DNA from: Luteitalea pratensis | GTDB lineage: Bacteria > Acidobacteriota > Vicinamibacteria > Vicinamibacterales > Vicinamibacteraceae | Assembly: GCF_001618865.1 (NCBI RefSeq) | Contig: NZ_CP015136.1 | Span: 2,577,001 to 2,641,000 of the forward strand | Length of the DNA stretch: 64,000 bases | Direction: 5' to 3' | Shown here: positions 1-64,000 of the stretch, piece by piece | How positions within the stretch are numbered: position 1 is the stretch's first letter | How the letters are laid out: every line of letters begins with the position of its first letter | Program-made: the position numbers and the translations under genes | The notes under the pieces: generated by a model | What the model was told of the DNA's origin: nothing | Seen by the model: only the letters and a program-made list of their open reading frames with translations | Database searches by the model: none

Positions 1-898
1 CTTCTTCTGCGATCTCGACAACCAGCGGGTGCGGCGTCTCGATCTGCGAACGGGGACGACGTCCACAGTCGCGGGAAACGGGCAGAAGGCCTACGTGGGC
101 GACGGCGGCAAGGCGACTGACGCGTCGCTGAGCATGCCGCACGAGATCCAGTTCGATGCCGCAGGTCACCTGTACATCGCCGAGCGCGACAGCCACGTCG
201 TTCGCAGGGTCCACGGCGGCACTGGCGTGATCTCCACCCTGGCAGGTACGGGGACGGCCGGCTTCTCGGGTGACGGCGGCCCGGCCTCGCGGGCGCAACT
301 GCGGCAACCGCACAGCATTGCGGTCGAACCGGGAGGGCGCCGCCTGCTGATTTGCGATGTCGGCAACCACCGCCTGCGGGCCGTCGATCTCGGGACTGGC
401 AGCATCCAGACCGTCGGCGGGACCGGTGAACGCCTGCCGACACCGGACGGTGCCAGGCTCGAGGGCACGCCGCTGAACGGTCCGCGCACGATGGCCTTCG
501 ATCGGTCCGGCACGCTCTACCTGGCTCTCCGGGAGGGCAATGCGATTCATCGCGTGGCCCCCGCGACGCGCACGATCCACCACGTTGCAGGAACAGGCGC
601 GCAGGGCTATACGGGCGATGGCGGGCCCGCCCGCCTTGCGACGCTGGCCGGCCCGAAGGGCCTGGCCTGGGCTCGGGGCGCGCTCTACGTCGTCGACACC
701 GAGAACCATGTCATCCGCCGCATCGATCTTCGCAGTGGCGTGATCACGACCGTGCTCGGCACCGGACAGAGAGGCGACGGCCCGGAACCCGAGCCGCTGA
801 AGTGCGCCCTCTCGAGACCGCACGGTGTCCTCGTCGACTCTCGCGGCGTGATTTACGTGGGCGACAGCGAGGCACACCGCATCCGCATGCTCGCCTAG
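1..898 (+). CDS. NHL-repeat beta-propeller protein, 5' end outside window
   Basis: The reading frame is open from base 2 (first residues FFCDLDNQRVRRLDL), so the gene starts upstream and only its C-terminal ~299 residues are seen. The sequence is a series of NHL blades with the repeated pattern D-x-x-N-x-R-[VI]-R-R-[LIV]-D and glycine-rich turns such as AGTGTAGFSGDGGPA and TGAQGYTGDGGPA. At least four blades are visible. Such propellers are usually secreted and bind proteins or carbohydrates; nothing here fixes a ligand. The TAG stop overlaps by 4 bp the stop of the convergent gene on the other strand. The family is clear, the function unknown. Confidence 0.85.
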   Translation, partial: FFCDLDNQRVRRLDLRTGTTSTVAGNGQKAYVGDGGKATDASLSMPHEIQFDAAGHLYIAERDSHVVRRVHGGTGVISTLAGTGTAGFSGDGGPASRAQLRQPHSIAVEPGGRRLLICDVGNHRLRAVDLGTGSIQTVGGTGERLPTPDGARLEGTPLNGPRTMAFDRSGTLYLALREGNAIHRVAPATRTIHHVAGTGAQGYTGDGGPARLATLAGPKGLAWARGALYVVDTENHVIRRIDLRSGVITTVLGTGQRGDGPEPEPLKCALSRPHGVLVDSRGVIYVGDSEAHRIRMLA

Positions 899-2319
899 TG
901 CGGCGCGCGTACGCCGCGACCCGGCCTGGCGCTGGTCACCTGCCCGGCGTCCACCACCACCTGGCCGTTGACGATCACGAACGGAATGCCAGCCGAGGGA
1001 ATGCTGGCGTCCTCGTAGGTGGCACGGTCGAGGACCGTCGCCGGATCGAAGAGGGTGAGGTCGGCATCGGCGCCGACGTGCACGCGGCCCTTCTGCTTCA
1101 TCGCCGGGACCCGCGGCTCGAGACGCTTTGCGGGAGAAAGCGTCATGCGACGCAGGGCGTCCATCAGGGGCAGGGCCTTCTCCTCGCGAACGTATCGGCC
1201 GAGCACTTTCGCGTAAGTGCCGGACGTGCGCGGGTGGCCGCGGCCGTGCTCGATAAAGCCGTCACTCGCGATCATGGCCAACGGGTTGACGATGGCGGCA
1301 CGGGTCTGCGCTTCGGTACGGCTGTGGATGATGATCGTGCCGCCCGCCTTGCGTGCCTGCGCGAACGTGACACGCGTGAGCCGCTTGCCGGTGGATACGA
1401 GCTGGTGATGCCCGAACTTCTCGTCCGGCCATGACTCCCAGTCGTCGAACAACGCGGACGTGATCTCGGTCATGCCGGCGGCATACGGATAGGCTTCCGT
1501 GGTCACGTCCTGGCCGGCGGCACGCGCCGCCGTGATGGCCGCGAAGAAGCCGTCGATGGCGTCGCCTGCCACCGAGTTCACGTGCACGACGTGCAGCGGC
1601 ACCTTCGCAGCGTTCGCCGCGGCGATCGTCTCGTTGAGACCGGGCAGTCCGCCACGCAAGTGGATGTGGGCTGACGCGCCGCCCTCGGCGGCGACGCGGA
1701 ACATGCGCTCGATCTCGGACATCGGCGCACCGGGCGTGTACGCGCTGCCGAACCCGACGGCGACGGCGCCGTCCTTCAGGCCCTGGCGCAGCAGCGCTTC
1801 CATCTGCACCATCTGCGCTTCCGTCGCGGTGCCACTGCCGCCGATCCCTGCGGGAACCAGGCCCGTGCCCGGGTCGCCGAGCACCTTCATGCGCGCGGGG
1901 ATGTGACCGATCGACACGCCGTGGTTGACGATCTGCCCACGCTCGCGCGCGGCATACCAGGCCGCGACGTCGGCCGTGCCGACCTCGAGCTCGAACGCGG
2001 AGGTGACGCCATCGCGCACCATCATCCGGTACGACTCCTCGGCCTGGCCGTGCTCATGCAAGTCGATGAAGCCAGGTGCGACGACGAGCCCGGTGGCATC
2101 GATGACGCGCGTGCCCACAATCGGTGTCTCCGACACCGCCGCCACCTGCCCGTCGCGCAGCCCGACTTGGCGCACGGCGTCGAGCCCCGACTCCGGATCC
2201 ATGACCCGCCCGTTGGCGATTACGAGGTCGTACGTGGGTGCCGGCGGCGTGGTGCATCCGCCGATGGCCACGATGGTGACGCTGCCGATGGCGCCGAGAA
2301 GCAGGCGAGTGGCGCTCAT
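895..2319 (-). CDS. N-acyl-D-amino-acid deacylase family amidohydrolase, lipoprotein
   Basis: 474 residues from the ATG at 2319, which begins a lipoprotein signal (hydrophobic run then VAIGGC lipobox). Upstream in-frame codons lie inside the preceding gene and lack a signal peptide. The metal-dependent amidohydrolase fold shows in APGFIDLHEHG near residue 85, SDGFIEHGRGHPR in the C-terminal third and the closing GADADLTLFDPATV plus VNGQVVVDAG. These match the D-aminoacylase group, although the first metal motif is HEHG rather than the usual HTH. It would hydrolyse N-acyl-D-amino acids or a related cyclic amide outside the cytoplasm. Its start lies 1 bp after the stop of the M20 peptidase, so the two are probably translated from one mRNA. 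Confidence 0.8.
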   Translation of the reverse strand: MSATRLLLGAIGSVTIVAIGGCTTPPAPTYDLVIANGRVMDPESGLDAVRQVGLRDGQVAAVSETPIVGTRVIDATGLVVAPGFIDLHEHGQAEESYRMMVRDGVTSAFELEVGTADVAAWYAARERGQIVNHGVSIGHIPARMKVLGDPGTGLVPAGIGGSGTATEAQMVQMEALLRQGLKDGAVAVGFGSAYTPGAPMSEIERMFRVAAEGGASAHIHLRGGLPGLNETIAAANAAKVPLHVVHVNSVAGDAIDGFFAAITAARAAGQDVTTEAYPYAAGMTEITSALFDDWESWPDEKFGHHQLVSTGKRLTRVTFAQARKAGGTIIIHSRTEAQTRAAIVNPLAMIASDGFIEHGRGHPRTSGTYAKVLGRYVREEKALPLMDALRRMTLSPAKRLEPRVPAMKQKGRVHVGADADLTLFDPATVLDRATYEDASIPSAGIPFVIVNGQVVVDAGQVTSARPGRGVRAPH

Positions 2320-2320
2320 C

Positions 2321-3763
2321 TCAGCGCGCGCCGGCAACCTTGACGACGATGTCCCAGTTGAACTTGACGAACGTGTGCAGCGACGATTCAAGGATCCGCT
2401 CCTGGTCACTGTGCGCCCCGAAGCCTTTCGGCCCGTCCTCGCTGTCGGTGAGCGGACCGACGCCGTAGCACTGCATGCCCTTCGCGCGGAGGTATGCCAT
2501 GTCGGTGGCGCCTGGACTCATGGCCGGCAGCGTGGCGACGTTGGCGCCGTAGCGTGCCTTGACGGCCTGTTCCACCGCAAAAAACGCCTCGGAATCGATT
2601 CGCGACGGTGGCGCGCCGGGCCGGGTGTTCCTGTCGTTGCGGGCGACGTCGACAGCGGGGTCGGCGACGATCTTGCGGATCTCCTCGATGAACTGCTCGA
2701 TGTTCTCGTCGGGCAGAGCCCGGACGTCGAGCGTGGCGGTGGCCTCCGACGGGATGATGTTGACCTGGTAGCCGCCCGCAAGGATGTTGGGTGACACCGA
2801 CGTCCGCAGCATCGAATTGGTGCGCGGTTCGTTGACGGCGAAGTGTTCCTGGGCCTCTGCCGACTGTGGCGTCAGCACGGCCCTGTAGCGCGCGGCGTCG
2901 GCCGGGCTGCTGATCGCCGCGAGCCGTTCGAAGTACGCGCGCGTGGTGTCGTTGAGGCGCATCGGCGGCTGCCACTCGGCGATGCGTGCGACGGCCTTGG
3001 CGAGGTGCGCGACGGCGTTGGTGCGCAGGGGCGTCGACCCGTGCCCGGACGGCCCGCGTGCCGTGAGTGTCACACCATACGGGATCTTCTCCGACGACTG
3101 CACGGTCGCGAAGCGGATCTGGCCGCCCGTGCGGGTGACGCCGCCGCCCTCCGCGAAGCAGTATTCGGCGTCGATCTCCGGCCAGTGGTTCTCCACCATG
3201 AACTTGATGCCGAACTGCGTGCTCGCTTCCTCGCCGGCCTCGGCGAGCAAGATCACGTCGCGGTCCAGCGGCACGTTCAGCCGCTTCAGCTGCAGCATGA
3301 CCATCAGCCCGGCAACCGCATTGTCCTTGTCGTCGACGGTGCCGCGGCCGTACACGTAGCCACCGTCGCGCGTGGCCGAGAACGGCGGATGCGTCCACTT
3401 GCCAGGGTCGACCTTGACAACGTCGGTGTGGCCCATGACGAGGAGCGGCCGCTTCTTGCCAGTGCCTCGCAGCCGCGCGACGAGATTGGGCCGCGCCGGA
3501 TCGTTGGCGAACCGCTTCGTCTCGATCCCGTTCTTCTTCAGGACCGCCTCGAGGTAATCGACGACGAGTCCCTCGTTGCCCGGCGGGTTGCTCGTGTCGA
3601 GTCGCAGGATGGCCTGGAAGTGCTCCATCGTCTCCGCCTCGATGCGAGACCAGTCGGGTGACGTCGATTGCGCGGCGGCACGCGGCAAAGCAAGCAGGCT
3701 GAGGGCCAGCAGCGCCGTCGCCAGAAGGCCGGTTCGTGGTGTCACGTGAGGGATGGGTCGCAT
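2321..3763 (-). CDS. M20 family metallopeptidase, exported
   Basis: 480 residues. The ATG at 3763 begins a Sec signal peptide (MRPIPHVTPRTGLLATALLA..., cleavage probably after AAA-Q near residue 32). Di-zinc M20 ligands are visible in order: MGHTDVV, YGRGTVDDKDN, the general-base pair LAEAGEEA and the late SPGATD and GFGAHSDQE motifs. A dimerisation domain lies between. It should act in the periplasm as a carboxypeptidase or aminoacylase-like enzyme on peptides or N-acyl amino acids, which suits the co-translated D-aminoacylase downstream. It follows glcF by 34 bp on the same strand and may share that transcript. Confidence 0.9.
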   Translation of the reverse strand: MRPIPHVTPRTGLLATALLALSLLALPRAAAQSTSPDWSRIEAETMEHFQAILRLDTSNPPGNEGLVVDYLEAVLKKNGIETKRFANDPARPNLVARLRGTGKKRPLLVMGHTDVVKVDPGKWTHPPFSATRDGGYVYGRGTVDDKDNAVAGLMVMLQLKRLNVPLDRDVILLAEAGEEASTQFGIKFMVENHWPEIDAEYCFAEGGGVTRTGGQIRFATVQSSEKIPYGVTLTARGPSGHGSTPLRTNAVAHLAKAVARIAEWQPPMRLNDTTRAYFERLAAISSPADAARYRAVLTPQSAEAQEHFAVNEPRTNSMLRTSVSPNILAGGYQVNIIPSEATATLDVRALPDENIEQFIEEIRKIVADPAVDVARNDRNTRPGAPPSRIDSEAFFAVEQAVKARYGANVATLPAMSPGATDMAYLRAKGMQCYGVGPLTDSEDGPKGFGAHSDQERILESSLHTFVKFNWDIVVKVAGAR

Positions 3764-3797
3764 GTCGGTGCGCAAGTGTCGCACTGCTCGGCGGACG

Positions 3798-5066
3798 CTA
3801 CCGCTTCGGGCGTCCTGCCGCATAGGCGCGGTCGAGGACCTGGATTGTGTGCAGCGTCGGCAGTGACGCACCCGCACGTGACAGGTGGGTGGCGATCTGG
3901 ACCAGGCACCCGATGTTGCCGGCGGCGACTGCCTGCGCGCCCGTCGCCCGGATGGCCTCGGCCTTGCTCGCGCCCAGCGCCGCGGCGATGTCGGGATGCT
4001 CCACGTTGTAGAGTCCGGCGGATCCGCAGCACGTGTCGCCGTCGGGCACTTCCACCACCTGCAGGTTCGGCACGCGGGCGAGCAGCACGCGCGGCGCCCG
4101 CCGGATGCCCTGCGCATGCGCCAGATGGCAGGCGTCGTGGTACGCGACCGTCAATGGGCTTGCCAACGGGGCCGGGGCGATCAGTCCGAGCGCCTCGAGG
4201 AACTCGGAGACGTCGCGCACCCGTCCGCCAAACGTGCCGAGCGCGGTTGCGTGTGCACGGCCGCGAAACGCGTGGCCGTATTCCTTCATCGCCGATCCGC
4301 ACCCGGCCGCATTGGTCACGATCGCGTCGACATCGGTCGGGAACGCGCGGGCCAGCGCGTCTGCCCGCTCGTAGGCGCGATCTGCCTCGCCGCTGTGCAG
4401 CGCGAGTGCGCCGCAACAGCCCTGGCCCGGCGGGACCACGACCTCGACGCCGTTGGCCGAAAGGACACGCAGAGTCGCCAGGGCGATCTCCGGTGCCAAT
4501 GCCTGCTGCACGCATCCGGTCAGCAGCGCCACCCGTGCGCGCTTCACGCCTTGCGCCTCCGTGTGCGAAGGCACCGCCACCGCCTTCGGCAACTCGCCGG
4601 GCAGCAGTCCGACCATCGATCGCAGGCGGGCAGGCAGCAGGCGTTCGACGCGCTTCGCCGCGCGGCCCAGGCGTGCGCTCGCCCTGAACAGCGACGGCGA
4701 CTCGAGCGTGTCGAGCAGGAGCCGGCGCTGCAGGCGTTCGATTGGACCGCGTGCGCCGGTCTCGCGCCCGGAGCGGAACGGGACGATGAGGTCCTGGTAC
4801 TTCACTCCAGACGGGCACGCCGTCACGCAGCCGAGACAGCCGAGGCAGCGGTCGATGTGCGGCTTCACGTCGGCCAGCGTGAGCGTGCCCTCGAGCACTT
4901 CCTTCATCAGCACGATGCGGCCGCGTGGCGAGTCCATCTCCTCGCCCAGCACCTTGTAGGTCGGGCACGCCGGCAGGCAGAAGCCGCAGTGCACGCAGGT
5001 CTCGACCGCGCGCGCCATGGCGTCGCGATGCGGATTGGCCGGATCTAGTGGAATCGAATGCTGCAC
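3798..5066 (-). CDS. glcF: Glycolate oxidase iron-sulfur subunit GlcF
   Basis: 422 residues from a GTG at 5066, 2 bp after the glcE stop. Two ferredoxin-type 4Fe-4S motifs are present, CVHCGFCLPACP (residues 24-35) and CLGCLGCVTACP (74-85). Two CCG domains follow, with GQGCCGALALH and later DTCCGSAGLYNV. This is the GlcF architecture and length (E. coli 407 aa). It carries electrons from the flavin subunits of the membrane-associated glycolate dehydrogenase to the quinone pool. LldE is shorter and lacks the N-terminal double cluster, and the glcD-glcE neighbours make GlcF the best call. Confidence 0.93.
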   Translation of the reverse strand: MQHSIPLDPANPHRDAMARAVETCVHCGFCLPACPTYKVLGEEMDSPRGRIVLMKEVLEGTLTLADVKPHIDRCLGCLGCVTACPSGVKYQDLIVPFRSGRETGARGPIERLQRRLLLDTLESPSLFRASARLGRAAKRVERLLPARLRSMVGLLPGELPKAVAVPSHTEAQGVKRARVALLTGCVQQALAPEIALATLRVLSANGVEVVVPPGQGCCGALALHSGEADRAYERADALARAFPTDVDAIVTNAAGCGSAMKEYGHAFRGRAHATALGTFGGRVRDVSEFLEALGLIAPAPLASPLTVAYHDACHLAHAQGIRRAPRVLLARVPNLQVVEVPDGDTCCGSAGLYNVEHPDIAAALGASKAEAIRATGAQAVAAGNIGCLVQIATHLSRAGASLPTLHTIQVLDRAYAAGRPKR

Positions 5067-5068
5067 GG

Positions 5069-6145
5069 TCAGGCATCCGCCAGGCGCCCGCACGGATCCA
5101 TGACCGATCGCAGGCGCTGCTCGAAAGGATTGGGCGCGGTGGCGCCGATGAACGGTGAGCCGGGAGCCCCGGCCAGCACCTGCCCGACGAGGCCCTGCTC
5201 GCGCAGGATTGCGCCGAGCACGTCGATCGAACCCGGCCAGGCGATCCAGGCGAGGTTGCCGGCCACCGCGTAGCGCCTGGCGGCGTTGCCGCCAGCGAGC
5301 GCGACATCCAGCGCCTGTACCTGCGGCAACGACAGCGGCACGCGCACCAGCCCCGCACCGGCCGGAACCCACGACAACTCGCGCGCTTCGTGCCACACGG
5401 CCGCATCGTCTTCGCCGGTGAGGACACGTGCGTGGTGACCGACGGCGTCCTTCAGGGCCGTGGCTCGCGCGTCGAGTGCCTCGGGCGCGCCACCGATGCG
5501 AAGCGTAAGTACACCAGGCGGCGTCAGGTCGATGGCCTCGAGATCGAAGCGTTCGCGCTGTACCGCTGCCATCAGCGACAGCGATGACGCGAGGTCGCGC
5601 GCATCGGTGCGGACGGTCGCGTGCGCTGCCGGCGCAGGGAACACCTTGAACGTCAATTCCGCGACGACGCCGAGGCGACCGCAACTGCCGACCATCGCCT
5701 GGTGCAGCAGGAAGCCGGCGGCGTTCTTCACCACCTTGCCGCCGCTGTGCACGATGCGTCCTTCACCGTCGACCAGGCGCACGCCGATCAGGAAGTCGCG
5801 AATGCCGCCGAAGCGATAGCGGCAGGAGCCGTTCACGCCCGCGGCCACGGTACCGCCGATCGTCGCGCCCGACGTCGCGAGGGGCGGGTCGAACGGCAGG
5901 TACTGCCCGTACGGGGCGAGCGCGCGCTCGATGTCGTCGATGCGCGTGCCCGCCAGCGCTGTGAACGTGCATTCCTCGGCGGTGTATTCGACGATGCCGG
6001 CCAGTCTCGACAGGTCGAGCACGGCGCAGTCGTCGCCCGTCCGTGCGAGGCCAGGCTTGGTGCCGCCGCCCCGGACCGACCAGGACGGACGTTGCGGAAT
6101 CGAAGCCGCGAGTTCGGCGATCGAAGTGGGGTGCACGATCGTCAT
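5069..6145 (-). CDS. glcE: Glycolate oxidase FAD-binding subunit GlcE
   Basis: 358 residues (E. coli GlcE 350). An FAD_binding_4 (PCMH/VAO-type) domain covers the N-terminal half, with [11 protein letters not shown] at residues 22-32 and [27 protein letters not shown] and [11 protein letters not shown] further on. The ATG overlaps the stop of glcD by 4 bp (ATGA) and the stop is 2 bp before glcF, so the three subunits are translationally coupled. Together they oxidise glycolate to glyoxylate (D-lactate is a common alternative substrate of this enzyme). The length and order argue against an isolated FAD-linked oxidase. Confidence 0.92.
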
Positions 6146-7587
6146 GCGCGCGAGATCACGCCGGCCCGTTCGAGCGGATGCATGCCGTGTGAGGCCGGCA
6201 TTTCCGCCGAAGGCTCCAGCTTCTTGCCCGGGTTCGCGACCCTGTGCGGATCCATGGCGTCACGCAGACGGCGCATGCAGTCGATATCCCCGGCGTCGTA
6301 CATCTCACTGAGAAAGGCGCGCTTCTCGAGGCCGACGCCGTGCTCGCCGGTGATCGAGCCGCCCAGGCGGATGCAGAGGCGGAGGATCTCGGCGGCCAGG
6401 ACTTCGGCACGATCGTGTGCCCCTGCCTCGCGGCCATCGTAGAGGATCAGGGGGTGCAGGTTGCCATCGCCGGCATGGAACACGTTGGCGACACGGATGC
6501 CGTGCGCGCGCGACATCGCTTCGATCGCCGCGAGCGCCTCCCCGAGGCGCGCACGCGGTACGACGCCGTCCTGGACGATGAAGTCCGGGCTGAGCCGGCC
6601 CACCGCCGAGAATGCGCACTTGCGGCCCTTCCAGATCCGCGCCCGTTCCTCGTCGTCAGCCGCCACGTGCATGTGCGCGGCCCCGGAGGCCGCGATGATC
6701 TGCATCAACGCGTGGAACTCGGCGGCGACCTGCGCGTCCTCGCCCTCGCATTCGACGATGAGTACGGCCGCGGCCCTGGGTGGGTAGCCAGCGTGCACGG
6801 CAGCTTCGGCGGCGTCCATCGCGAGGCGATCCATGATTTCCATCGCCCCTGGCAGGAGCCCGGCCTCGATGACGCGCGACACGGCGTCGCCGGCGGCTTG
6901 CAGGTTGTCGTAAGCGGCCAGCACGGTGCGATACACGGCCGGTCGCGCCACGAGCCGCAGCGTGATCTCGAGCGCCACCCCAAACAGCCCTTCCGAGCCA
7001 ACGAACAGACCGGTGAGATCCGGTCCTGCCTGCTCGAGGCTGTCGCCACCGAGGCGCACCACGGTGCCGTCGCCGAGCACGACGCGCAAGCCGAGCACGT
7101 GATTGGCCGTCATCCCGTGCCGGAAGCAGTGCGCGCCGCCCGAGTTGAACGCGACGTTGCCGCCAATCGTGCACACCGACTGGCTCGAGGGATCGGGCGC
7201 GTAGTACAGGCCGTGTGGTGCGGCCATCGCGGTGACGGCGAGGTTGACGACCCCGGGCTCCACCACCGCGACGCGCGCGACGGGGTCGAACCGCAGCACG
7301 CGGTTCATGCGGTTGAGGGCGATGACGATGCCGTCCTCGACAGGGACGGCGCCGCCAGACAGGCTGGTGCCGCTGCCGCGGGCCATGAAGGGCACGCGCG
7401 CCTCGTGGCAGAGCCGGACGGTCTCGATGACTTCGTCGGCCGATTCGGCCAGCACCACGGCGCGGGGCCGCGCGCGGTAGGAAGTGAGCCCGTCGCTCTC
7501 GTACGGGGCGAGCGCGCCCGGACGCGTCAGCAGCCGGTCCGACGGGATCAGGCGGCCGAGCGCCGGCAGCAGGTCCTCGCGGTGCAT
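6142..7587 (-). CDS. glcD: Glycolate oxidase subunit GlcD (FAD-linked)
   Basis: 481 residues with the FAD_binding_4 domain ([18 protein letters not shown] near residue 70 and [16 protein letters not shown] near 135) and the FAD-oxidase C-terminal domain ([14 protein letters not shown], then [15 protein letters not shown]). These motifs are diagnostic of the GlcD/D-lactate dehydrogenase family. It is the first gene of glcDEF. The start ATG is preceded by GCAAGG and, 6 nt upstream, by a TAGACT box, so the mRNA may be leaderless. It diverges from the permease gene with only 23 bp between start codons. Confidence 0.93.
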
Positions 7588-7593
7588 CCTTGC

Positions 7594-7599
7594 AGTCTA
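7594..7599 (-). promoter_or_regulatory. Probable -10 box of glcD
   Basis: On the minus strand TAGACT ends 6 nt before the glcD ATG, so transcription would start at or beside the start codon. It shares bases with the -10 box of the divergent permease gene. Confidence 0.5.
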
Positions 7600-7603
7600 T
7601 ACT
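7598..7603 (+). promoter_or_regulatory. Probable -10 box of the permease gene
   Basis: TATACT followed by 7 nt and the GTG start at 7611. There is no Shine-Dalgarno-like sequence in the gap, consistent with a leaderless mRNA. No clear -35 hexamer is seen. Confidence 0.55.
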
Positions 7604-7610
7604 GCGCGCC

Positions 7611-9245
7611 GTGTGGAGCCAGACGTATGACCCCCTCGGGCAGCCGTGGCTGTCCACGTTGTGCGCGGCGTTGCCCGTCGTCGCCCTGCTCGGTTCGCTT
7701 GCGTTCCTCAAGCTGCACGCGCACCTCGCCGCGCTCGTGGGCCTGGGCACGTCGCTCGCGGTGGCGATCCTGCTGTTCGGCATGCCCGCGCCGATGGCGC
7801 TCGCGAGTGCCGGCTATGGCGCGGCCTACGGACTCCTGCCGATAGGCTGGATCGTCCTCAACGTCATTTTCCTGTACCAGCTCACGGAGCAGCGCGGGTT
7901 GTTCGCGACGCTGCGCCAGAGCATCACGCACGTCACGACCGACGCCCGCCTGCAGTTGCTGCTCGTCGCGTTTGCCTTCGGGGCGTTCTTCGAGGGGGCG
8001 GCCGGCTTCGGGACGCCGGTGGCGGTCACCGGGGCGCTGCTCATTGGTCTCGGCTTCGCACCGCTGGCGGCGTCTGGCCTGTCTCTCATCGCCAATACCG
8101 CGCCTGTCGCCTTCGGCGCACTCGGCACGCCGATCATCGCGCTCAGCGCGGTGAGTGGGCTCGACCTGCTGGCGCTCAGCGGGATGGTGGGCCGGCAATT
8201 GCCGCTGTTCTCGGTGCTCGTGCCGTTCTGGTTGATCGCCGCGTTCGCGGGGTGGCGCGGCATGCTCGGCATCTGGCCCGCCATCCTTGCGGCGGGCCTG
8301 CCGTTCGCGGTGCTGCAGGCGCTGGTCTCCAATTTTCACGGGCCATGGCTGGTCGACGTGGTCGCGGCCATCGCGTCTATGGGATCGCTGGTCCTGTTCC
8401 TCCGGATCTGGCAACCGAGCGACGGATGGCAGCCAGGTGATCGCCTCGGCGTGGGGCACGACGACGGCACGCCGATGCCGTCGCGCGGGGAAGTGGTCCG
8501 CGCGTGGGTGCCGTGGGCCATCCTCAGCGTCGTCGTCTTCACCTGGGGACTGCCGCCGGTGAAGACGGCGCTCGATGCATGGACGACGGTGCGCATTCCG
8601 GTGCCGGGCCTCCACAACCTCATCGAGCGGGTGCCACCGGTGGTGGCGACAGCCGCGAAGGAACCGGCGCTCTTTGCCGTCTCCTGGATGTCAGCCACCG
8701 GCACCGGGATCCTGATTGCCGCAATCCTCGCCGGACTGGTGATGGGCTGCTCGGCGGCGGAACTGGCGGGGACGTACCTGCGCACGCTCCGGCTCGTGCG
8801 CACGTCGCTCGTCACGATTGCCGTGATGATGGCAATCGGCTTCACCACGCGCTACTCGGGCCTGGATGCCACGCTCGGCCTCGCCTTTGCCGGGACAGGC
8901 GTGCTCTATCCGTTCTTCGGCACGATGCTCGGCTGGCTCGGCGTCGCGCTGACCGGATCGGACACGTCGTCCAACGTCCTGTTCGGGAGCCTGCAGCGGA
9001 TCACTGCCGAGCAACTGGGCCTCAGCCCGGTGCTGATGGCGGCATCCAACAGCTCCGGCGGGGTCATGGGCAAGATGATCGACGCCCAGAGCATCGTCGT
9101 CGCGAGCACGGCGACGCGGTGGTACGGCCACGAGGGCGAGATCCTGCGTTACGTCTTCTGGCACAGCCTCGTTCTGGCCGCGATGGTGGGCGGGCTCGTG
9201 ATGTTGCAGGCCTATGTCTGGCCATTCACGTGGCTGGTCTGGTGA
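7611..9245 (+). CDS. L-lactate/glycolate permease (LctP/GlcA family)
   Basis: 544 residues from GTG 7611. The N-terminus WSQTYDPLGQPWLSTLCAAL aligns with the family start WQQNYDPLGN, and in-frame TTG 7590 is rejected for that reason. About a dozen hydrophobic helices are visible, with the conserved AFGAFFEGAAGFGTPVAV segment and, near the C-terminus, LTGSDTSSNVLFGSLQ. The family contains LldP and GlcA, proton symporters for lactate and glycolate. Divergence from glcDEF and an adjacent glyoxylate aminotransferase favour glycolate (with lactate as a possible second substrate). Confidence 0.9.
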   Translation: MWSQTYDPLGQPWLSTLCAALPVVALLGSLAFLKLHAHLAALVGLGTSLAVAILLFGMPAPMALASAGYGAAYGLLPIGWIVLNVIFLYQLTEQRGLFATLRQSITHVTTDARLQLLLVAFAFGAFFEGAAGFGTPVAVTGALLIGLGFAPLAASGLSLIANTAPVAFGALGTPIIALSAVSGLDLLALSGMVGRQLPLFSVLVPFWLIAAFAGWRGMLGIWPAILAAGLPFAVLQALVSNFHGPWLVDVVAAIASMGSLVLFLRIWQPSDGWQPGDRLGVGHDDGTPMPSRGEVVRAWVPWAILSVVVFTWGLPPVKTALDAWTTVRIPVPGLHNLIERVPPVVATAAKEPALFAVSWMSATGTGILIAAILAGLVMGCSAAELAGTYLRTLRLVRTSLVTIAVMMAIGFTTRYSGLDATLGLAFAGTGVLYPFFGTMLGWLGVALTGSDTSSNVLFGSLQRITAEQLGLSPVLMAASNSSGGVMGKMIDAQSIVVASTATRWYGHEGEILRYVFWHSLVLAAMVGGLVMLQAYVWPFTWLVW

Positions 9246-9814
9246 CGCGTAACGCTTAACGCCTACGGCCTGCAGCCTGCAGCCTGCGGCCTGCGGCCTA
9301 CCACCTACCACCTACCACCTACCACCTACCGCCTACGGCCTGCGGCCTACGGCGTACGTCCGCCTGCTCGTAGCCGTCGACCTTCAGGTCGACGGAAGAC
9401 GCATTCGTGGATGAGGCGGACGGTAGGGCCGGCTCTCAGGCGGTAAGAGCCACGTAATGCCGGAATGCCGGGAATGCCGGAATGACGACCGAAGGCAAGG
9501 CCCGTGCCGCAGCGTTCGGCGTTCGGCGTTCAACGTTCAGCGTTCGTCGGTGTAGTGCCCGGTGCCCGGTGCCGCGGCGTTCGGCGACCTGCGTTCGTCT
9601 GATGTTGCTCAGTGTTGAGCGTTCGACGTTTCAGCGTTCGTCGGTTGTGCCCGGTGCCCGGTGCCCGGTGCCCGGTGCCCGGTGCCCGGTGCCCGACGCC
9701 CGGCTGCTGTTCTGCGTTCGACGTTCGTCCGTGTTGTGCCCGGTACCCGGTACCCGGTACCCGGTACCCGGTGCCCGCGCCTCGACGTTCGGCGTTCAAC
9801 GTTCAGCGTTCGTC
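9246..9814. repeat. Intergenic repeat block with heptamer arrays
   Basis: No credible gene. Sixteen 7-bp units run in perfect register at 9245-9356 (ACGCGTA, ACGCTTA, CGGCCTG, CAGCCTG, CCACCTA and so on). Further 7-bp arrays lie at 9514-9548 (GTTCGGC type), 9653-9701 (GGTGCCC), 9742-9776 (GGTACCC) and 9787-9814 (GTTCGGC type). A palindrome CCGTCGACC-TTCA-GGTCGACGG lies at 9374-9395 and a GGTAGGGCCGGCTCTC element starts at 9422. A short AATGCCGG array (9456-9484) has an 8-9 bp period and is an exception. Open frames here are repeat-derived. Confidence 0.9.
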
Positions 9815-9820
9815 TAGAAT
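9815..9820 (+). promoter_or_regulatory. -10 box of the aminotransferase gene
   Basis: TAGAAT, 7 nt before the GTG start at 9828, with no ribosome-binding site. The last heptamer unit of the upstream array ends at 9814, immediately before the box, so any -35 contact lies inside the repeat. Confidence 0.6.
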
Positions 9821-9827
9821 CTCCCGC

Positions 9828-10919
9828 GTGAGCTTCCTTCCGACCACTCCGCGCCTGCTGCTCGGTCCAGGACCGAGTCCCGTCCTGCCCCGTGTCCTCG
9901 AGGCGATGACCGCGCCGCAACGCAGCCACCTCGACCCCGACATGCTGGCGCTGCTGGACGACATCCGCCGGCGACTGCACGGACTGTTCAACGTCAGCGC
10001 CGAGGGCATCGCGCTTGCCGTGCCCGGCACCGGCTCGTCGGGGCTCGAGGCCGCCGTGGCCAACGTGGTCCAGGAGGGCGACGCAGTGCTCTGCGTAGTC
10101 ACCGGCTACTTCGGCGATCGGCTTGCCCAGGTCTGCCAGCGGTATGGCGCGAACGTGACACGGCTGGCCGGCGAGTGGGGAAGGGCCATCGATCCGGAGG
10201 CGGTGCGGACGGCGCTGCAGCATGCGTCGTTCAAGGCTGTGACGATCGTCCATGCGGAAACGTCCACCGGCGTACTCCAGCCCGTGCAGGCCGTGGCGGC
10301 CCTTGCCCGCGAGCACGGCCCGCGGATCATCGTCGACGCGGTCACCTCACTTGGCGCGCACCCGGTCGACGTCGACGGCTGGGGGCTCGACGTCGTCTAC
10401 AGTTGCAGCCAGAAGGGCCTCGGGGCGCCGTCAGGCTTTGCACCCATTGCGTTCAATGCCGCTAGCCGCGCGGCTGCCCGGAGCCGCAGCTTCTACCTGG
10501 ACCTGCCGCTGCTCGAGGGCTACTGGATCAAGCGCGGGTACCACCACACCATCTCGACGCCGCTGGTCTACGCGCTGTACGAGGCGTTGTGCGTCATCGA
10601 TGAAGAGACGATGGAGGCGCGCTCGGCGCGGCATGCCCGCGTGCACGGCGAGTTCGTGGCAGAGTTGGCGGAGATGGGCCTGTCGTTGCTGCCACCCGAG
10701 GGCGAGCGGCTGTGGACGCTCAACACCGTTCGCATCCCCGAGCGGGTCACCGACGAAGCGAAGGTCCGCATCGCCTTGCGCGACACGCACGGCATCGAGA
10801 TCGGCGCCGGCCTCGGCCCCCTGGCCGGCAAGATCTGGCGCGTCGGCCTGATGGGCGCAGGCGCGACGAGCGAAAACGTCGCGACCCTTCTCTCGGCCCT
10901 CAAACAAGAGATCGGATAA
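9828..10919 (+). CDS. Class V aminotransferase, alanine/serine-glyoxylate type
   Basis: 363 residues, PLP-dependent fold type I. Visible landmarks are LLLGPGPSPVLPRVLEAM at the N-terminus, GTGSSGLEAAVANVV, DAVTSLGAHPVDVDGWGLD and SCSQKGLGAPSG, in which the lysine forms the PLP aldimine. This is the AGXT/serine-glyoxylate aminotransferase pattern. It would convert glyoxylate to glycine using alanine or serine, taking the product of the nearby glycolate oxidase. A soluble hydrogenase small-subunit label is often attached to the same family, but the motif set is that of AGXT. GTG 9828 is chosen because upstream codons lie in repeats. Confidence 0.88.
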   Translation: MSFLPTTPRLLLGPGPSPVLPRVLEAMTAPQRSHLDPDMLALLDDIRRRLHGLFNVSAEGIALAVPGTGSSGLEAAVANVVQEGDAVLCVVTGYFGDRLAQVCQRYGANVTRLAGEWGRAIDPEAVRTALQHASFKAVTIVHAETSTGVLQPVQAVAALAREHGPRIIVDAVTSLGAHPVDVDGWGLDVVYSCSQKGLGAPSGFAPIAFNAASRAAARSRSFYLDLPLLEGYWIKRGYHHTISTPLVYALYEALCVIDEETMEARSARHARVHGEFVAELAEMGLSLLPPEGERLWTLNTVRIPERVTDEAKVRIALRDTHGIEIGAGLGPLAGKIWRVGLMGAGATSENVATLLSALKQEIG

Positions 10920-11077
10920 GCGGTGACCGTCGACCTGAAGGTCGACGGCTACGACTCGCTCACAAAGCGCCAAGATGTAGGCGTCGAGCTTGCTCGACGC
11001 ATGGTGTCGCTTGGGCGGTGACCGTCGACCAAGGTCGACGGCTACACAGAGTGCAATTCCGTCCTCATTCCTCCTTC
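10920..11077. repeat. Three palindromes and a heptamer array
   Basis: Palindromes lie at 10927-10948 (CCGTCGACC/GGTCGACGG, loop TGAA), 10981-11000 (GCGTCGAGC/GCTCGACGC, loop TT) and 11022-11041 (CCGTCGACC/GGTCGACGG, loop AA). A pyrimidine array of about ten 7-bp units (two of them 8 bp) starts at 11057 and runs into the next gene to 11128. No gene or clear terminator is seen. Confidence 0.85.
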
Positions 11078-12352
11078 CTACCTCACTCCTCCGTCCTCGT
11101 CTCCTCCGTCCTCGTCCGCTCCGTCCTCGTGCGGGCCCATGTAGCGAAGCGTGACGAGCGGTTCCGTGCGTGACGTGTTCGTGAACGTCACGCCCCGCCG
11201 TGCGCCCGCCTCATTGCAGAACCATTCGTCGTCGGTCAGGTCGCCGAACCTGATCAGCGTCGGGCTGGCGAGCGGCTCGCCGTTGATGGTGCCCGTCCCC
11301 TGCACGCACACGAGCCCCCAGGCGCCGTCGTCCTGGATCGTGCAGGTGGCGCCGGGCTCGATGGTGAGTTCCTTCGCGGAGAACAGCCTGGCGCCGGCGA
11401 TGCGCCCGTAGACCACCCACCGGTCGACGAAGCCGCTGCCGGCCGACGCCTCGCGCGGGCGGAGCAGGTGCGACTCCCTGAACGTGGGATCGAGGTTGGC
11501 CTCCCAGTCCAGCTGATCGACCAGGTAGTCCAGATCGTGGTGGTGCGCAGGCGGCACGTCCTGCACCAGCAGGTCCCATGGGATCGCCTGGCCATCGACG
11601 ACCGACTGATACATTGCGAGCACGTCGGAAGCCCACTGCGGTTCGTAGGTGCACAGCGAGCCGGGCGCGTGCAGCATGCGCGGCGGGATCAGCCAGCCCG
11701 TGCCCACTTCGAGCCGCGAGGCCTGGGCGAGGTCGAGGATGCCGTTGTCGCCGGTGTGCCACCGCTCGAGGCAGCGCCGGAGATCCGCCCTGGTGGTGCC
11801 CGGCGCGAGGCCGAAGAAGGTGAACGGAAAGTCGTTGGCGCGGGCATTCATCTGCGGCGGGAAGTAGTAGCCCTCGGGCTTCGCCTCGCGACCGACCAGC
11901 GCTGCTTGAGCGGCGTCCTGGTGCATATGGTGGGGAATGGGGCCGCGATTGTCGAAGAACTTCGCGAACACGGGCCATCGCCGGTACCGCGCCCAGCTGG
12001 TCTCGCCAATCAGGCTCGCACCGCACGCTGCCACCGCATCGCGCATTGTCACGCGTTCGCGTTCGACGACGATGTAGGAGAGGCCCTCGTCGGGCACCCG
12101 GCCGGCATTGGCGGCTTCGATCGTGGAAGCGAACCAGCGTTCGTCGATGCCACCACGGTCGAGTCCGAACGCATACAGATCGTCGGGATGCAGCTTCAGC
12201 CGTCGTCCGGGTTGCACGAAGGCGCGCGGCACCCAACACGGCGCCAGCCGCAGCAGCCCCTGGGTGCGCGCGAGTTCACGCTCGACGAGCGGACCGACGT
12301 CAGCCGTGCGCGTGGCGAGGTGACGCGTGCTGGTCGGCGCGGCGTCGGACAT
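11078..12352 (-). CDS. Cupin-type phosphomannose-isomerase-like sugar isomerase
   Basis: 424 residues resembling class I mannose-6-phosphate isomerases. Visible are HHMHQDAAQ near residue 140 (metal-ligand region), KPEGYYFPPQMN, FTFFGLAPGTTRADLRRCLE and GTGWLIPPRMLHAPGS, then a C-terminal cupin with PGATCTIQDDGAWGL. It probably isomerises a sugar or sugar phosphate; the substrate is not evident. The last ~16 residues (GADEDGGDEDGGVR) are encoded by a heptamer array that continues past the stop, so the gene end appears to have been overrun by repeat expansion. The start has CATACT 7 nt upstream on the minus strand and no Shine-Dalgarno. Confidence 0.7.
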   Translation of the reverse strand: MSDAAPTSTRHLATRTADVGPLVERELARTQGLLRLAPCWVPRAFVQPGRRLKLHPDDLYAFGLDRGGIDERWFASTIEAANAGRVPDEGLSYIVVERERVTMRDAVAACGASLIGETSWARYRRWPVFAKFFDNRGPIPHHMHQDAAQAALVGREAKPEGYYFPPQMNARANDFPFTFFGLAPGTTRADLRRCLERWHTGDNGILDLAQASRLEVGTGWLIPPRMLHAPGSLCTYEPQWASDVLAMYQSVVDGQAIPWDLLVQDVPPAHHHDLDYLVDQLDWEANLDPTFRESHLLRPREASAGSGFVDRWVVYGRIAGARLFSAKELTIEPGATCTIQDDGAWGLVCVQGTGTINGEPLASPTLIRFGDLTDDEWFCNEAGARRGVTFTNTSRTEPLVTLRYMGPHEDGADEDGGDEDGGVR

Positions 12353-12359
12353 GCGCAGC

Positions 12360-12365
12360 AGTATG
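12360..12365 (-). promoter_or_regulatory. Probable -10 box of the PMI-like gene
   Basis: CATACT on the minus strand, 7 nt before the ATG at 12352, in the spacing expected for a transcript that starts at the initiation codon. Confidence 0.45.
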
Positions 12366-12526
12366 CCCGTAACAGCACGCTGACAGGCGGCGTACCTGTC
12401 TCACAAAGGGCCAAACGCCGGATACGCCGCCGTGGCCTATGATGGGCGCGCATGGCGAGGGACGCTCCGCAGACGCGCCGCCTGGCGTCCTGCGTACGCT
12501 CCGCGCTTCAGCTGGAGGAACCAACA

Positions 12527-13587
12527 GTGAATCGTCGTGACTTCCTTTCGTCCTCGGCAGGCCTGGCCACCGGGCTTGGACTTGGCGCAGGCTCCCTCGC
12601 TGCCCAGGCACCAACCGGCGTGGCGCCACCTGCCCAACGCCGGCAGGAGCCCACGCCGCCAGTGTCGTCGCTCGACTTCAAGAGAAGCCGCACAAGGCTC
12701 TGATCGCGGAGCCGACCGAGGACGACCTCGTGCGCATGAAGGCGGCGGGTTTCGAGGGCGTCGAGGGCCGCGTCATCCCGGTGCCACAAGCCGCGAAGAT
12801 GCGCGAGGTCGCAGAGAAGCTCGGCATGCGGGTCCACTCGGTGCTCTACGGGTGGGCCGAGTTCAACAGTCCTGATGCGGCCGAGGTCAAGCGCACCTTC
12901 GACGAGAGCGCGGATGCGCTGCGGACGGCGCAGGCATTCGGCGCCGAAACCGTCCTGCTCGTGCCCTGTCGCATCAGCGGTGGCGGCAATCGCTCAGGTG
13001 CAATCTCGAAGAGCCCCGTGCTTCGCATGCCGCGACCCTGGGAGTTCCAGATCGAGTTCGACCCGGCCAATGGTCATCTCACCCGCGTTGTGTTCGGCGA
13101 CAACGCGCCGTACGCGGACTACATCGCAGCCCACAATCACGCCACCGACACCTCGCGCGAGTGGGTGAGCCGCCTGATCCCGATCGCGGAGAAGACCGGT
13201 GTCGTGATCGCGCTCGAGAACGTCAGCAACAACCTGTGGGTAACCCCTGCGACGTTCCGCCACTTCGTCGCCTCGTTCCGCAGCCCGTGGGTGAAGGCCT
13301 ACTACGACATCGGCAACCACGTGCGGTGTGCTCCACCGGAGCAGTGGATCCTCACGCTTGGCGAGCTCCTCGCGAAGGTGCACGTCAAGGACTACCTGCT
13401 GGATCCCGCCGATCCGGACGGGCGCGGCCGTTCCGTGAACATCCGCGAAGGCAGCGTGCGCTGGGCGGTGCTGCGCCAGGCGCTGGAATCGATCAAGTAC
13501 AACGGGTGGATGACCATCGAAAGCAACGGCGACATCCCGTTCGAGGAGCGGAACCGCCGGCTCGATCTGATTCTCGCCGGCACGTAG
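12527..13587 (+). pseudogene. Sugar phosphate isomerase/epimerase (TIM barrel), single-base frameshift
   Basis: The start is GTG 12527, 8 nt after a strong GGAGG. It opens a Tat signal (NRRDFLSSSAGLATG) ending near AAQ. The frame hits TGA at 12701, but from 12682 the -1 frame continues without a stop to 13587. It reads EKPHKALIAEPTEDDLVRMK and then a xylose-isomerase-like TIM barrel with VIALENVSNNLW, VKAYYDIGNHV, KVHVKDYLL and GWMTIESNG. Restoring one G at AAG-AG (12680-12684) gives a continuous protein of about 353 residues. It is either an inactivated gene or a sequence error. A TATGAT box at about 12437 suggests a ~75-nt leader. The following Gfo/Idh gene hints at sugar catabolism. Confidence 0.75.
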
Positions 13588-13716
13588 GTCGATCAACGTA
13601 ACGCCGAACGCCGAACGCCGAACGCCGAACATCCAGCACAGTGGTAGGGCCGGCTCTCCGACTTGTCCCACCGTAGCCTTGGCGAAGGTGGAGCACGGCC
13701 CACTCCGAGGCACCTC
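13588..13716. repeat. Heptamer array, hairpin element and RQGYGG-type repeat
   Basis: Four ACGCCGA units at 13601-13628 are followed by GGTAGGGCCGGCTCTCCGA at about 13642. A CCGTAGCCTTGGCGAAGGTGG element (about 13671-13691) also occurs, inverted, at 17441-17484 and in altered form inside the amidase gene near 36315. Confidence 0.8.
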
Positions 13717-15327
13717 ATGAGCACGCAAGACAATCGCGCCCACGACATCGCGACGCCGCACGGCGTGTCGCGACGCAACTTCATCGCCACGGCCGCCGGC
13801 GTCGGCGCAGCGGTCACGATCGTGCCGCGGCACGTGCTCGGCAGGGGCTTGCAGGCGCCCAGTGATCTGGTGAACGTGGCCGTCGTCGGCGTCAGCGGCA
13901 TGGGCGCCAGCAACACGCGCGCGGTGATGAGCCAGAACATCACGGCGCTGTGCGATGTGGACACGGCGCTGCTGGACGCGCGGCTCGCACGGTGGAGTGA
14001 GGAGGCCGCACCAGTTGGGGCGGCAGCAGCACGCGGCGGCGCCGGCCGCCAGGGGACGCCCGCGTGGCCCGCCTGGAAGGACTGGGGTACCACCCAGGCG
14101 CAGCAGGCGGCGAACGCGCGCTTCCCGGCCGACGATCCTGCCGCGAACCTCCAGAAGTTCGTCGGTGCCGCCTCGCGCATCCGCAAGTACCAGGACTACC
14201 GGGTGATGTTCGAGCAGCAGAAGGACATCGACGCGGTCATCATCGCCACCCCCGACCACATGCACGCGGTCATCGCCTCGGCGGCGATGGATCTCGGCAA
14301 GCACGTGTACGTGCAGAAGCCGATGGCGTGGTGCGTGTCGGAAGCGCGGCATCTCGCACGGCGCGCGGCCGAGACGAAGGTGCAGGCGCAGTGCGGCAAC
14401 CAGCGACACTCCGCCGACGAGAACCGGCGCGGCGTGGACTACATCACCTCCGGTGTGGTCGGCGACGTCACGCAGGTGCATGTGTGGACCAACCGCCCCA
14501 TCTGGCCGCAGGGCATCCCCCGTCCAACGGTGGCCACGCCCGCGGACACCCGTCGCGGCCTCATCAGCCAGCAGGCCGTCATGCAGGCGGGTGCCAGCAC
14601 GCTCGCGCCCACGACGGCGCCACCCTCGACACTCGCGTGGGATCTGTTCCTCGGCGTGGCACCGGTCGTGGAGTACAGCCCGATCTATCACCCGTTCAAC
14701 TGGCGCGGCTGGGTGGATTGGGGACAGGGCGCCCTCGGCGACATGGGCGCGCACCTGATCGACTTCCCGGTCTGGTCGCTCGATCTCGACCTGCCCACGG
14801 CCGTCGAGACCACGTCCACGCCCTTCAACGAGCTCACGTTCCCGTTGGCGACGATGACGCACTACGACTTCCCGGCCAAGGGACGCCGGCCGGCCGTACG
14901 CATGACGTGGTACGACGGCGGATTCATGCCGCCGACGCCGGAGGAACTCGACGGCGACGCCAGGCTGGTCACCTCGGGAGGCATTCTCTACATCGGCACG
15001 AAGGGCAAGCTGTTGTGCAACGAGGGCATGCCGCCGCGCTTGCTGCCGTCCACGCTGCACAATTCGACCGGCGCACCGAAGGAGACGCTCGCCCGCGTGC
15101 CGCACCAGGCCCACGAGATGAACTGGATTCGGTCGATCAAGGGGCAGGACACACTCTCGAGTCCGTTTTCCTACGCCGCGCACCTGCACGAGATCATGCT
15201 GCTCGGCCTCGTGTCGTTGCGGGCGAAGTCGAAGATTCACTACGACGCCGCGAACATGCGCGTGACCAACAACGCCAACGCCAACCAGTACCTTACACGC
15301 GAGTACAGGGACGGGTGGCGTTCTTGA
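13717..15327 (+). CDS. Gfo/Idh/MocA family oxidoreductase, Tat-exported
   Basis: 536 residues from ATG 13717. The N-terminus contains a twin-arginine signal (SRRNFIATAAGVGAAVTIVP, residues ~18-37). It is followed by a Rossmann NAD(P)-binding start VNVAVVGVSGMGASN, IDAVIIATPDHMHAVIA and HVYVQKPMAWCVSEARHLA, the family lysine-proline signature (here QKP). The C-terminal half is the alpha/beta substrate domain with LGDMGAHLIDFPVWSL. The insert between residues ~85 and 130 is longer than in cytoplasmic members. Secreted members of this family in Acidobacteriota and Planctomycetota usually act on sugars or glycosides. The TGA stop coincides with the first base of a heptamer array. Confidence 0.88.
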   Translation: MSTQDNRAHDIATPHGVSRRNFIATAAGVGAAVTIVPRHVLGRGLQAPSDLVNVAVVGVSGMGASNTRAVMSQNITALCDVDTALLDARLARWSEEAAPVGAAAARGGAGRQGTPAWPAWKDWGTTQAQQAANARFPADDPAANLQKFVGAASRIRKYQDYRVMFEQQKDIDAVIIATPDHMHAVIASAAMDLGKHVYVQKPMAWCVSEARHLARRAAETKVQAQCGNQRHSADENRRGVDYITSGVVGDVTQVHVWTNRPIWPQGIPRPTVATPADTRRGLISQQAVMQAGASTLAPTTAPPSTLAWDLFLGVAPVVEYSPIYHPFNWRGWVDWGQGALGDMGAHLIDFPVWSLDLDLPTAVETTSTPFNELTFPLATMTHYDFPAKGRRPAVRMTWYDGGFMPPTPEELDGDARLVTSGGILYIGTKGKLLCNEGMPPRLLPSTLHNSTGAPKETLARVPHQAHEMNWIRSIKGQDTLSSPFSYAAHLHEIMLLGLVSLRAKSKIHYDAANMRVTNNANANQYLTREYRDGWRS

Positions 15328-15561
15328 CGCTTAACGCCTAACGCCTAACGCCTAACGCCGAACGTTCAACGCCGAACGCCGCGCGTCGACCTGAAGGTCG
15401 ACGCCTACGAACCTTCGGCAGAGCCGTCGAGCGTTGGGAGCGGGTCCGGAACTGCAAGGTGGACAGGGGCAGCCGCGAGCTGCGAGGCGCGTGTCGAGCC
15501 CTCCGGGCCCCGTTGTAGGCGTCGACCTTCAGGTCGACGCTCGGTTTTCGGTGTTCAGCCT
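15327..15561. repeat. Heptamer array and two palindromes
   Basis: Eight 7-bp units run at 15327-15382 (ACGCTTA, ACGCCTA x3, ACGCCGA, ACGTTCA, ACGCCGA, ACGCCGC). Palindromes GCGTCGACC/GGTCGACGC lie at 15383-15404 (loop TGAA) and 15519-15540 (loop TTCA), in opposite orientation. No gene is seen between two convergent genes; the hairpins could terminate both. Confidence 0.85.
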
Positions 15562-16347
15562 TCAGCGTTGCCTGCGTATACCCGTGAACTCCGCCGGCGT
15601 CAGCGCGCGCCTGGTGAAGCGCGCGGAATGCACGGCGCCCTTGAAGTAGTCGACCAGCGTCACCCGCACGCCGACCGACGCGCGGCCCTTGCCCTGCGGC
15701 ACGAGGACGATGGGGAACGCCAACTGCTGCACGCCGTTGACGTAGTTGCTGTACGTGGTGCCGTCGTAGACGGCCGCCACGTGGTACCACTCGCCGACAG
15801 CGTGCAGGGCTTCCTTGTTGATGAGCGCCTTCTCGTTGCCGTTGCTGTACGCGAACGCGTCCAGGAACCAGCGGTCGCCGGCGACCCGAATCTCGAACAG
15901 CATCCGGTTGTCGCTGCCATCCTCCTGCAGGTGGAACCAGCGCTGCGCGCGTGCGCCACCATCGGGCCGGAAGATCGCCTCCCACGTGAAGGTCGCCGCG
16001 CCGGCCAAAGGATGCGCGCCGACCAGCAGCGCGTCGTCGACGCCGTCGAACTCGACCGCCTTGCCGGGCGGCGAGTCGATCACGCGCGGGCTGCCCAGCA
16101 CAGTGGTCGGATGCCCGCCAATCTGGTCGAGCCGATCAAAGGTCCAGGTCTCGGTCATGGGCGCGGGTTGACTGTCGGCTGAGAACGAAGGCCCAAGGCC
16201 GAGGGCCCAAGGCCGGCCACCGGCGCCGACCAGCATGCCGACCACGGCCGCCGCCACGCCGATGCCTGTGTGTAACCGCCGCCGCAGGCTCAAGACAGGC
16301 GGCCGCGTCGCGTGGACACTGTGGCGCTCAGACAGCTGGCAGGACAT
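15562..16347 (-). CDS. LamG/concanavalin-like domain protein, exported
   Basis: 261 residues. An N-terminal hydrophobic helix (LHTGIGVAAAVVGMLVGAGG, residues ~27-46) is a signal or anchor. The remainder is a LamG-like jelly roll: AVEFDGVDDALLVG, FTWEAIFRPDG, EWYHVAAVYDGTTYSNYVNGV and the closing FTRRALTPAEFTGI. Such domains bind polysaccharide or protein surfaces. The linker just after the hydrophobic helix (PWALGLGPS) is encoded by four heptamers (16189-16216) of the type otherwise found between genes. The gene overlaps the preceding oxidoreductase by 20 bp, so they are probably one operon. Confidence 0.75.
   Translation of the reverse strand: MSCQLSERHSVHATRPPVLSLRRRLHTGIGVAAAVVGMLVGAGGRPWALGLGPSFSADSQPAPMTETWTFDRLDQIGGHPTTVLGSPRVIDSPPGKAVEFDGVDDALLVGAHPLAGAATFTWEAIFRPDGGARAQRWFHLQEDGSDNRMLFEIRVAGDRWFLDAFAYSNGNEKALINKEALHAVGEWYHVAAVYDGTTYSNYVNGVQQLAFPIVLVPQGKGRASVGVRVTLVDYFKGAVHSARFTRRALTPAEFTGIRRQR
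16189..16216. repeat. Heptamer array inside a coding region
   Basis: On the plus strand AGGCCCA, AGGCCGA, GGGCCCA and AGGCCGG lie in register within the LamG gene. The same units occur in the array at 51266-51293. Confidence 0.75.
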
Positions 16348-17350
16348 CGGCCATCCGGATGGGACGCTTCTCGGCCAGCGACCGGAGCGTGGCGGCGATC
16401 ATCGCGGTGACGACGAGGCCATCGCGGCCGGTGCTCTCGGGCGCGACGCCCTGGCCGACACAGTCTACGAAATAGCGCAGCGGCTCGTACTGGTAGCCCC
16501 AGGCCTTGCCGTACCGCGTCACCGCGGTCGAGGAGAACGGCGTGTGGAACCGATCGGTGAACGCCCAGAGTGACGGCTCGTTCTTGACCTCGAGTCCGCC
16601 TCGATCGCCGTACACGGTGATGCGGTTGTCGACGACGTTGGTGAAACTGTCGGGGACGATCCACGACGTCTCGAACGTGGCGATCGCGCCGCCGTCGAAC
16701 TCGACGATCGCCTGGATCGTGTCCCAGCAGTTGATGCCGCGGCGCTCGAGCACGCCGCGCGTGCCCTTGGCGTAGACCTCCACCGGCTCGCGCTGGAAGA
16801 GCCAGCGGATCAGGTCCATCGTGTGCGGGAAGAGGAACCATTCAGGGCCGGACTGGCTGCCCCACGAGAGCATCGACGTCGGGACGTGGATCGTGTCGCT
16901 GAGGCGGGCGTACGCCATGACCGGAGCGCCGAGATCGCCACGCTCGACGTACGCCTTCGCGCCCATGTACAGGGGGTGCCAGCGTGCGTGGAAGTCGACC
17001 ATCAGCGATCGTCCTGCACGATCGGCGGCGTCCACCATCGCCTGTGCCTCGGCGACTGTCGTCGCGAGCGGCTTCTCGACCAGCACGTGCTTGCCCGCGG
17101 CGAGCATCGCGAGCACGGGGGCGGCATGCAGATGATCGGGCGTCGCCACCGTGACGGCATCGACGTCGCTCGCCGCGACGTCATCGACGCTCGTCGTCCA
17201 GGCGCAGCCGCACCGGTCGGCGAGGGCCTGCGCGCGCGCGGCGTCCTGATCGCAGATCACGGACAGCGTGCAGCCCGGATGATCCTTCAATGCCACCGCG
17301 TGGTTGCCACCCCACAGCCCGGCCCCCACGATTCCGACTCGCACCGCCAT
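16328..17350 (-). CDS. Gfo/Idh/MocA family oxidoreductase, cytoplasmic
   Basis: 340 residues from ATG 17350, preceded by GGAGG at 8 nt spacing, which decides the start over an in-frame ATG at 17368. It has the Rossmann motif VGIVGAGLWGGNHA (residues 4-17), VDAVTVATPDHLHAAP, the conserved HVLVEKPLATTVAEA with the EKP lysine and DFHARWHPLY in the substrate domain. The probable reaction is NAD(P)-dependent oxidation of a sugar or polyol; the substrate cannot be told from sequence. It precedes the overlapping LamG gene. Unlike the 13717 paralogue it has no export signal. Confidence 0.9.
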   Translation of the reverse strand: MAVRVGIVGAGLWGGNHAVALKDHPGCTLSVICDQDAARAQALADRCGCAWTTSVDDVAASDVDAVTVATPDHLHAAPVLAMLAAGKHVLVEKPLATTVAEAQAMVDAADRAGRSLMVDFHARWHPLYMGAKAYVERGDLGAPVMAYARLSDTIHVPTSMLSWGSQSGPEWFLFPHTMDLIRWLFQREPVEVYAKGTRGVLERRGINCWDTIQAIVEFDGGAIATFETSWIVPDSFTNVVDNRITVYGDRGGLEVKNEPSLWAFTDRFHTPFSSTAVTRYGKAWGYQYEPLRYFVDCVGQGVAPESTGRDGLVVTAMIAATLRSLAEKRPIRMADVLPAV

Positions 17351-17550
17351 CCGTTGAACCTCCGACACGAGGGACGAGGCCGCCCGCGTGAGGCACGCAG
17401 TCTATCCGACGGTCACGTGTCGATGGGAATGGGCCGCGCTCCACCTCCGCCAAGGCTTCGGTGAGACAAGTCGGCGAGCCGGTGCAAGCGGGATTGGGCC
17501 GGGCTCGGAGAGCCGGCCCTACCGTCGAGGCGCGACCCTACCGTCGGAGA
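17351..17550. repeat. Dispersed repeats upstream of the oxidoreductase
   Basis: An inverted copy of the CCGTAGCCTTGGCGAAGGTGG element at about 17441-17484 is followed by a hairpin element at 17497-17523 (CCGGGCTC-GGA-GAGCCGG core, ending CCCTACC). No gene is seen. Confidence 0.75.
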
Positions 17551-18381
17551 TCACGCGCGGCGACGCGTGGCCGACGCTGCGCGCGTTGGTTCCACCTCGC
17601 GTGGGGCCAGCGCGGCGGCGACCTGCCAGGCGGGCTCGCCCGACTGCAGCGCCAGGACCGACTCGCGGACCGAGACCACGTCGCCGACGACGATCGTCGC
17701 GGGCGGACGGACGTCCTTCGTGCGCGCGAGGATGTTGCCGAGCGTCCCGATGGTCACGCGCTGCCCGTCCAAGGTGCCGCGCTCGATCACGGCGATGGGC
17801 GTGTCGACGCGACGCCCATGCGCAGTCAGCCTGGCGACGATGATGGGGAGCCGCTCGACGCCCATCAGGAACACCGCCGTCGGGATGCGCGCCGCCACGT
17901 GCCAGTCGACGGCGGGCCCGGCCGCGTCGTCGGCCTCGTGTGCGGCGAAGACGGCAAAGGCGGCCGAAATGCCGCGGTGGGTCACGGGAATGCCCGCGGT
18001 GCCGGGGACGCCAATCGACGACGTGACGCCCGGCACGACTTCGAATGCGACCCCCGCTTCGGCGAGCGCGAGCATTTCCTCACCACCGCGGCCGAAGACG
18101 AACGGGTCACCGCCTTTGAGCCGCACGACGACGCGGCCGGCGCGCGCGTGGCGGACCATCAGGTCGTGGATGCTCTCCTGGCGATCGTCGCCGGGCGCAC
18201 CGGGTGCGCGGCCGCAGTAGATGCGCTCGGCGTCGCCGGGGGCATGCTCCAGCAGCGCGGGGTGCGTGAGCCGGTCATAGAGCACCACGTCGGCGCGCCG
18301 CAGCGCCTCGACGCCGCGCAGGGTGATCAGGTCCGGGGCCCCGGGCCCTGCACCGACGAGAACGACCTTGCCTTCACTCAC
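17551..18381 (-). CDS. cobA: Uroporphyrinogen-III C-methyltransferase
   Basis: 276 residues from GTG 18381, 2 bp after the preceding stop. SUMT signatures are complete: [18 protein letters not shown] (residues 6-23), [35 protein letters not shown] and [16 protein letters not shown]. It transfers two methyl groups from S-adenosylmethionine to uroporphyrinogen III, giving precorrin-2. With the precorrin-2 dehydrogenase/ferrochelatase encoded just upstream it supplies sirohaem to CysI in the same operon. The tail after residue 250 is low-complexity. It is the last gene of the nine-gene sulfur operon. Confidence 0.95.
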
Positions 18382-18383
18382 GA

Positions 18384-19094
18384 TCAGACTCCCTTGCAGG
18401 CCCGGCACACGTCGGGCCGTTCGTCGCGCACCACGCAGCGCGCGTGCGGGTCGTGCGGGGCGGCCGCCCGACGCAGGTACTCACGCATCGCCTCGTCGGC
18501 GCGTGGCTGCTGGCCGTTCGCCAGCAGGCCGGGGACGCAGCCTTCGAGGACGCCTTCCCAGAGATCCTGGCGGCGTTGATACGTGTCGATGTGCCGCTTG
18601 ACCTCGGACCGCCAACTCCCGAGGTACTCGGCCAGGGCCGCGACCTCGGGTGTCAGCACCTCGTGCTGGACCTGGTCGCGAATCTGCTTGGCCAGCGCCG
18701 GGCTGCTGCCGGCGGTGGAGATCGCCACCTGGACCACCCCCTGCCTGGCCACGGCAGGCGCGATGAAGTTGCAGTGATCGAGATCGTCCACCGCATTGGC
18801 GACACGGTTGGCCTGATCGGCGAGCCGATAGATGCGCGCGTTCACCTCGCGGTCGTCGGTCGCCGCATACACCAGGAACTGCCCGTCGAGATCCTCTGCG
18901 ACGAATTCTCTCTCGTGCCAGACGATGACCCGCGACTCGTGCCACGCGACCACGTCGGCGCCGACAGCCGGCGCCACCACCGTCACGAGCGCACCGGCCT
19001 CCACCAGTCCGCGCACCTTGCCGGTCGCGATCGGGCCGCCGCCGACCACGAGACACGGCCGGCCGTGCAGGTCCAGGTAGATCGGGTAGAACAT
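18384..19094 (-). CDS. Precorrin-2 dehydrogenase/sirohydrochlorin ferrochelatase (CysG N-domain type)
   Basis: 236 residues. The NAD-binding start MFYPIYLDLHGRPCLVVGG is followed by GPIATGKVRGLVEAGA, FLVYAATDDREVNARIY, DLDHCNFIAPAV and VQVAISTAGSSPALAKQIR, matching the Met8/CysG-B family. It oxidises precorrin-2 with NAD and inserts iron to give sirohaem. The C-terminus has a short cysteine-bearing extension (ARCVVRDERPDVCRACKGV), unusual for the family; its role is unknown. In E. coli this activity is fused to the methyltransferase as CysG, whereas here the two are separate adjacent genes. Confidence 0.93.
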   Translation of the reverse strand: MFYPIYLDLHGRPCLVVGGGPIATGKVRGLVEAGALVTVVAPAVGADVVAWHESRVIVWHEREFVAEDLDGQFLVYAATDDREVNARIYRLADQANRVANAVDDLDHCNFIAPAVARQGVVQVAISTAGSSPALAKQIRDQVQHEVLTPEVAALAEYLGSWRSEVKRHIDTYQRRQDLWEGVLEGCVPGLLANGQQPRADEAMREYLRRAAAPHDPHARCVVRDERPDVCRACKGV

Positions 19095-19097
19095 CGC

Positions 19098-20783
19098 TTA
19101 CGCCACCGGCTGCGGCTGCGACGCCGCGGTCGCCTCCGCGACGATCGCCTTGAGCGTGTCCAGGCCGAGACGGTCGCAGAAGTCGCCGAAGTCCTCCGCC
19201 TCCCGGCGCTGGTCGCGGTATCGCTCGAACAGCGGCTTCAGCGTCCGCGCGACCGATCCGAGCGGCACGAGGTCGAGGAACGGCCGCGCCAGGCGAGTAC
19301 CGGCGACGTCGCCGCCGAGATACAGCATGTACTTGTCGAGCGAGCGTCCGACGAGTGCGACCTCGGCCACGTATGGGCGGGCACAGCCGTTGGGGCAACC
19401 GGTCATGCGGAACACAATCGGGTGACCCGGGAGGCCGACATCCTCGAGCACCTGATCGAGTTCGCCGAGCACCCGCGGCAGCACGCGTTCGGCCTCGCTG
19501 ATGGCCAGGCCGCACGTGGGCATGGCCGGGCAGGCCAGGCTGTTGCGGCGCAGGCCGCTGATCCGGCCGACGGTCACGATGCCATGCGCATCGAGCACCG
19601 CTTCGACGGCTTCGCGGTCCGCCGATCGGATGCCCGAGAGCAGGATGTTCTGCTGCGCCGTCAGCTGGACCTCGCCGACAAAGCGGCTGACGACCTCGCG
19701 GATGCCGGTGCGGACGCGCTGATCGCCCACGTCCGCGATGCGGCCGCTGTCGATCGGCAGCCCCAGGCTCCACGCGTCGGGGCCGTGCTGGTTCCAGCCG
19801 AGGTGATCGTCGACGACGAAGGTGGGCATCTCCCGCGGCGGCTCGATCGGGAACGTGACGCGCGACTGCAGTTCCTGCCGGAACTTCTCGACGCCCCACT
19901 CGTGCAGCACGTACTTCAGGCGCGCGTGCTTGCGATCGGTACGGTCACCGAAATCGCGGTGTACCGTCACGATCGCCTTGATCACCTCGACCGCATGCCC
20001 GGGCGTAACGAACCCCACCATGTCCGCGAGGCGCGCAAACGTCGACTCCTTGTTGTGGGTGACGCCCATGCCGCCACCGGCGATCACGTTGAAGCCCGCC
20101 AGCGCGCCGTCTTCGTCGAACAACGCAATCAGTCCCGCGTCGTTCGTGAAGATGTCCATGCAGTTGTCGCCCGCAAACGCAATCGCGACCTTGAACTTGC
20201 GCGGCAGGTAGGTGGCGCCGTAGAGCGGGTCTTCCTCGTCGGCGACGATGGCCTGGCCGTCGACCCAGATCTGGTGGTAGGCCTTCGTCTTCGGCAATGT
20301 TTCCGCGCACAGCACGTCGGCAAACCGCTGCACCGCGAGCCGCTTCGGGTTGTCGGTCGGTGCCGGGCAGCACATCACGTTGCGGACGACGTCGCCGCAG
20401 GCGCCGAACGTCGTCACGAGGGCATGATTGAGCTCACGGATCGTGTCGCGCAGGTGTCCCTTGACGACGCCGTGGAACTGGATGCCCTGCCGCGTCGTGA
20501 TGCGCAGCGTGCCGTTGCCGTGATGGGTCGCGATCTCGTCGTGCGCCAGGTATTGCGCTGCCGTCAGCCGCCCGCCGGGCAGCTTGCTGCGCACCATGAA
20601 GATGTACTCCCTGGCGGCGGCGCCCCGCTTGTCGCGGTTGGTCTGCTCGTAGGACCCGTGGAACTTGATGAGGAGCTTGCCCGCCTCGCTGAGGAAGGCA
20701 TCCGAGCTGGCGAGGTCATCCGACAGGGGGCCTCGCAGTCCCTGACTCTCCGCCTTGACCTGCTCGTTGTTCAACTTGCTCAT
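19098..20783 (-). CDS. cysI: Assimilatory sulfite reductase hemoprotein
   Basis: 561 residues with two ferredoxin-like half-domains and the 4Fe-4S/sirohaem cysteines C418, C424, C463 and C467 (CPAMPTC and GCPNGC). GTLRITTRQGIQFHG near residue 95 and NVIAGGGMGVTHNKE near 232 are also typical. It reduces sulfite to sulfide with six electrons. No flavoprotein (CysJ) is encoded in the window, so the donor may be ferredoxin or an unlinked reductase. It lies 9 bp from cysN and 3 bp from the sirohaem gene within the operon. Confidence 0.94.
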   Translation of the reverse strand: MSKLNNEQVKAESQGLRGPLSDDLASSDAFLSEAGKLLIKFHGSYEQTNRDKRGAAAREYIFMVRSKLPGGRLTAAQYLAHDEIATHHGNGTLRITTRQGIQFHGVVKGHLRDTIRELNHALVTTFGACGDVVRNVMCCPAPTDNPKRLAVQRFADVLCAETLPKTKAYHQIWVDGQAIVADEEDPLYGATYLPRKFKVAIAFAGDNCMDIFTNDAGLIALFDEDGALAGFNVIAGGGMGVTHNKESTFARLADMVGFVTPGHAVEVIKAIVTVHRDFGDRTDRKHARLKYVLHEWGVEKFRQELQSRVTFPIEPPREMPTFVVDDHLGWNQHGPDAWSLGLPIDSGRIADVGDQRVRTGIREVVSRFVGEVQLTAQQNILLSGIRSADREAVEAVLDAHGIVTVGRISGLRRNSLACPAMPTCGLAISEAERVLPRVLGELDQVLEDVGLPGHPIVFRMTGCPNGCARPYVAEVALVGRSLDKYMLYLGGDVAGTRLARPFLDLVPLGSVARTLKPLFERYRDQRREAEDFGDFCDRLGLDTLKAIVAEATAASQPQPVA

Positions 20784-20792
20784 GGCCTGCTC

Positions 20793-22073
20793 CTACAGCT
20801 CCGTGGCGGCCGGACTGGCCGCGGGCGCGGCCACGAAGCCGACGCCTGCCGTGCTGCTGGTGTCCGTATCGATGATCACGAAGGCGCCGTTGGGCGGGTT
20901 GTCCGCGTAGGCGTCCGCGTGGATGGGCTCGCCGAGGCGCAACGACACTGTCGCGAGCTGGTTCAGCCGGAGTTCAGCCGGCCCTGGCGTGGTCACCTGC
21001 AGGGTCGTGACGTCGACGAGTCCCGAGATGGCCGTCACCTTGGCGCGCACGCGCCTGACGCCGTGCTGCAGCAGGTACACGCGATCGAGGCGCAGCGGCT
21101 GCTCGTCCAGCCAGCACAGGGTGGCATCGAAGGCCTGCCGTGCCACAGGCGCCGCGTCTGGCGGCGCCAGCACGCTGCCGCGGCCGACGTCGATGTCGTC
21201 GGTGAGGTCCAGGCTCACCGATTCGCCGGCTTCGGCGCGGGTGACGACACGGCCGTGGCGGGTCAGGCTGGCGATGCGGCTGCGTCGATCGCCCGGCTGC
21301 ACGACCACGTCGTCGCCGACGGCGAAGGTCCCGCTGGTGATGCGGCCCGCGTAGGTGCGGATGTCGAGGGCGCCCTCGTGCCGCGGCCGCAGCACCCGCT
21401 GCACCTGCAACCGGCCCGGCAGGGCGCTGCGCTGGTGCGTGTCGGCGCCGTGGAGCACGTCGAGCAGTGTCGGGCCGTGGTACCAGCCGAGATGTGGCGA
21501 CTTCCTGGTCACGTTCTCGCCGTGCAGCGACGACACCGGCAGGATGTGCAGCACCTGGTTGGCCGGCTGCACAGGCGCGGCCATCGCGCGGAAGGCCGCG
21601 GCAATGGCGTCGAAGCGCGCCTGCGAGTAGTCGACCAGGTCCATCTTGTTCACGCAGACGACGACGGTCGGGATGCGGAGCAGGGCGGAGATGAAGTAGT
21701 GCCGATGCGTCTGCTCGACGAGGCCGTTGCGCGCGTCGATCAGGATCACCGAGACGGCCGCCGTCGAGGCGCCCGTGACCATGTTGCGGGTGTACTCGAC
21801 GTGGCCCGGCGTGTCCGCGATGATGAAGCGGCGCCGGGAGGTGGCGAAGTAGACGTGCGCGACGTCGATGGTGATGCCCTGCTCGCGTTCGGCGATCAGG
21901 CCATCGGTCAGCAGCGACAGGTCGAGGCCCTCGGCACCGCGCCGGCGGCTGGCCGCCTCGATCGCCTCGAGGCGATCCTTGGGCACCGATCCGGTTTCGT
22001 AGAGCAGGCGGCCGATCAACGTGCTCTTGCCATCGTCCACGGATCCGGCCGTGGCCAGGCGAAGCAGGTCCAT
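20793..22073 (-). CDS. cysN: Sulfate adenylyltransferase GTPase subunit CysN
   Basis: 426 residues from ATG 22073, 2 bp after the cysD stop. EF-Tu-like GTPase motifs are G1 GSVDDGKSTLIGRLL (residues 10-24), the RRRGAEGLDLSLLTDGL switch region, G3 DTPGHVEYTRNM and G4 NKMDLVDYS, followed by the beta-barrel domains. With CysD it makes adenylyl sulfate from ATP and sulfate, driven by GTP. There is no fused APS kinase domain (bifunctional CysNC proteins exceed 600 residues), consistent with the APS-type reductase encoded upstream. Confidence 0.95.
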   Translation of the reverse strand: MDLLRLATAGSVDDGKSTLIGRLLYETGSVPKDRLEAIEAASRRRGAEGLDLSLLTDGLIAEREQGITIDVAHVYFATSRRRFIIADTPGHVEYTRNMVTGASTAAVSVILIDARNGLVEQTHRHYFISALLRIPTVVVCVNKMDLVDYSQARFDAIAAAFRAMAAPVQPANQVLHILPVSSLHGENVTRKSPHLGWYHGPTLLDVLHGADTHQRSALPGRLQVQRVLRPRHEGALDIRTYAGRITSGTFAVGDDVVVQPGDRRSRIASLTRHGRVVTRAEAGESVSLDLTDDIDVGRGSVLAPPDAAPVARQAFDATLCWLDEQPLRLDRVYLLQHGVRRVRAKVTAISGLVDVTTLQVTTPGPAELRLNQLATVSLRLGEPIHADAYADNPPNGAFVIIDTDTSSTAGVGFVAAPAASPAATEL

Positions 22074-22075
22074 TC

Positions 22076-22984
22076 CTAGAAATATCCTTCCCGTTTGCGC
22101 CGCTCCATCGCGGCCTCGGAGCGTTTGTCGTCGATGCGGGCGCCGCGCTCGGAGAGCTCCGACGAAGCAATCTCGGCGATGACCGCGTCGAGTGACACGG
22201 CGGCGGACGCGACGGCGGCCGTGCAGGTCATGTCGCCGACGGTGCGGAACCTGACCTGCGCCCGGTACGGCACTTCGTCGGGTCCCTTGTTGATGAACGG
22301 CGAGTCGGCCCACAGCAACCCGTCACGGTCGAAGACGTCGCGTTCGTGGGCGAAGTAGATGGACGGAATCTCGATGCCCTCGGCGCGGATGTATTCCCAC
22401 ACGTCGAGTTCCGTCCAGTTGGAGATGGGAAACACGCGCACGTGCTGGCCTGGCGAGATCCGCCCGTTCAGCATGTCGAACAACTCGGGGCGCTGGCGCC
22501 GTGCATCCCACTGCCCGAACTCGTCGCGCACCGAGAAGATGCGTTCCTTGGCCCGCGCCTTCTCCTCGTCGCGCCTGGCGCCGCCGATGCACGCGTCGAG
22601 ATTGAGTTCCTCGATGGCGTCGAGAAGGGTCACCGTCTGAAGGACGTTGCGGCTCGCGTACCGGCCGCGTTCTTCCTGGACCCGGCCGCGGTCGAGCGAA
22701 TCCTGCACGGAGCGGACGATGAGCTCGAGGCCGAGCGAGGCGGCGAGGTGATCGCGATAGACGATCGTCTCGGCGAAATTGTGGCCCGTGTCGACGTGCA
22801 GCAGCGGGAACGGCACCGGCGACGGCGCGAAGGCACGCACCGCCAGGTGCGTGATCACGATCGAGTCCTTGCCGCCAGAGAACAGGATCGCCGGTCGCTC
22901 GAATTGCGCCGCGGCCTCCCGCAGCACGTAGATGGCCTCGTCGGCCAGTTCGACGGGGAACGTGTTCACCGGTGCAGCCCGCAT
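22076..22984 (-). CDS. cysD: Sulfate adenylyltransferase small subunit CysD
   Basis: 302 residues from ATG 22984, the same length as E. coli CysD, with REAAAQFERPAILFSGGKDS placing the PP-loop (SGGKDS) where expected. HVDTGHNFAETIVYRD, GGARRDEEKARAKERIFS and the C-terminal ERRKREGYF are family hallmarks. It catalyses ATP plus sulfate to adenylyl sulfate with CysN. The ATG lies inside the cysH end (19 bp overlap). A GTG at 22969 would give a 4-bp GTGA overlap and is the alternative start. Confidence 0.94.
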   Translation of the reverse strand: MRAAPVNTFPVELADEAIYVLREAAAQFERPAILFSGGKDSIVITHLAVRAFAPSPVPFPLLHVDTGHNFAETIVYRDHLAASLGLELIVRSVQDSLDRGRVQEERGRYASRNVLQTVTLLDAIEELNLDACIGGARRDEEKARAKERIFSVRDEFGQWDARRQRPELFDMLNGRISPGQHVRVFPISNWTELDVWEYIRAEGIEIPSIYFAHERDVFDRDGLLWADSPFINKGPDEVPYRAQVRFRTVGDMTCTAAVASAAVSLDAVIAEIASSELSERGARIDDKRSEAAMERRKREGYF

Positions 22985-23667
22985 TCCTTTCCAGAAGACT
23001 CCCACCACCAGCGCCCGGCCCGCGCGTCCTCGCCCGGGGCGATCGCGCGGGTGCACGGCGCGCAGCCGATGCTGACGAAGCCCTGGCGGTGGAGGGGGTT
23101 GTCGGGGACCTCGTTGGCAGCCAGGTACGCGACGGTCGCGTCGAGCGACCAGTCGATCAGCGGGTTGACCTTCAGCAGCCCGTAGCCTTCGTCCCACTCG
23201 ACGATCCGCATACCCTTGCGGTTCTGGGACTGCTCGCGACGAAGGCCGGTGATCCACGCGTCCACACCCTTCAGGGCACGCTGAAGTGGACGCACCTTGC
23301 GAAGCTCGCAGCACGCCTTCCGTTCCTCGATCGACTCACGGAAGCTGAAGAGCCCGCGCGCGCTCACGAAGGTCTCGAGCTCGGCGGTGTCTGGCACGAA
23401 GACTTCGATCGCGCGCCCGTATCTGGCACGGGTCGCGTCCATCAGTGCCAGGGTTTCCTCGAACAGCCGGCCCGTGTCCAGCGTGAAGATCCGGATCGGC
23501 AGGTCGTGACGCCAGATGGCGTCGGTGATCACCTGGTCCTCCTGTCCAAGCGAGGTGGAGAAGGCGACGCGGCCGGGGAAGCGCTCGGCCACGAGACGCA
23601 GGCGCCCTTCGAGGTCGAGCGTGTCGAGTGTGCCAGCGAGGGCCGTCAGGTCGTGCGGTGTCGGCAT
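22966..23667 (-). CDS. cysH: Adenylyl-sulfate (APS) reductase, iron-sulfur type
   Basis: 233 residues. The PP-loop motif is FSTSLGQEDQV (residues 36-46). Four cysteines for a 4Fe-4S cluster are present as CC (119-120) and CAPC (202, 205), and the catalytic cysteine is in the C-terminal KECGLH (C229). The extra cysteine pairs mark the bacterial APS-reducing form rather than the E. coli PAPS reductase, agreeing with the absence of an APS kinase. It yields sulfite for CysI, with thioredoxin as likely reductant. It starts 7 bp after the transporter permease stop. Confidence 0.94.
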   Translation of the reverse strand: MPTPHDLTALAGTLDTLDLEGRLRLVAERFPGRVAFSTSLGQEDQVITDAIWRHDLPIRIFTLDTGRLFEETLALMDATRARYGRAIEVFVPDTAELETFVSARGLFSFRESIEERKACCELRKVRPLQRALKGVDAWITGLRREQSQNRKGMRIVEWDEGYGLLKVNPLIDWSLDATVAYLAANEVPDNPLHRQGFVSIGCAPCTRAIAPGEDARAGRWWWESSGKECGLHR

Positions 23668-23674
23668 GGACGTG

Positions 23675-24529
23675 TCAGGCGCTCGTCGTCCCGAAGCCCC
23701 AACGCTCCGAGACCCGCCGTTCCAGCGGGGTGAACAGCAGGAAATTGAACGTGACGCCGATGAAGATGATGAGCGTCATCACGGCCATCACCTGCGCGGC
23801 ATCGTTGAGGTCGCGCCCGGTCTGCAGCAGGTTGCCGAGCGAGAGCGAGAAGTAGAGCAGTTCGGCGGCCATCAGCGAGCGCCAGGCGAAGGCCCACCCC
23901 TGACGCAGGCCGCCGAGGATTGTCGGGAACGCCGCTGGCAGCACGACGTCGGTGTAGAGCCGCACGCCGGTCGAGCCGAGGTTGCGCGCCGCCTTCACGA
24001 AAATCGGTGACGTGTTGGCGATGCCGTCGCGGACGCCGAGCACGATCGAGAACAGCGACCCCATCACGACCACGAAGATGATGGCGCGCTCGTTGAGGCC
24101 GAACCACAGGATCGCGAGCGGCAGCCAGCACACGCTCGGCAGCGCCTGCAAGCCGACGATCAGGCTGCCGACCGTGTCGCTCAGGACCCTGAAGCGCACC
24201 AGCAGCGCACCGAGCACGACACCGCCGACCAGCGAGATGCCGTAGCCAAACACGAGCCGCAGCAGGCTGACGACCGCGCCGCGCACGAACAGGCCGCTGC
24301 GGATGCCGTCCGCGACTGCCTGGCTGACCTCGATTGGACCGGGCATCAGGTAATCGGGCCACGGGCCGTAGCGCGACACGAGTTCCCACACGACCAGCAG
24401 CGCCCCGAAGAACAACGCGCGCCGTGCGTGGACGCTGTGCCACGGTCGGGTCAGGCGAAGTGGACGCGCGGCCGCCTGCGGCACGTGCAGAGCCGCTGGT
24501 GCGGCAAGGGTCTGGGTTGGTATCTCCAT
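23675..24529 (-). CDS. ABC transporter permease, SsuC/TauC type
   Basis: 284 residues from ATG 24529, 1 bp after the ATPase stop. An N-terminal cytoplasmic stretch is followed by about six membrane helices. The BPD-type coupling region EAA-like loop is seen as VKAARNLGSTGVRLYTDVVLPAAFPTI (read in two parts, near residues 185-210). This is the nitrate/sulfonate/taurine permease family. Its place directly before cysH makes sulfonate or another sulfur ester the likely cargo. SsuC and TauC cannot be separated by sequence alone. Confidence 0.88.
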   Translation of the reverse strand: MEIPTQTLAAPAALHVPQAAARPLRLTRPWHSVHARRALFFGALLVVWELVSRYGPWPDYLMPGPIEVSQAVADGIRSGLFVRGAVVSLLRLVFGYGISLVGGVVLGALLVRFRVLSDTVGSLIVGLQALPSVCWLPLAILWFGLNERAIIFVVVMGSLFSIVLGVRDGIANTSPIFVKAARNLGSTGVRLYTDVVLPAAFPTILGGLRQGWAFAWRSLMAAELLYFSLSLGNLLQTGRDLNDAAQVMAVMTLIIFIGVTFNFLLFTPLERRVSERWGFGTTSA

Positions 24530-24530
24530 A

Positions 24531-25322
24531 TCAGGCCTCGAGGAGTGCATCGTCAGTGGCGGCATCCAGGGCGCGGCGCAGGACATGCATGATTTCGGAC
24601 GCCTGCTGCATCACGGTGACGTCCTCCAGCGCGCGCGGCCGCGGCAGCGTGATGCGGAAGTCGCCCACGATCCGCCCGGGGCGCGGCGAGAGGACCAGTA
24701 CGCGGTCCCCCAGCGCCACAGCCTCCCGGACGTTGTGGGTCACGAACACGACGGTCTTGCGGGTGGCGGCCCACAGCGACTCGAGCTCTTCGTGCAGGCG
24801 GTCGCGCGTGAGCGCGTCCAGGGCGCCGAAGGGTTCGTCCATGAGCAGCATCGAGGGATCGGTCGCCAGGGCCCGTGCAAGCGCGGCGCGCTGACGCATG
24901 CCGCCCGACAGCTGATGCACCCAGGCGTGCTCGAATCCCAGCAGGTGCACCTTCTCGATCCACTCCTGGGCGATCCGGTGCTGTTCCTCGCGCGAACGCG
25001 TCGACTGCCTGAGGCCGAATCGCACGTTGTCTTCGACCGAGAGCCACGGAAACAGCGCAGCATCCTGGAAGAGCAGCACCCGGTCGGGCGACGGCCCTGC
25101 CACCGGCACGTCGTCCACCGTGATCTGTCCGCTGGTGGGCTCCTCGAGACCCGCGACCAGTTGCAGCAACGTGGACTTGCCGCAGCCGCTGGCGCCAAGC
25201 AGGCAGACGAACTCGCCCGGCGCGACGTCGAGGTCAGTCGGGGCGAGCGCCTGGACGACGCGATCGCCGCTGACGTAGGTCTTGCCGACCCCGCGCAGGT
25301 GGAGGGCGCGTCCCGTGCTCAC
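24531..25322 (-). CDS. ABC transporter ATP-binding protein, SsuB/TauB type
   Basis: 263 residues. Walker A is LLGASGCGKSTLLQLVAG (residues ~37-54), the signature is LSGGMRQRAALARALA, Walker B is MLLMDEPFGALDALTR and the switch histidine is in VFVTHNVREAVALGD. It starts at a GTG that overlaps the binding-protein stop by 4 bp. It energises import by the neighbouring permease. The family covers nitrate, sulfonate, taurine and aliphatic ester importers, and the cys genes in the same operon favour organosulfur uptake. Confidence 0.9.
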   Translation of the reverse strand: MSTGRALHLRGVGKTYVSGDRVVQALAPTDLDVAPGEFVCLLGASGCGKSTLLQLVAGLEEPTSGQITVDDVPVAGPSPDRVLLFQDAALFPWLSVEDNVRFGLRQSTRSREEQHRIAQEWIEKVHLLGFEHAWVHQLSGGMRQRAALARALATDPSMLLMDEPFGALDALTRDRLHEELESLWAATRKTVVFVTHNVREAVALGDRVLVLSPRPGRIVGDFRITLPRPRALEDVTVMQQASEIMHVLRRALDAATDDALLEA

Positions 25323-26359
25323 GGTTGGCCTCCCGCGGTCACGGCTGGCAAGCCCTTTTCGCGCAGGACTTCGTTCAGGGGGGCGAGGTCGTAGAGCGCA
25401 CGCAGGTCCGGCGGGGCTTCGCCGAGGAAGCCGAGCTGGTGGGCATGGTCAGCCATCACCGCCAGGCTGGACGACAGCGGATCCCACGTGTAGTCGACGT
25501 TACGGAACGCCGCTTCGAGCACGCGCGCGGGCAGCGCTGCCGTGGTGATCCGGCCGATCTCGCGGTTGGCCAGGGTCTGCGCTTCCGCCGGGTGGGCCAC
25601 GGTGAACTGGGTGGCTTCGACATGGGTGCGCAGGAACGCACGCACCAGGTCCGGATGCTGCTCCAAGAAGCGCGTGGCGACGATCACGTGGGCGGTGGCG
25701 AACCGCTCGCCCGGCCACTTCGAGCGCTCGTCGAACCACACCGTCGCGCCTGCCTCCTGGATGAGGCGCGTACACCACGGCTCGGCCAACCAGGCGCCGT
25801 CGATCTGGCCACGCTGGAAGGTGGTGAGGATGTCGGCCGGCTGCATCGGCACCACCGAGACCGTGCCGCCTTCGTCAGCGGTCTTCAGGCCGGCGCCGCG
25901 TGCCAGGAACCGCAGCGCGATGTCCTGCGTGCCGCCACGCTGGGGCGTCGCGATGTGCTTGCCCGCAAGGTCGGCTGGCGCCTTGATCGTGACGCCGGGC
26001 CGGACCACGAACAGCGCGCCACCGCTGGAGGCGCCGGCAATCACGCGCAGCGCTGCGCCGCGGCTCTTGACGAAACCGTTGAGGGCCGGACTCGGCCCGA
26101 CCAGGGCGATGTCCACCTCGCCGGCCAGCAGGGCCTCGATCAACTGGGGGCCGGCGCTGAAGGCCTTCACGTTCAGCGTGTGTGGCGCGAGCGCCTTGCG
26201 GAGGCTGCCGTCACCGACCGCGATGAGGCCGGCCGCGTGCGTCAGGTTCGGCATGTAGGCCATCGACACGGTCAGCGCGCCGGCACCGCCGGAAGCGGGC
26301 GCGGTCCCGCATGCCATGGCGGCCAGCAGGCACGAACCGAGGAGCAGGCGGAGGATCAC
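25319..26359 (-). CDS. ABC transporter substrate-binding protein, SsuA-like lipoprotein
   Basis: 346 residues with a lipoprotein-type signal (ILRLLLGSCLLAAMAC, lipobox-like at C17). The NMT1/SsuA fold shows as VSMAYMPNLTHAAGLIAVGDG, LIEALLAGEVDIALVGPSPA, PADLAGKHIATPQRGGTQDI and TTFQRGQIDGAWLAEPW. It is the first gene of the sulfur operon and would capture a sulfonate or related anion for the permease and ATPase encoded next. A promoter and an intrinsic-terminator-like hairpin precede it at 26499-26527 and 26411-26444. Confidence 0.85.
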   Translation of the reverse strand: MILRLLLGSCLLAAMACGTAPASGGAGALTVSMAYMPNLTHAAGLIAVGDGSLRKALAPHTLNVKAFSAGPQLIEALLAGEVDIALVGPSPALNGFVKSRGAALRVIAGASSGGALFVVRPGVTIKAPADLAGKHIATPQRGGTQDIALRFLARGAGLKTADEGGTVSVVPMQPADILTTFQRGQIDGAWLAEPWCTRLIQEAGATVWFDERSKWPGERFATAHVIVATRFLEQHPDLVRAFLRTHVEATQFTVAHPAEAQTLANREIGRITTAALPARVLEAAFRNVDYTWDPLSSSLAVMADHAHQLGFLGEAPPDLRALYDLAPLNEVLREKGLPAVTAGGQP

Positions 26360-26410
26360 GCGACGTTGCCTCTTGCGATGTGGATGCGGTCACCCCGGAA
26401 GACGGCCGCA

Positions 26411-26444
26411 GAAACACGAAAGCCCGGAAGAACTGCTTCCGGGC
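26411..26444 (-). terminator. Attenuator-like hairpin in the sulfur operon leader
   Basis: On the minus strand GCCCGGAAG-CAGTT-CTTCCGGGC forms a perfect 9-bp stem with a 5-nt loop, followed directly by TTTCGTGTTTC. It lies between the predicted promoter and the first gene (start 26359), so it would stop or pause transcription before the operon. The plus strand lacks a T tract after the stem. Confidence 0.6.
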
Positions 26445-26498
26445 CTTGGGCCGAAACCGAGTGGTTGGGTGTGTCAGTGCGGACAGACCTGAACGCAA

Positions 26499-26527
26499 TC
26501 GGTACGAGGGGCGGAAGCTGCTGTCAA
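26499..26527 (-). promoter_or_regulatory. Sigma-70-type promoter of the sulfur operon
   Basis: On the minus strand TTGACA (26527-26522), a 17-bp spacer and TACCGA (26504-26499) match housekeeping consensus well. Transcription would start near 26492, giving a leader of about 130 nt that contains the hairpin at 26411-26444. Confidence 0.65.
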
Positions 26528-26579
26528 AACTGGACAACAACAAGCGCACACACGACGCCCCCGGCTGGTGCCTACAGAA

Positions 26580-26645
26580 GGAGTCATCGACCGCTGCATG
26601 CCTCCATCCTGAACTTCGCGGGCCGGAAGTTCAAGTGCTGACTCC
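26580..26645. promoter_or_regulatory. Nested inverted repeats between divergent sulfur genes
   Basis: Outer 7-bp arms GGAGTCA (26580-26586) and TGACTCC (26639-26645) enclose a second perfect dyad, TGAACTTC-8 bp-GAAGTTCA (26610-26633). The region sits between the operon promoter and the divergent desulfhydrase gene, so it may be an operator for a dimeric regulator or a structured RNA element. It is not a tRNA. The 360-bp gap from 26360 to 26721 holds no other gene. Confidence 0.5.
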
Positions 26646-26708
26646 TCTTATGACGCAGTCGACCAGGGGTGACCGCCCGCCGGGACGGCGATCCTCAGTC
26701 GCCTGACA

Positions 26709-26714
26709 GACAAT
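26709..26714 (+). promoter_or_regulatory. Probable -10 box of the desulfhydrase gene
   Basis: GACAAT, 7 nt before the ATG at 26722, without a Shine-Dalgarno. It overlaps an in-frame ATG at 26713, which argues that 26722 is the true start. Confidence 0.5.
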
Positions 26715-26721
26715 GGCGCGC

Positions 26722-27759
26722 ATGGATTTGTCCCGTTTTCCACGCCGCCGATACTCGGCCGGACCGACGCCCCTGGAACCCCTGCCGCGCTTCAGCGCGG
26801 CGCTCGCGGCCCAGTGTCCAGGCGGCCGCGGGCCCGAAGTGTGGGTCAAGCGGGACGATCAGCTGGGGTTGTTTCCGGGCGGCAACAAGACGCGCAAGCT
26901 CGAGTTCCTGGTCGCGGATGCCCTCGCCTCCGGCGCCGACACGCTCATCACGTGCGGCGCACCGCAGAGCAATCATTGCCGCATCACCCTCTCCTCGGCC
27001 GTCAAGGAAGGGCTCCACTGCCGTTTCGTCATCGAAGAGCGGGTGCCGCACAGCTTCCGGGAAGACGCCAGCGGCAACCACTTCCTGTTCCGGCTGATGG
27101 GCGTGGAGTCGTTGCGGGTCGTGCCGGCCGGCACGGACATGACCGCCGAAATGCAGCGCGAGGTCGACGCCCTTGCCAGTGAAGGACGACGCGGCTACGC
27201 CATTCCGGGGGGCGGTTCGAATGCGATCGGCGGCCTCGGCTACGTGAGTTGCGTGCAGGAACTGATGGCGCAGACCGCCGAGATGGGGGTCCGGTTCGAC
27301 CAGGTGGTGGTCGGGTCCGGGAGCTCGGGGACGCACGGCGGCATGCTCGCCGGCGTGCTCGGCTTCAGCTGGGATGTGGTGCTCACCGGCATCGGGGTGA
27401 GCCGGGACCCGGACCTGCAGGTGCCACTCGTGCAGCAGGAGGCACAATGCGTGCACGACCTGCTCGGCACAGGCGTGACCGTTCCCGTCGAGGCGGTGCG
27501 GTGCGTGGGCGGGTACTGGCAGCCGAAGTACTCGGTACCCAACGCGCGGATGGTCGAGGCGGTGCAGATGCTGGCACGTACCGAGGGTGTGCTGCTCGAT
27601 CCCGTCTACACCGGCAAGATCATGGCGGGCCTGATCGGCCTCGCACGCGACGGGCATTTCCGCGACGGCGAACGCGTGCTGTTCATGCACACCGGCGGCT
27701 TGCCGGGCATGTTCGCCTACCAACGGGAGTTGTTGGGGGAAGTCACGGTCGCGCCGTAG
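26722..27759 (+). CDS. D-cysteine desulfhydrase/ACC deaminase family PLP enzyme
   Basis: 345 residues starting MDLSRFPRRRYSAGPTPLEP, typical of DcyD. PLP fold type II features are FPGGNKTRKLEFLVADAL (lysine at the first K is the aldimine residue), TCGAPQSNHCR, IPGGGSNAIGGLGYVSC and VGSGSSGTHGGML. DcyD splits D-cysteine to pyruvate, sulfide and ammonia; ACC deaminases share the fold. Proximity to the assimilatory sulfur operon favours a desulfhydrase that feeds sulfide, but substrate choice depends on a few active-site residues that cannot be judged here. It diverges from the sulfur operon. Confidence 0.85.
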   Translation: MDLSRFPRRRYSAGPTPLEPLPRFSAALAAQCPGGRGPEVWVKRDDQLGLFPGGNKTRKLEFLVADALASGADTLITCGAPQSNHCRITLSSAVKEGLHCRFVIEERVPHSFREDASGNHFLFRLMGVESLRVVPAGTDMTAEMQREVDALASEGRRGYAIPGGGSNAIGGLGYVSCVQELMAQTAEMGVRFDQVVVGSGSSGTHGGMLAGVLGFSWDVVLTGIGVSRDPDLQVPLVQQEAQCVHDLLGTGVTVPVEAVRCVGGYWQPKYSVPNARMVEAVQMLARTEGVLLDPVYTGKIMAGLIGLARDGHFRDGERVLFMHTGGLPGMFAYQRELLGEVTVAP

Positions 27760-27983
27760 GTAGGGACGCCTCTCCGAGGCGTCCATCTCCGCGATTTCAT
27801 CGACGTCCACGCCATGGACGCTGGGAAGGCCGAGGACATGGACCGCCCGGAGCCACAGGAAGGTCATGGACCGCTCGGAGAGCGGTCCCTACCAAACGTA
27901 GTCGTAGGCGTCGACCTTCAGGTCGACTCGTCGGTCAGCCGTGACTGCCGACCTGAAGGTCGGCAGCTACGAGTTGGTGTCGT
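27760..27983. repeat. Hairpin-type repeats between convergent genes
   Basis: GGACGCCTC-TCC-GAGGCGTCC (27771-27791, after GGTAG) and, in opposite orientation, GGACCGCTC-GGA-GAGCGGTCC ending CCTACC (about 27869-27896) are perfect 9-bp hairpins. Palindromes follow at 27910-27927 (GTCGACC/GGTCGAC) and 27945-27966 (CTGCCGACC/GGTCGGCAG). No gene is seen; the hairpins could serve as terminators for both flanking genes. Confidence 0.85.
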
Positions 27984-29708
27984 CTACTCGTAGATCGCGA
28001 AGGCGTACAGCGTGTCGCCTGCCGCCACCAGGATGTGCTGGCGGCCGTCGAGCATGTACGTGACCGCCGCGTTGCTGATGCTGCCGATGCGGGAATGCCA
28101 GATCGGCGTCCCCGTCTCGGCGTCATAGGCGACGAAGTTGCCGCCCGCATCGCCCGCGAACACCAGCTTGCCGGCCGTCGTCAGCAGCCCGCCACCTCCG
28201 CCACCGCCGCCGAAGCCACCGCCGGCGCTCGGGTACGGCCGCCGCCAGACGATCTTGCCCGTCGTCGGATCGATCGCCGTCAGGTAGCTGCCGGTCGAGC
28301 CCACCGAGACCTCTTCCTTGCCGCCGAGGCCCATCGAACCCCGCGGATCCGGATCGGTCAGGTAGTAGATCGAGAAGCCGTTGCGCTCGGTCACGTAGAA
28401 CAGCTTCGTGTCTGGCGAATAGGCTGGTGGCTCCCAGTTGATCGTGCCGCCGGAGGTCGGCGACGTCAGGGCGCCCGGAATCGTCGGGTCCTTGATCGGG
28501 TTACGGCGGACCGAGCCCTTCTTGTCCACCGACTTGGCCCAGTTGGTCGCCTCACCGTACTTCGTCGTGAGGATGTGCTCGCCCGTGACGCGGTCCACCG
28601 TAAAGAAATACCCGTTGCGTGCCGCCGTCGACACCAGCTTGCGTGGCTTGCCCTTGATCGTTGCCTCGAACAGGATCGGCGTCTGCGCCGAGTCCCAGTC
28701 GTGCATGTCGTGCGGCGACGTCTGGAACGCCCACGCCATCTTGCCCGTGTCGACGTTCACGGCAACCAGCGAACAGGTGTACAGGTTGTCGCCTTCGCCA
28801 CGCCCCGCCGTGTAGGCCGGAATCGGGTTGCCGGTGCCGAAAATGTAGAGACGCGTCTCCGGGTCGTACACGCCGGGCAACCACGGGTGGCCGCCGCCGT
28901 ACTTGGCCGACTGCAGGTTCGGCCACGTGTCGAGGCCCGGATCGCCCGCCTTCATCGGCACGGTGTAGAAGCGCCACTGCACCTCACCGGTCTCGGGATC
29001 GAAGGACTGGATGTAGCCGGGCGAGTCGATGTCGTTGCCGGTGCCGACGATGACGTGGTTGTCAATCACGATCGGCGCCATCGTCGAGAAGTACTGCTGG
29101 TCGAAGTCAGCGTGCTCCTTGTTCCAGCGTTCCTTGCCCGTCTTCGCGTCGAGCGACACGAAGAAGTTGTCGGGCGTGACGAAGTACAGGTAGTCCTTCC
29201 AGATGCCGACGCCGCGGTTGGCGATCGGCGTGCTGCCCTTGGTGCGCCAGAAGTAGTGCCACAACTCGCGGCCGTCGCGGGCGTCGAGCGCCCACGCGTT
29301 GTCGGGCGACGTGACGTACAGCACGCCGTTGACCATGAGTGGTGTGCCCTTGACGTTGGCGGGCACGGCCGGGAGGTTGTCAGGACCCCCGCCGCCCACG
29401 GTCACCGGCGGACCACCGCCGAAGCGGAACCGTCCACCGCCACCACCGCCGCCGTTGCCCGCGGTGACGCGTGCCGTCCAGGCGAGAGACAGGCGCTTCA
29501 CGCTTGTGCGATCGACCTGCGTCAGGGCGCTGTAGCGCTTGCCGGTGTAGTCGCCGGAGTAGGTCGGCCAGTCCTCGCCGAGCGGCTTCTGGAGCCGCGC
29601 CGGGTCGAGCGAGGGCGCCGGCGCCGCGACCGGGGCAGGACCCTGGCCGGCGAGCGCGATCGGCAGGGCGAGCAGCGACAGCGTCAGCAACAGTGGCTTC
29701 GTTCTCAT
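27984..29708 (-). CDS. PQQ-dependent dehydrogenase (quinoprotein beta-propeller)
   Basis: 574 residues with a Sec signal (MRTKPLLLTLSLLALPIALA). An eight-bladed PQQ propeller is indicated by the start DWPTYSGDYTGKRYSALTQV and by repeated tryptophan-docking blades such as LDARDGRELWHYFW, LDAKTGKERWN, FDPETGEVQWRFY, VNVDTGKMAWAF, IDPTTGKIVWRRP and YDAETGTPIWHS. Two polyglycine inserts (near residues 88 and 500) are unusual. It should oxidise an alcohol, aldose or similar substrate in the periplasm. Its ATG overlaps the stop of the cytochrome c gene by 4 bp, so that cytochrome is the likely electron acceptor. Confidence 0.88.
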   Translation of the reverse strand: MRTKPLLLTLSLLALPIALAGQGPAPVAAPAPSLDPARLQKPLGEDWPTYSGDYTGKRYSALTQVDRTSVKRLSLAWTARVTAGNGGGGGGGRFRFGGGPPVTVGGGGPDNLPAVPANVKGTPLMVNGVLYVTSPDNAWALDARDGRELWHYFWRTKGSTPIANRGVGIWKDYLYFVTPDNFFVSLDAKTGKERWNKEHADFDQQYFSTMAPIVIDNHVIVGTGNDIDSPGYIQSFDPETGEVQWRFYTVPMKAGDPGLDTWPNLQSAKYGGGHPWLPGVYDPETRLYIFGTGNPIPAYTAGRGEGDNLYTCSLVAVNVDTGKMAWAFQTSPHDMHDWDSAQTPILFEATIKGKPRKLVSTAARNGYFFTVDRVTGEHILTTKYGEATNWAKSVDKKGSVRRNPIKDPTIPGALTSPTSGGTINWEPPAYSPDTKLFYVTERNGFSIYYLTDPDPRGSMGLGGKEEVSVGSTGSYLTAIDPTTGKIVWRRPYPSAGGGFGGGGGGGGLLTTAGKLVFAGDAGGNFVAYDAETGTPIWHSRIGSISNAAVTYMLDGRQHILVAAGDTLYAFAIYE

Positions 29709-30703
29709 TTGAGCGTCACCAGGTAGGCCGTCACGTTGTGCATGTCGGCGTCGGTCAGGGCGCCGAGCAGAATGCGATGGCCCTCGAGGGGATCGGCGAT
29801 CTCGATCTTCGGGGTGTCGCCGGCGCGGCGGAAGGTGCGCTGCGAGCCGTCGGCCTGCGCGATCGTCACGTTGAAGTCGTCGAGACGCAGCAGCGTCCCC
29901 TTGACGGCTTCGCCCGACGGGAGGGTCACCGTGGCCGTCGTCAGGGCGCGGGGCGCGCCGGCCGGGCGTGGCCCACCACCACCGCCGCGCGCGAGCGCGC
30001 GGCCACCAGAGACCCACAGGTTCTGAAGTGCCTTCGGCTGACCCGCCCGGGTCGCGATGCCCTTCAGGTCGCCGCTGGCCGAGTGGCACGTGGCGCACCG
30101 GGCGCCGAAATACGCTTCACCAGCCTTGGCGTCACCGACGACGATGTTGAGCTCGACCTCTTGCCCAGGAGGAGGATTGCCCTGGCCGCCGATCTTGGCC
30201 TGCAGGTCGTGCACGAACGCGATGACCGCCCGGATTTCAGGGTCAGGCAACGCCGTCGCGACCATCGTTGTCCCGGGCCGGCCGTTCTTGATCACCGGGA
30301 ACATCAGTTCGCCGGCCTTGTCGTTGAGCGCGAGTTCCGAGCGGAGCAGGTTCGGTCCGCCGAGCTGGCCGCCGCGTGCATCGGCGCCGTGGCAGGGGCC
30401 GCAGGCCCCGGCAAACAGGCCCCGCCCTCGCTGGACGAGCTCGGGATCCTCTTTCGGCCGCTGCTGCGCCGGAAACCGCCCGCCGTCCTGGCCGCCGGGG
30501 CCCGCCGGACGCGGAGCCGGTGCCTGCGGGGTCGCCGGGGCCGGCTGTCCCGGAGGCGGTGGACCGCCATGCCCCTCGATCACCGGTGGTTGCGGCGGTG
30601 GCTGCGCCGGCGCCTGTTGCGGCCCCCCGCTCGTCGCGCGAACGGTGACCGAGAGGGCCACCCCGAGCGCCGCCGCGGCAAGCCATGCTGATCCAGCTCT
30701 CAT
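29705..30703 (-). CDS. Dihaem cytochrome c, exported
   Basis: 332 residues from ATG 30703, with a signal peptide ending near residue 23. A proline-rich linker (residues 30-70) leads to two haem-binding motifs, CGPCH (101-105) and CATCH (203-207). Methionine-containing segments such as GTTMVATALPD are candidate axial ligands. The C-terminal ~100 residues (VTLPSGEAVKGTLLRLDDFNVTI) resemble the small beta domain often attached to quinoprotein-linked cytochromes. It is co-translated with the PQQ dehydrogenase and should pass its electrons to the terminal oxidase chain. Confidence 0.9.
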   Translation of the reverse strand: MRAGSAWLAAAALGVALSVTVRATSGGPQQAPAQPPPQPPVIEGHGGPPPPGQPAPATPQAPAPRPAGPGGQDGGRFPAQQRPKEDPELVQRGRGLFAGACGPCHGADARGGQLGGPNLLRSELALNDKAGELMFPVIKNGRPGTTMVATALPDPEIRAVIAFVHDLQAKIGGQGNPPPGQEVELNIVVGDAKAGEAYFGARCATCHSASGDLKGIATRAGQPKALQNLWVSGGRALARGGGGGPRPAGAPRALTTATVTLPSGEAVKGTLLRLDDFNVTIAQADGSQRTFRRAGDTPKIEIADPLEGHRILLGALTDADMHNVTAYLVTLK

Positions 30704-30819
30704 GTGTGCGTCTCTCCCTGTGCCCGGGCAAGGCATGCGCGGGCTGACGTGATTATCGACGCTTGTACGACAAAAACGGGCCGGCTGTTTCGTCTCCGGC
30801 CGTCCCGGCCTGCCCGCTG

Positions 30820-31047
30820 ACGCATGAAGAGGTCGGCAATCGCAGCCGCCTCGACGTCGCCAGTCCTCGCAAACGTGAATTTGCAGGCGATGGCTACCAC
30901 GACGTTGGCCGTCGGGTAGGCCAGCACGAAGGCCCGCCCCCCGAGCGTGTCCCCACCATGATGGTAGATCCGCCGTCCCCTGCCGTCGGCGCCGATGCGC
31001 CAGCCGAGGCCGACGTTTACCGCTACGTCGAGGTCGAATCTGCCGCA
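30820..31047 (-). pseudogene. C-terminal remnant of a class C beta-lactamase-like serine hydrolase
   Basis: In the minus-strand frame about 75 residues match the end of this family: VNVGLGWRIGADGRGRRIYH, then HGGDTLGGRAFVLAYPTANV, then VVAIACKFTFARTGDVEAAA. HGG in the context YHHGGDTLGG is the KTG-equivalent box. The catalytic SxxK and YxN regions are absent and an intact unrelated gene lies on the opposite strand immediately upstream, so this is a truncated relic. The wider gap 30704-31122 holds nothing else recognisable. Confidence 0.65.
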
Positions 31048-31122
31048 CTCCTGCCCAATCCCTGCGACTCCGCGCGTGCGAGCGGCTACGTTGCGATCGA
31101 CACGATCACACGGGAGGCAGGT

Positions 31123-31746
31123 ATGCGGAAGACGTTTGTACAGATGCTCCTCATGATTCCGGTGTTCGCGGCGTTGAACGGGGCGGCAGTCGCGCGCACC
31201 GTCCCTCGCCCGATGCTCCACGACGTGGCGAGGCCGGACGCCCTCGTCGACACACGGCTCGTTGACGTACGTTCCCCGCTCATTTTGGGACGGCCCGTTC
31301 ATCTCGAGGAGGACTCGGACGACACGCCGAACACGACGCCGAACAAGAAGGCGTTGATCGGCAGTTGGGTGGAGACCGTCATCTTCCCGCCCGAGTTCGA
31401 GCGTCCACCGGTCCTGTCGCTCGCCAGCTATCACGAGGACCAGACCTTCACCCACAGTGACCAGGGCGGGGTCACCCTGGTGCCGCAGGAGGTCTACAGC
31501 TCTGGACGCGGCATCTGGAGGCACGTCGGAGGACGCGTGTTCGAGTACACGAGTCGGATGCTGATCTCGGACCTGAGTGGCAATCTCATTGGGCAGCTGA
31601 AGTTCCGGGGGACGTTCACGGTGTCCGAGTCCGGCAACGAATACGCCGGCACCACGGTCGCCCAGATTCTGGATGCGGCTGGGACCCCGCTGTTCGCGGT
31701 CGAGGTGACCAACACCGCGGAGCGCATCCGGTTCGACGAGCCCTGA
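31123..31746 (+). CDS. Exported protein of unknown function
   Basis: 207 residues. The ATG at 31123 follows GGGAGG at 6-7 nt, which fixes the start. The N-terminus MRKTFVQMLLMIPVFAALNG ending AVARTV is a signal peptide. The mature part contains a short acidic, threonine-rich spacer (EEDSDDTPNTTPN) and a region GSWVETVIFPPEF...FTHSDQGGVTLVPQ...YTSRMLISDLSGNLIGQLKF that looks like a small lipocalin-like or calycin barrel, as in proteins annotated only as secreted hypothetical. No catalytic residues can be assigned. Confidence 0.65.
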   Translation: MRKTFVQMLLMIPVFAALNGAAVARTVPRPMLHDVARPDALVDTRLVDVRSPLILGRPVHLEEDSDDTPNTTPNKKALIGSWVETVIFPPEFERPPVLSLASYHEDQTFTHSDQGGVTLVPQEVYSSGRGIWRHVGGRVFEYTSRMLISDLSGNLIGQLKFRGTFTVSESGNEYAGTTVAQILDAAGTPLFAVEVTNTAERIRFDEP

Positions 31747-31874
31747 CGATGCGACGCTTACCGATGACGAACGGTAGGGCCGGCTCTCCTGGCCCAAGCG
31801 CGTCGCGCGAAGGTGGCCGAGCCGGTCCGGGAGCGATCGTCGGCCTCGGTCGCGACAGCGGCGAGGACTATCAG
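31747..31874. repeat. Partial GGTAGGG hairpin element
   Basis: GGTAGGGCCGGCTCTCC begins at about 31772 and is followed by a degenerate GCGCGAAGGTGGCCGAGCCGG. Nothing else is seen before the pseudogene on the minus strand. Confidence 0.6.
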
Positions 31875-33912
31875 CTACGTGGGGGGCTCGGTGACGGTCG
31901 AGCCCCACGTACGCAACGCATTGAACGTCAGTCGAATGGCCCCGAGGCGGATGACGTCACCGTCCACGAGGCGCACCACAGCCTCGATGCGCCGATCGTC
32001 GACGAACGTGCCGTTCTTGCTCCCGAGATCTTCGATGGTCGCCTCGTCCCGGTCCCCCGCCTCGAAGCATCTCGGCAAAGACCACCTGTCGTCCGTCCCT
32101 GGAGAGCGCTTCTGGCGCCGTGCCATCGAGCCACGAAAAGTCGCGCGGACGTGCATCTCCGGGACCCTGGCAGGTACAGCCCATCTTGGCGTACTGGCTG
32201 ACCATCAGGACCCGCCCATCGCGGGAGACGTCCAGGATGCTCAAGGCCACTCCGCGCGCGGGCAGGATGACGCGCTCCTTCCCCTCGAGCGACACGGCGC
32301 GCAATGCCCACGTCGTCAAGTCGCTGTTGGGGGCCGGGCGATTCACGGTGAACCACACTTCGTTGCCCGAGGCCGACCACGCCAGGCTTGCCATGGACGA
32401 GGCCCAGCCGCTCGAGAGCGTGGTCTTCCGGCCCGCGCGGTCGAGCACGACGATGTCCGGTCCTTCGACGAGCGCGAGACGCTGTCCGTCTGGAGAGACG
32501 CGCACGGCACTGAACGCGTGCGCGCCGTGGATCCTCGTGCCGAGTGGAAAGTCGACCTGCCCGCGTCCCACCACGGCGACGTCGGCACTGCCAGGGTTCC
32601 AATCCGCCGCGATCACGTCATCGAGCAACTCCCGTGGTCCGCCACCGGTCATCGACACGCGCGCGAGCGTGCCGTAGCCGGTGGGCGCGAGGAGTTTCAG
32701 CGTGGCGTGGTTACCTCGAAGAAACGCGATGTCCCCCGCAGTCGAGACGCCCAGGAGCTTCGCGTCGCGCACGTTCAGGGCCTCGGATTCAGGGCTGCCG
32801 GCCCGGGTCATGAACAGCGCGTACGGGTTCATGCCCCAGGCGGCGCTGTAGACGATGGTGTCGCCGCCTGGTGCGAATCGCGCGGCGCTGACGGTGCCCG
32901 TGCGGAACGTCAGCTGCACGAATCGAGGACTCGGCGCCGGCGCAGTGCTGGCAGGGCGGCTGGTGGTGCATGCGATCCAGACGGCAGCGGCAACCGCTGC
33001 GAGCCCCAGGGCCACTCCAGCGGCCGTCCGCCTCACGCCCTGGTGTCGCCAGGCTGCGCGGGAAACCGGAACGTGCGCTGCCGTGTCGTCGGTGCTCCAT
33101 TGCAGCGCTGCCGCAAGGTCGCGCGCGCTCTGCCAGCGCTGGTCTGGACTCTTGGCCAGGCACTTGTTCACGATCCGATCGAGATTGGCTGGCGTGTCCG
33201 CCCGGAGCGACGAGATCAGCGGCGGTTCGTCGGTCAGGATCGCGGCCATCATGCTGGCGCGGCTATCGCCGCCGAACGGCTTTCGCCCCGTCGTCATTTC
33301 GAAGAGCACGATGCCAAGGGCGAACACGTCGGTGCGTGCATCCGCGCCGCGGCCGGCGACCTGTTCGGGGCCATGTAGGGCAGCGTGCCGAGCACGATGC
33401 CTGCCTCGGTCAGCTCGAGGCTCCTGGTCGCCTTCTGGACACCGTCGTCGTATGACCAAAGTCGAGCAACTTGACCCCGCCAGATGTCAGCATGACGTTG
33501 CTTGGCTTGAGGTCGCGATGGATGACGCCCTTGCTGTGGGCCGCATCCAGCGCCTCGGCAATCTGGACGGCGATGCCGAGGGCCTGACCACGGGAACGGT
33601 CGCCATGGTGAGACGTTCGGCCAGCGTGTCTCCCTCGAGCAACTCCATCACGAGAAAGGGAACGCCGTCCTGCTGGCCGACGTCGTAGAGCGTGCAGAAG
33701 TGGGGGTGGCTCACGCGGGCAATTGCGCGTGCTTCTCGCTGGAAACGATCGAGCTGTGCGTGATCGATTGCACGTGCCGACGTCAGGACCTTGATCGCGA
33801 CGGATCGATCGAGGCGCGCATCACGCGCGCGATAGACCTCTCCCATGCCACCGGCGCCAAGTCTGGCGACGATTTCGTAGGGGCCGATCCGCGCGCCGGC
33901 GTTCAGGCTCAT
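31875..33912 (-). pseudogene. Serine/threonine kinase with TolB-like propeller, frameshifted and fused to an FHA fragment
   Basis: ATG 33912 begins a Pkn-type kinase (GPYEIVARLGAGGMGEVYRA, then SVAIKVL). The frame breaks near 33590 (after AERLT). The next frame carries [13 protein letters not shown] and LLDFG, a second break follows near 33452 and a third near 33370 (LPYMAP then EQ). From there a continuous frame gives the rest of the kinase lobe, one membrane helix (VALGLAAVAAAVWIACTT) and a WD40/TolB propeller ending at FAEMLRGGGPGRG. Near 32070 it joins, in another frame, the second half of an FHA domain (EATIEDLGSKNGTFVDDRR). Three frameshifts plus a truncated propeller make it a decayed chimera. 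Confidence 0.85.
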
Positions 33913-34277
33913 GGCAGCTGGACGGGTTGGAGTATTGGGCGGTTCGACGTCGAGCTCCGCTTCTGGGATCGGGCGCTGCAGCCCGTCGACCTGAAGGTCG
34001 ACGGCTACAAGAAAAACGCCGAACGTCGAACGCCGAACGCCGAACGCCGAACGCCGAACGCCGAACGCCGAACGCCGAACACCGGAGACCTGGCCATGTG
34101 TGGGCGTCGAGCTTGCTCGACGCTCGGTGGAGTCCACGAATCTCCGATCTGCGATCCGCGGTACCCGGTACCCGGTACCCGGTACCCGGTGCCCGGACCC
34201 GGCGCCCGGAACCCGGTACCCGTTACCCGGTACCCGGAACCCGGTTTCTTGCGGTCTGTTATCGTGGTGATCGTAAG
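33913..34277. repeat. Heptamer arrays and palindromes before the bacilliredoxin gene
   Basis: Ten units at 34016-34085 (ACGCCGA with variants ACGTCGA, ACACCGG). Twelve units at 34160-34242 (GGTACCC, with GGTGCCC, GGCGCCC, GGAACCC, GTTACCC and one 6-bp GGACCC). Palindromes lie at 33983-34004 (CCGTCGACC/GGTCGACGG, loop TGAA) and 34104-34123 (GCGTCGAGC/GCTCGACGC, loop TT). No gene is seen. Confidence 0.88.
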
Positions 34278-34610
34278 ATGCGTGTCCTGACCAGCCTCGA
34301 TGCCCTCGAGGCCGCGCTCGCCAGCGCGGCTTCCGACCCCGTCCTCTTCTTCAAGCACAGCGAGACCTGCGGCATGAGCCTGCAGGCGCACGAAGAGATG
34401 CGCGACCTCGTCGCCGACCCCGAGTGGCCGGTGCCCGTGTACCTCGTCTCCGTGCAGGCCAGCCGCCCCGTGTCCAACGCCATGGCAGCGCGGTTCGGCG
34501 TGCGCCATGCCTCACCGCAGGTGCTGCTCGTGCGCGACGGCGCCGTCCAGTGGCACACGTCGCACCTCGCGATCACCGTCGGCGCGATTCACGCGGCTGT
34601 TAACGCTTGA
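34278..34610 (+). CDS. ytxJ: YtxJ-type monothiol bacilliredoxin
   Basis: 110 residues of the thioredoxin-like YtxJ family. The active-site segment is LFFKHSETCGMSLQA with a single cysteine C31 (TCxxS), followed by SVQASRPVSNAMAARFGVRH and SPQVLLVRDG, the family hallmarks. YtxJ (BrxC) removes bacillithiol from mixed disulfides on proteins, so the organism may use bacillithiol; that is an inference from family knowledge. The last codons (N-A-stop) are already part of a downstream ACGCTTG heptamer array, suggesting the array abuts or has altered the 3' end. Confidence 0.88.
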   Translation: MRVLTSLDALEAALASAASDPVLFFKHSETCGMSLQAHEEMRDLVADPEWPVPVYLVSVQASRPVSNAMAARFGVRHASPQVLLVRDGAVQWHTSHLAITVGAIHAAVNA

Positions 34611-34839
34611 CGCTTGACGCTTGACGCTTACGGCCTACGGCTCGTGGCTTACGGCTTAGTAGGCGTCGACCTTCAGGTCGACGCACACGATCCGCCGACC
34701 TGAAGGTCGGCGGCTACGTACCCCCACGATTCGGCGTACGGCTTGCGGCTATTTCCTTCAGCCCGCGTCCCACTGTCTTTGTAGCCTGCAGGCTGCAGGC
34801 TGCAGCCCGCTACGGTGCCCGGTGCCCGGCTTCCAAGCG
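34603..34839. repeat. Heptamer arrays and palindromes between convergent genes
   Basis: Eight units at 34603-34658 (ACGCTTG x3, ACGCTTA, CGGCCTA, CGGCTCG, TGGCTTA, CGGCTTA), four at 34784-34811 (GCCTGCA, GGCTGCA x2, GCCCGCT) and two GGTGCCC at 34815-34828. Palindromes lie at 34663-34684 (GCGTCGACC/GGTCGACGC, loop TTCA) and 34692-34713 (CCGCCGACC/GGTCGGCGG, loop TGAA). No gene is seen. Confidence 0.88.
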
Positions 34840-36429
34840 TCAGGCGCTCGCAACGGGTGGGCGTCGGCGGCCGTGGCCGGTGGCCTGCTCGAACGCTCGG
34901 GCGAGTTGCAGGACACCCCAGTCGTCGCGGTGACGGCCGACAATCTGCAGGCCCACCGGCAGGCCGGCCCTGGTGAACCCTGCGGGCACCGAGATCGCCG
35001 GGCACCCCATCAAGGTCACGTACCAGCACGACCGCATCCAGTCGATGTAGGACAACATCGGCGTGCCGTTGATCGCGGTCGGGTAGGGCGTGGTCACGTC
35101 AAAGGGCGAGACCTGCGTCACCGGCAGGACGAAGAAGTCGTGCCGCGTGAAGAAGGCGTGCGTGTCCTGGTACATCCGCGTCTGGCACGTCAGGGCGCGA
35201 GCGATCTCTGTGCCTCCCATGGCCTCGACCTGCGCGACCTCGTAGGCAATCGTGTCCTTCACCCACTCCGGCCGCTGATCGAGCAGCTCCTTGTACTGCG
35301 AGTAGTTCGAGGCGTAGCGCAGCGCCGGGAAGGCACGATCGACGCCGCCGAAGTCGGGCTCGTCGGCCTCGACCACGCAGCCAAGCTGCTCGAAGACGCG
35401 TCGCGTGCCATCGACGACCTCGCGAATCTCCGGCTCGAACGGCAGGCCTCCAAGCCCCGTCCACCAGGCGACACGCGTGCCCTTGAACTCGCGATCCAGC
35501 CCGCCGCGAAAGCGCACCGGGTCCTCCTGCAGGGAGAGGGGATCGGCGGTGTCGGGACCGGCGAGCACGCTGAGCAACAACGCGACGTCAGCCACGGTTC
35601 GCGCCATCGGCCCAGCGACCGCGATCGGCGACCAACTCGCACCGCGCGGGACGCGCCCAGGTGACGGCCGGAACCCCACGACGTTGCACCAGGCCGCGGG
35701 ATTGCGCAGCGAACCGCCAGCGTCACTGCCGTCGGCGATCGGCACCATGCCGCATGCAAGTGCGACGGCCGCGCCGCCGCTGCTGCCGCCGCACGTCCTG
35801 CTCACATCCCACGGGTTGCGGGTCGCGCCGAACACCCGGTTGAAGGTCTGCGACCCGGCGCCGAACTCCGGAGTGTTGGTCTTGCCGATCGTCACCGCTC
35901 CCGCGGCGCGCATGCGCGTGACGATCATTGCATCCTGCGTCGGGACGTGGTCCTTGTAGAACAGCGATCCGCGTGTCGTGCGGATGCCCGCCGTGTCGAC
36001 CAGGTCCTTGTGTGCGACTGGCAGGCCGTGCAACGGCCCCGGTGCGTCACCTCGAGCGAGCGCCGCGTCGGCGCGTCCGGCGTCGGCCAGCGCGCGCTCG
36101 GCCACGAGCGTGACGATGGCGTTGACGCGCGGGTTCAGTTCCTCGATACGAGCGAGATGGGCGCGCATGACTTCGACTGCCGACACGTCCCTGCGGCGCA
36201 GGCGCGCGGCGAGATCGACCGCGTCGAGATCGCACAGGCCGTCGCCGGTGCTCGGTCGAGGTGCGGGCTGCGGCGCGCCCTGAACGGATGCCAGGAGTGC
36301 CGGCGCTTCGAGTCGTTCGCCGTAGCCTTGGCGACGAGGGAGCCCGGCGCGGAGGGCGGGGTCTTGCCACGTGGTTGCGACGGCGCCGAGTCCAAGCGTC
36401 TGCGCGAACGCGCGGCGGGTGAGTGGCAT
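34840..36429 (-). CDS. Amidase signature family hydrolase, Tat-type leader
   Basis: 529 residues from ATG 36429. The N-terminus MPLTRRAFAQTLGLGAVATT is a Tat-like signal. The Ser-cisSer-Lys triad lies in GLPVAHKDLVDTAGIRTT (lysine), RTCGGSSGGAAVAL and DGSDAGGSLRNPAAWCNVVG. It hydrolyses a carboxamide; the substrate is unknown. The linker directly after the signal (LRAGLPRRQGYGERLEA) is encoded by a copy of the CCGTAGCCTTGGCG dispersed repeat, an apparent insertion tolerated in a linker. A good promoter with GACAAT 6 nt before the ATG suggests a leaderless mRNA. Confidence 0.9.
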   Translation of the reverse strand: MPLTRRAFAQTLGLGAVATTWQDPALRAGLPRRQGYGERLEAPALLASVQGAPQPAPRPSTGDGLCDLDAVDLAARLRRRDVSAVEVMRAHLARIEELNPRVNAIVTLVAERALADAGRADAALARGDAPGPLHGLPVAHKDLVDTAGIRTTRGSLFYKDHVPTQDAMIVTRMRAAGAVTIGKTNTPEFGAGSQTFNRVFGATRNPWDVSRTCGGSSGGAAVALACGMVPIADGSDAGGSLRNPAAWCNVVGFRPSPGRVPRGASWSPIAVAGPMARTVADVALLLSVLAGPDTADPLSLQEDPVRFRGGLDREFKGTRVAWWTGLGGLPFEPEIREVVDGTRRVFEQLGCVVEADEPDFGGVDRAFPALRYASNYSQYKELLDQRPEWVKDTIAYEVAQVEAMGGTEIARALTCQTRMYQDTHAFFTRHDFFVLPVTQVSPFDVTTPYPTAINGTPMLSYIDWMRSCWYVTLMGCPAISVPAGFTRAGLPVGLQIVGRHRDDWGVLQLARAFEQATGHGRRRPPVASA

Positions 36430-36435
36430 TGGCGG

Positions 36436-36465
36436 ATTGTCGTGCCCGGCCCAGCTCAGCGTCAA
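36436..36465 (-). promoter_or_regulatory. Promoter of the amidase gene
   Basis: On the minus strand TTGACG, an 18-bp spacer and GACAAT, followed by 6 nt and the ATG. This is the best -35/-10 pair among the genes with a start-proximal -10 box. Confidence 0.65.
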
Positions 36466-36512
36466 GAACGGCCCACGAACTGGCCGGTGCGCTATCGTGA
36501 TGCCCGACCCAC

Positions 36513-37316
36513 ATGCCGCCCGTCGATCTCTACGACAGCACGTATGGACACTTCCACGAGGACGTGCTCGCCCTCGTGCGCGCCGAGACGTACGGCACCG
36601 ACATCGGCCAGAGCGGCTGGACGACGGTCGAGGAGTATGGCGAGTTCATCGAGTGGCTCGGGCTCGCCGGTCCGCACCACGCCCTCGACGTCGGCTGTGG
36701 GTCCGGCGGTCCGGCTCTCCACCTGGCGCGTCTCACTGGCGCGCGAGTGACCGGCATCGACATCAACGCGGACGGCATTGCCACGGCCGCACGGCAGGCC
36801 GCTGATGGCGGGCTCGCCGAGCAGGCGACGTTTCGCGTCGTGGACGTCGACGCCGCGTTGCCATTCGACGCCGACAGCTTCGACGCGATCATCTCGATGG
36901 ACGCGATGTGCCACATGCCGCTGCGCCCGCACGTGCTCGAGGAATGGCGGCGCGTGTTGAAGCCAGGCGGCCGGGCCGTGTTCACCGATCCGGTCGTGGT
37001 GACCGGACCGGTGTCCAGCGTGGAGATCGCGGTGCGCAGCTCAATCGGCCGCTTCCTGTTCGTGCCGCCCGGCGCCAACGAGCAGTTCATCGTCAGGGCC
37101 GGCTTACGCCTCGTGCGCGCTGCCGACCTGAGCGTCCAGGGCGCCGGGATGGCGCGCCGCTGGCACGCCGCCCGCGCCAGCCGTCGCGAGGCGCTCATTG
37201 CCCTCGAGGGAGAGGAGCGATTCGCCGGGCTTCAGGCGTTCCTGGATGTCGTCCAGCGCGTGATGGGCGAACGTCGCCTGTCTCGCATCGCGTACTTCGT
37301 CGATCGCCCCGCCTGA
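36513..37316 (+). CDS. Class I SAM-dependent methyltransferase
   Basis: 267 residues. Motif I is HALDVGCGSGGPALHLARL (residues ~53-71), the acidic motif II is VTGIDINADGI, the post-II region is FRVVDVDAALPFDADSFDAI and a typical RVLKPGGRAVFTDPV follows. The Methyltransf_11/ubiE-like set methylates small molecules such as sarcosine, quinones or sterol-like lipids; the acceptor cannot be deduced. The nearest upstream -10-like box, TATCGT (36493-36498), would leave a very short leader. It diverges from the amidase with 83 bp between starts. Confidence 0.85.
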   Translation: MPPVDLYDSTYGHFHEDVLALVRAETYGTDIGQSGWTTVEEYGEFIEWLGLAGPHHALDVGCGSGGPALHLARLTGARVTGIDINADGIATAARQAADGGLAEQATFRVVDVDAALPFDADSFDAIISMDAMCHMPLRPHVLEEWRRVLKPGGRAVFTDPVVVTGPVSSVEIAVRSSIGRFLFVPPGANEQFIVRAGLRLVRAADLSVQGAGMARRWHAARASRREALIALEGEERFAGLQAFLDVVQRVMGERRLSRIAYFVDRPA

Positions 37317-37328
37317 GGATCTGTCCTG

Positions 37329-38865
37329 ATGCGCTTGCCACTTTCCACCGTTGGCCGCGCAAGCCTGTGCGTGCTCGCGATCGGCCTCTCTGCTTCACAG
37401 CCGCGCGCCGCGCTGGGTCCCGTCACGACCGCCACAGGCCTCGTGTCCGGTACGGCCGGCACGGCGGATGGCGTCACGGCGTATCTCGGCATTCCGCGCG
37501 CCGCAGCCTGCGGCACCCTGGCAGGGCATCAAGCCGGCGACGGCGTTCGGCACCAGCTGCATGCAGCAGAAACTCGGGTCGCGCCTGCCCTGGACCGAGG
37601 AGTACATGACCCAGAACGCCGTCGGCGAGGATTGCCTGACGCTCAACGTCTGGACGCCGACGACCAGGGCCACCACGCCGCTGGCCGTGTTGGTGTGGAT
37701 CTATGGCGGCGGCTTCAACGAGGGATCGACTGCCGTGGAGGTCTACGATGGCGCACCGCTCGCATCACGCGGCGTGATCCTTGTCAGCATGAACTACCGC
37801 ACCGGCGTCCTTGGTGCCCTGGCGCATCCGGAACTGTCGAAGGAGTCACCCCACCACGTGTCGGGTAACTACGGCACGCTCGACCAGATCGCCGCGTTGC
37901 AGTGGGTCAGGACGAACATCAGCGCCTTTGGCGGGGATCCGGCCAACGTGACCATCGTCGGACAGTCGGCGGGCGGTTTGTCAGTGGCCGCCCTGATGCG
38001 GTCTCCACTCGCGAAGGGACTCTTCGCGCGTGCCATCGGCATGGCCGGCCCCGGGTTGATCATGAGGTTCGGGCCGGGGCGTGGCGGTTCGCTCGCCGAT
38101 TGGGAAGCAGCTGGCGTGAAGTTCGCCGCTGCGCACGGCGCCTCGTCAATCGCGGCGCTGCGTGCCCTGCCGGCCGACACGTTCATCGCGCCAAAAGTGA
38201 CCCAGGGAAATGCGACGCCGCCGGTCGGCCCGTTCAACGACGGCTACGTGCTGCCCGACGTGTTGCCGGCCGAGCAGGTGCCGGTGATGGCCGGTTTCAA
38301 CGCCGACGACATCGGCACGGGTGGTCAGGGATTCGGTGCGGCGGCATCGGGAACGGTGGCGGCCTACACGGAGGAGGCCACGAAGACCTATGGAGAGCAG
38401 GCCAGGGCGTTCCTGGATCTCTACCCGGTGGCGAGCGATGCCGACGTGCCTGCGGCGCGGAAGGCGGCAGGGCGCGACCGTGCCCGCGTGACGATGGATC
38501 GATGGGCCGCGGACCAGGTGCGCGCGAGCCGCACGGTTTACACCTACTACTTCGATCGCGTCACGCCGTGGCCGGAACATCCGGAGTTCGGCGCCCATCA
38601 CACGTCAGAGGTTCCGTACGTGTTCCGCACCGTCGGACGCGGCAAGCGCGCGTGGGAGCCACTCGACACGACCGTGTCCGAGCGGATGTCGAAGTACTTC
38701 GTGAACTTCGCGAAGACCGGTGACCCCAACGGATCGGGATTGCCACGGTGGCCCGCGTACGCACCGGATGCGCACCAGACCATGCGTCTCGGCGAGACGA
38801 TGGCGCCGATGCCGGTGGCCGATCCGGTTCGTCGCGCGTTCCACGAGCGACGGCTGCAGCCGTAA
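37329..38865 (+). pseudogene. Type B carboxylesterase, inactivated by an internal deletion
   Basis: The signal peptide and N-terminal strand (MRLPLSTVGRASLCVLAIGL, then GTADGVTAYLGIPRA) lie in one frame. From about 37500 homology continues in another frame as RAPQPAAPWQGIKPATAFG. Family members have a Y-A-x-x-P-x-G-x-L-R-[WF] stretch between GIP and the PQP segment; that stretch is missing, so a deletion of about 30-40 bp, possibly between short GCGCCG repeats, removed it and shifted the frame. The rest is well kept: YGGGFNEGS oxyanion hole, IVGQSAGGLSV nucleophile serine and GAHHTSEVPYVF histidine region. It is probably recent decay of a secreted esterase. Confidence 0.75.
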
Positions 38866-39159
38866 TGCCCCACCCAGTCAATTCACCGCCGCGCGCGGAG
38901 TTTGCCGGTGGCGTGTCCGTCTAGATGAGGGCCGTCGCCCGCATGCGGCGGCAATTCGGAAGGAGTCCGCGATGCAACACGCCGACCTCGACACCCCCTC
39001 CACGCTCGTGGCGTCCCTCGTCGCACCCTCACTCGTACCGGCACTCAGCCACCGGAGCCGGGAAGGCCACGATTCGCCCCCAGGCCAGTGGCCACGTACT
39101 CAACGGTGTCATCGGGCACCGCGGCCCCCACGGGGCCGCGGCAATCGCCGATCGCGCCG
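38866..39159. other. Intergenic region between the carboxylesterase and the crystallin-like gene
   Basis: The region holds only a small, uncertain open frame from 38972. No repeat array, RNA gene or clear terminator is seen. Confidence 0.5.
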
Positions 39160-39208
39160 CTACCGGTGTCGCGCTTCCGGGCTCTGGCGCAGGGCGTCTT
39201 CGAGCTGA
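38972..39208 (+). CDS. Small hypothetical ORF with a strong ribosome-binding site
   Basis: 78 codons from ATG 38972, preceded by GGAAGGAG at about 6 nt, better than most sites in the window. The predicted protein starts MQHADLDTPSTLVASLVAPS and becomes arginine-rich after residue 40, with no recognisable domain. Its 3' end overlaps the convergent crystallin-like gene by 49 bp. It may be the 5' remnant of a lost gene or a genuine small protein; the arginine-rich tail looks like out-of-frame GC-rich sequence and favours a remnant. Confidence 0.3.
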   Translation: MQHADLDTPSTLVASLVAPSLVPALSHRSREGHDSPPGQWPRTQRCHRAPRPPRGRGNRRSRRYRCRASGLWRRASSS

Positions 39209-39873
39209 CGCTGACTCCAGTTGTTCTTCATGACTTCGTTGACCCAGGATCGGGCCGCCGGGTCCGGCTCGCGGCCGAGGACACGACGATAGCCCTGCCG
39301 GACCATCGTTTCGGCCTGCGGGTACGTCCATCGGCCGGCGGTGCCGTAGCTGGAGCCGCGGCCGTAGGCGCCGCTGTAGCCGCCGTCATAGGTGCCGCGG
39401 CCGTTGTCGTGATAGCCGCCACTGTTATAGGCGCCGTTGTTGTAGCCGCCGCCGTTGTACCTGCCGCCGCCATTTGTGGCGCCCCAGTTGCCGCCGCCGT
39501 AGCCGCGCGGCTGCACGACATACGAGGTCACCCGGTCGTTGAACCCGCTGCTCCGCATGTCGCGCACGCTCCTGGTGAACATGCGCGTCTCGCCGCGCAT
39601 GTCGCCGTCGCGGAAGACGACGATCTCGGCATCGCCGAACAGTCGAATCGACGAGATCTCGTCGTTGATGTTGGAGGGCACGCGGGGGTTGCTGTCGCCG
39701 ACGCGCGTGCAGAAGTACCGACCGCCGTAATTGATGTCCTCGTAGAAGCAGGCACCGGAGGCTGGGTTGGTGCCTCGCCCCCAGTACTGCGCGGACGCGC
39801 TCGACGACAGGACGAGCATCGACAGGCCCGTCAGCATGCTGGCCGAGAGGCGCTGCATCGTCGTCTTGGTCAT
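39160..39873 (-). CDS. Exported beta/gamma-crystallin-fold (I36-like) protein with DUF4214-like tail
   Basis: 237 residues from ATG 39873 (GGAG 10 nt upstream). A signal peptide ends at ASA-QYW (about residue 29). Residues ~40-125 contain crystallin-type motifs: ACFYEDINYGGRYFC, SNINDEISSIRLFG, AEIVVFRDGDMRGETRMF and GFNDRVTSYVV, as in peptidase-inhibitor I36 and beta/gamma-crystallins, which bind calcium. A Gly/Asn/Tyr-rich linker (GGGRYNGGGYNNGAYNSGG) follows. The C-terminal ~50 residues (YRRVLGREPDPAARSWVNEV) resemble DUF4214 repeats. The arrangement suggests a surface or matrix protein. Confidence 0.75.
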   Translation of the reverse strand: MTKTTMQRLSASMLTGLSMLVLSSSASAQYWGRGTNPASGACFYEDINYGGRYFCTRVGDSNPRVPSNINDEISSIRLFGDAEIVVFRDGDMRGETRMFTRSVRDMRSSGFNDRVTSYVVQPRGYGGGNWGATNGGGRYNGGGYNNGAYNSGGYHDNGRGTYDGGYSGAYGRGSSYGTAGRWTYPQAETMVRQGYRRVLGREPDPAARSWVNEVMKNNWSQRQLEDALRQSPEARHR

Positions 39874-40051
39874 GGCTGTGCTCCGTAGTGGAAGTGGCCG
39901 GCGCCTCGAGGGCTCGGCCGGTGGCATCAGATCGCTATTCGTGTCCGGGTTGGCATCTGCGGTGTACATGCGCTGTCCTCGGAACCGTTCTCTGCACATG
40001 CATAGTGCAATTGCGATGCCGCCATGGTTTCGGTCGTGCTTCAATGCGGCA

Positions 40052-40873
40052 ATGCTCAGGCTGATCATGCTACTCACGACCGTGGCGTGGACCACCGGTG
40101 CGACAGCAACGGCGCAGCCCGTGACGCTCCCCGTCTACGGTGCGAAACACGCAACTGATGAGGTCCGGATCGACGGCACGCTCGACGAAGCGACATGGTC
40201 GCTCTCGCCGCGCGTCGGCGAGATGCGTCTCATCCACGCGCCGGATCGTCGTCCCACGTTCCCCACCGAAGCCGCGATGACATGGGATGCCATGCACCTC
40301 TACGTTGCATTCGCCTGCAGCGATCCCGAGCCATGGGCGCGACACGGCGCGCGCGACGATCGGTTGTGGGAGGAGGAGGTGGTGGAGGTCTTCCTCGATC
40401 CCGACGGCGACGGCCGCAACTACGCAGAGATCGAGGTCAGCCCCACCAACGTCGTCGTGGACCTGCTGATCGCGGCGCCGCAGGCGGGCGGGCCGAATGC
40501 TCGCCGCTGGGATGTCGTGGGCCTCCGGACAGCCGTGCGTCGTCATGCCGCCGGGTGGGTCGCCGAAATGGCTATCCCGTGGGCGTCGCTCGCCGACGCT
40601 GGCGTGACGCAGGCGCCGGTGCCGGGCAACGAGTGGCGTGTCGGGCTGTACCGCATCAAGCGGCCCGGCGGAGTGGCCAAGGCCGCGCGCATCGATGCGC
40701 TCGTGGCGGAGCGCCGGTCGGCCACCGACGACGGCAAGACAGCGATCGATGCAGAGTTGCTGGCGCTGCGTGGAGACGACGAGTACTCGGCGTGGTCGGT
40801 GACGCGCGCCGAACGCGGATTCCACGATCCGGGACGGTTCGGGATGGTGCATTTCATCGGCGCGTCCCGCTGA
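40052..40873 (+). CDS. CBM9-like carbohydrate-binding protein, exported
   Basis: 273 residues. A signal peptide (MLRLIMLLTTVAWTTGATAT) precedes a CBM9-type domain: VRIDGTLDEATWSLSPRV, AMTWDAMHLYVAFACSDPEP, VVEVFLDPDGDGRNYAEIEV, GWVAEMAIPWASL and WRVGLYRIKRPGG. Similar stand-alone domains are common in Acidobacteriota and also form the N-terminus of DUF5916 proteins. It presumably binds glycans outside the cytoplasm. In-frame ATGs a little upstream lack a signal peptide start, so 40052 is preferred. Confidence 0.8.
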   Translation: MLRLIMLLTTVAWTTGATATAQPVTLPVYGAKHATDEVRIDGTLDEATWSLSPRVGEMRLIHAPDRRPTFPTEAAMTWDAMHLYVAFACSDPEPWARHGARDDRLWEEEVVEVFLDPDGDGRNYAEIEVSPTNVVVDLLIAAPQAGGPNARRWDVVGLRTAVRRHAAGWVAEMAIPWASLADAGVTQAPVPGNEWRVGLYRIKRPGGVAKAARIDALVAERRSATDDGKTAIDAELLALRGDDEYSAWSVTRAERGFHDPGRFGMVHFIGASR

Positions 40874-40938
40874 GGCTGGGGAGGCGCCGACCCTTGTGAT
40901 CTCGACCATGGTCAGTCGTCGGTTAGTCGTGCCGAGCG

Positions 40939-40944
40939 TATGCT
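40939..40944 (+). promoter_or_regulatory. Probable -10 box of the SulP gene
   Basis: TATGCT, 10 nt before ATG 40955. It overlaps an in-frame ATG at 40940, which argues for the later start. Confidence 0.4.
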
Positions 40945-40954
40945 TCAGCTAAGC

Positions 40955-42628
40955 ATGAGTGCCGCGTCCCTCATTCCGAGCCTTGGCTGGCTCCGTGCGT
41001 ACCCGCGTGCGTGGCTTCGGCCTGACCTCACCGCCGGCCTGACGGCGGCCGCGGTGGTCGTACCGAAGGCGATGGCCTACGCGACGATCGCGCAGCTGCC
41101 GCTGCACGTCGGGCTGTACACCGCCATCGTGCCGATGGTGGTCTATGCCTTGCTGGGAACATCGCGACCGCTCAGCGTCAGCACCACGACGACGATCGCC
41201 ATCCTGACGGCCGCGGAGCTCGGACGTGCGGCACCAGGCGGCGATGCCGCCGCGCTCATCGCCGCCGCAGCGACGCTGTCGGTGCTGGTCGGGGTCCTCC
41301 TCGGGCTGGCGTCGCTCTTGCGCCTGGGATTCGTGGCCTCCTTCATCTCCGACCCGGTGCTCACCGGCTTCAAGTCGGGTATCGGCCTCGTGATCGTCGT
41401 GGACCAGCTTCCGAAGCTGCTGGGCGTCCACTTCACGAAGACCGGCTTCTTCCGCGACCTGGTCGCCCTGGCGCAGCAGTTGCCGGAGACGTCGATACCG
41501 ACGTTGCTGTTGGCCGTTGTGCTGTTGGGGCTGCTCGTGGCGCTCGAGCACGTGGCGCCGCGTGCGCCCGCGCCTCTCGTCGCCATCGGCCTGGCGATCG
41601 CCGTCTCCGGTGTGCTTGGCCTCGAGGCACGTGGCGTCGCGACGGTGGGCGCCGTCGCGGGTGGCCTGCCACACCTGATGCTCCCGAACCTGGCGCTGGC
41701 CCAAGCGATGTGGCCTGCGGCGGCAGGCATCGCGCTCATGAGCTTCACCGAGAGCATCGCCGCCGCGCGCGCATTCGGTGTCACCGACGAACCGCGTCCC
41801 GATCCCAACCAGGAACTGCTGGCGCTCGGCCTGGCGAATGCCACCGGTGGCGTGCTGGGTGCGATGCCGTCCGGTGGCGGCACGTCGCAGACCGCGGTCA
41901 ACCGGCTCGCGGGCGCGCGTTCGCAGGTCGCCGGGATCGTCACCGCCACAGCCGCCCTGGCGACCTTGCTGCTGCTCGGGCCGGTCATCGCATTGATGCC
42001 ACAGGCGGCGCTCGCCGCGGTGGTCGTGTTCTATTCGCTGGAGCTGATCAAGCCCGCCGAGTTCAAGGCGATCCGTCGTGTCCGCCGCATCGAATTCCGT
42101 TGGGCGGTGAGCGCTTTTGCCGGCGTCGTGCTGCTCGGCACGCTCCAGGGCATCCTGGTCGCGGTCATCGCCTCGCTGGTGTCGCTGGCCCACCAGGCCT
42201 ACAATCCGCCCGTCCATGTGCTCGGACGCAAGCGCGGCACGACTGCCTTCCGCGCCCGCACCTCCGAGCATCCCGACGACGAAACGTGGCCGGGGCTGCT
42301 CATCCTGCGGCCCGAGGGACGGCTGTTCTTCGCCAATGCCGAACGCGTCGTGGATCGAATCAGTCCGCTCGTCAGCCGCGAACATCCGCGCGTCGTGCTG
42401 CTCGACTGCCGTGGCGTCACCGACGTCGAATACACGGCGCTTCGCATGTTGACCGAGGCCGAGGAGCGGCTTCGGGCCTCGGGAATCAGCTTGTGGCTCG
42501 CCGGGCTCAACCCGGAAGTGCTTGACGTCGTGCGCCGCAGCGCGCTCGGCGATCGGCTCGGCCGGGACCGTATGTTCTTCAACCTCGATGCCGCGGTGCA
42601 GGCGTACGAGCAGCGGCACGTCGCGTGA
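40955..42628 (+). CDS. SulP family anion transporter with STAS domain
   Basis: 557 residues from ATG 40955. The N-terminal SulP signature is LRPDLTAGLTAAAVVVPKAM, followed by about 11-12 membrane helices with GTSRPLSVSTTTTIAIL and ALGLANATGGVLGAMPSGGG. A cytoplasmic STAS domain forms the last ~120 residues (RPEGRLFFANAERVV, VVLLDCRGVTDVEYTALRML). SulP proteins carry sulfate, bicarbonate, chloride or dicarboxylates. Sulfate would complement the distant cys operon, which encodes no sulfate importer, but the substrate is not decided by sequence. Confidence 0.88.
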   Translation: MSAASLIPSLGWLRAYPRAWLRPDLTAGLTAAAVVVPKAMAYATIAQLPLHVGLYTAIVPMVVYALLGTSRPLSVSTTTTIAILTAAELGRAAPGGDAAALIAAAATLSVLVGVLLGLASLLRLGFVASFISDPVLTGFKSGIGLVIVVDQLPKLLGVHFTKTGFFRDLVALAQQLPETSIPTLLLAVVLLGLLVALEHVAPRAPAPLVAIGLAIAVSGVLGLEARGVATVGAVAGGLPHLMLPNLALAQAMWPAAAGIALMSFTESIAAARAFGVTDEPRPDPNQELLALGLANATGGVLGAMPSGGGTSQTAVNRLAGARSQVAGIVTATAALATLLLLGPVIALMPQAALAAVVVFYSLELIKPAEFKAIRRVRRIEFRWAVSAFAGVVLLGTLQGILVAVIASLVSLAHQAYNPPVHVLGRKRGTTAFRARTSEHPDDETWPGLLILRPEGRLFFANAERVVDRISPLVSREHPRVVLLDCRGVTDVEYTALRMLTEAEERLRASGISLWLAGLNPEVLDVVRRSALGDRLGRDRMFFNLDAAVQAYEQRHVA

Positions 42629-42665
42629 CCGGCACCGGCCGTTGGTGTTCACCAGGGGACGAACG

Positions 42666-43616
42666 ATGAAAAAAGCGAAGGACGACAAGGGCGCGCCTGC
42701 CGACCAGGGCGCCGGGATCGACGATACGAAGAAGCGCGACAAGACAAAGAAGGGCAAGAAGGGCAAGAAAGGGAAGCGGACGCCGGATCAGGTGAGCGCC
42801 GCCGTGGCCGTTGCCGACGCGGGAGCCGCTGTCGCGGAACACACGCCACTGAAGGGCAAGGCCTACGACAAGGAACTGGCCAAGCTCCACGTGAAGCTGG
42901 TCAAGCTGCAGGAATGGGTCAAGTTCAAGGGGCTCAAGGTCTGCATCGTGTTCGAAGGCCGCGACGGTGCCGGCAAGGGCGGCGCGATCAAGGCGATCAC
43001 CGAGCGAGTCAGCCCGCGCGTGTTCCGGACCGTCGCGCTGCCGGCGCCGACCGAGCGCCAGAAAAGCCAGATGTACATGCAGCGCTACGTGCCGCACTTC
43101 CCGGCGGCCGGCGAAGTCGTGATCTTCGATCGCAGCTGGTACAACCGCGCCGGCGTGGAACGCGTGATGGGCTTCTGCACCGAGGCCGAGTCGCGGAAGT
43201 TCCTCGGCGGCGTACCTCTGGTCGAGAAGGCGATGGTCGATTCCGGCATCATCCTGATCAAGTTCTGGCTCGAGGTCAGCGAGGAGGAACAGACCGACCG
43301 GCTGAAGTCACGCATCGACGATGGCCGGAAGATCTGGAAACTGACATCGATGGACCTGAAGTCCTACGGCCGGTGGTACGACTACTCGCGGGCCCGCGAC
43401 GAGATGTTCGTCGCGACCGACACCGATTTCGCGCCCTGGCACGTCGTGCGTTCGGACGACAAGAGGAGCGCGCGGCTGAACATCATCGCGCACATCCTCG
43501 ACCAGGTGCCGCACCACGGCGCACCGCGCGAGAAGGTGAAGCTGCCCAAGCGCGGGAAGCCTGGCAACTACAAGGAACCCGACTATCCGTACCGCTACGT
43601 GCGCGAGAAGTACTGA
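42666..43616 (+). CDS. ppk2: Polyphosphate kinase 2
   Basis: 316 residues. Walker A is VFEGRDGAGKGGAIKAI, the Walker B/lid region is DRSWYNRAGVERVMGFC, and LPAPTERQKSQMYMQRYVPH, RWYDYSRARDEMFVATD and the ending PYRYVREKY follow. This is a one-domain class I-like PPK2 that phosphorylates GDP or ADP with polyphosphate, or the reverse. The first ~45 residues are an added lysine-rich tail (KKGKKGKKGKR), likely to contact polyphosphate or nucleic acid. A GGGGA motif stands 8 nt before the ATG. It is 38 bp downstream of the SulP gene and convergent with the porin. Confidence 0.93.
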   Translation: MKKAKDDKGAPADQGAGIDDTKKRDKTKKGKKGKKGKRTPDQVSAAVAVADAGAAVAEHTPLKGKAYDKELAKLHVKLVKLQEWVKFKGLKVCIVFEGRDGAGKGGAIKAITERVSPRVFRTVALPAPTERQKSQMYMQRYVPHFPAAGEVVIFDRSWYNRAGVERVMGFCTEAESRKFLGGVPLVEKAMVDSGIILIKFWLEVSEEEQTDRLKSRIDDGRKIWKLTSMDLKSYGRWYDYSRARDEMFVATDTDFAPWHVVRSDDKRSARLNIIAHILDQVPHHGAPREKVKLPKRGKPGNYKEPDYPYRYVREKY

Positions 43617-43620
43617 GCGG

Positions 43621-45090
43621 TCACGGCAGGTTGTAGCGCATCTGCACGAAGAAGAGGAATGCGTTGGCCGAGCCCGGTCCGTTGCCCACGGACCAGGGTT
43701 CGCGCCGCAGCCACGAGGTTTGTACGCCAACCTGCGCCGAGCCGCGATTCTCCGTCCGGACGGCCAGGAATGACACCGTCCCCGTGATCTCCGTGATGCT
43801 CCTGTTGACCGCATCCGATGAGCCCGGATAGCCGAAGCCGACCGGCGCGCCCTCGACGTCGAGGAAGTGGGTGTCGTCGGTCCGCAGCCCCGAGTAGTAG
43901 CCGCCGACCGAGGCGCGCCGCGAGACGACCTGTTCGATGCCGGCCACCCAGGAGGCGACGGGAATGGCCCGGATCGAGCCGTCGGCGCGGAAGGCAACGT
44001 CGGGCACCAGCCCGCCCACGTAACGCCCGAGCCCCGCGCCGTATGCGGCCTGCGCGATGAGGTGCGTCGACGCGGTCGCGTTCACTCGCGCGTTGACGCT
44101 GGCCCCACCTCCCGACGCACGCTCCACATCGTCATACGGCGCGAGCGTGTGCCGGAACACGCGCCAGACGCCGCCGATGTCGACGTGCAACGCCTTGCCC
44201 GGGTTGATGCCCACGCGGGTCACGAAGTCGGGCATCAGGTTCGGCACCGACAAGGCCTCGTTGCCGGTGTTGTACTGGGCCTCGATGTCCTCGCGGCAGC
44301 AGTCGGGCAGCGTGACGACGCCTTCGCCGATTTGCTGCTCGGGGTTCTCGATCGACACGGCCCAGTCGAAGCTGTCCGAGGCTCGCCACGTGAAACGCAC
44401 CTGCGGCACTCGCTCCCACACCATACCGACCAGGTAGTTGGTGTCGACCGCCTGTGACATCTCGTAGTCCGACGGCCAGACGCTGAGACGCGCCTTTGCC
44501 GGTGTCATCAGCGTGAATGCCTGGCCGACCGCCATCGAGAAGTGGTCGCCGTACTGGACGTCGGCGAAACCCTGGCGCAGCCGGAAACCGGCGCTGTTGC
44601 TCGTCACCGCGATGGTGCCGGGCGTGGCGCCGTTGAAGTCCATCTCGAAATATCCGGAAATGTTGCGAAACCGCGCCTCGGTGAACGGGGCGTCGACGCG
44701 GATCGAGAGCCGCGAGGACTGCGCAGTCAACCGCGTTTCCGAGACACTCCCTGCCAACGTGTCCTCGTACGGGATGGTGCCGAAGTTCGTCCCGGGGCCA
44801 CCGCCGCTGCTTGTCGATCGATAGATACCAGTGACGCCCACGTACCCGCCAATCCGCAGCTTCGCAGGGCCAAGGGCGAGCGCTGCGCCGGCCGGTTCGG
44901 CGCCGGCGATCTCCTGCCCCGGGTTGAGCGGAGGTTGTTGGGCAGCGCCCTGGGGTGCTGGTGCGGCCGGCGTCGTGTCCGTCGTCGGCGGTGGCGTCTG
45001 TGGCTCGGGCGACGGCGCCGTCTGACCAGCGGCCGCAGTGCCGATGCACAGCCAGCAGGCCGCCGTGACGAATGCGCGGACGAGTCGCAT
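43621..45090 (-). CDS. Outer-membrane porin-like beta-barrel (DcaP-like)
   Basis: 489 residues. A signal peptide (MRLVRAFVTAACWLCIGTAAAG) is followed by a proline/alanine-rich linker (residues 25-60) and amphipathic strands: LRIGGYVGVTGIYRS, FRNISGYFEMDFNG, FRLRQGFADVQYGDHFSMAVGQAF and so on, finishing FLFFVQMRYNLP, a typical outer-membrane end. The arrangement and length fit DcaP-type porins for anionic or aromatic compounds. The start has TACACT 7 nt upstream and no Shine-Dalgarno. It is convergent with ppk2 (4 bp between stops). Confidence 0.8.
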   Translation of the reverse strand: MRLVRAFVTAACWLCIGTAAAGQTAPSPEPQTPPPTTDTTPAAPAPQGAAQQPPLNPGQEIAGAEPAGAALALGPAKLRIGGYVGVTGIYRSTSSGGGPGTNFGTIPYEDTLAGSVSETRLTAQSSRLSIRVDAPFTEARFRNISGYFEMDFNGATPGTIAVTSNSAGFRLRQGFADVQYGDHFSMAVGQAFTLMTPAKARLSVWPSDYEMSQAVDTNYLVGMVWERVPQVRFTWRASDSFDWAVSIENPEQQIGEGVVTLPDCCREDIEAQYNTGNEALSVPNLMPDFVTRVGINPGKALHVDIGGVWRVFRHTLAPYDDVERASGGGASVNARVNATASTHLIAQAAYGAGLGRYVGGLVPDVAFRADGSIRAIPVASWVAGIEQVVSRRASVGGYYSGLRTDDTHFLDVEGAPVGFGYPGSSDAVNRSITEITGTVSFLAVRTENRGSAQVGVQTSWLRREPWSVGNGPGSANAFLFFVQMRYNLP

Positions 45091-45097
45091 GCCGGCA

Positions 45098-45103
45098 AGT
45101 GTA
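45098..45103 (-). promoter_or_regulatory. Probable -10 box of the porin gene
   Basis: TACACT on the minus strand, 7 nt before the ATG at 45090. The likely -35 position falls inside the palindrome at 45112-45133. Confidence 0.5.
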
Positions 45104-45111
45104 GTACGTAG

Positions 45112-45133
45112 CCGCAGACCTTCAGGTCGGCGG
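45112..45133. repeat. Palindrome copy next to the porin promoter
   Basis: CCGCAGACC-TTCA-GGTCGGCGG, a copy of the dispersed palindrome with one arm mismatch. The rest of 45091-45245 holds the TACAAT box at 45184 and no gene. Confidence 0.75.
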
Positions 45134-45183
45134 ATCGGAGGGCATTGCGTCGTCGCGACTCGGGTCGCCGCAGGCGCAGACGC

Positions 45184-45189
45184 TACAAT
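45184..45189 (+). promoter_or_regulatory. Probable -10 box of the dicarboxylate symporter gene
   Basis: TACAAT about 57 nt before GTG 45246. This gene also has a GCAGGGAG ribosome-binding site, so it has a conventional leader, unlike many neighbours. Confidence 0.5.
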
Positions 45190-45245
45190 GCGGGCGTTCC
45201 ATCCAGTCGTGTCACGGCGGCACGACCTGCAGGCAGGGAGTCAGG

Positions 45246-46556
45246 GTGTTTCGCAGCCTCTACGTCCAGGTGCTGATCGGCATCGCGCTCGGCGTGATCC
45301 TCGGTGCCACCTATCCGGAGGCCGCGGTGGCGATGAAGCCGCTCGGCGATGGCTTCATCAAGCTGGTCAAGATGCTGATCACGCCGATCGTGTTCACGAC
45401 GGTCGTGGTCGGCATCGGCCAGATGGGCGCGATGAAGGACGTCGGGCGGGTCGGATTCCGCGCCCTCGTGTACTTCGAAGTGGTCTCCACCCTCGCGCTG
45501 ATCGTCGGATTGATCGTCGTGACGATCGTCCAGCCTGGTGCGGGCATGCACGTGGACCCCGCGACGCTCGATGCCAAGGGGGTCGCCGCCTATACGTCGG
45601 GCGCTGCCCATGCCAGCGTCACCGAGTTCCTCCTCAATATCATTCCCGACAGTGTGGTCGGTGCGTTCGCGCGCGGCGACATCCTGCAGGTGCTGTTGTT
45701 CGCGGTGCTGTTCGGCCTGGCGATGCTGCACCTGCAGCCGGGTAGCGCGCCGCTGGTCGGCCTGCTCGAATCACTCGCCCACGGCTTGTTTGCCGTCGTC
45801 GGCCTGGTGATGCGGCTCGCTCCGATCGGCGCCTTCGGCGCGATGGCATTCACGATCGGCATGTACGGGCTCGGCACGCTGCTGTCGCTCGGCAAGCTGA
45901 TGGCGGCGGTGTACATCACGTGCCTGCTGTTCGTGATCGTCGTCCTCGGTGCGATCGTGCGGGCTGCCGGCTTCAGCATCTTCAAGCTGGTGCGCTACGT
46001 GCGCGAGGAACTCCTCATCGTGCTCGGCACATCGTCATCCGAGTCGGCGCTGCCGAGAGTGATGGTCAAGATGGAGCGCCTCGGCTGCGCCAAGTCCGTC
46101 GTCGGCCTGGTGGTGCCGACAGGCTATTCTTTCAACCTCGATGGCACGGCCATCTACATGACCATGGCGGCGGTGTTCGTGGCCCAGGCGACCGATGTGC
46201 GGTTGTCGTGGGGGCAGACGCTCTCGATCCTGGGGCTGTTGCTGGTGACGTCGAAGGGGGCGGCCGGCGTGACCGGCAGCGGCTTCATCACCCTGGCGGC
46301 GACGCTCGCCGCGGTGCCCAGCATCCCGGTGGCGGGATTGACCCTGCTGCTCGGCGTCGACCGCTTCATGTCCGAGGCGCGCGCCCTCACCAACCTTGTC
46401 GGCAATGTCGTGGCGACGCTGGTGGTGGCCAAGTGGGACGGAGCACTCGACGTCGCGCGTGCGCACCGCATCCTCGATGGTCACGAGACCCCGGAGGACG
46501 ACATCCTTCTCGCCGCGCCGCTGCCCACCGCGCATGCGAGTGCGGATCTGGAATAG
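45246..46556 (+). CDS. Dicarboxylate/amino acid:cation symporter (DAACS family)
   Basis: 436 residues, start GTG with a GGGAG ribosome-binding site about 7 nt upstream. Family signatures are the serine-rich hairpin [35 protein letters not shown] and [18 protein letters not shown], plus [18 protein letters not shown], in an eight-helix, two-hairpin fold. DctA carries C4-dicarboxylates and GltP glutamate/aspartate. The sequence [10 protein letters not shown] with arginine is closer to DctA, so succinate or malate uptake is the first guess. The neighbouring porin may be its outer-membrane partner. Confidence 0.9.
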
Positions 46557-46592
46557 CCTGACCCGGACGCTGCGCCGCCGGTTCAGCGCGAC

Positions 46593-46619
46593 GGTAGGGC
46601 CGGCTCTCCGAGCCCGGCC
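46593..46619. repeat. GGTAGGG hairpin element before uppP
   Basis: GGTAGGGCCGGCTC-TCC-GAGCCCGGCC, one of about eight copies in the window. It lies 10 bp upstream of the predicted -10 box of uppP. Confidence 0.8.
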
Positions 46620-46628
46620 TGCCCGTGC

Positions 46629-46634
46629 GATAGT
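46629..46634 (+). promoter_or_regulatory. Possible -10 box of uppP
   Basis: GATAGT, 5 nt before the GTG at 46640, with no Shine-Dalgarno sequence between. Confidence 0.4.
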
Positions 46635-46639
46635 GGCGC

Positions 46640-47446
46640 GTGGACTTGTGGCGCGCTGTCGTACTCGGCCTCGTCGAGGGGCTGACCGAATTCCTCCCCG
46701 TCAGTTCGACCGGACACCTGCTCGTGACGCAGCGCCTGCTGGGCATCGAGGCGAGTGCGGCGGCCAATACGTACGCGATCGCCATCCAGGGCGGTGCGAT
46801 CGCGGCCGTCCTGGTGCTGTACCGCCAGCGCCTGCTGCAGATGCTTCGCGGCGTCCTCGGGCGTGACGCCGATGGACTGCACCTGGCGCTCGCGCTTGCC
46901 GTCGCGTTCGTGCCCGCCGCGATCGCCGGGCTCGCCTTCGACGAGTTGATCGAAGGTTACCTGTTCGGGCCGATCCCCGTGGCGATCGCCTGGGCGGTCG
47001 GGGGTGTGCTGATGCTGGCGGTGTCGTCGCGCCTGCAGCCCGGTGGCCTGCGCCTCGGCCGCGTCGCCTTGCCATCGGCCCTGCTGATCGGTGTCTGCCA
47101 GTGTGCCGCGCTCTGGCCAGGCGTGAGCCGCAGCCTCGCGACGATCCTGGGTGGTGTCGCGGTGGGGCTGTCGCTATCGGCCGCGGTGGAGTTCTCGTTC
47201 CTCCTCGGCCTGCTCACGCTCGGCGCCGCCACGGCCTACAAGGCGCTCGACAGCGGCGGGGTGATGCTCGCCGCGTACGGCCCGACCGTCGTGACCGCGG
47301 GCTTCGTGGCGGCCTGGCTCTCCGCGATGCTGTCGGTCACCTGGATGGTCAACTGGCTGCAGCATCGCCGCCTCGCCGTGTTCGGCTGGTGGCGTATCGG
47401 CGCCGCGCTGGTGGTGTTGCTCCTCGTCTTCACGCACAGGCTCTAG
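46640..47446 (+). CDS. uppP: Undecaprenyl-diphosphatase UppP
   Basis: 268 residues, GTG start. BacA/UppP signatures are GLVEGLTEFLPVSSTGHLLV (residues 10-29) and ALWPGVSRSLATILGG, which carry the catalytic glutamates, serine and arginine, among about eight membrane helices. It dephosphorylates undecaprenyl diphosphate so that the lipid carrier for peptidoglycan and O-antigen can be reused, and raises bacitracin tolerance. The stop codon opens a purine-rich heptamer array. Confidence 0.95.
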   Translation: MDLWRAVVLGLVEGLTEFLPVSSTGHLLVTQRLLGIEASAAANTYAIAIQGGAIAAVLVLYRQRLLQMLRGVLGRDADGLHLALALAVAFVPAAIAGLAFDELIEGYLFGPIPVAIAWAVGGVLMLAVSSRLQPGGLRLGRVALPSALLIGVCQCAALWPGVSRSLATILGGVAVGLSLSAAVEFSFLLGLLTLGAATAYKALDSGGVMLAAYGPTVVTAGFVAAWLSAMLSVTWMVNWLQHRRLAVFGWWRIGAALVVLLLVFTHRL

Positions 47447-47543
47447 AGGACGGAGGACGGAGGAGGGAGGACCGAGGAAGGACGGGGGGAGGAGGTAGGA
47501 GGCAGTTCCTCCGTCTTCCGTCCTCCGTCCTACCTCCTCCTCT
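47447..47543. repeat. Complementary heptamer arrays forming a large hairpin
   Basis: A purine array (AGGACGG x2, AGGAGGG, AGGACCG, AGGAAGG and others, 47447-47502) is followed after CAG by its pyrimidine counterpart (CCTCCGT, CTTCCGT, CCTCCGT, CCTACCT, CCTCCTC, 47508-47542). They can pair over most of their length. The stops of the two convergent flanking genes lie at its ends, so it probably works as a bidirectional terminator. Confidence 0.8.
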
Positions 47544-48915
47544 AGGCCGGCTTCAGGTCGCCGATCACCGTCGGTATCAGTTCCGACACGGTCGGGTGGA
47601 TGGGCACGGCGCGCTGCAGGACGTCGTAGGTCGCGCCTGCTTGCATCATGTCGATCACACCGTGAATGGCCTCGTCGCCGCCGACGCCCAGGATGGCGGC
47701 GCCGAGGATCTTGCGCGTCTCGCTGTCTGCGACGACCTTCATCAGCCCTTGTGTCTCGCCTTTCTCGATGGCGCGGCTGACACGGGTCATGGGCCGGCGG
47801 CCGACGAGCAGCGGACGTCCGGTGCGGCGTGCCTCGGCCTCGGTCATGCCGACGCGGCCGAGCGGCGGGTCGATGTACAGCGCGTAGGCCGGGATCCGTT
47901 CCAGGAGCGAGCGCGCCTCGCCGTCGAGAAGGTTCGCCGCCACGATCTCGAAGTCGTTGTACGACGTGTGCGTGAACGCGCCGCGACCATTGCAGTCGCC
48001 GAGCGCCCAGATGCCGGGCACATTGGTGCGCAGCGTGTCGTCCACCGTGATGTAGCCGCGATCGTCGAGCACGACACCCGCGCGATCCAGCCCGAGGTCG
48101 TCCGTGTTCGGCTGCCGGCCGACCGCCAGCAGGACGTGGGACCCGACCGCCACGGGCGGCCCGTTGTGGCAATCGAGTTGCACGGCCACGCCCTCGTCGT
48201 GACGCGCCAGACTGATGCACGCCGCTCCGGTCCGCACCGTGATGCCCTCGGCCTCGAGGATCGTCCTGATGGCGGCCGAGATCTCCTCGTCTTCCCGACC
48301 GATCAGGCGGGGCCCCATCTCCACGACCGTGACATCCGCGCCGAATCGCCGGTACATCTGCGCGAATTCGAGGCCGATGTAACTGCCGCCGACGATGACC
48401 AGGTGCCGCGGCAATTCCTCCAGCGCCAGCATCGAGGTGTTGGTGAGCACCGGCACGTCGTGCACGCCCGGCAGGTCCGGCACGCGAGCGCGCCCGCCGA
48501 CGTTGACGAAGATCCGCGGCGCCGTGTACGTGTCGCCGCCGACGCGGATGGTGCTGGCGTCCTCGAAGCGGGCATGACCCTCGAGTACGGTGCAGCGATC
48601 CATGCCGCGGAGCCACTTTTCGACGCCTTTGCGGGAGTCGCCCGACACCTTGTCGGCCCTCGCTTTCACGGCTGCCATGTCGATGCGGACCGCCCCCTCG
48701 ATCACGACGCCATAGTCGGCGGCCCGGCGCGCGAGGTGCGCGGCGTACGCGCTGGCCACGAGCGTCTTGGTCGGGGTGCACCCCGTGTTGACGCATGTGC
48801 CGCCGAACTGCTGACGTTCTACGACGACGACATGCTGGCCTGCAGCGGTGAGGCGCCCGGCGAGCGGGGGGCCGGCCTGGCCCGAGCCGATGATGATGGC
48901 GTCGGCGTGCGTCAC
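47542..48915 (-). CDS. RclA/mercuric-reductase-like pyridine nucleotide-disulfide oxidoreductase
   Basis: 457 residues. The N-terminal FAD motif is ADAIIIGSGQAGPPLAGRL (residues 5-23), the redox-active disulfide is in FGGTCVNTGCTPTKTL, the NAD motif is HLVIVGGSYIGLEFAQM, the second FAD site is GIWALGDCNGRGAF and the C-terminal active histidine is in VPIHPTVSEL. The length and CVNTGC context fit RclA-type flavoproteins (Cu(II)/reactive chlorine defence) better than lipoamide dehydrogenase. No metal-binding NmerA domain is present, so mercury reduction is unlikely. The start overlaps the DUF4126 gene by 4 bp. Confidence 0.85.
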   Translation of the reverse strand: MTHADAIIIGSGQAGPPLAGRLTAAGQHVVVVERQQFGGTCVNTGCTPTKTLVASAYAAHLARRAADYGVVIEGAVRIDMAAVKARADKVSGDSRKGVEKWLRGMDRCTVLEGHARFEDASTIRVGGDTYTAPRIFVNVGGRARVPDLPGVHDVPVLTNTSMLALEELPRHLVIVGGSYIGLEFAQMYRRFGADVTVVEMGPRLIGREDEEISAAIRTILEAEGITVRTGAACISLARHDEGVAVQLDCHNGPPVAVGSHVLLAVGRQPNTDDLGLDRAGVVLDDRGYITVDDTLRTNVPGIWALGDCNGRGAFTHTSYNDFEIVAANLLDGEARSLLERIPAYALYIDPPLGRVGMTEAEARRTGRPLLVGRRPMTRVSRAIEKGETQGLMKVVADSETRKILGAAILGVGGDEAIHGVIDMMQAGATYDVLQRAVPIHPTVSELIPTVIGDLKPA

Positions 48916-49373
48916 TTGAGCGCTCCGAGCGCGAGCAGCGCGAGGGCGACGGCAACGCCGTCTTCGAGGAAGGCCGCGGGATGATCATTGCCGAAGGCGT
49001 TGGCCAGCGCTCCACGCGCGGCCCGTCCGCCGAGCGTGCCGATCACCGCGCCAACGAGTCCCGCGATCAGGCCAGCGACAGCGCTGCCGTGCGCGAGCCC
49101 GATGGCAGCGCCCGAGAACCCGCCCGACACCAACCGCGCGCCGAACTGCACTGGCACGGTGCGGCTCGGCGTCGTGGGCAGCTGGTCCGCGACCCACTCG
49201 CCCAGCGCCAGGGCGGTCAGTCCCCATGCAGCCGGTGCCGTGCCCAGCCACGCGAGCGATGTCCCTTGCAGCGGCAGCCAGCCCAGCTTCGCCGCCCAAC
49301 TGACCGCGGTGGGCGCGGTCATCGTGCGTAGCCCGGAGACGATGCCGATGACGAGTGCAGCAAGCAGAACCAT
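48912..49373 (-). CDS. DUF4126 family small membrane protein
   Basis: 153 residues with about four hydrophobic helices and glycine-rich turns. LVIGIVSGLRTMTAPTAVSW at the N-terminus and LVSGGFSGAAIGLAHGS, VGAVIGTLGGRAARGALA mark DUF4126 proteins, for which no biochemical role is established. GAGG 6 nt before the ATG supports the start. The stop overlaps the flavoprotein start (4 bp), so the two are co-translated; a link to redox stress or to a membrane substrate can only be guessed. Confidence 0.8.
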   Translation of the reverse strand: MVLLAALVIGIVSGLRTMTAPTAVSWAAKLGWLPLQGTSLAWLGTAPAAWGLTALALGEWVADQLPTTPSRTVPVQFGARLVSGGFSGAAIGLAHGSAVAGLIAGLVGAVIGTLGGRAARGALANAFGNDHPAAFLEDGVAVALALLALGALK

Positions 49374-49836
49374 GGAGCCTCGGTGTTTGTTGCGAACCTG
49401 CGTAAGTGATCGATAGCGGACGGATTGTCCGGCCCTGACCGTATATCACGGCCATGTTGCAGGACCGCGCCCGCAATCGCGACGTTGTGGCCCGGCCCGC
49501 TGGGACAGCGGACCGCTACCGATCCGTCGATGGAGGCAGCGCCGGGCTGTCGCCTGGGCGCCGAAGCCATGGCGGCCAACCCGGCGTTGCCGTCGGCAGC
49601 GTCGACCTGAAGGTCGACGCCTACGAGGCCGGATTCGAGACGAACGCCGAACGTCGAACGCCGAACGCAGCCCCAACGCCTAACGCCGTCAAGGTAGTGG
49701 GGCTGAATCAGCCGGCGTCGTGGTGATGCGTCGAGCGAGCTCGACGCCTAGACTATTCAGCCGTAGCCGTCGACCTTCAGGTCGACGGACGATGGCTTGA
49801 CGCTCACATCCTGACAAAGTAGCTCGGCTCCCCGCG
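49374..49836. repeat. Intergenic region with heptamers and palindromes
   Basis: 49374-49590 shows no recognised gene. An ATG at 49454 has a TATAT box in front but its frame runs into repeats and its product is not family-like. Heptamers lie at 49643-49688 (ACGCCGA, ACGTCGA, ACGCCGA, ACGCAGC, then CCTAACG). Palindromes lie at 49599-49620 (GCGTCGACC/GGTCGACGC, TGAA), 49728-49747 (GCGTCGAGC/GCTCGACGC, GA) and 49767-49788 (CCGTCGACC/GGTCGACGG, TTCA). Confidence 0.8.
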
Positions 49837-51129
49837 CTACCCGCGCCCCGTGTCCAGGAAGGCAATCGCTGACGGGTTACCGACCGGTGTGTATTGTCCG
49901 GTGAACGCCAGCCGACCGGTCGCGCCGTCGATGGCGAACGCGGTGACGTGATCGGCGCGCTGGTTGCAGACGTACATGAAACGGCCGCTCGGGTCGATCG
50001 TCATGCTGCGTGGATAGTCACCACGCGTCCAGATGTCGTCCACGAACGTGAGCGTGCCATCGCGGCCGACCGCGAAGATGCCGACGCTGTCGTGCAGCCG
50101 GTTGCCGGCATAGACGAACCTGCCGTCCTGCGAGATGAGGATGCCCGAGCAGAAGTTGCTGCCGGCATAGCCTGCCGGCAGGCTGGAGATCGTCTGCCGC
50201 GCCGACAGGCGCCCTCGCTCCGCATCGTAGTCGAACAGCACGATGGTCGAGCCTTCTTCCTGGATCGCATAGAGCCAGCGGCCGTCGCGATGGAAGGCGA
50301 AATGGCGCGGCCCATCGCCGGGCGGAAGCGCGACCGATGGCGGGTCGGCAGGACTCAGCGTGCCAGCATTGGCATCGAACGCCCACACGAAGATACGGTC
50401 CAGTCCGAGGTCCGGGACGATCACGAACCGACCCGCCGGATCGGTGCCGATCATGTGCGCGTGCGGCGTGTCGTGGCCGCTGATGGCGAAGCTGCCCGGC
50501 GGTGCATGCGTCGCGCGTTTCGGGCCGACGACGCCGGTGGTCTTCTTGACGTCGGTCGCGGGCCCGAGCCGGCCGTCAGGGAGGATCGGGAGTACTGCCA
50601 CCGAGCCGCCCGCGTAGTTGGCGACGAGCAGGTGCCGGCCGCCGCGGTGCACGCTCGCGTAGGTTGGTCCGGTCCCACCGGAGGCTACGCTGTTCAGCAA
50701 CTGCAACTGCCCCGAGGTCCGATCCACGGTGAACGCGCTGACGGTGCCGGAGGCGCCGTTGTCGACAAGGTCAGTTGCGTTGGTCGAATAGAGGTGGGTG
50801 CCCGTCGCGTCGAAGACGAGGGCACTCGGGCTCGTGTAGTGGTCGGTGACGCCAGCGGCCGTCAGCGTGCCCGTGGTCCGATCGACCCGGAAGATGTGGA
50901 TGCCGCGACCGTTGCCGGGCGGCAGATCGACCTTGCCTGGGGGCGCGTCCACAGGCGGCGAACTGTAGGTACCGACGTACGCGAACAGGCCGCCACTCGA
51001 GGTTGATGCCTGGGATGTTGCACCGCGTGCCAGTGCCGGCGCCACCGATGCGAGGCCCGTGGCAGCCGTGACGAACGAGCGGCGGGTGAGCGTGCGGGTC
51101 GTGAGCGTCTTGCTGGCAGCCGGGCGCAT
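49837..51129 (-). CDS. Lactonase family seven-bladed propeller, Tat-exported
   Basis: 430 residues. The Tat signal is TRRSFVTAATGLASVAPALA (residues ~15-34). The 6-phosphogluconolactonase (Pgl/YkgB-like) propeller follows: FAYVGTYSSPP, GIHIFRVDRTTGTLTA, HLLVANYAGGSVAVLPI, DTPHAHMIGTDPAGRFVIVP, LGLDRIFVWAFD and YVCNQRADHVTAFAID. Export makes a pentose-phosphate role unlikely; a secreted lactonase acting on sugar lactones or muconolactone-like compounds is more plausible. TAGGAT stands 9 nt before the ATG. Confidence 0.87.
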   Translation of the reverse strand: MRPAASKTLTTRTLTRRSFVTAATGLASVAPALARGATSQASTSSGGLFAYVGTYSSPPVDAPPGKVDLPPGNGRGIHIFRVDRTTGTLTAAGVTDHYTSPSALVFDATGTHLYSTNATDLVDNGASGTVSAFTVDRTSGQLQLLNSVASGGTGPTYASVHRGGRHLLVANYAGGSVAVLPILPDGRLGPATDVKKTTGVVGPKRATHAPPGSFAISGHDTPHAHMIGTDPAGRFVIVPDLGLDRIFVWAFDANAGTLSPADPPSVALPPGDGPRHFAFHRDGRWLYAIQEEGSTIVLFDYDAERGRLSARQTISSLPAGYAGSNFCSGILISQDGRFVYAGNRLHDSVGIFAVGRDGTLTFVDDIWTRGDYPRSMTIDPSGRFMYVCNQRADHVTAFAIDGATGRLAFTGQYTPVGNPSAIAFLDTGRG

Positions 51130-51317
51130 AGGGGGCCGATCCTAACGCCGAACGCCGAATGAGGAACGCCGAAGGCCGACGACGAGCGGTTGGCCGGGCT
51201 CGGAGAGCCGGCCCTACCTTCGAATGACCAATGACCAATGACCAATGACCAATGACCAATGGCGAAGGCCGAAGGCCCAAGGCCCAAGGCCGAAGTCGGA
51301 GGCTCCTGCTTCCTGCT
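51130..51317. repeat. Heptamer arrays around a hairpin element
   Basis: Units lie at 51141-51182 (CCTAACG, CCGAACG, CCGAATG, AGGAACG, CCGAAGG, CCGACGA). A hairpin element CCGGGCTC-GGA-GAGCCGG ending CCCTACC lies at 51192-51218. Eleven units lie at 51224-51300, in which ATGACCA x5 pass through ATGGCGA into AGGCCGA, AGGCCCA x2, AGGCCGA and AGTCGGA. The TAGGAT at 51139-51144 (minus) lies at the edge and is the probable -10 of the lactonase gene. Confidence 0.88.
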
Positions 51318-52814
51318 TCAGTAGATCTGGCGGGTCTTGGCGACGATCACGGCCGGCGGCGTTACGCCGGCCGCCAGCATGACCTCCCTCAGGGCCGCTT
51401 CGGTCTCGGGTGACGGCTTGAAGTTGCCGAAGCGATAGCCGGCGGAAATGGCCAGCGGCGTCCAGCCGAACTCGTCCGGCTGGTTCCAAACGTCGATGCG
51501 GGCGCCTTTCGCGGCGAGCATGCGCACGGCCTTCGGCAGGTTCTTGTACGCGGCGCCGTGCATTGCGGTTTCGCCATGGCGATCGACGGCATTCGGATCC
51601 GCGCCGAGGTCGAGCAGCAATTGCAGCGCCTCGAGCACCTCGGGTTCCGTGCCGGCGTCCTCGCCCGGCGACCTGGTGGCCAGGCCGGCCGCGACCATCA
51701 GCGGCGTGCTGCCGTCGACGTTCGGGATCGACGGGTCGGCCCCTGCCTTCACGAGCACCCGCATCAACTCGGCATCGGCGGTGAGCGCGGCGAGCAGGAA
51801 TGGCGTGGCGCCGCGTTCGTCGAGGCGCGTGTTGTTCAGGTTGGGCCGCTTCGTCATCCGTGCGTTGACGTTCGCGCCGCGCGCGACGAGGGCTCGCACC
51901 AGATCGAGACTCCCGACCTTGCCCGAGCCTTCCGGCGCCGGGTCGTTGTCGCCGACACCCGGCTTGCGGACCACGGTGAGCAGGTGCAGGGCGGTGTAGC
52001 CGGCCACGTCGCCATCGGGATGGGCGCCTGCGTCGAGCAGGGCGGCCGCCACCTCGAAATGCGCATTTCTCACGGCCATTAGCAACGGCGTCGTGCCCGC
52101 TGGGGGGACGCTGCCGCCGTAGCCGCGGCGGCGCGGCCCGGGCCCGTCTGGCGGAATGGCCTCGTTGACGTCCGCTCCCGCGTGGACCAACTCCCGGACG
52201 ACGTCGAGGCGTCCCTCGCGGGCCGCGAACAGGAGGGGCGTGAAGCCGGAGGACAAGTGGGCATGCACGTCGGCCCCGGCGGCGAGTAAAGCCAGGACCA
52301 CGGGGGCATGGCCCTCGGCGGCCGCCCACATCAGCGCGGTCTGGCCCCGCCGTTCGTCCTTCGCGTCGACAGGGGCTCCGCGTGACAACAGAAGCGACAC
52401 GGTGGGCAGCGATCCGGTCCGCGCGGCGGTCATCAGCGCCGTCTCGCCCCCGGGCAGGCTGGCAGTGGCTTCGGCGCCGGCGTCCAGGAAGCGGGCCACC
52501 ATCGCCGCATTGCCGTTGGTGCAGGCGATCGACAGTGGCGTCACGCCGTAGCGATTGCTGACGGTGACGCGTGCGCCGGCCCGGATCAGCGCGTCGGCGA
52601 CGTCGAGGTCGTCGTGGTGCGCGGCCCAATGCAGCGCCGTCATACCGTCGGCCTGGGCGGCGTTGACGTCGACGTTCCGCGTCAACAAGGTCTGCACCTC
52701 TGTCCATGCGGCGCGCTCGGCGGCATCGGCCAGCATCGCGTCAGCCGCAGACGCGCGGCCGCTCGCCAGGAGCAGCAGCACCGCCGTGCCGAGAGCGACG
52801 CGTCGCAGGGTCAT
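51318..52814 (-). CDS. Exported ankyrin-repeat protein
   Basis: 498 residues from ATG 52814, starting a signal peptide (MTLRRVALGTAVLLLLASGRASA). About ten ankyrin repeats follow, for example DGMTALHWAAHHDDLDVADA, YGVTPLSIACTNGNAAMVAR, GQTALMWAAAEGHAPVVLAL, GFTPLLFAAREGRLDVVREL and HGETAMHGAAYKNLPKAVRM. The domain binds proteins. It begins 10 bp after the DUF1552 stop and is the third gene of a DUF1592-DUF1552-ankyrin operon, suggesting it scaffolds those exported proteins. Confidence 0.9.
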   Translation of the reverse strand: MTLRRVALGTAVLLLLASGRASAADAMLADAAERAAWTEVQTLLTRNVDVNAAQADGMTALHWAAHHDDLDVADALIRAGARVTVSNRYGVTPLSIACTNGNAAMVARFLDAGAEATASLPGGETALMTAARTGSLPTVSLLLSRGAPVDAKDERRGQTALMWAAAEGHAPVVLALLAAGADVHAHLSSGFTPLLFAAREGRLDVVRELVHAGADVNEAIPPDGPGPRRRGYGGSVPPAGTTPLLMAVRNAHFEVAAALLDAGAHPDGDVAGYTALHLLTVVRKPGVGDNDPAPEGSGKVGSLDLVRALVARGANVNARMTKRPNLNNTRLDERGATPFLLAALTADAELMRVLVKAGADPSIPNVDGSTPLMVAAGLATRSPGEDAGTEPEVLEALQLLLDLGADPNAVDRHGETAMHGAAYKNLPKAVRMLAAKGARIDVWNQPDEFGWTPLAISAGYRFGNFKPSPETEAALREVMLAAGVTPPAVIVAKTRQIY

Positions 52815-52824
52815 GACCGCGATC

Positions 52825-54159
52825 TCAGACGGAGAGCAACTCGTCGACACGTCCCTTGCTGTCGGCGAAGGCGTCGAGGCGCACGCCGGCGCGTTCGAGC
52901 AGCGTCAGGTGGAGGTTGGCCAGTGGCGTCGGCTCCGCGAAGCGCACGTGGCGGGCGCCCGGCTGTGAGCCGGCGCCGCCGCCGGCCACGAGGATCGGCA
53001 GGTTCACGTGGTCGTGCACGTTCGGGTCGCCCATGCCGCTGCCATACAGGTACAGCGAGTGATCCAGCAGGCTGCCGTCGCCTTCGGGTGTCGCCTGCAG
53101 CGTCTCGAGGAAGGATGCGAAGAGCGACACGTGGAACGCGTTGATCTTCGCCATCCGCGCGACCTTGTCGGGGTCGTTGCCGTGGTGGGTCAGCGGGTGG
53201 TGCGGATCGCTGACACCGATCTCGGTGTAGCTGCGGTTGCTGGTCTCACGGGCGAGCTGGAACGTGATCACCCGCGTCACGTCGCCCTGCAGCGCGAGCA
53301 CCTGCAGGTCGAACATCAGCTTCGCGTGGTCGGCGTAGGAGGCGGGGACGCCGGCGGGACGATCGAGATCGGGCAGCGGCGCGTCCGCGACCTGGGCCTC
53401 CGCCTTCTGGATGCGCCGTTCGACCTCGCGCACAGTGTCGAGATAGCCGCCCACGCGCACCCGATCCTCGGCGCCGAGTGTCCGCTGCAGCCGCGCGATG
53501 TCCTCGTGCAGCACGTCGAGGAGGCTGGCGCGCCGCCGCAGGGCAGCCTGGCGATCCGCCGCGCTGCCGCCGTCGCCGAACAGCCGTTCGAACACGAGGC
53601 GCGGGTGTGCCTCGGCCGGCAGCGGCGTGGTGGGGGAGGCCCACGACAGGTTGTTCTGGTACACGCATGCGTAGCCGTTGTCGCACTGGCCCACCGTCTG
53701 CAGGAGGTCCATCGACATCTCGAGCGACGGCAGCAGCGTCTCGCGGCCCATCTGCTGGGCGGCCACCTGGTCGATCGTGGTGCCCAGGTAGTAGTCCGTA
53801 CTCTCGGTCCACTTGGCGCGCGCGGCGCTGAGGAATGCAGCGTTGGACGTCGCGTGCGTGCCTGGATACGCGTTCTTCAACTCGAGGTTGGAGAGGATGG
53901 TCAGCTGGTTGGCCACCGGTGCCAGCGACTGCAGCGTCGGCGAGAGCGCCGTGATGCGTCCCTCGCCTGGCGGTGTCCATCGCGGCAGGTCGCAGCCCAT
54001 CGGCATGTACACGAAACCGAGGCGCCGCACCGGCCGGGCGGGCGTCTTCGCCAAAGCCGTCATCGCCGGCAGCATCGCGTCGAGCAGCGGCAGCGCCACC
54101 GACGCGCCCATGCCACGAAGGAGTGCACGCCGCGGGACCGCCTTCTTGGTGATGATCAT
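52825..54159 (-). CDS. DUF1552 protein, Tat-exported
   Basis: 444 residues from ATG 54159, which overlaps the DUF1592 stop by 4 bp (ATGA). The N-terminus has a Tat motif (PRRALLRGMGASVALPLLDA). DUF1552 hallmarks include RLGFVYMPMGCDLPRWTPPG, THATSNAAFLSAARA, DYYLGTTIDQVAAQQMG and LYLYGSGMGDPNVHDHVNLP. The family has no proven enzyme activity; it is related to the sulfatase-like DUF1501 proteins and always travels with DUF1592-type cytochromes in Planctomycetota and Acidobacteriota. Extracellular breakdown of complex carbon is the usual guess. Confidence 0.9.
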   Translation of the reverse strand: MIITKKAVPRRALLRGMGASVALPLLDAMLPAMTALAKTPARPVRRLGFVYMPMGCDLPRWTPPGEGRITALSPTLQSLAPVANQLTILSNLELKNAYPGTHATSNAAFLSAARAKWTESTDYYLGTTIDQVAAQQMGRETLLPSLEMSMDLLQTVGQCDNGYACVYQNNLSWASPTTPLPAEAHPRLVFERLFGDGGSAADRQAALRRRASLLDVLHEDIARLQRTLGAEDRVRVGGYLDTVREVERRIQKAEAQVADAPLPDLDRPAGVPASYADHAKLMFDLQVLALQGDVTRVITFQLARETSNRSYTEIGVSDPHHPLTHHGNDPDKVARMAKINAFHVSLFASFLETLQATPEGDGSLLDHSLYLYGSGMGDPNVHDHVNLPILVAGGGAGSQPGARHVRFAEPTPLANLHLTLLERAGVRLDAFADSKGRVDELLSV

Positions 54160-56546
54160 CGTGACGTCCTCATCTGGAAGGGCTCGCTCTGCACCACGCC
54201 GAGCACGATCGACGACAGGCGGTACTCGTTGGGCTGTGCCGCGCGGACGATCGCGCGCACCGCGGGCGCATCGCTCGGCTCGACGCCTCGCCCGCAGGCG
54301 TACGTGAGGAGTTTCTCGGTGATCGTCGACGCCAGCAACTCCGGACGCGCCAGCAACGCTGCTTCGAGGCCGGTGACGTCGGTGAACGTGCGGCCGTCGG
54401 GCAGGCCGCCGGAGGCATCGATCGCGACGCCGTCCTCGACCTGGCGTCGCCGGCCGACAGCGTCGAACGTCTCGAGTGACAGGCCCACGGGATCGATGAT
54501 GTTGTGACAGCGCGCGCAGGCCTTGTTCTGGCGGTGCTCGGCAAGCCGCATTCGCCCCGAGAGGCGTCCGTCGACCGTGTTGTCCTTCAGGGCCGGCACG
54601 TCGGGCGGCGGTGCGGGTGGCGGGACGCCGAGCAGGTTGTCGAGCACCCACTTGCCGCGGAGGACCGGCGAGGTACGCGTCGCATAGGAGGTCACCGTCA
54701 GGATGCTGCCCTGGCGGAGCAGGCCACCACGCATGCTCGCGTCGTCCAGGGCGACGCGGCGGAAGCGCGAGCCGTACACGTGCCCGATTCCGTAGTGCTT
54801 CGCGAGCCGCTCGTTGAGGAAGGTGTACCTCGCCCGCAGCAGGTCAAGCGCGCTGCGATCCTCGCGCAGGATGCTGTCGACGAAGAGTTCGGTCTCCTGC
54901 CGGAAGGCCTGGCGCAGGTTGTCGTCGAAGTCCGGGAACAGGCGCATGTCCGGCGTGATCGCCTCAAGGCTGCGCAGGTGCAGCCACTGCGCCGCGAAGT
55001 TGGTTACGAGGGCCCGTGACCGATCGTCGGCGAGCATGCGGCGTACCTGCCGCTCGAGCACCGCGGGTTGGCGCAGCGTGCCGTCGATCGCGACTTCCAG
55101 CAGTTCGTCGTCCGGGATGCTGCTCCAGAGGAAGAACGACAACCGCGACGCGAGTGCAAGATCGCTGATGCGATAGGGCGTGCCCGCGGGCAGGCTGGCG
55201 GGATCGGTCTCGACCCGGAACAGGAACGAGGGGCTCACCAGCACGCCCGCCAACGCCATCTCGATGCCGGCGTCGAAATCACCACTGGCCCGACCCTGGC
55301 GGTAGAGAATCATCGGGCCCTCGAGGTCGGCTGGCGTGACGGGCCGCCGGTAGGCTCGGAACATCACACCGCCCAGGATGTTCCGGGCTGCGACGCTTTC
55401 TACCGCGGGGAGCCTCTCGCGGGTGCCGAAGATGCGACGCCGGCTCGGTGTGTCCCCCGGACCGCCAGCCGCGAGTGGCCCCACGATCGAGACGGAATAG
55501 ATGGCCGGCTGCAGTCGCGGATGCCGGTACGAGTTGAAGTGTGCCTGGTACGGTTGACGCGCCGTCTCTGGCAGGTCGGAGGGCTTCTTCGGAAAGGTGA
55601 CGCCGAGCACGTGCGGGCCAGCGCGGACGGCAAGCCGTGCGGTGAGGTGGGCATCGGCTTCGCGTGCAGGCTCACCGGACGCCTGTGGACGTTGCGGTTG
55701 CACCGCGAACGTCTGAACGCTCGCCCGATCCAGCAGGACCTCGACCTCGTGCGCCTCGGTCAGCCCCTCGATCTTCTCGTCACGATCGCGCCGAAGGCGG
55801 ATCGAGATGTCGTATTCGCCATCCTGCGGGAACGTGTAGGAGACGACGGTGCCGCCGCGGGTGCCGAGTGGCAGCCCCCCGATGTGCTCTTCCTGCGTGA
55901 GGTCAGGCGCCACCCTGAATGTGTCGCCGCCAGGGGAGCGCCCGACCCGGCCGACCGCGAGCCGGCTGATCTTCTCGGCCGCCGAGAGGTAGCGTTCGAG
56001 CAGCGTCGGCGACAGTTCGCCAACGGTGACGTTGTCGAAGCCGTAGCTGGATTCGTCGGCAGGCAGCAGGGCACTGACATCGACGTCCAGGGCGAGCAGG
56101 TCGCGGATGGCGTTGCCGTATTCGGTGCGTGTCAGCCGGCGGATCGTCGCCGGTCGTCCAGGGTTGGGGTGTGCCGCCGCGGCGCGGTCGAGGTCGGTCT
56201 CGAGCGACGTGACGATGGCCTCGTACGTCGCGTCGTCCGGCCGCGGCTCGCCGATGGGCGGCATCTGGCGGGTGCGCAGCTTCTTGACGACCTTCTCCCA
56301 GGCGACGGCATGCGCGGCGACGTCGCTCGCCATGATCGCCTCGAGCGACAGATCGGCCTTCTTCGACCCGTTGTCGTGGCAATCCAGGCAGTACTGCTCG
56401 ACCAGGTCGCGGGGCGACGCAACGGCGGTGCCGACGGCTGGCGCAGCCCGGTCGGGCGCGTCTGCTGTCAGCCGCAGGCCACCGGCCGCCACGAGGCCGG
56501 CAAGCCCGACCATCGTCGCGGCCCTGCGTGTATCAAGCAGGGGCAT
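54156..56546 (-). CDS. DUF1592/DUF1588/DUF1587/DUF1585 planctomycete-type cytochrome protein
   Basis: 796 residues from ATG 56546. After a signal or anchor (TMVGLAGLVAAGGLRLTADA) comes a c-type haem motif, CLDCH (residues 53-57), then DUF1587 (TIRRLTRTEYGNAIRDLLAL), a carbohydrate-binding-like domain, DUF1595/DUF1592 (FRAYRRPVTPADLEG, ASRLSFFLWSSIPDDELLE), DUF1588 (GGLLRQGSILTVTSYATRTSPV) with a second CARCH motif, and DUF1585 at the end. The standard domain order is complete. It is the first gene of a three-gene operon. TATCAT stands 8 nt before the ATG. Confidence 0.92.
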   Translation of the reverse strand: MPLLDTRRAATMVGLAGLVAAGGLRLTADAPDRAAPAVGTAVASPRDLVEQYCLDCHDNGSKKADLSLEAIMASDVAAHAVAWEKVVKKLRTRQMPPIGEPRPDDATYEAIVTSLETDLDRAAAAHPNPGRPATIRRLTRTEYGNAIRDLLALDVDVSALLPADESSYGFDNVTVGELSPTLLERYLSAAEKISRLAVGRVGRSPGGDTFRVAPDLTQEEHIGGLPLGTRGGTVVSYTFPQDGEYDISIRLRRDRDEKIEGLTEAHEVEVLLDRASVQTFAVQPQRPQASGEPAREADAHLTARLAVRAGPHVLGVTFPKKPSDLPETARQPYQAHFNSYRHPRLQPAIYSVSIVGPLAAGGPGDTPSRRRIFGTRERLPAVESVAARNILGGVMFRAYRRPVTPADLEGPMILYRQGRASGDFDAGIEMALAGVLVSPSFLFRVETDPASLPAGTPYRISDLALASRLSFFLWSSIPDDELLEVAIDGTLRQPAVLERQVRRMLADDRSRALVTNFAAQWLHLRSLEAITPDMRLFPDFDDNLRQAFRQETELFVDSILREDRSALDLLRARYTFLNERLAKHYGIGHVYGSRFRRVALDDASMRGGLLRQGSILTVTSYATRTSPVLRGKWVLDNLLGVPPPAPPPDVPALKDNTVDGRLSGRMRLAEHRQNKACARCHNIIDPVGLSLETFDAVGRRRQVEDGVAIDASGGLPDGRTFTDVTGLEAALLARPELLASTITEKLLTYACGRGVEPSDAPAVRAIVRAAQPNEYRLSSIVLGVVQSEPFQMRTSR

Positions 56547-56554
56547 TTGGCCGA

Positions 56555-56560
56555 ATGATA
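56555..56560 (-). promoter_or_regulatory. Probable -10 box of the DUF1592 gene
   Basis: TATCAT on the minus strand, 8 nt before ATG 56546. Only 39 bp separate this start from that of the divergent peroxiredoxin gene, and a CACCC-C-GGGTG palindrome lies between the two -10 boxes. Confidence 0.5.
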
Positions 56561-56572
56561 CACCCCGGGTGA

Positions 56573-56578
56573 TACCAT
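56573..56578 (+). promoter_or_regulatory. Probable -10 box of the peroxiredoxin gene
   Basis: TACCAT, 7 nt before ATG 56586, without a Shine-Dalgarno sequence. Confidence 0.5.
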
Positions 56579-56585
56579 CCTCGGC

Positions 56586-57188
56586 ATGTCCAGACTCCTG
56601 TTGTTCAGCATGGTCGCGTGCCTCGGCACGGCGACGCTGGCAGCACAGGGTCAGCCCCCTGCACCTGCGACTGCGCCGGCCGCTCCGGCACCACCACCGC
56701 AGTACTCGGCAGACCTGAAGGTCGGCGACATGGCGCCTGCCTTCTCGCTGCCGGGATCCGACGGCAAGACGCATTCACTGTCGGAGTACAAGGGAAAGAC
56801 CGTCGTGCTCGCCTGGTTCCCGAAAGCCTTCACCGGTGGTTGAACGGCCGAATGCAAGTCGCTCCGTGAGAGCGGCCCGATTCTGAAGACTTACGACATC
56901 ACGTACTTCATGGCCAGCGTCGACGACCTCGAGCAGAACACCAAGTTCGCGCAGATGCACGAGGCCGATTTCCCGATCCTCGCCGACCCGTCCAAGGCGA
57001 CGGCGATGAAGTACGGGGTCATCCGTACCGACCGGCCACCCGACCAGCAGTTCGCGGCGCGCTGGACGTTCTACATCGGTCCGGACGGAAAAATCCTCGA
57101 GATCGACAAGGCGCCCAACACGGCCACCGCCGGTCAGCTCATGATCGCGAAGCTCGACGCGCTCGGCGTCAAGAAGCGCGCGCAGTAG
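56586..57188 (+). CDS. Selenocysteine-containing peroxiredoxin, exported
   Basis: One frame from 56586 to 57188 is interrupted only by TGA at 56841-56843. Read as selenocysteine (U86) the product has 200 residues. It has a signal peptide ([20 protein letters not shown]), a proline/alanine-rich spacer, then an AhpC/TSA domain: [34 protein letters not shown]86, TAEC (C90, possible resolving cysteine), and after it [17 protein letters not shown] and [18 protein letters not shown] sits at the peroxidatic cysteine in a TxxUT motif known from selenoprotein peroxiredoxins. A SECIS-like hairpin follows (56846-56877). It would reduce peroxides in the periplasm. A nonsense mutation of TGC is the alternative; the hairpin and intact downstream frame argue against it. 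Confidence 0.85.
56846..56877 (+). promoter_or_regulatory. Bacterial SECIS-like hairpin
   Basis: Immediately downstream of the TGA, GGCC (56846-56849) pairs with GGCC (56874-56877) as a lower stem. GCTC (56861-56864) pairs with GAGC (56870-56873) as an upper stem with loop CGTGA (56865-56869). The apical GU lies 22-23 nt after the TGA, within the distance known for bacterial SECIS elements, which present G and U in the apical loop to SelB. Confidence 0.65.
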
Positions 57189-57241
57189 GTCTTCCTCGCG
57201 CCGCAGGTGTGCCTGTCACGTCGGCGGCGCGAGCCCTCGCT

Positions 57242-57247
57242 TACCAT
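57242..57247 (+). promoter_or_regulatory. Probable -10 box of the cupin gene
   Basis: TACCAT, 7 nt before ATG 57255. It overlaps an earlier in-frame ATG at 57246. Confidence 0.45.
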
Positions 57248-57254
57248 GGCGGCC

Positions 57255-57662
57255 ATGTCCGAACCCACCGACATCGTCATCGACGTCGACCGCTCCGCCG
57301 CCACATTGCCGGACGGGGTCATCGGCCTGGGGTCGATCTCCGCTGACGTGCAGGACGGCTGTCGCGTCTTCGTCCATTACAACGGGCCGACCGATCAGCT
57401 GTCTGGCATGTGTGCCGGCATGGCCGTGCTCGATCCGGGCGCATCGCCGCATCCGCCGCACAGGCACCCCGAAGAGGAGATCCTCGTGATCGCCGGCGGC
57501 ACCGGCGAAATCGACTGCGACGGCACGGTCACCCAGGTGGGCCCGGGGTCGATGATGTTCTGCGCCGGCGGCGTGTTGCATGGCATCGTCAACACCGGGC
57601 CGGTGCCACTCACGTTCTACTGGTCCAAGTGGTCGGCGCGCCCCGGCCTGCCGACGCCGTGA
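57255..57662 (+). CDS. Cupin-domain protein
   Basis: 135 residues, a single small cupin barrel. Motif 1 is PHPPHRHPEEEILVIAGGTG (two histidines and a glutamate for a metal) and motif 2 is GPGSMMFCAGGVLHGIVNTG with the last histidine. No signal peptide is present. Such proteins serve as isomerases, dioxygenases or binding proteins; nothing nearby settles the choice. It lies 66 bp downstream of the peroxiredoxin with its own predicted promoter. Confidence 0.8.
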   Translation: MSEPTDIVIDVDRSAATLPDGVIGLGSISADVQDGCRVFVHYNGPTDQLSGMCAGMAVLDPGASPHPPHRHPEEEILVIAGGTGEIDCDGTVTQVGPGSMMFCAGGVLHGIVNTGPVPLTFYWSKWSARPGLPTP

Positions 57663-57867
57663 CGTACGGCGGCCGGTCAGCCCGAAGCGTCGAGCAAGCT
57701 CGACGCCTACGCGCCCTCTGTGGTGTAGCGGTCGACCTTGGTCGACCGGCGACTCAGCCGTGTGCGGCAGGCGGCGTGTGCGCGTTGACAATGTGAAGCC
57801 GCACCGGCCGTTGGGCCACGCGTGCTGGCAACTCTCGAGGTCCTCCTTATCGTCGCGGAGGAGACGC
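57663..57867. repeat. Two palindromes upstream of the TPR gene
   Basis: GCGTCGAGC-AA-GCTCGACGC (57687-57706) and CGGTCGACC-TT-GGTCGACCG (57729-57748). No gene or heptamer array is seen. Confidence 0.8.
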
Positions 57868-59508
57868 ATGCGATTCCGTCTGGCTTTCATCAGGACAGTC
57901 ACGTGTACCTTGCTGGTCGTGGCGCCTCCGGGCGTGGTCACCGCCCAGCCGCAAGAGGCTCATGCGCACGGCCAGCCCGGCGAGCGACTCGGATCGGTGC
58001 ACTTCCCGACGTCGTGCGCGTCCGGCGTCCAGCCCGAGCTCGATCGCGGCGTCGCGCAGCTGCACTCGTTCTGGTTCTCCGCAGCCGTCGCCTCGTTCCA
58101 GAAGGTCCTGGCGAGCGATTCGTCGTGCGTCATGGCGCACTGGGGCATCGCGCTGAGCTGGTGGGGCAATCCGTTCGCGCCGTCGCGCTCGGCGGCATCC
58201 CTCGAGGCAGGCCGGGCCGCAGCCGAGGCAGGGCGGGTGAGCGGCGCCGGCACCGAGCGCGAGAAGGCCTGGCTTGCCGCCGTCGCGCTGCTGTACCGCG
58301 ACAGCGCCACCGTCGACCAGCGCACGCGTACGCTCGCCTACGAGAAGGCCATGGCAGCAGTCGTCCAACAGTATCCAGACGATGTCGAGGCGCGCATCTT
58401 CCATGCGCTGGCGCTCACGCAGACGGCGCTGCCGACTGACAAGACGTACGCCAACCAGTTGCAGGCCGACGCGATCCTCGAACGCGAGTTCGCCCGGCAG
58501 CCGGAGCATCCGGGCCTCGCGCATTACATCATCCACAGCCTCGACGTGCCCGCCCTGGCGCCTCGCGCGCTCGACGCCGCACGCCGCTACGCCGCGATCG
58601 CGCCAGCCGCCCCGCATGCCCTGCACATGCCCTCGCACACGTTCACGCGCGTGGGATCGTGGCAGGAGTCGATCGACACGAACCTGGCGTCGGCCGCGGC
58701 GGCGCGCAAGGACGGCGCAACAGCCGAGGAACTGCACGCGCTGGATTACCAGGCGTATGCCTACCTGCAGACCGCGCAGGATGCGGCAGCCGGACGCACG
58801 GTGGTGGCGATCGAGGCGCTCGTCTCGAAGATTTCGACTACGGGACCGGGCAACGCCGCGCCCCCTGCGGCAGGACACTACGCCCTGGCGGCCATCCCGG
58901 CGCGATATGCCCTCGAACGTGAGGACTGGGCCGCAGCCGCCGCGCTCGTGCCCCGTGAGACGCCCACGCAGTGGGCCAACGCCGTCTCGCATTTCGCTCG
59001 CGCACTCGGCGCGGCGAGGACGGGCAACGCGTCCGCAGCGCGGCAGGAGATCGTCCGTCTCGAAGCGATTCGCGATGCGGTGAAGGCGTCAGGCGACGCT
59101 TACTGGTCTGGGCAGGTGGAGATCCAGCGCCGCGGCGCGGCGGCGTGGGCGACGCTCGCGGACGGCAAGGTCGCGGAGGCGCTGGCGGAAATGCGGGAGG
59201 TCGCGGGCCTGGAGGACGCGACCGAGAAGGCCGCGGTGACGCCAGGGCCGATCAAGCCCGCACGTGAATTGCTCGCGGACATGCTGATGCAGGTCAACCG
59301 TCAGGCCGAGGCGCTGACCGAATACGAGGCCACGCTCGCCAAGGAGCCGCATCGGTTCCGCGCCACGTACGGCGCCGCGCGCGCGGCCGTTGCTGCCGGC
59401 GATGCACAGAAGGCCGCGACTCACTACGCGAACCTGGTCGTCCTCGCTGAGAAAGCGGACCAACCGCTGCGGAAGGAAGTCGTGGAGGCGCGGGCGCGTG
59501 CTCATTGA
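57868..59508 (+). CDS. Exported TPR-repeat protein
   Basis: 546 residues from ATG 57868, 7 nt after GGAGGA. A signal peptide (MRFRLAFIRTVTCTLLVVAP) is followed by VHFPTSCASGVQPELDRGVA, a segment with F-W-F and AHWGIALSWWGNPF that opens many secreted TPR proteins of Acidobacteriota. Alpha-helical repeats run through the rest, including YAAIAPAAPHALHMPSHTFT, EELHALDYQAYAYLQTAQDA and ALTEYEATLAKEPHRFRATY. A protein-binding or assembly role is likely. The two cysteines at the start of the mature part are not in a haem motif. Confidence 0.82.
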   Translation: MRFRLAFIRTVTCTLLVVAPPGVVTAQPQEAHAHGQPGERLGSVHFPTSCASGVQPELDRGVAQLHSFWFSAAVASFQKVLASDSSCVMAHWGIALSWWGNPFAPSRSAASLEAGRAAAEAGRVSGAGTEREKAWLAAVALLYRDSATVDQRTRTLAYEKAMAAVVQQYPDDVEARIFHALALTQTALPTDKTYANQLQADAILEREFARQPEHPGLAHYIIHSLDVPALAPRALDAARRYAAIAPAAPHALHMPSHTFTRVGSWQESIDTNLASAAAARKDGATAEELHALDYQAYAYLQTAQDAAAGRTVVAIEALVSKISTTGPGNAAPPAAGHYALAAIPARYALEREDWAAAAALVPRETPTQWANAVSHFARALGAARTGNASAARQEIVRLEAIRDAVKASGDAYWSGQVEIQRRGAAAWATLADGKVAEALAEMREVAGLEDATEKAAVTPGPIKPARELLADMLMQVNRQAEALTEYEATLAKEPHRFRATYGAARAAVAAGDAQKAATHYANLVVLAEKADQPLRKEVVEARARAH

Positions 59509-59903
59509 CGCCCGCGCCCGGCGCACGTCGGCCTTACGGCTCAGGTCTCAAGCCTCAAGCCTCAAGCCTCAAGGCTCAGGGCTCAGCCAGGGCCGAAGGC
59601 CGTCTCGATCCCGCCTGACGCGTCGACCTGAAGGTCGACGCCTACGGGGCCAGGGACAGAACGAATCTCGACAAACGCCGGACGCCGAACGACGAACGCC
59701 GAACGCCGAACGCCGAACGCCGAACGCTAACGCTAACGCTTAACGCCTGACGCCTAACGCTTCTTGAGGGACGTAGCCGCCGACCTTCAGGTCGGCGGAT
59801 CGCGTGCGTCGACCTGAAGGTCGACGCCTACGAAGGCCCAAGGCCAGATCCGTAGGCTGTAGGCCGTAGGCTGCAGCCTGCTTCTGCGAGCCGCGCGAGG
59901 GTG
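59509..59903. repeat. Dense heptamer and palindrome block
   Basis: No gene is seen. Units lie at 59530-59585 (GGCCTTA, CGGCTCA, GGTCTCA, AGCCTCA x3, AGGCTCA, GGGCTCA), 59675-59763 (mostly ACGCCGA, later ACGCCTG and ACGCCTA with two 6-bp units) and 59852-59879 (GTAGGCT, GTAGGCC, GTAGGCT, GCAGCCT). Palindromes lie at 59620-59641 (TGAA loop), 59777-59798 (CCGCCGACC/GGTCGGCGG, TTCA) and 59806-59827 (TGAA). Confidence 0.9.
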
Positions 59904-61922
59904 TCAGCGCGCGGCAACCAAGGGCAAGGATCGCCGTCGCTCGCCGGTGGCGTCGAAGATCGCGGCGGCGAGGGCGGGGGCGGTCAGCGTGATCGGTGAT
60001 TCGCCTGCGCCCGCGGGCTCGATGTCCCGGCGGTCGATCAGCTGCACGTCCAGGTCAGGCAGGTCGCGAAAGCGTGGCACCCGGTACTCGGAGAGACGGC
60101 GGGTGCGCTGCGTGGTCCCGTCGTACGTCACCTGTTCCCAGAGCGCGCCGCCGAGCCCCTGGATGATCGCGCCGGTCATCTGGTTCTGCAGCGCATCCGG
60201 GTTCAGTGCCGCGCCGAAATCGCCGGTGGCGACCATGCGCACCACCCGCACGTCGGTCCCCGAGACCTCGACCTCCACGAACAGTGCCAGCCGCGCGTCC
60301 TTCTCGAGGTTGCAACTCATGCCGACGCCGCGTCTCGAGCCGGTCCGCTCGCGCGTGGGCGCACTCTTGCGGGCCGCAGCATCAGCCTTCCAGCCGAAGC
60401 GAGCGGCCGATCGTTCGATCACCTCGCGGAGCCGCGCATCGGTGATGTTGCGCAGGCGGAACGCGACCGGGTCGAGGCCCAGCGTCGCCGCCCACTCGTC
60501 CATGTGCGACTCGAGCGCGAAGTTGTTCGCCACCGCCGCGAGCGATCGATAGCTGCCTTGCCGGACGTCGGACTGCGTGCGGTAGAAGCCGACCCAGTGA
60601 TGCGCGATGTCGTACTGCGGGGCCAGGCCGGCCGCGCCGCTGTTGTAGTTGGCAAAGCGCATGGCCACCAGGCGGCCGCCCGCATCCACGCCGCTCTCCA
60701 CGTCGAGCAATCCCGCCGGGCGCGCGTAACTGCAGGTGAACTCTTCCTCCCGCGTCCAGGCGACGCGGACCGGCGCGCCCGCGAGGCGCGACAACCGCGC
60801 CGCCTCCACCTCGCATTCGCCCCGCTGCTTGCCGCCATAGGCGCCCCCGGAATCCGCCGCGACGATGCGGACGCGCGTCTCCGGCACGTCGAGAGCCTTT
60901 GCGACTTCCTGACGGCACAGGAACGGCGCCTGTACGCCCGAATGCACGGTGACCCCGTCGTCGTTCCACTCGGCGATCGCGGCGCGTGGCTCGAGCGGCA
61001 CGTGGGCGATCGGCGCGACCTGATAGACCGACGATTGCCGCGCAACCGCTCCCGCCAACCCGGCGACCACGTCGCCTCGCCTCAGTAGTGGCGGGTAGCG
61101 TGCGCGTGGCTGCTCAACCGGTTCCACCGCGGTTTTTCGGAAGAGCGCGACCCAATCGCCCTGCGGTGTCAGCGACTCGGGAGTCCACTCGGCAGTCACG
61201 AGGGCAGCCGCGCGCCGCGCCGTCGCCATGTCGCCAGCAACAGTGGCGAGCAGGTCACCGTCGCGCAAGACGCGGACGCCTGGCAGTCGCTCGGCGGCGC
61301 TCGCATCGAACGTCTTGAGCGTCGCCTTGTGATTCGGACTGCGCACCACGGCGGCTTGGCGCAGGCCGGGCACGCGTCGATCGGAGGGATAAGCCTTTGC
61401 GCCAGTGACGATGGCGAGCCCCGTGACGTTGGGCACCGACTGGCCAAGCGTTCGCCAGGCTGCTGGAGCCACGAGGCCATCCGGGGTGGCGGCGCGCACG
61501 GCGCGCACGGCCGCTGCCGCCTTCCGGATCACCGGCACGGTGACCGGCGTCGTGATGCTTGCCCATGTGCCGCCGTCATCGGGACACAGCCGGGTGTCGC
61601 CCATGACCAGGACGACGCGATCCAGGGGAACCCCCAACTCCTCGGCAAACGCCTGCGTGAGCAGGGTGCGCGAGCCCTGGCCCATGTCCATCTTGCCCGT
61701 GAAGGCGCGGTACGTGCCGTCGTCGCTGACCTGCACGCGCACGGGCACATCGACGCCCTGCGCACGTACGGTCACGAGCAACAACATGCCGCCGCCGAGG
61801 GCCTTCAGGAACGCACGCCGATCGGGCGTGAGATCGCCGAGCGCGTCGACGACGGTGTACGTCTCCGGCTCGAGGTCCTCGTCGAACCGACGCTTGTATG
61901 CGGCGCGCAGATCCTCAGCCAC
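59904..61922 (-). CDS. Molybdenum hydroxylase large subunit (IorB/xanthine dehydrogenase family)
   Basis: 672 residues from GTG 61922, overlapping the small-subunit stop by 8 bp. A twin-arginine-like segment (DRRAFLKALGGGMLLLVTV) stands at residues ~35-53. Molybdopterin-binding motifs are TGKMDMGQGSRTLLTQAFAE, PLEPRAAIAEW, SGGAYGGKQRGECEVEAARL and RQGSYRSLAAVANN; the catalytic glutamate lies in GAGESPITLTAPAL. Together with the 2Fe-2S subunit it hydroxylates an N-heterocycle or aldehyde, passing electrons to a cytochrome. No FAD subunit is present, typical of the isoquinoline oxidoreductase type. Confidence 0.9.
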   Translation of the reverse strand: MAEDLRAAYKRRFDEDLEPETYTVVDALGDLTPDRRAFLKALGGGMLLLVTVRAQGVDVPVRVQVSDDGTYRAFTGKMDMGQGSRTLLTQAFAEELGVPLDRVVLVMGDTRLCPDDGGTWASITTPVTVPVIRKAAAAVRAVRAATPDGLVAPAAWRTLGQSVPNVTGLAIVTGAKAYPSDRRVPGLRQAAVVRSPNHKATLKTFDASAAERLPGVRVLRDGDLLATVAGDMATARRAAALVTAEWTPESLTPQGDWVALFRKTAVEPVEQPRARYPPLLRRGDVVAGLAGAVARQSSVYQVAPIAHVPLEPRAAIAEWNDDGVTVHSGVQAPFLCRQEVAKALDVPETRVRIVAADSGGAYGGKQRGECEVEAARLSRLAGAPVRVAWTREEEFTCSYARPAGLLDVESGVDAGGRLVAMRFANYNSGAAGLAPQYDIAHHWVGFYRTQSDVRQGSYRSLAAVANNFALESHMDEWAATLGLDPVAFRLRNITDARLREVIERSAARFGWKADAAARKSAPTRERTGSRRGVGMSCNLEKDARLALFVEVEVSGTDVRVVRMVATGDFGAALNPDALQNQMTGAIIQGLGGALWEQVTYDGTTQRTRRLSEYRVPRFRDLPDLDVQLIDRRDIEPAGAGESPITLTAPALAAAIFDATGERRRSLPLVAAR

Positions 61923-62382
61923 GGCGCTCCTGCCGCGCGAGGGCGTCCCCCGCCGCTCGCACCGCACGCATGATGCGTGGGTACGTGCCACAGCGGCACA
62001 GGTGTCCGTCGAGCGCATGGCGAATCTCGTCGTCGGTCGGGCGCGGCGTGCGGGCGAGGAGCGCAACGGCGCCCATGATCATGCCCGGCGTGCAGAAGCC
62101 GCACTGGAACGCCTGGGCATCGAGGAAAGCCTGCTGGACCGGGTGCAGGCGGTCTCCCGTGGCCAGTCCTTCGATGGTGGTCACCGCCCGGGCGGCGCTG
62201 GCTTGCGTGAGGCACGCGCGCACCGCCTTGTCGTCCGCGAGGACCGTGCAGCTGCCACATTGGCCCTCGCCGCACCCGTACTTCGTGCCCGTCAGCGTGG
62301 CATGGTCTCGCAGGAGGTCCAGCAAGGTGGTCCCGTCGGGGACCTCGCCGCTCCACGCACGACCGTTCACCGTGAGCGTCAT
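61915..62382 (-). CDS. Molybdenum hydroxylase 2Fe-2S small subunit (IorA type)
   Basis: 155 residues from ATG 62382 (MTLTVNGRAWSGEVPDGTTL). The plant-type 2Fe-2S motif is YGCGEGQCGSCTVL, and the second cluster ligands are QCGFCTPGMIMGA and GHLCRCGTYPRI, the usual C-x2-C...C-x-C arrangement. It relays electrons from the molybdenum centre. An ATG at 62400 is an alternative start; TACCGT 7 nt before 62382 supports the later one. No signal is seen; it would be exported with the Tat-bearing large subunit. Confidence 0.93.
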   Translation of the reverse strand: MTLTVNGRAWSGEVPDGTTLLDLLRDHATLTGTKYGCGEGQCGSCTVLADDKAVRACLTQASAARAVTTIEGLATGDRLHPVQQAFLDAQAFQCGFCTPGMIMGAVALLARTPRPTDDEIRHALDGHLCRCGTYPRIMRAVRAAGDALARQERRG

Positions 62383-62464
62383 CCTGGCCACGGTACGCAT
62401 GGTACTGCGATGCCTCGTGCCGTGCCCGGGACCGCGAGTGGTCGACTTGTGCCGCCTGCCGGTC

Positions 62465-62470
62465 GACAAT
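62465..62470 (+). promoter_or_regulatory. Probable -10 box of the hydrolase gene
   Basis: GACAAT, 6 nt before ATG 62477; GTCGAC 18 bp further upstream is a weak -35. Confidence 0.5.
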
Positions 62471-62476
62471 CAGCGG

Positions 62477-63502
62477 ATGACACACGCGAGGCGAGGCATC
62501 GCCGGCACGATGCTGATGGTGCTGCTGGTGGGCGCGCTGGCGGCGGCGCTGGCATGGCAGACGTTCAAGCCGCGGCCGCTCGCCGTCGAACCAGGCAAGT
62601 TCCCGGAGGTGCTCGTCCACGCGCGCGCCGACGATGGCGTCATCAACGGCGGGGCAGTGTTCATGCCGCCGAAGAGCGCAGCGCGGCCGGTCGCGGTGAT
62701 CTGGGTGCATGGCTGGGGTACCAACTTCTACGACCCCGCGTACGCGCGCATCGGGCGCGCCCTCGCCGAGCGCGGCGTGACCACCATGTCGATCAACACG
62801 CGGATGCACGACCTCGGCACGAGTGCGACCAACGTGTCCGGCCGGCGCGTGCGCGGCGGTGGCTACTGGGGCGTGACCAGCGAACAGTCACGCGACATTG
62901 CCGCGTGGATCGAGATCGCCGCCGAGCACGGCTTCTCACGCGTCGTGCTCGTGGGCCATTCTGCCGGGTGGCCGGCCGTGGCAGCCTACCAGGCCTCGTC
63001 ACACGACTCGCGCGTGGTCGGCCTGGTGCTGGCATCCGGGCCGGTGCAACCGTTGCACCCTCCCGACGATGCCGCCCTGATCAAGCAGGCCACCGAGCTT
63101 GTCGCGGCAGGGAAGGGCGACGACCTGCTACGCATTCCGGGACGCTCGTTCCCGTCGTTCATCAGCGCCGCGACGTACCTCGATCAGGTGCACACACCGC
63201 CGGCCTTGCTCGACATCTTCGGCGTGTCGAGCACCGACGCCGCCATCGCGTCGATCACGTGTCCGTTGCTGGCATTCTTCGGAACACGCGATGACGTCGG
63301 CGGGAACGCGGATCTGGCCGTCGTGAAGGCGACGTCACGGCGACTGGAGAGCGGACCCAGCCGGATCACGACGGCCACGATCGCGCGTGGCGACCACATG
63401 TACTCGGGTGAGGAGGCCCAGGTTGCACAGGTGATCGCCGATTGGCTCGATCGCGTTGTCACGCCGTCGCCCGCGCCGACGGCCACGAATCAGAACCGGT
63501 AA
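62477..63502 (+). CDS. Alpha/beta hydrolase, membrane-anchored or exported
   Basis: 341 residues. One hydrophobic helix (GTMLMVLLVGALAAALAWQ, residues ~10-28) serves as signal anchor. The hydrolase core shows the oxyanion region VIWVHGWGTNFY, the nucleophile elbow LVGHSAGWPAVAAYQ (GHSAG), the acidic residue in LLAFFGTRDDVGG and a histidine in RGDHMYSGEE. A carboxyl-ester or similar substrate is expected. The 3' end overlaps by 13 bp the convergent DUF5916-like gene. Confidence 0.85.
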   Translation: MTHARRGIAGTMLMVLLVGALAAALAWQTFKPRPLAVEPGKFPEVLVHARADDGVINGGAVFMPPKSAARPVAVIWVHGWGTNFYDPAYARIGRALAERGVTTMSINTRMHDLGTSATNVSGRRVRGGGYWGVTSEQSRDIAAWIEIAAEHGFSRVVLVGHSAGWPAVAAYQASSHDSRVVGLVLASGPVQPLHPPDDAALIKQATELVAAGKGDDLLRIPGRSFPSFISAATYLDQVHTPPALLDIFGVSSTDAAIASITCPLLAFFGTRDDVGGNADLAVVKATSRRLESGPSRITTATIARGDHMYSGEEAQVAQVIADWLDRVVTPSPAPTATNQNR

Positions 63503-64000
63503 AGGTAGCTGGCCTTGAAGAAGAAACCGCGGCGGGTCGTCAGATACTCGCCCTGGTGCTCCAGCCAGCGGTCGTCCTGCCAGAGGCGGCGCTCGTACAG
63601 CGAGCCGTAGCCTACGAACACCACGGTGCCGGGCCGAGGCTCGTACGAGCCGAGGAAGTCCGTAAGCACGCGCTCACGCTGTCCGTCGTACTGGATGATG
63701 GCGCGAGCGGCCAGGGCGCGCGTGAACTGGTACGTCGTCCGAGTGTTCACCAGCGACACGGTGTAGACGCGCTCACCGGTCGTGGCGCGGTCGAAGGCGA
63801 TGCGCTGGAACTCCACGTCCTCGCTGAACCGTCCGTTCGGCTGTATGAGGGCGCCAGCTGAGGTGTCGAGCGAGCGTCCCTGGAACGGGTCGAGGGCGTC
63901 GTAGTACGTCGCCGCGCCCCAGTTGACGCGGGCCTGTGGCCGTAACCAGCGGAACAGCTGCCCCGAAGCCTGCAGGCGTGTGCGGCCGTTGTCGTACTCC
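63490..64000 (-). CDS. DUF5916-like outer-membrane protein, N-terminal part outside window
   Basis: The minus-strand frame is open from the window edge to the TGA at 63490. It gives about 169 residues of alternating amphipathic strands: RTRLQASGQLFRWLRPQARV, then TTYQFTRALAARAIIQYDGQ, and the ending RRGFFFKASYLYRF with a terminal aromatic. This matches the beta-barrel C-terminus of DUF5916 proteins, which begin with a CBM9-like domain and sit in the outer membrane of Bacteroidota and Acidobacteriota. The family call rests on this end only. Confidence 0.7.
   Translation of the reverse strand, partial: EYDNGRTRLQASGQLFRWLRPQARVNWGAATYYDALDPFQGRSLDTSAGALIQPNGRFSEDVEFQRIAFDRATTGERVYTVSLVNTRTTYQFTRALAARAIIQYDGQRERVLTDFLGSYEPRPGTVVFVGYGSLYERRLWQDDRWLEHQGEYLTTRRGFFFKASYLYRF

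Follow-up and report, generated by a model that had tools for sequence, protein, structure and literature searches.

A predicted exported peroxiredoxin of Luteitalea pratensis with selenocysteine as the putative peroxidatic residue

The stretch of Luteitalea pratensis DNA analysed here (the window; 64,000 nucleotides) contains a peroxiredoxin-like reading frame with an in-frame TGA, raising the question of whether this codon terminates a short protein or is read as selenocysteine (Sec). The initial annotation favored Sec, proposing that the frame is intact on either side of the TGA, that the codon falls on the peroxidatic position, and that standard gene calling would cut the gene in two. We found that under the standard code the frame is indeed split into ORFs of 85 and 92 amino acids, the second of which starts at 56910, and the coordinates of the frame on either side of TGA 56841-56843 proved to be exact. 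Reading through gives a product of 200 residues with a single recoded codon, residue 86, in the motif P-K-A-F-T-G-G-U-T-A-E-C (Table 1). Judged by comparison with its relatives, 56586-57188 is a real gene of the AhpC/TSA peroxiredoxin type in which the in-frame TGA is read through, in substantial agreement with the initial annotation, and we consider it very likely that it encodes an exported, monomeric-type peroxiredoxin with Sec as the peroxidatic residue, both Sec insertion and activity being predicted.

Table 1. Positions of the predicted Sec-peroxiredoxin gene, its parts and its neighbors in the window, and of the SelD gene elsewhere in the same genome.
Feature	Position	Strand	Residues and basis
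Whole Sec-peroxiredoxin coding sequence (predicted)	56586..57188	+	ATG 56586, TGA at codon 86, stop TAG 57186-57188; PF00578 E 2.3e-29
Signal-peptide-like N-terminus	56586..56645	+	residues 1-20; cleavage point guessed
Pro/Ala-rich linker	56646..56702	+	residues 21-39; sequence
AhpC/TSA peroxiredoxin domain	56721..57098	+	residues 46-171; PF00578 102 bits over 26; predicted fold pLDDT 93.8
TGA predicted to be read as Sec, peroxidatic position	56841..56843	+	residue 86; aligned to peroxidatic Cys of 2ywn; TGA/Cys codon in 210/210 loci
TGC, Cys90, likely resolving residue	56853..56855	+	U86 + 4; Cys at +4 in 164/164 distinct homologous cores
Bacterial SECIS hairpin (predicted)	56858..56876	+	arms 56858-56864 / 56870-56876, loop CGTGA 56865-56869, apical GU 56866-56867
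Ankyrin-repeat protein	51321-52850	-	
DUF1552 protein, after PSD/PSCyt gene	52828-54651	-	
PSD/PSCyt-domain protein, divergent neighbor	54159-56546	-	DUF1592, 1588, 1587, 1585, 1595, cytochrome
Cupin protein, directly downstream	57207-57662	+	
Molybdopterin-binding dehydrogenase subunit	59907-62066	-	
SelD of the same genome	L100 1390-2427; C1:7469558-7470478	- (L100)	internal TGA at codon 13

Scanning genome contigs yielded 398 relatives, and in the best 80 of these 398, which were analysed, the codon at the site was TGA in 75 and a Cys codon in five (three TGC and two TGT), four of the five Cys rows being labelled Planctomycetes and one Acidobacteria. The class of the window was sampled with 126 genomes, each at least 90% complete, and 106 of them gave a match at E 1e-30 or better. 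There were 131 matches, and the 130 loci that were looked at carried TGA in 89 cases and TGC in 41, with no other codon. The exchange between U and C at residue 86, which the initial annotation had recommended looking for, is thus seen directly in both sets. The site codon was TGA, TGC or TGT in 210 of 210 loci, a figure in which the 80 relatives and the 130 class loci share genes (L009 and L108 give identical counts) and are not independent. All 164 TGA-form loci remain open for 89 to 120 codons past the TGA, and the 114 downstream codons compared with the near relative L107 showed 7, 4 and 28 changes at codon positions 1, 2 and 3, respectively, so that the frame decay named in the initial annotation as an argument against Sec was absent from the relatives, the changes being concentrated at third positions. 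Since the site codon is always one of these three and the frame is open after the TGA in all TGA-form loci, the TGA is not there by chance. A true stop, leaving either a pseudogene or a truncated protein of 85 residues followed by a separate ORF, fits the standard code, in which the frame stops at 56843, but conflicts with the open downstream frames, with the third-position bias of their conserved codons and with a site at which most class loci have TGA and none has a different stop or an arbitrary codon, and its probability is practically negligible.

Counted by genome, the class sample comprised 71 genomes with the TGA form only, seven with both forms, 28 with the Cys form only and 20 without a match. 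The seven genomes with both forms include G027, G043, G050, G081 and G098, and in G098 and G054 two gene copies adjoin on one contig.

The genome of the window, a single contig of 7,480,314 bases, contains all four components for which a search had been advised: tRNA-Sec (65.7 bits; tRNA-SeC with anticodon tca by ARAGORN), SelB (347 bits with the C-terminal part, against a cut-off of 242), SelA (398 bits) and SelD (325 bits). Both SelB and tRNA-Sec, whose absence had been put forward as an argument against Sec, are therefore present. The SelD of this genome is itself TGA-coded, with ACAGU in MKRLTDYAACAGUASKL, and is a second Sec gene lying outside the window. In the class genomes, tRNA-Sec was counted only at 56 bits or more, a cut that we set because a 49.5-bit match in the window's own genome is a tRNA-Ser according to ARAGORN. 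On this basis tRNA-Sec was found in 98 of the 126 genomes (105 with the cut-off of the search tool itself) and SelA in 103; the search for SelB covered 26 of the 126. All 78 genomes with the TGA form have at least one of SelA, SelB and tRNA-Sec. SelA is present in 75 of them, and the other three (G023, G050 and G070) have SelB, accompanied in two cases by tRNA-Sec; taken singly, tRNA-Sec at 56 bits is missing from eight TGA-form genomes and SelA from three. None of the 17 genomes that lack SelA, SelB and tRNA-Sec carries the TGA form (13 have the Cys form only and four have no gene), and 15 class genomes that bear the machinery have the Cys form only. Fisher's exact test of the TGA form against the machinery gave 2.4e-9, a value that ignores kinship; a kinship-aware test, with two usable pairs on supported branches, had no power.

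The initial annotation had also described a hairpin with an apical GU at 22-23 nucleotides after the TGA. The comparison of relatives confirmed the hairpin and its GU, which lies at the 23rd-24th nucleotide after the TGA, the discrepancy being one of counting. The hairpin, GUCGCUC-CGUGA-GAGCGGC (in DNA, GTCGCTC-CGTGA-GAGCGGC), has 7 bp and spans nucleotides 18 to 36 counted from the T of the TGA. A stem of at least 5 bp round the loop was found in 106 of 111 distinct TGA sites, as compared with a mean of 40% and a largest value of 52% in 200 codon resamples that preserved each protein sequence and the codon use of the family; five of the 111 showed merely a 3-bp stem at the expected place. The loop contained GU in 99 of the 111 TGA sites versus one of 46 Cys sites. 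The Arg codon that bears this GU is CGT in 97 of the 111, and CGT accounts for 93% of the rows with Arg at this codon against 17% expected. Covariation was examined with 500 shuffles in the 92 sites that share the 5-nt loop register. The outermost pair, 18-36, occurs as G-C (59), C-G (15), A-T (12) and also as T-A and G-T, and was paired in 88 of 92 sites, compared with 61 in the best shuffle. Pairs 21-33, 22-32 and 23-31 also beat all 500 shuffles, by one or two sequences only, and the other three of the seven stem pairs (19-35, 20-34 and 24-30) showed no covariation above the 500 shuffles. In 17 of the other 19 TGA sites the 3' arm lies three bases further on, giving an 8-nt loop (e.g., L048 3127-3172), and the remaining two pair in the ordinary register; the arm has shifted with no gap opening in the protein, which argues for selection at the RNA level. 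In these alignments the predicted hairpin is conserved well beyond the demands of the protein, and covaries. Folding of single sequences gave nothing exceptional for the hairpin region (z -0.80 and -0.70), and five such folds, with z from -0.80 to +0.69, are of no use as proof of a SECIS, so that the hairpin rests on comparison and not on folding energy. An Rfam scan of 56600-57100 gave no match up to E 1.

Among the Cys sites, a stem of at least 5 bp was present in 24 of 46, above their own resamples (mean 25%, largest 41%), suggesting that inheritance or a sequence constraint accounts for part of the stem signal. What is lost in the aligned Cys forms is the GU loop. GU is absent from the expected place in the loop at 10 to 12 of the 111 TGA sites, and seven of 12 carry CGG there. 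Examples of such sites are L015 3193-3238, L017 and L022. Decoding of the TGA as Trp or Cys, through a suppressor tRNA or a changed code, would accord with Cys as the alternative residue at site 86; it is, however, extremely unlikely in view of SelA, SelB, SelD and tRNA-Sec in the own genome, of a GU hairpin that accompanies TGA and not Cys codons, and of the lack of a TGA form in the 17 genomes without SelA, SelB and tRNA-Sec.

With Sec as the preferred reading, the protein can be considered as an enzyme. Besides PF00578, Redoxin (PF08534) matches the read-through protein with E 3.2e-22, and none of the 12 NCBIfam models listed reaches its cut-off. The structure was predicted with a pLDDT of 93.8 and a pTM of 0.89, and a structure search gave Bcp1, BcpB, PrxQ and AhpE as the nearest solved folds. 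The placement of the TGA on the peroxidatic position was borne out by alignment with the peroxidatic Cys of a solved Sulfolobus peroxiredoxin (2ywn). P79, T83, U/C86 and R159 (P40, T44, C47 and R120 in the A1 numbering) are invariant in 47 aligned sequences, and the PxxxTxxC/U motif and catalytic Arg of the peroxiredoxin superfamily are present. U86 and C90 lie in one predicted helix (A1 residues 45-56, protein residues 84-95). When each core was counted from 42 residues before the site onward, U/C86 and C90 were the sole redox residues in 159 of the 164 distinct cores, and five had one more Cys. The position and conservation of C90 suggest that it probably resolves U86, a residue and role that the initial annotation had not pointed out.

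Among exported proteins with the AhpC/TSA fold, those of the ResA/TlpA type are oxidoreductases, and the ResA model NF002854 gave a weak match (39.4 bits versus a cut-off of 170), which would suit a role as thiol-disulfide oxidoreductase or as peroxide sensor on a peroxiredoxin fold rather than as bulk peroxidase. Against this stand the invariant peroxidatic set, PxxxTxxU with R159, the lack of any CxxC-type motif in the protein, and best sequence and fold matches to Bcp/PrxQ and AhpE; we regard this alternative as unlikely.

TxxU Sec-peroxiredoxins were reportedly first described by Sohling et al. in 2001, as an enzyme of E. acidaminophilum. The group is treated as a recognised selenoprotein family in the available text of several papers (PMC1794560, PMC2398784, PMC5029168, PMC13188914), and for Acidobacteria a count of three selenoprotein families was available as early as 2006 (Zhang et al. 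2006, PMC1794560). The gene belongs to this published family, with which it shares the Pfam family PF00578, the T-x-x-U motif in which Sec takes the peroxidatic position, and PxxxTxxU (Zhang et al. 2006, PMC1794560; GOS survey 2008, PMC2398784; review 2026, PMC13188914). An export signal, UxxxC spacing and Vicinamibacteria do not figure in the available portions of these descriptions, although the present gene may be among the sequences counted there, and searches of openly licensed papers gave no description of this Sec-peroxiredoxin family in Vicinamibacteria. What may be new is the export signal together with the UxxxC spacing.

The best structural and sequence neighbors of the protein are PrxQ/BCP enzymes (D. 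radiodurans DR0846, PMC6590489; S. solfataricus Bcp1, PDB 3drn), which have the same fold, the same catalytic residues and a second redox residue in the same helix. PrxQ is defined there by CxxxxC (PMC6590489), with a spacing of +5, in contrast to UxxxC (+4) in all 164 distinct cores here, and the protein further differs in its signal-peptide-like N-terminus and in missing the cut-offs of the PrxQ equivalog models in NCBIfam (NF006960, 75.8 of 140 bits; NF053650, 65.8 of 260 bits). The second Cys of the solved 2ywn chain is also at +5 in a gapless alignment. Within the same genome, the nearest paralogue (L104, C1:4352052-4352477; 35% identity) is a canonical CxxxxC PrxQ, which reads SGCTKEACGFRD, with +5 spacing, and has no export-like N-terminus. 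M. tuberculosis AhpE (PDB 4x0x and 1xvw) shows a very similar fold (Z 21.9 and 21.7) at about 30% identity, but is described as 1-Cys, whereas the window protein has the invariant second redox residue C90. PrxU (NF040737) and Prx-SUH (NF045827) are likewise peroxiredoxin models with Sec names, the latter being a CxxU type in the available text of the 2026 review (PMC13188914); the window protein is far under the cut-off of both (41 of 270 and 19.7 of 298 bits, respectively).

Export is suggested by a single feature, the N-terminus; the enzyme probably works outside the inner membrane. By a crude hydrophobicity measure that picks the best start, 198 of the 209 homologues for which a candidate start exists have a hydrophobic N-terminus, as compared with eight of 210 in an internal-start control. 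A cytosolic enzyme, or one anchored in the membrane by an uncleaved N-terminal helix and not freed to the periplasm, would be in keeping with a cleavage site that is not a textbook AxA, and Cys at residue 12, following MVA, comes near to, without being, a standard lipobox. However, a short basic n-region, a hydrophobic core and a polar Pro/Ala-rich stretch recur across the homologues at the frequency given above, C12 is not conserved in the homologues inspected as examples, and the same genome encodes a cytosolic PrxQ as a separate protein, which lacks this type of N-terminus. We therefore hold a cytosolic or anchored enzyme to be improbable, and prefer the exported form.

For this exported Sec enzyme, the following course may be proposed. 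On the mRNA, SelB with Sec-tRNA would bind the hairpin loop, and the TGA would be decoded by insertion of Sec. The chain would then be exported and its signal removed, the general secretion route being probable because no twin-arginine motif was seen in the N-terminus. The selenolate of U86, held by P79, T83 and R159, would reduce peroxide and become a selenenic acid, which C90, one helix turn on, would resolve as an intramolecular selenenylsulfide, to be reduced in turn by an extracytoplasmic thiol reductase as a putative external thiol donor. The likely role, as predicted from the sequence, is the clearing of H2O2 or organic hydroperoxides in the periplasm. More tentatively, it is possible that these proteins form a distinct extracytoplasmic selenoperoxidase subfamily typical of Vicinamibacteria, in which Sec travels in an unfolded chain along the general secretion route and the enzyme works with two residues, UxxxC, whose selenenylsulfide closes across a single helix turn, with less local unfolding needed than in a CxxxxC PrxQ.

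The PSD/PSCyt and DUF1552 genes beside the locus form a pair that we take to be typical of Planctomycete-style cytochrome operons. A tblastn search of three window neighbors against the best-80 loci, with flanks of up to 3 kb, gave a single match, a DUF1592-type protein at L009. A GC3-based scan of the window for further TGA read-through frames gave two weak places (40871 on the + strand and 37397 on the - strand) but missed the known site, and is therefore uninformative.

A tree of 137 rows made by a quick method, in which 47 of 134 inner branches are poorly supported, required at least seven changes between Sec and Cys, as compared with a shuffled mean of 38, without indicating their direction. 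A cluster of 32 rows carries Cys throughout, and genomes that bear the machinery are among its members. That some genomes have both a Sec and a Cys form may point to a division of labor.

Genes of this kind are split in two by standard gene calling. The soil lineage to which the gene belongs is a common one with aerobic representatives, and appears to spend Sec on a predicted envelope peroxidase. The naturally occurring Sec and Cys forms, with 89 and 41 of the 130 class loci, respectively, and both in seven genomes, make up a series that offers material on the benefit of Sec over Cys in an exposed enzyme.
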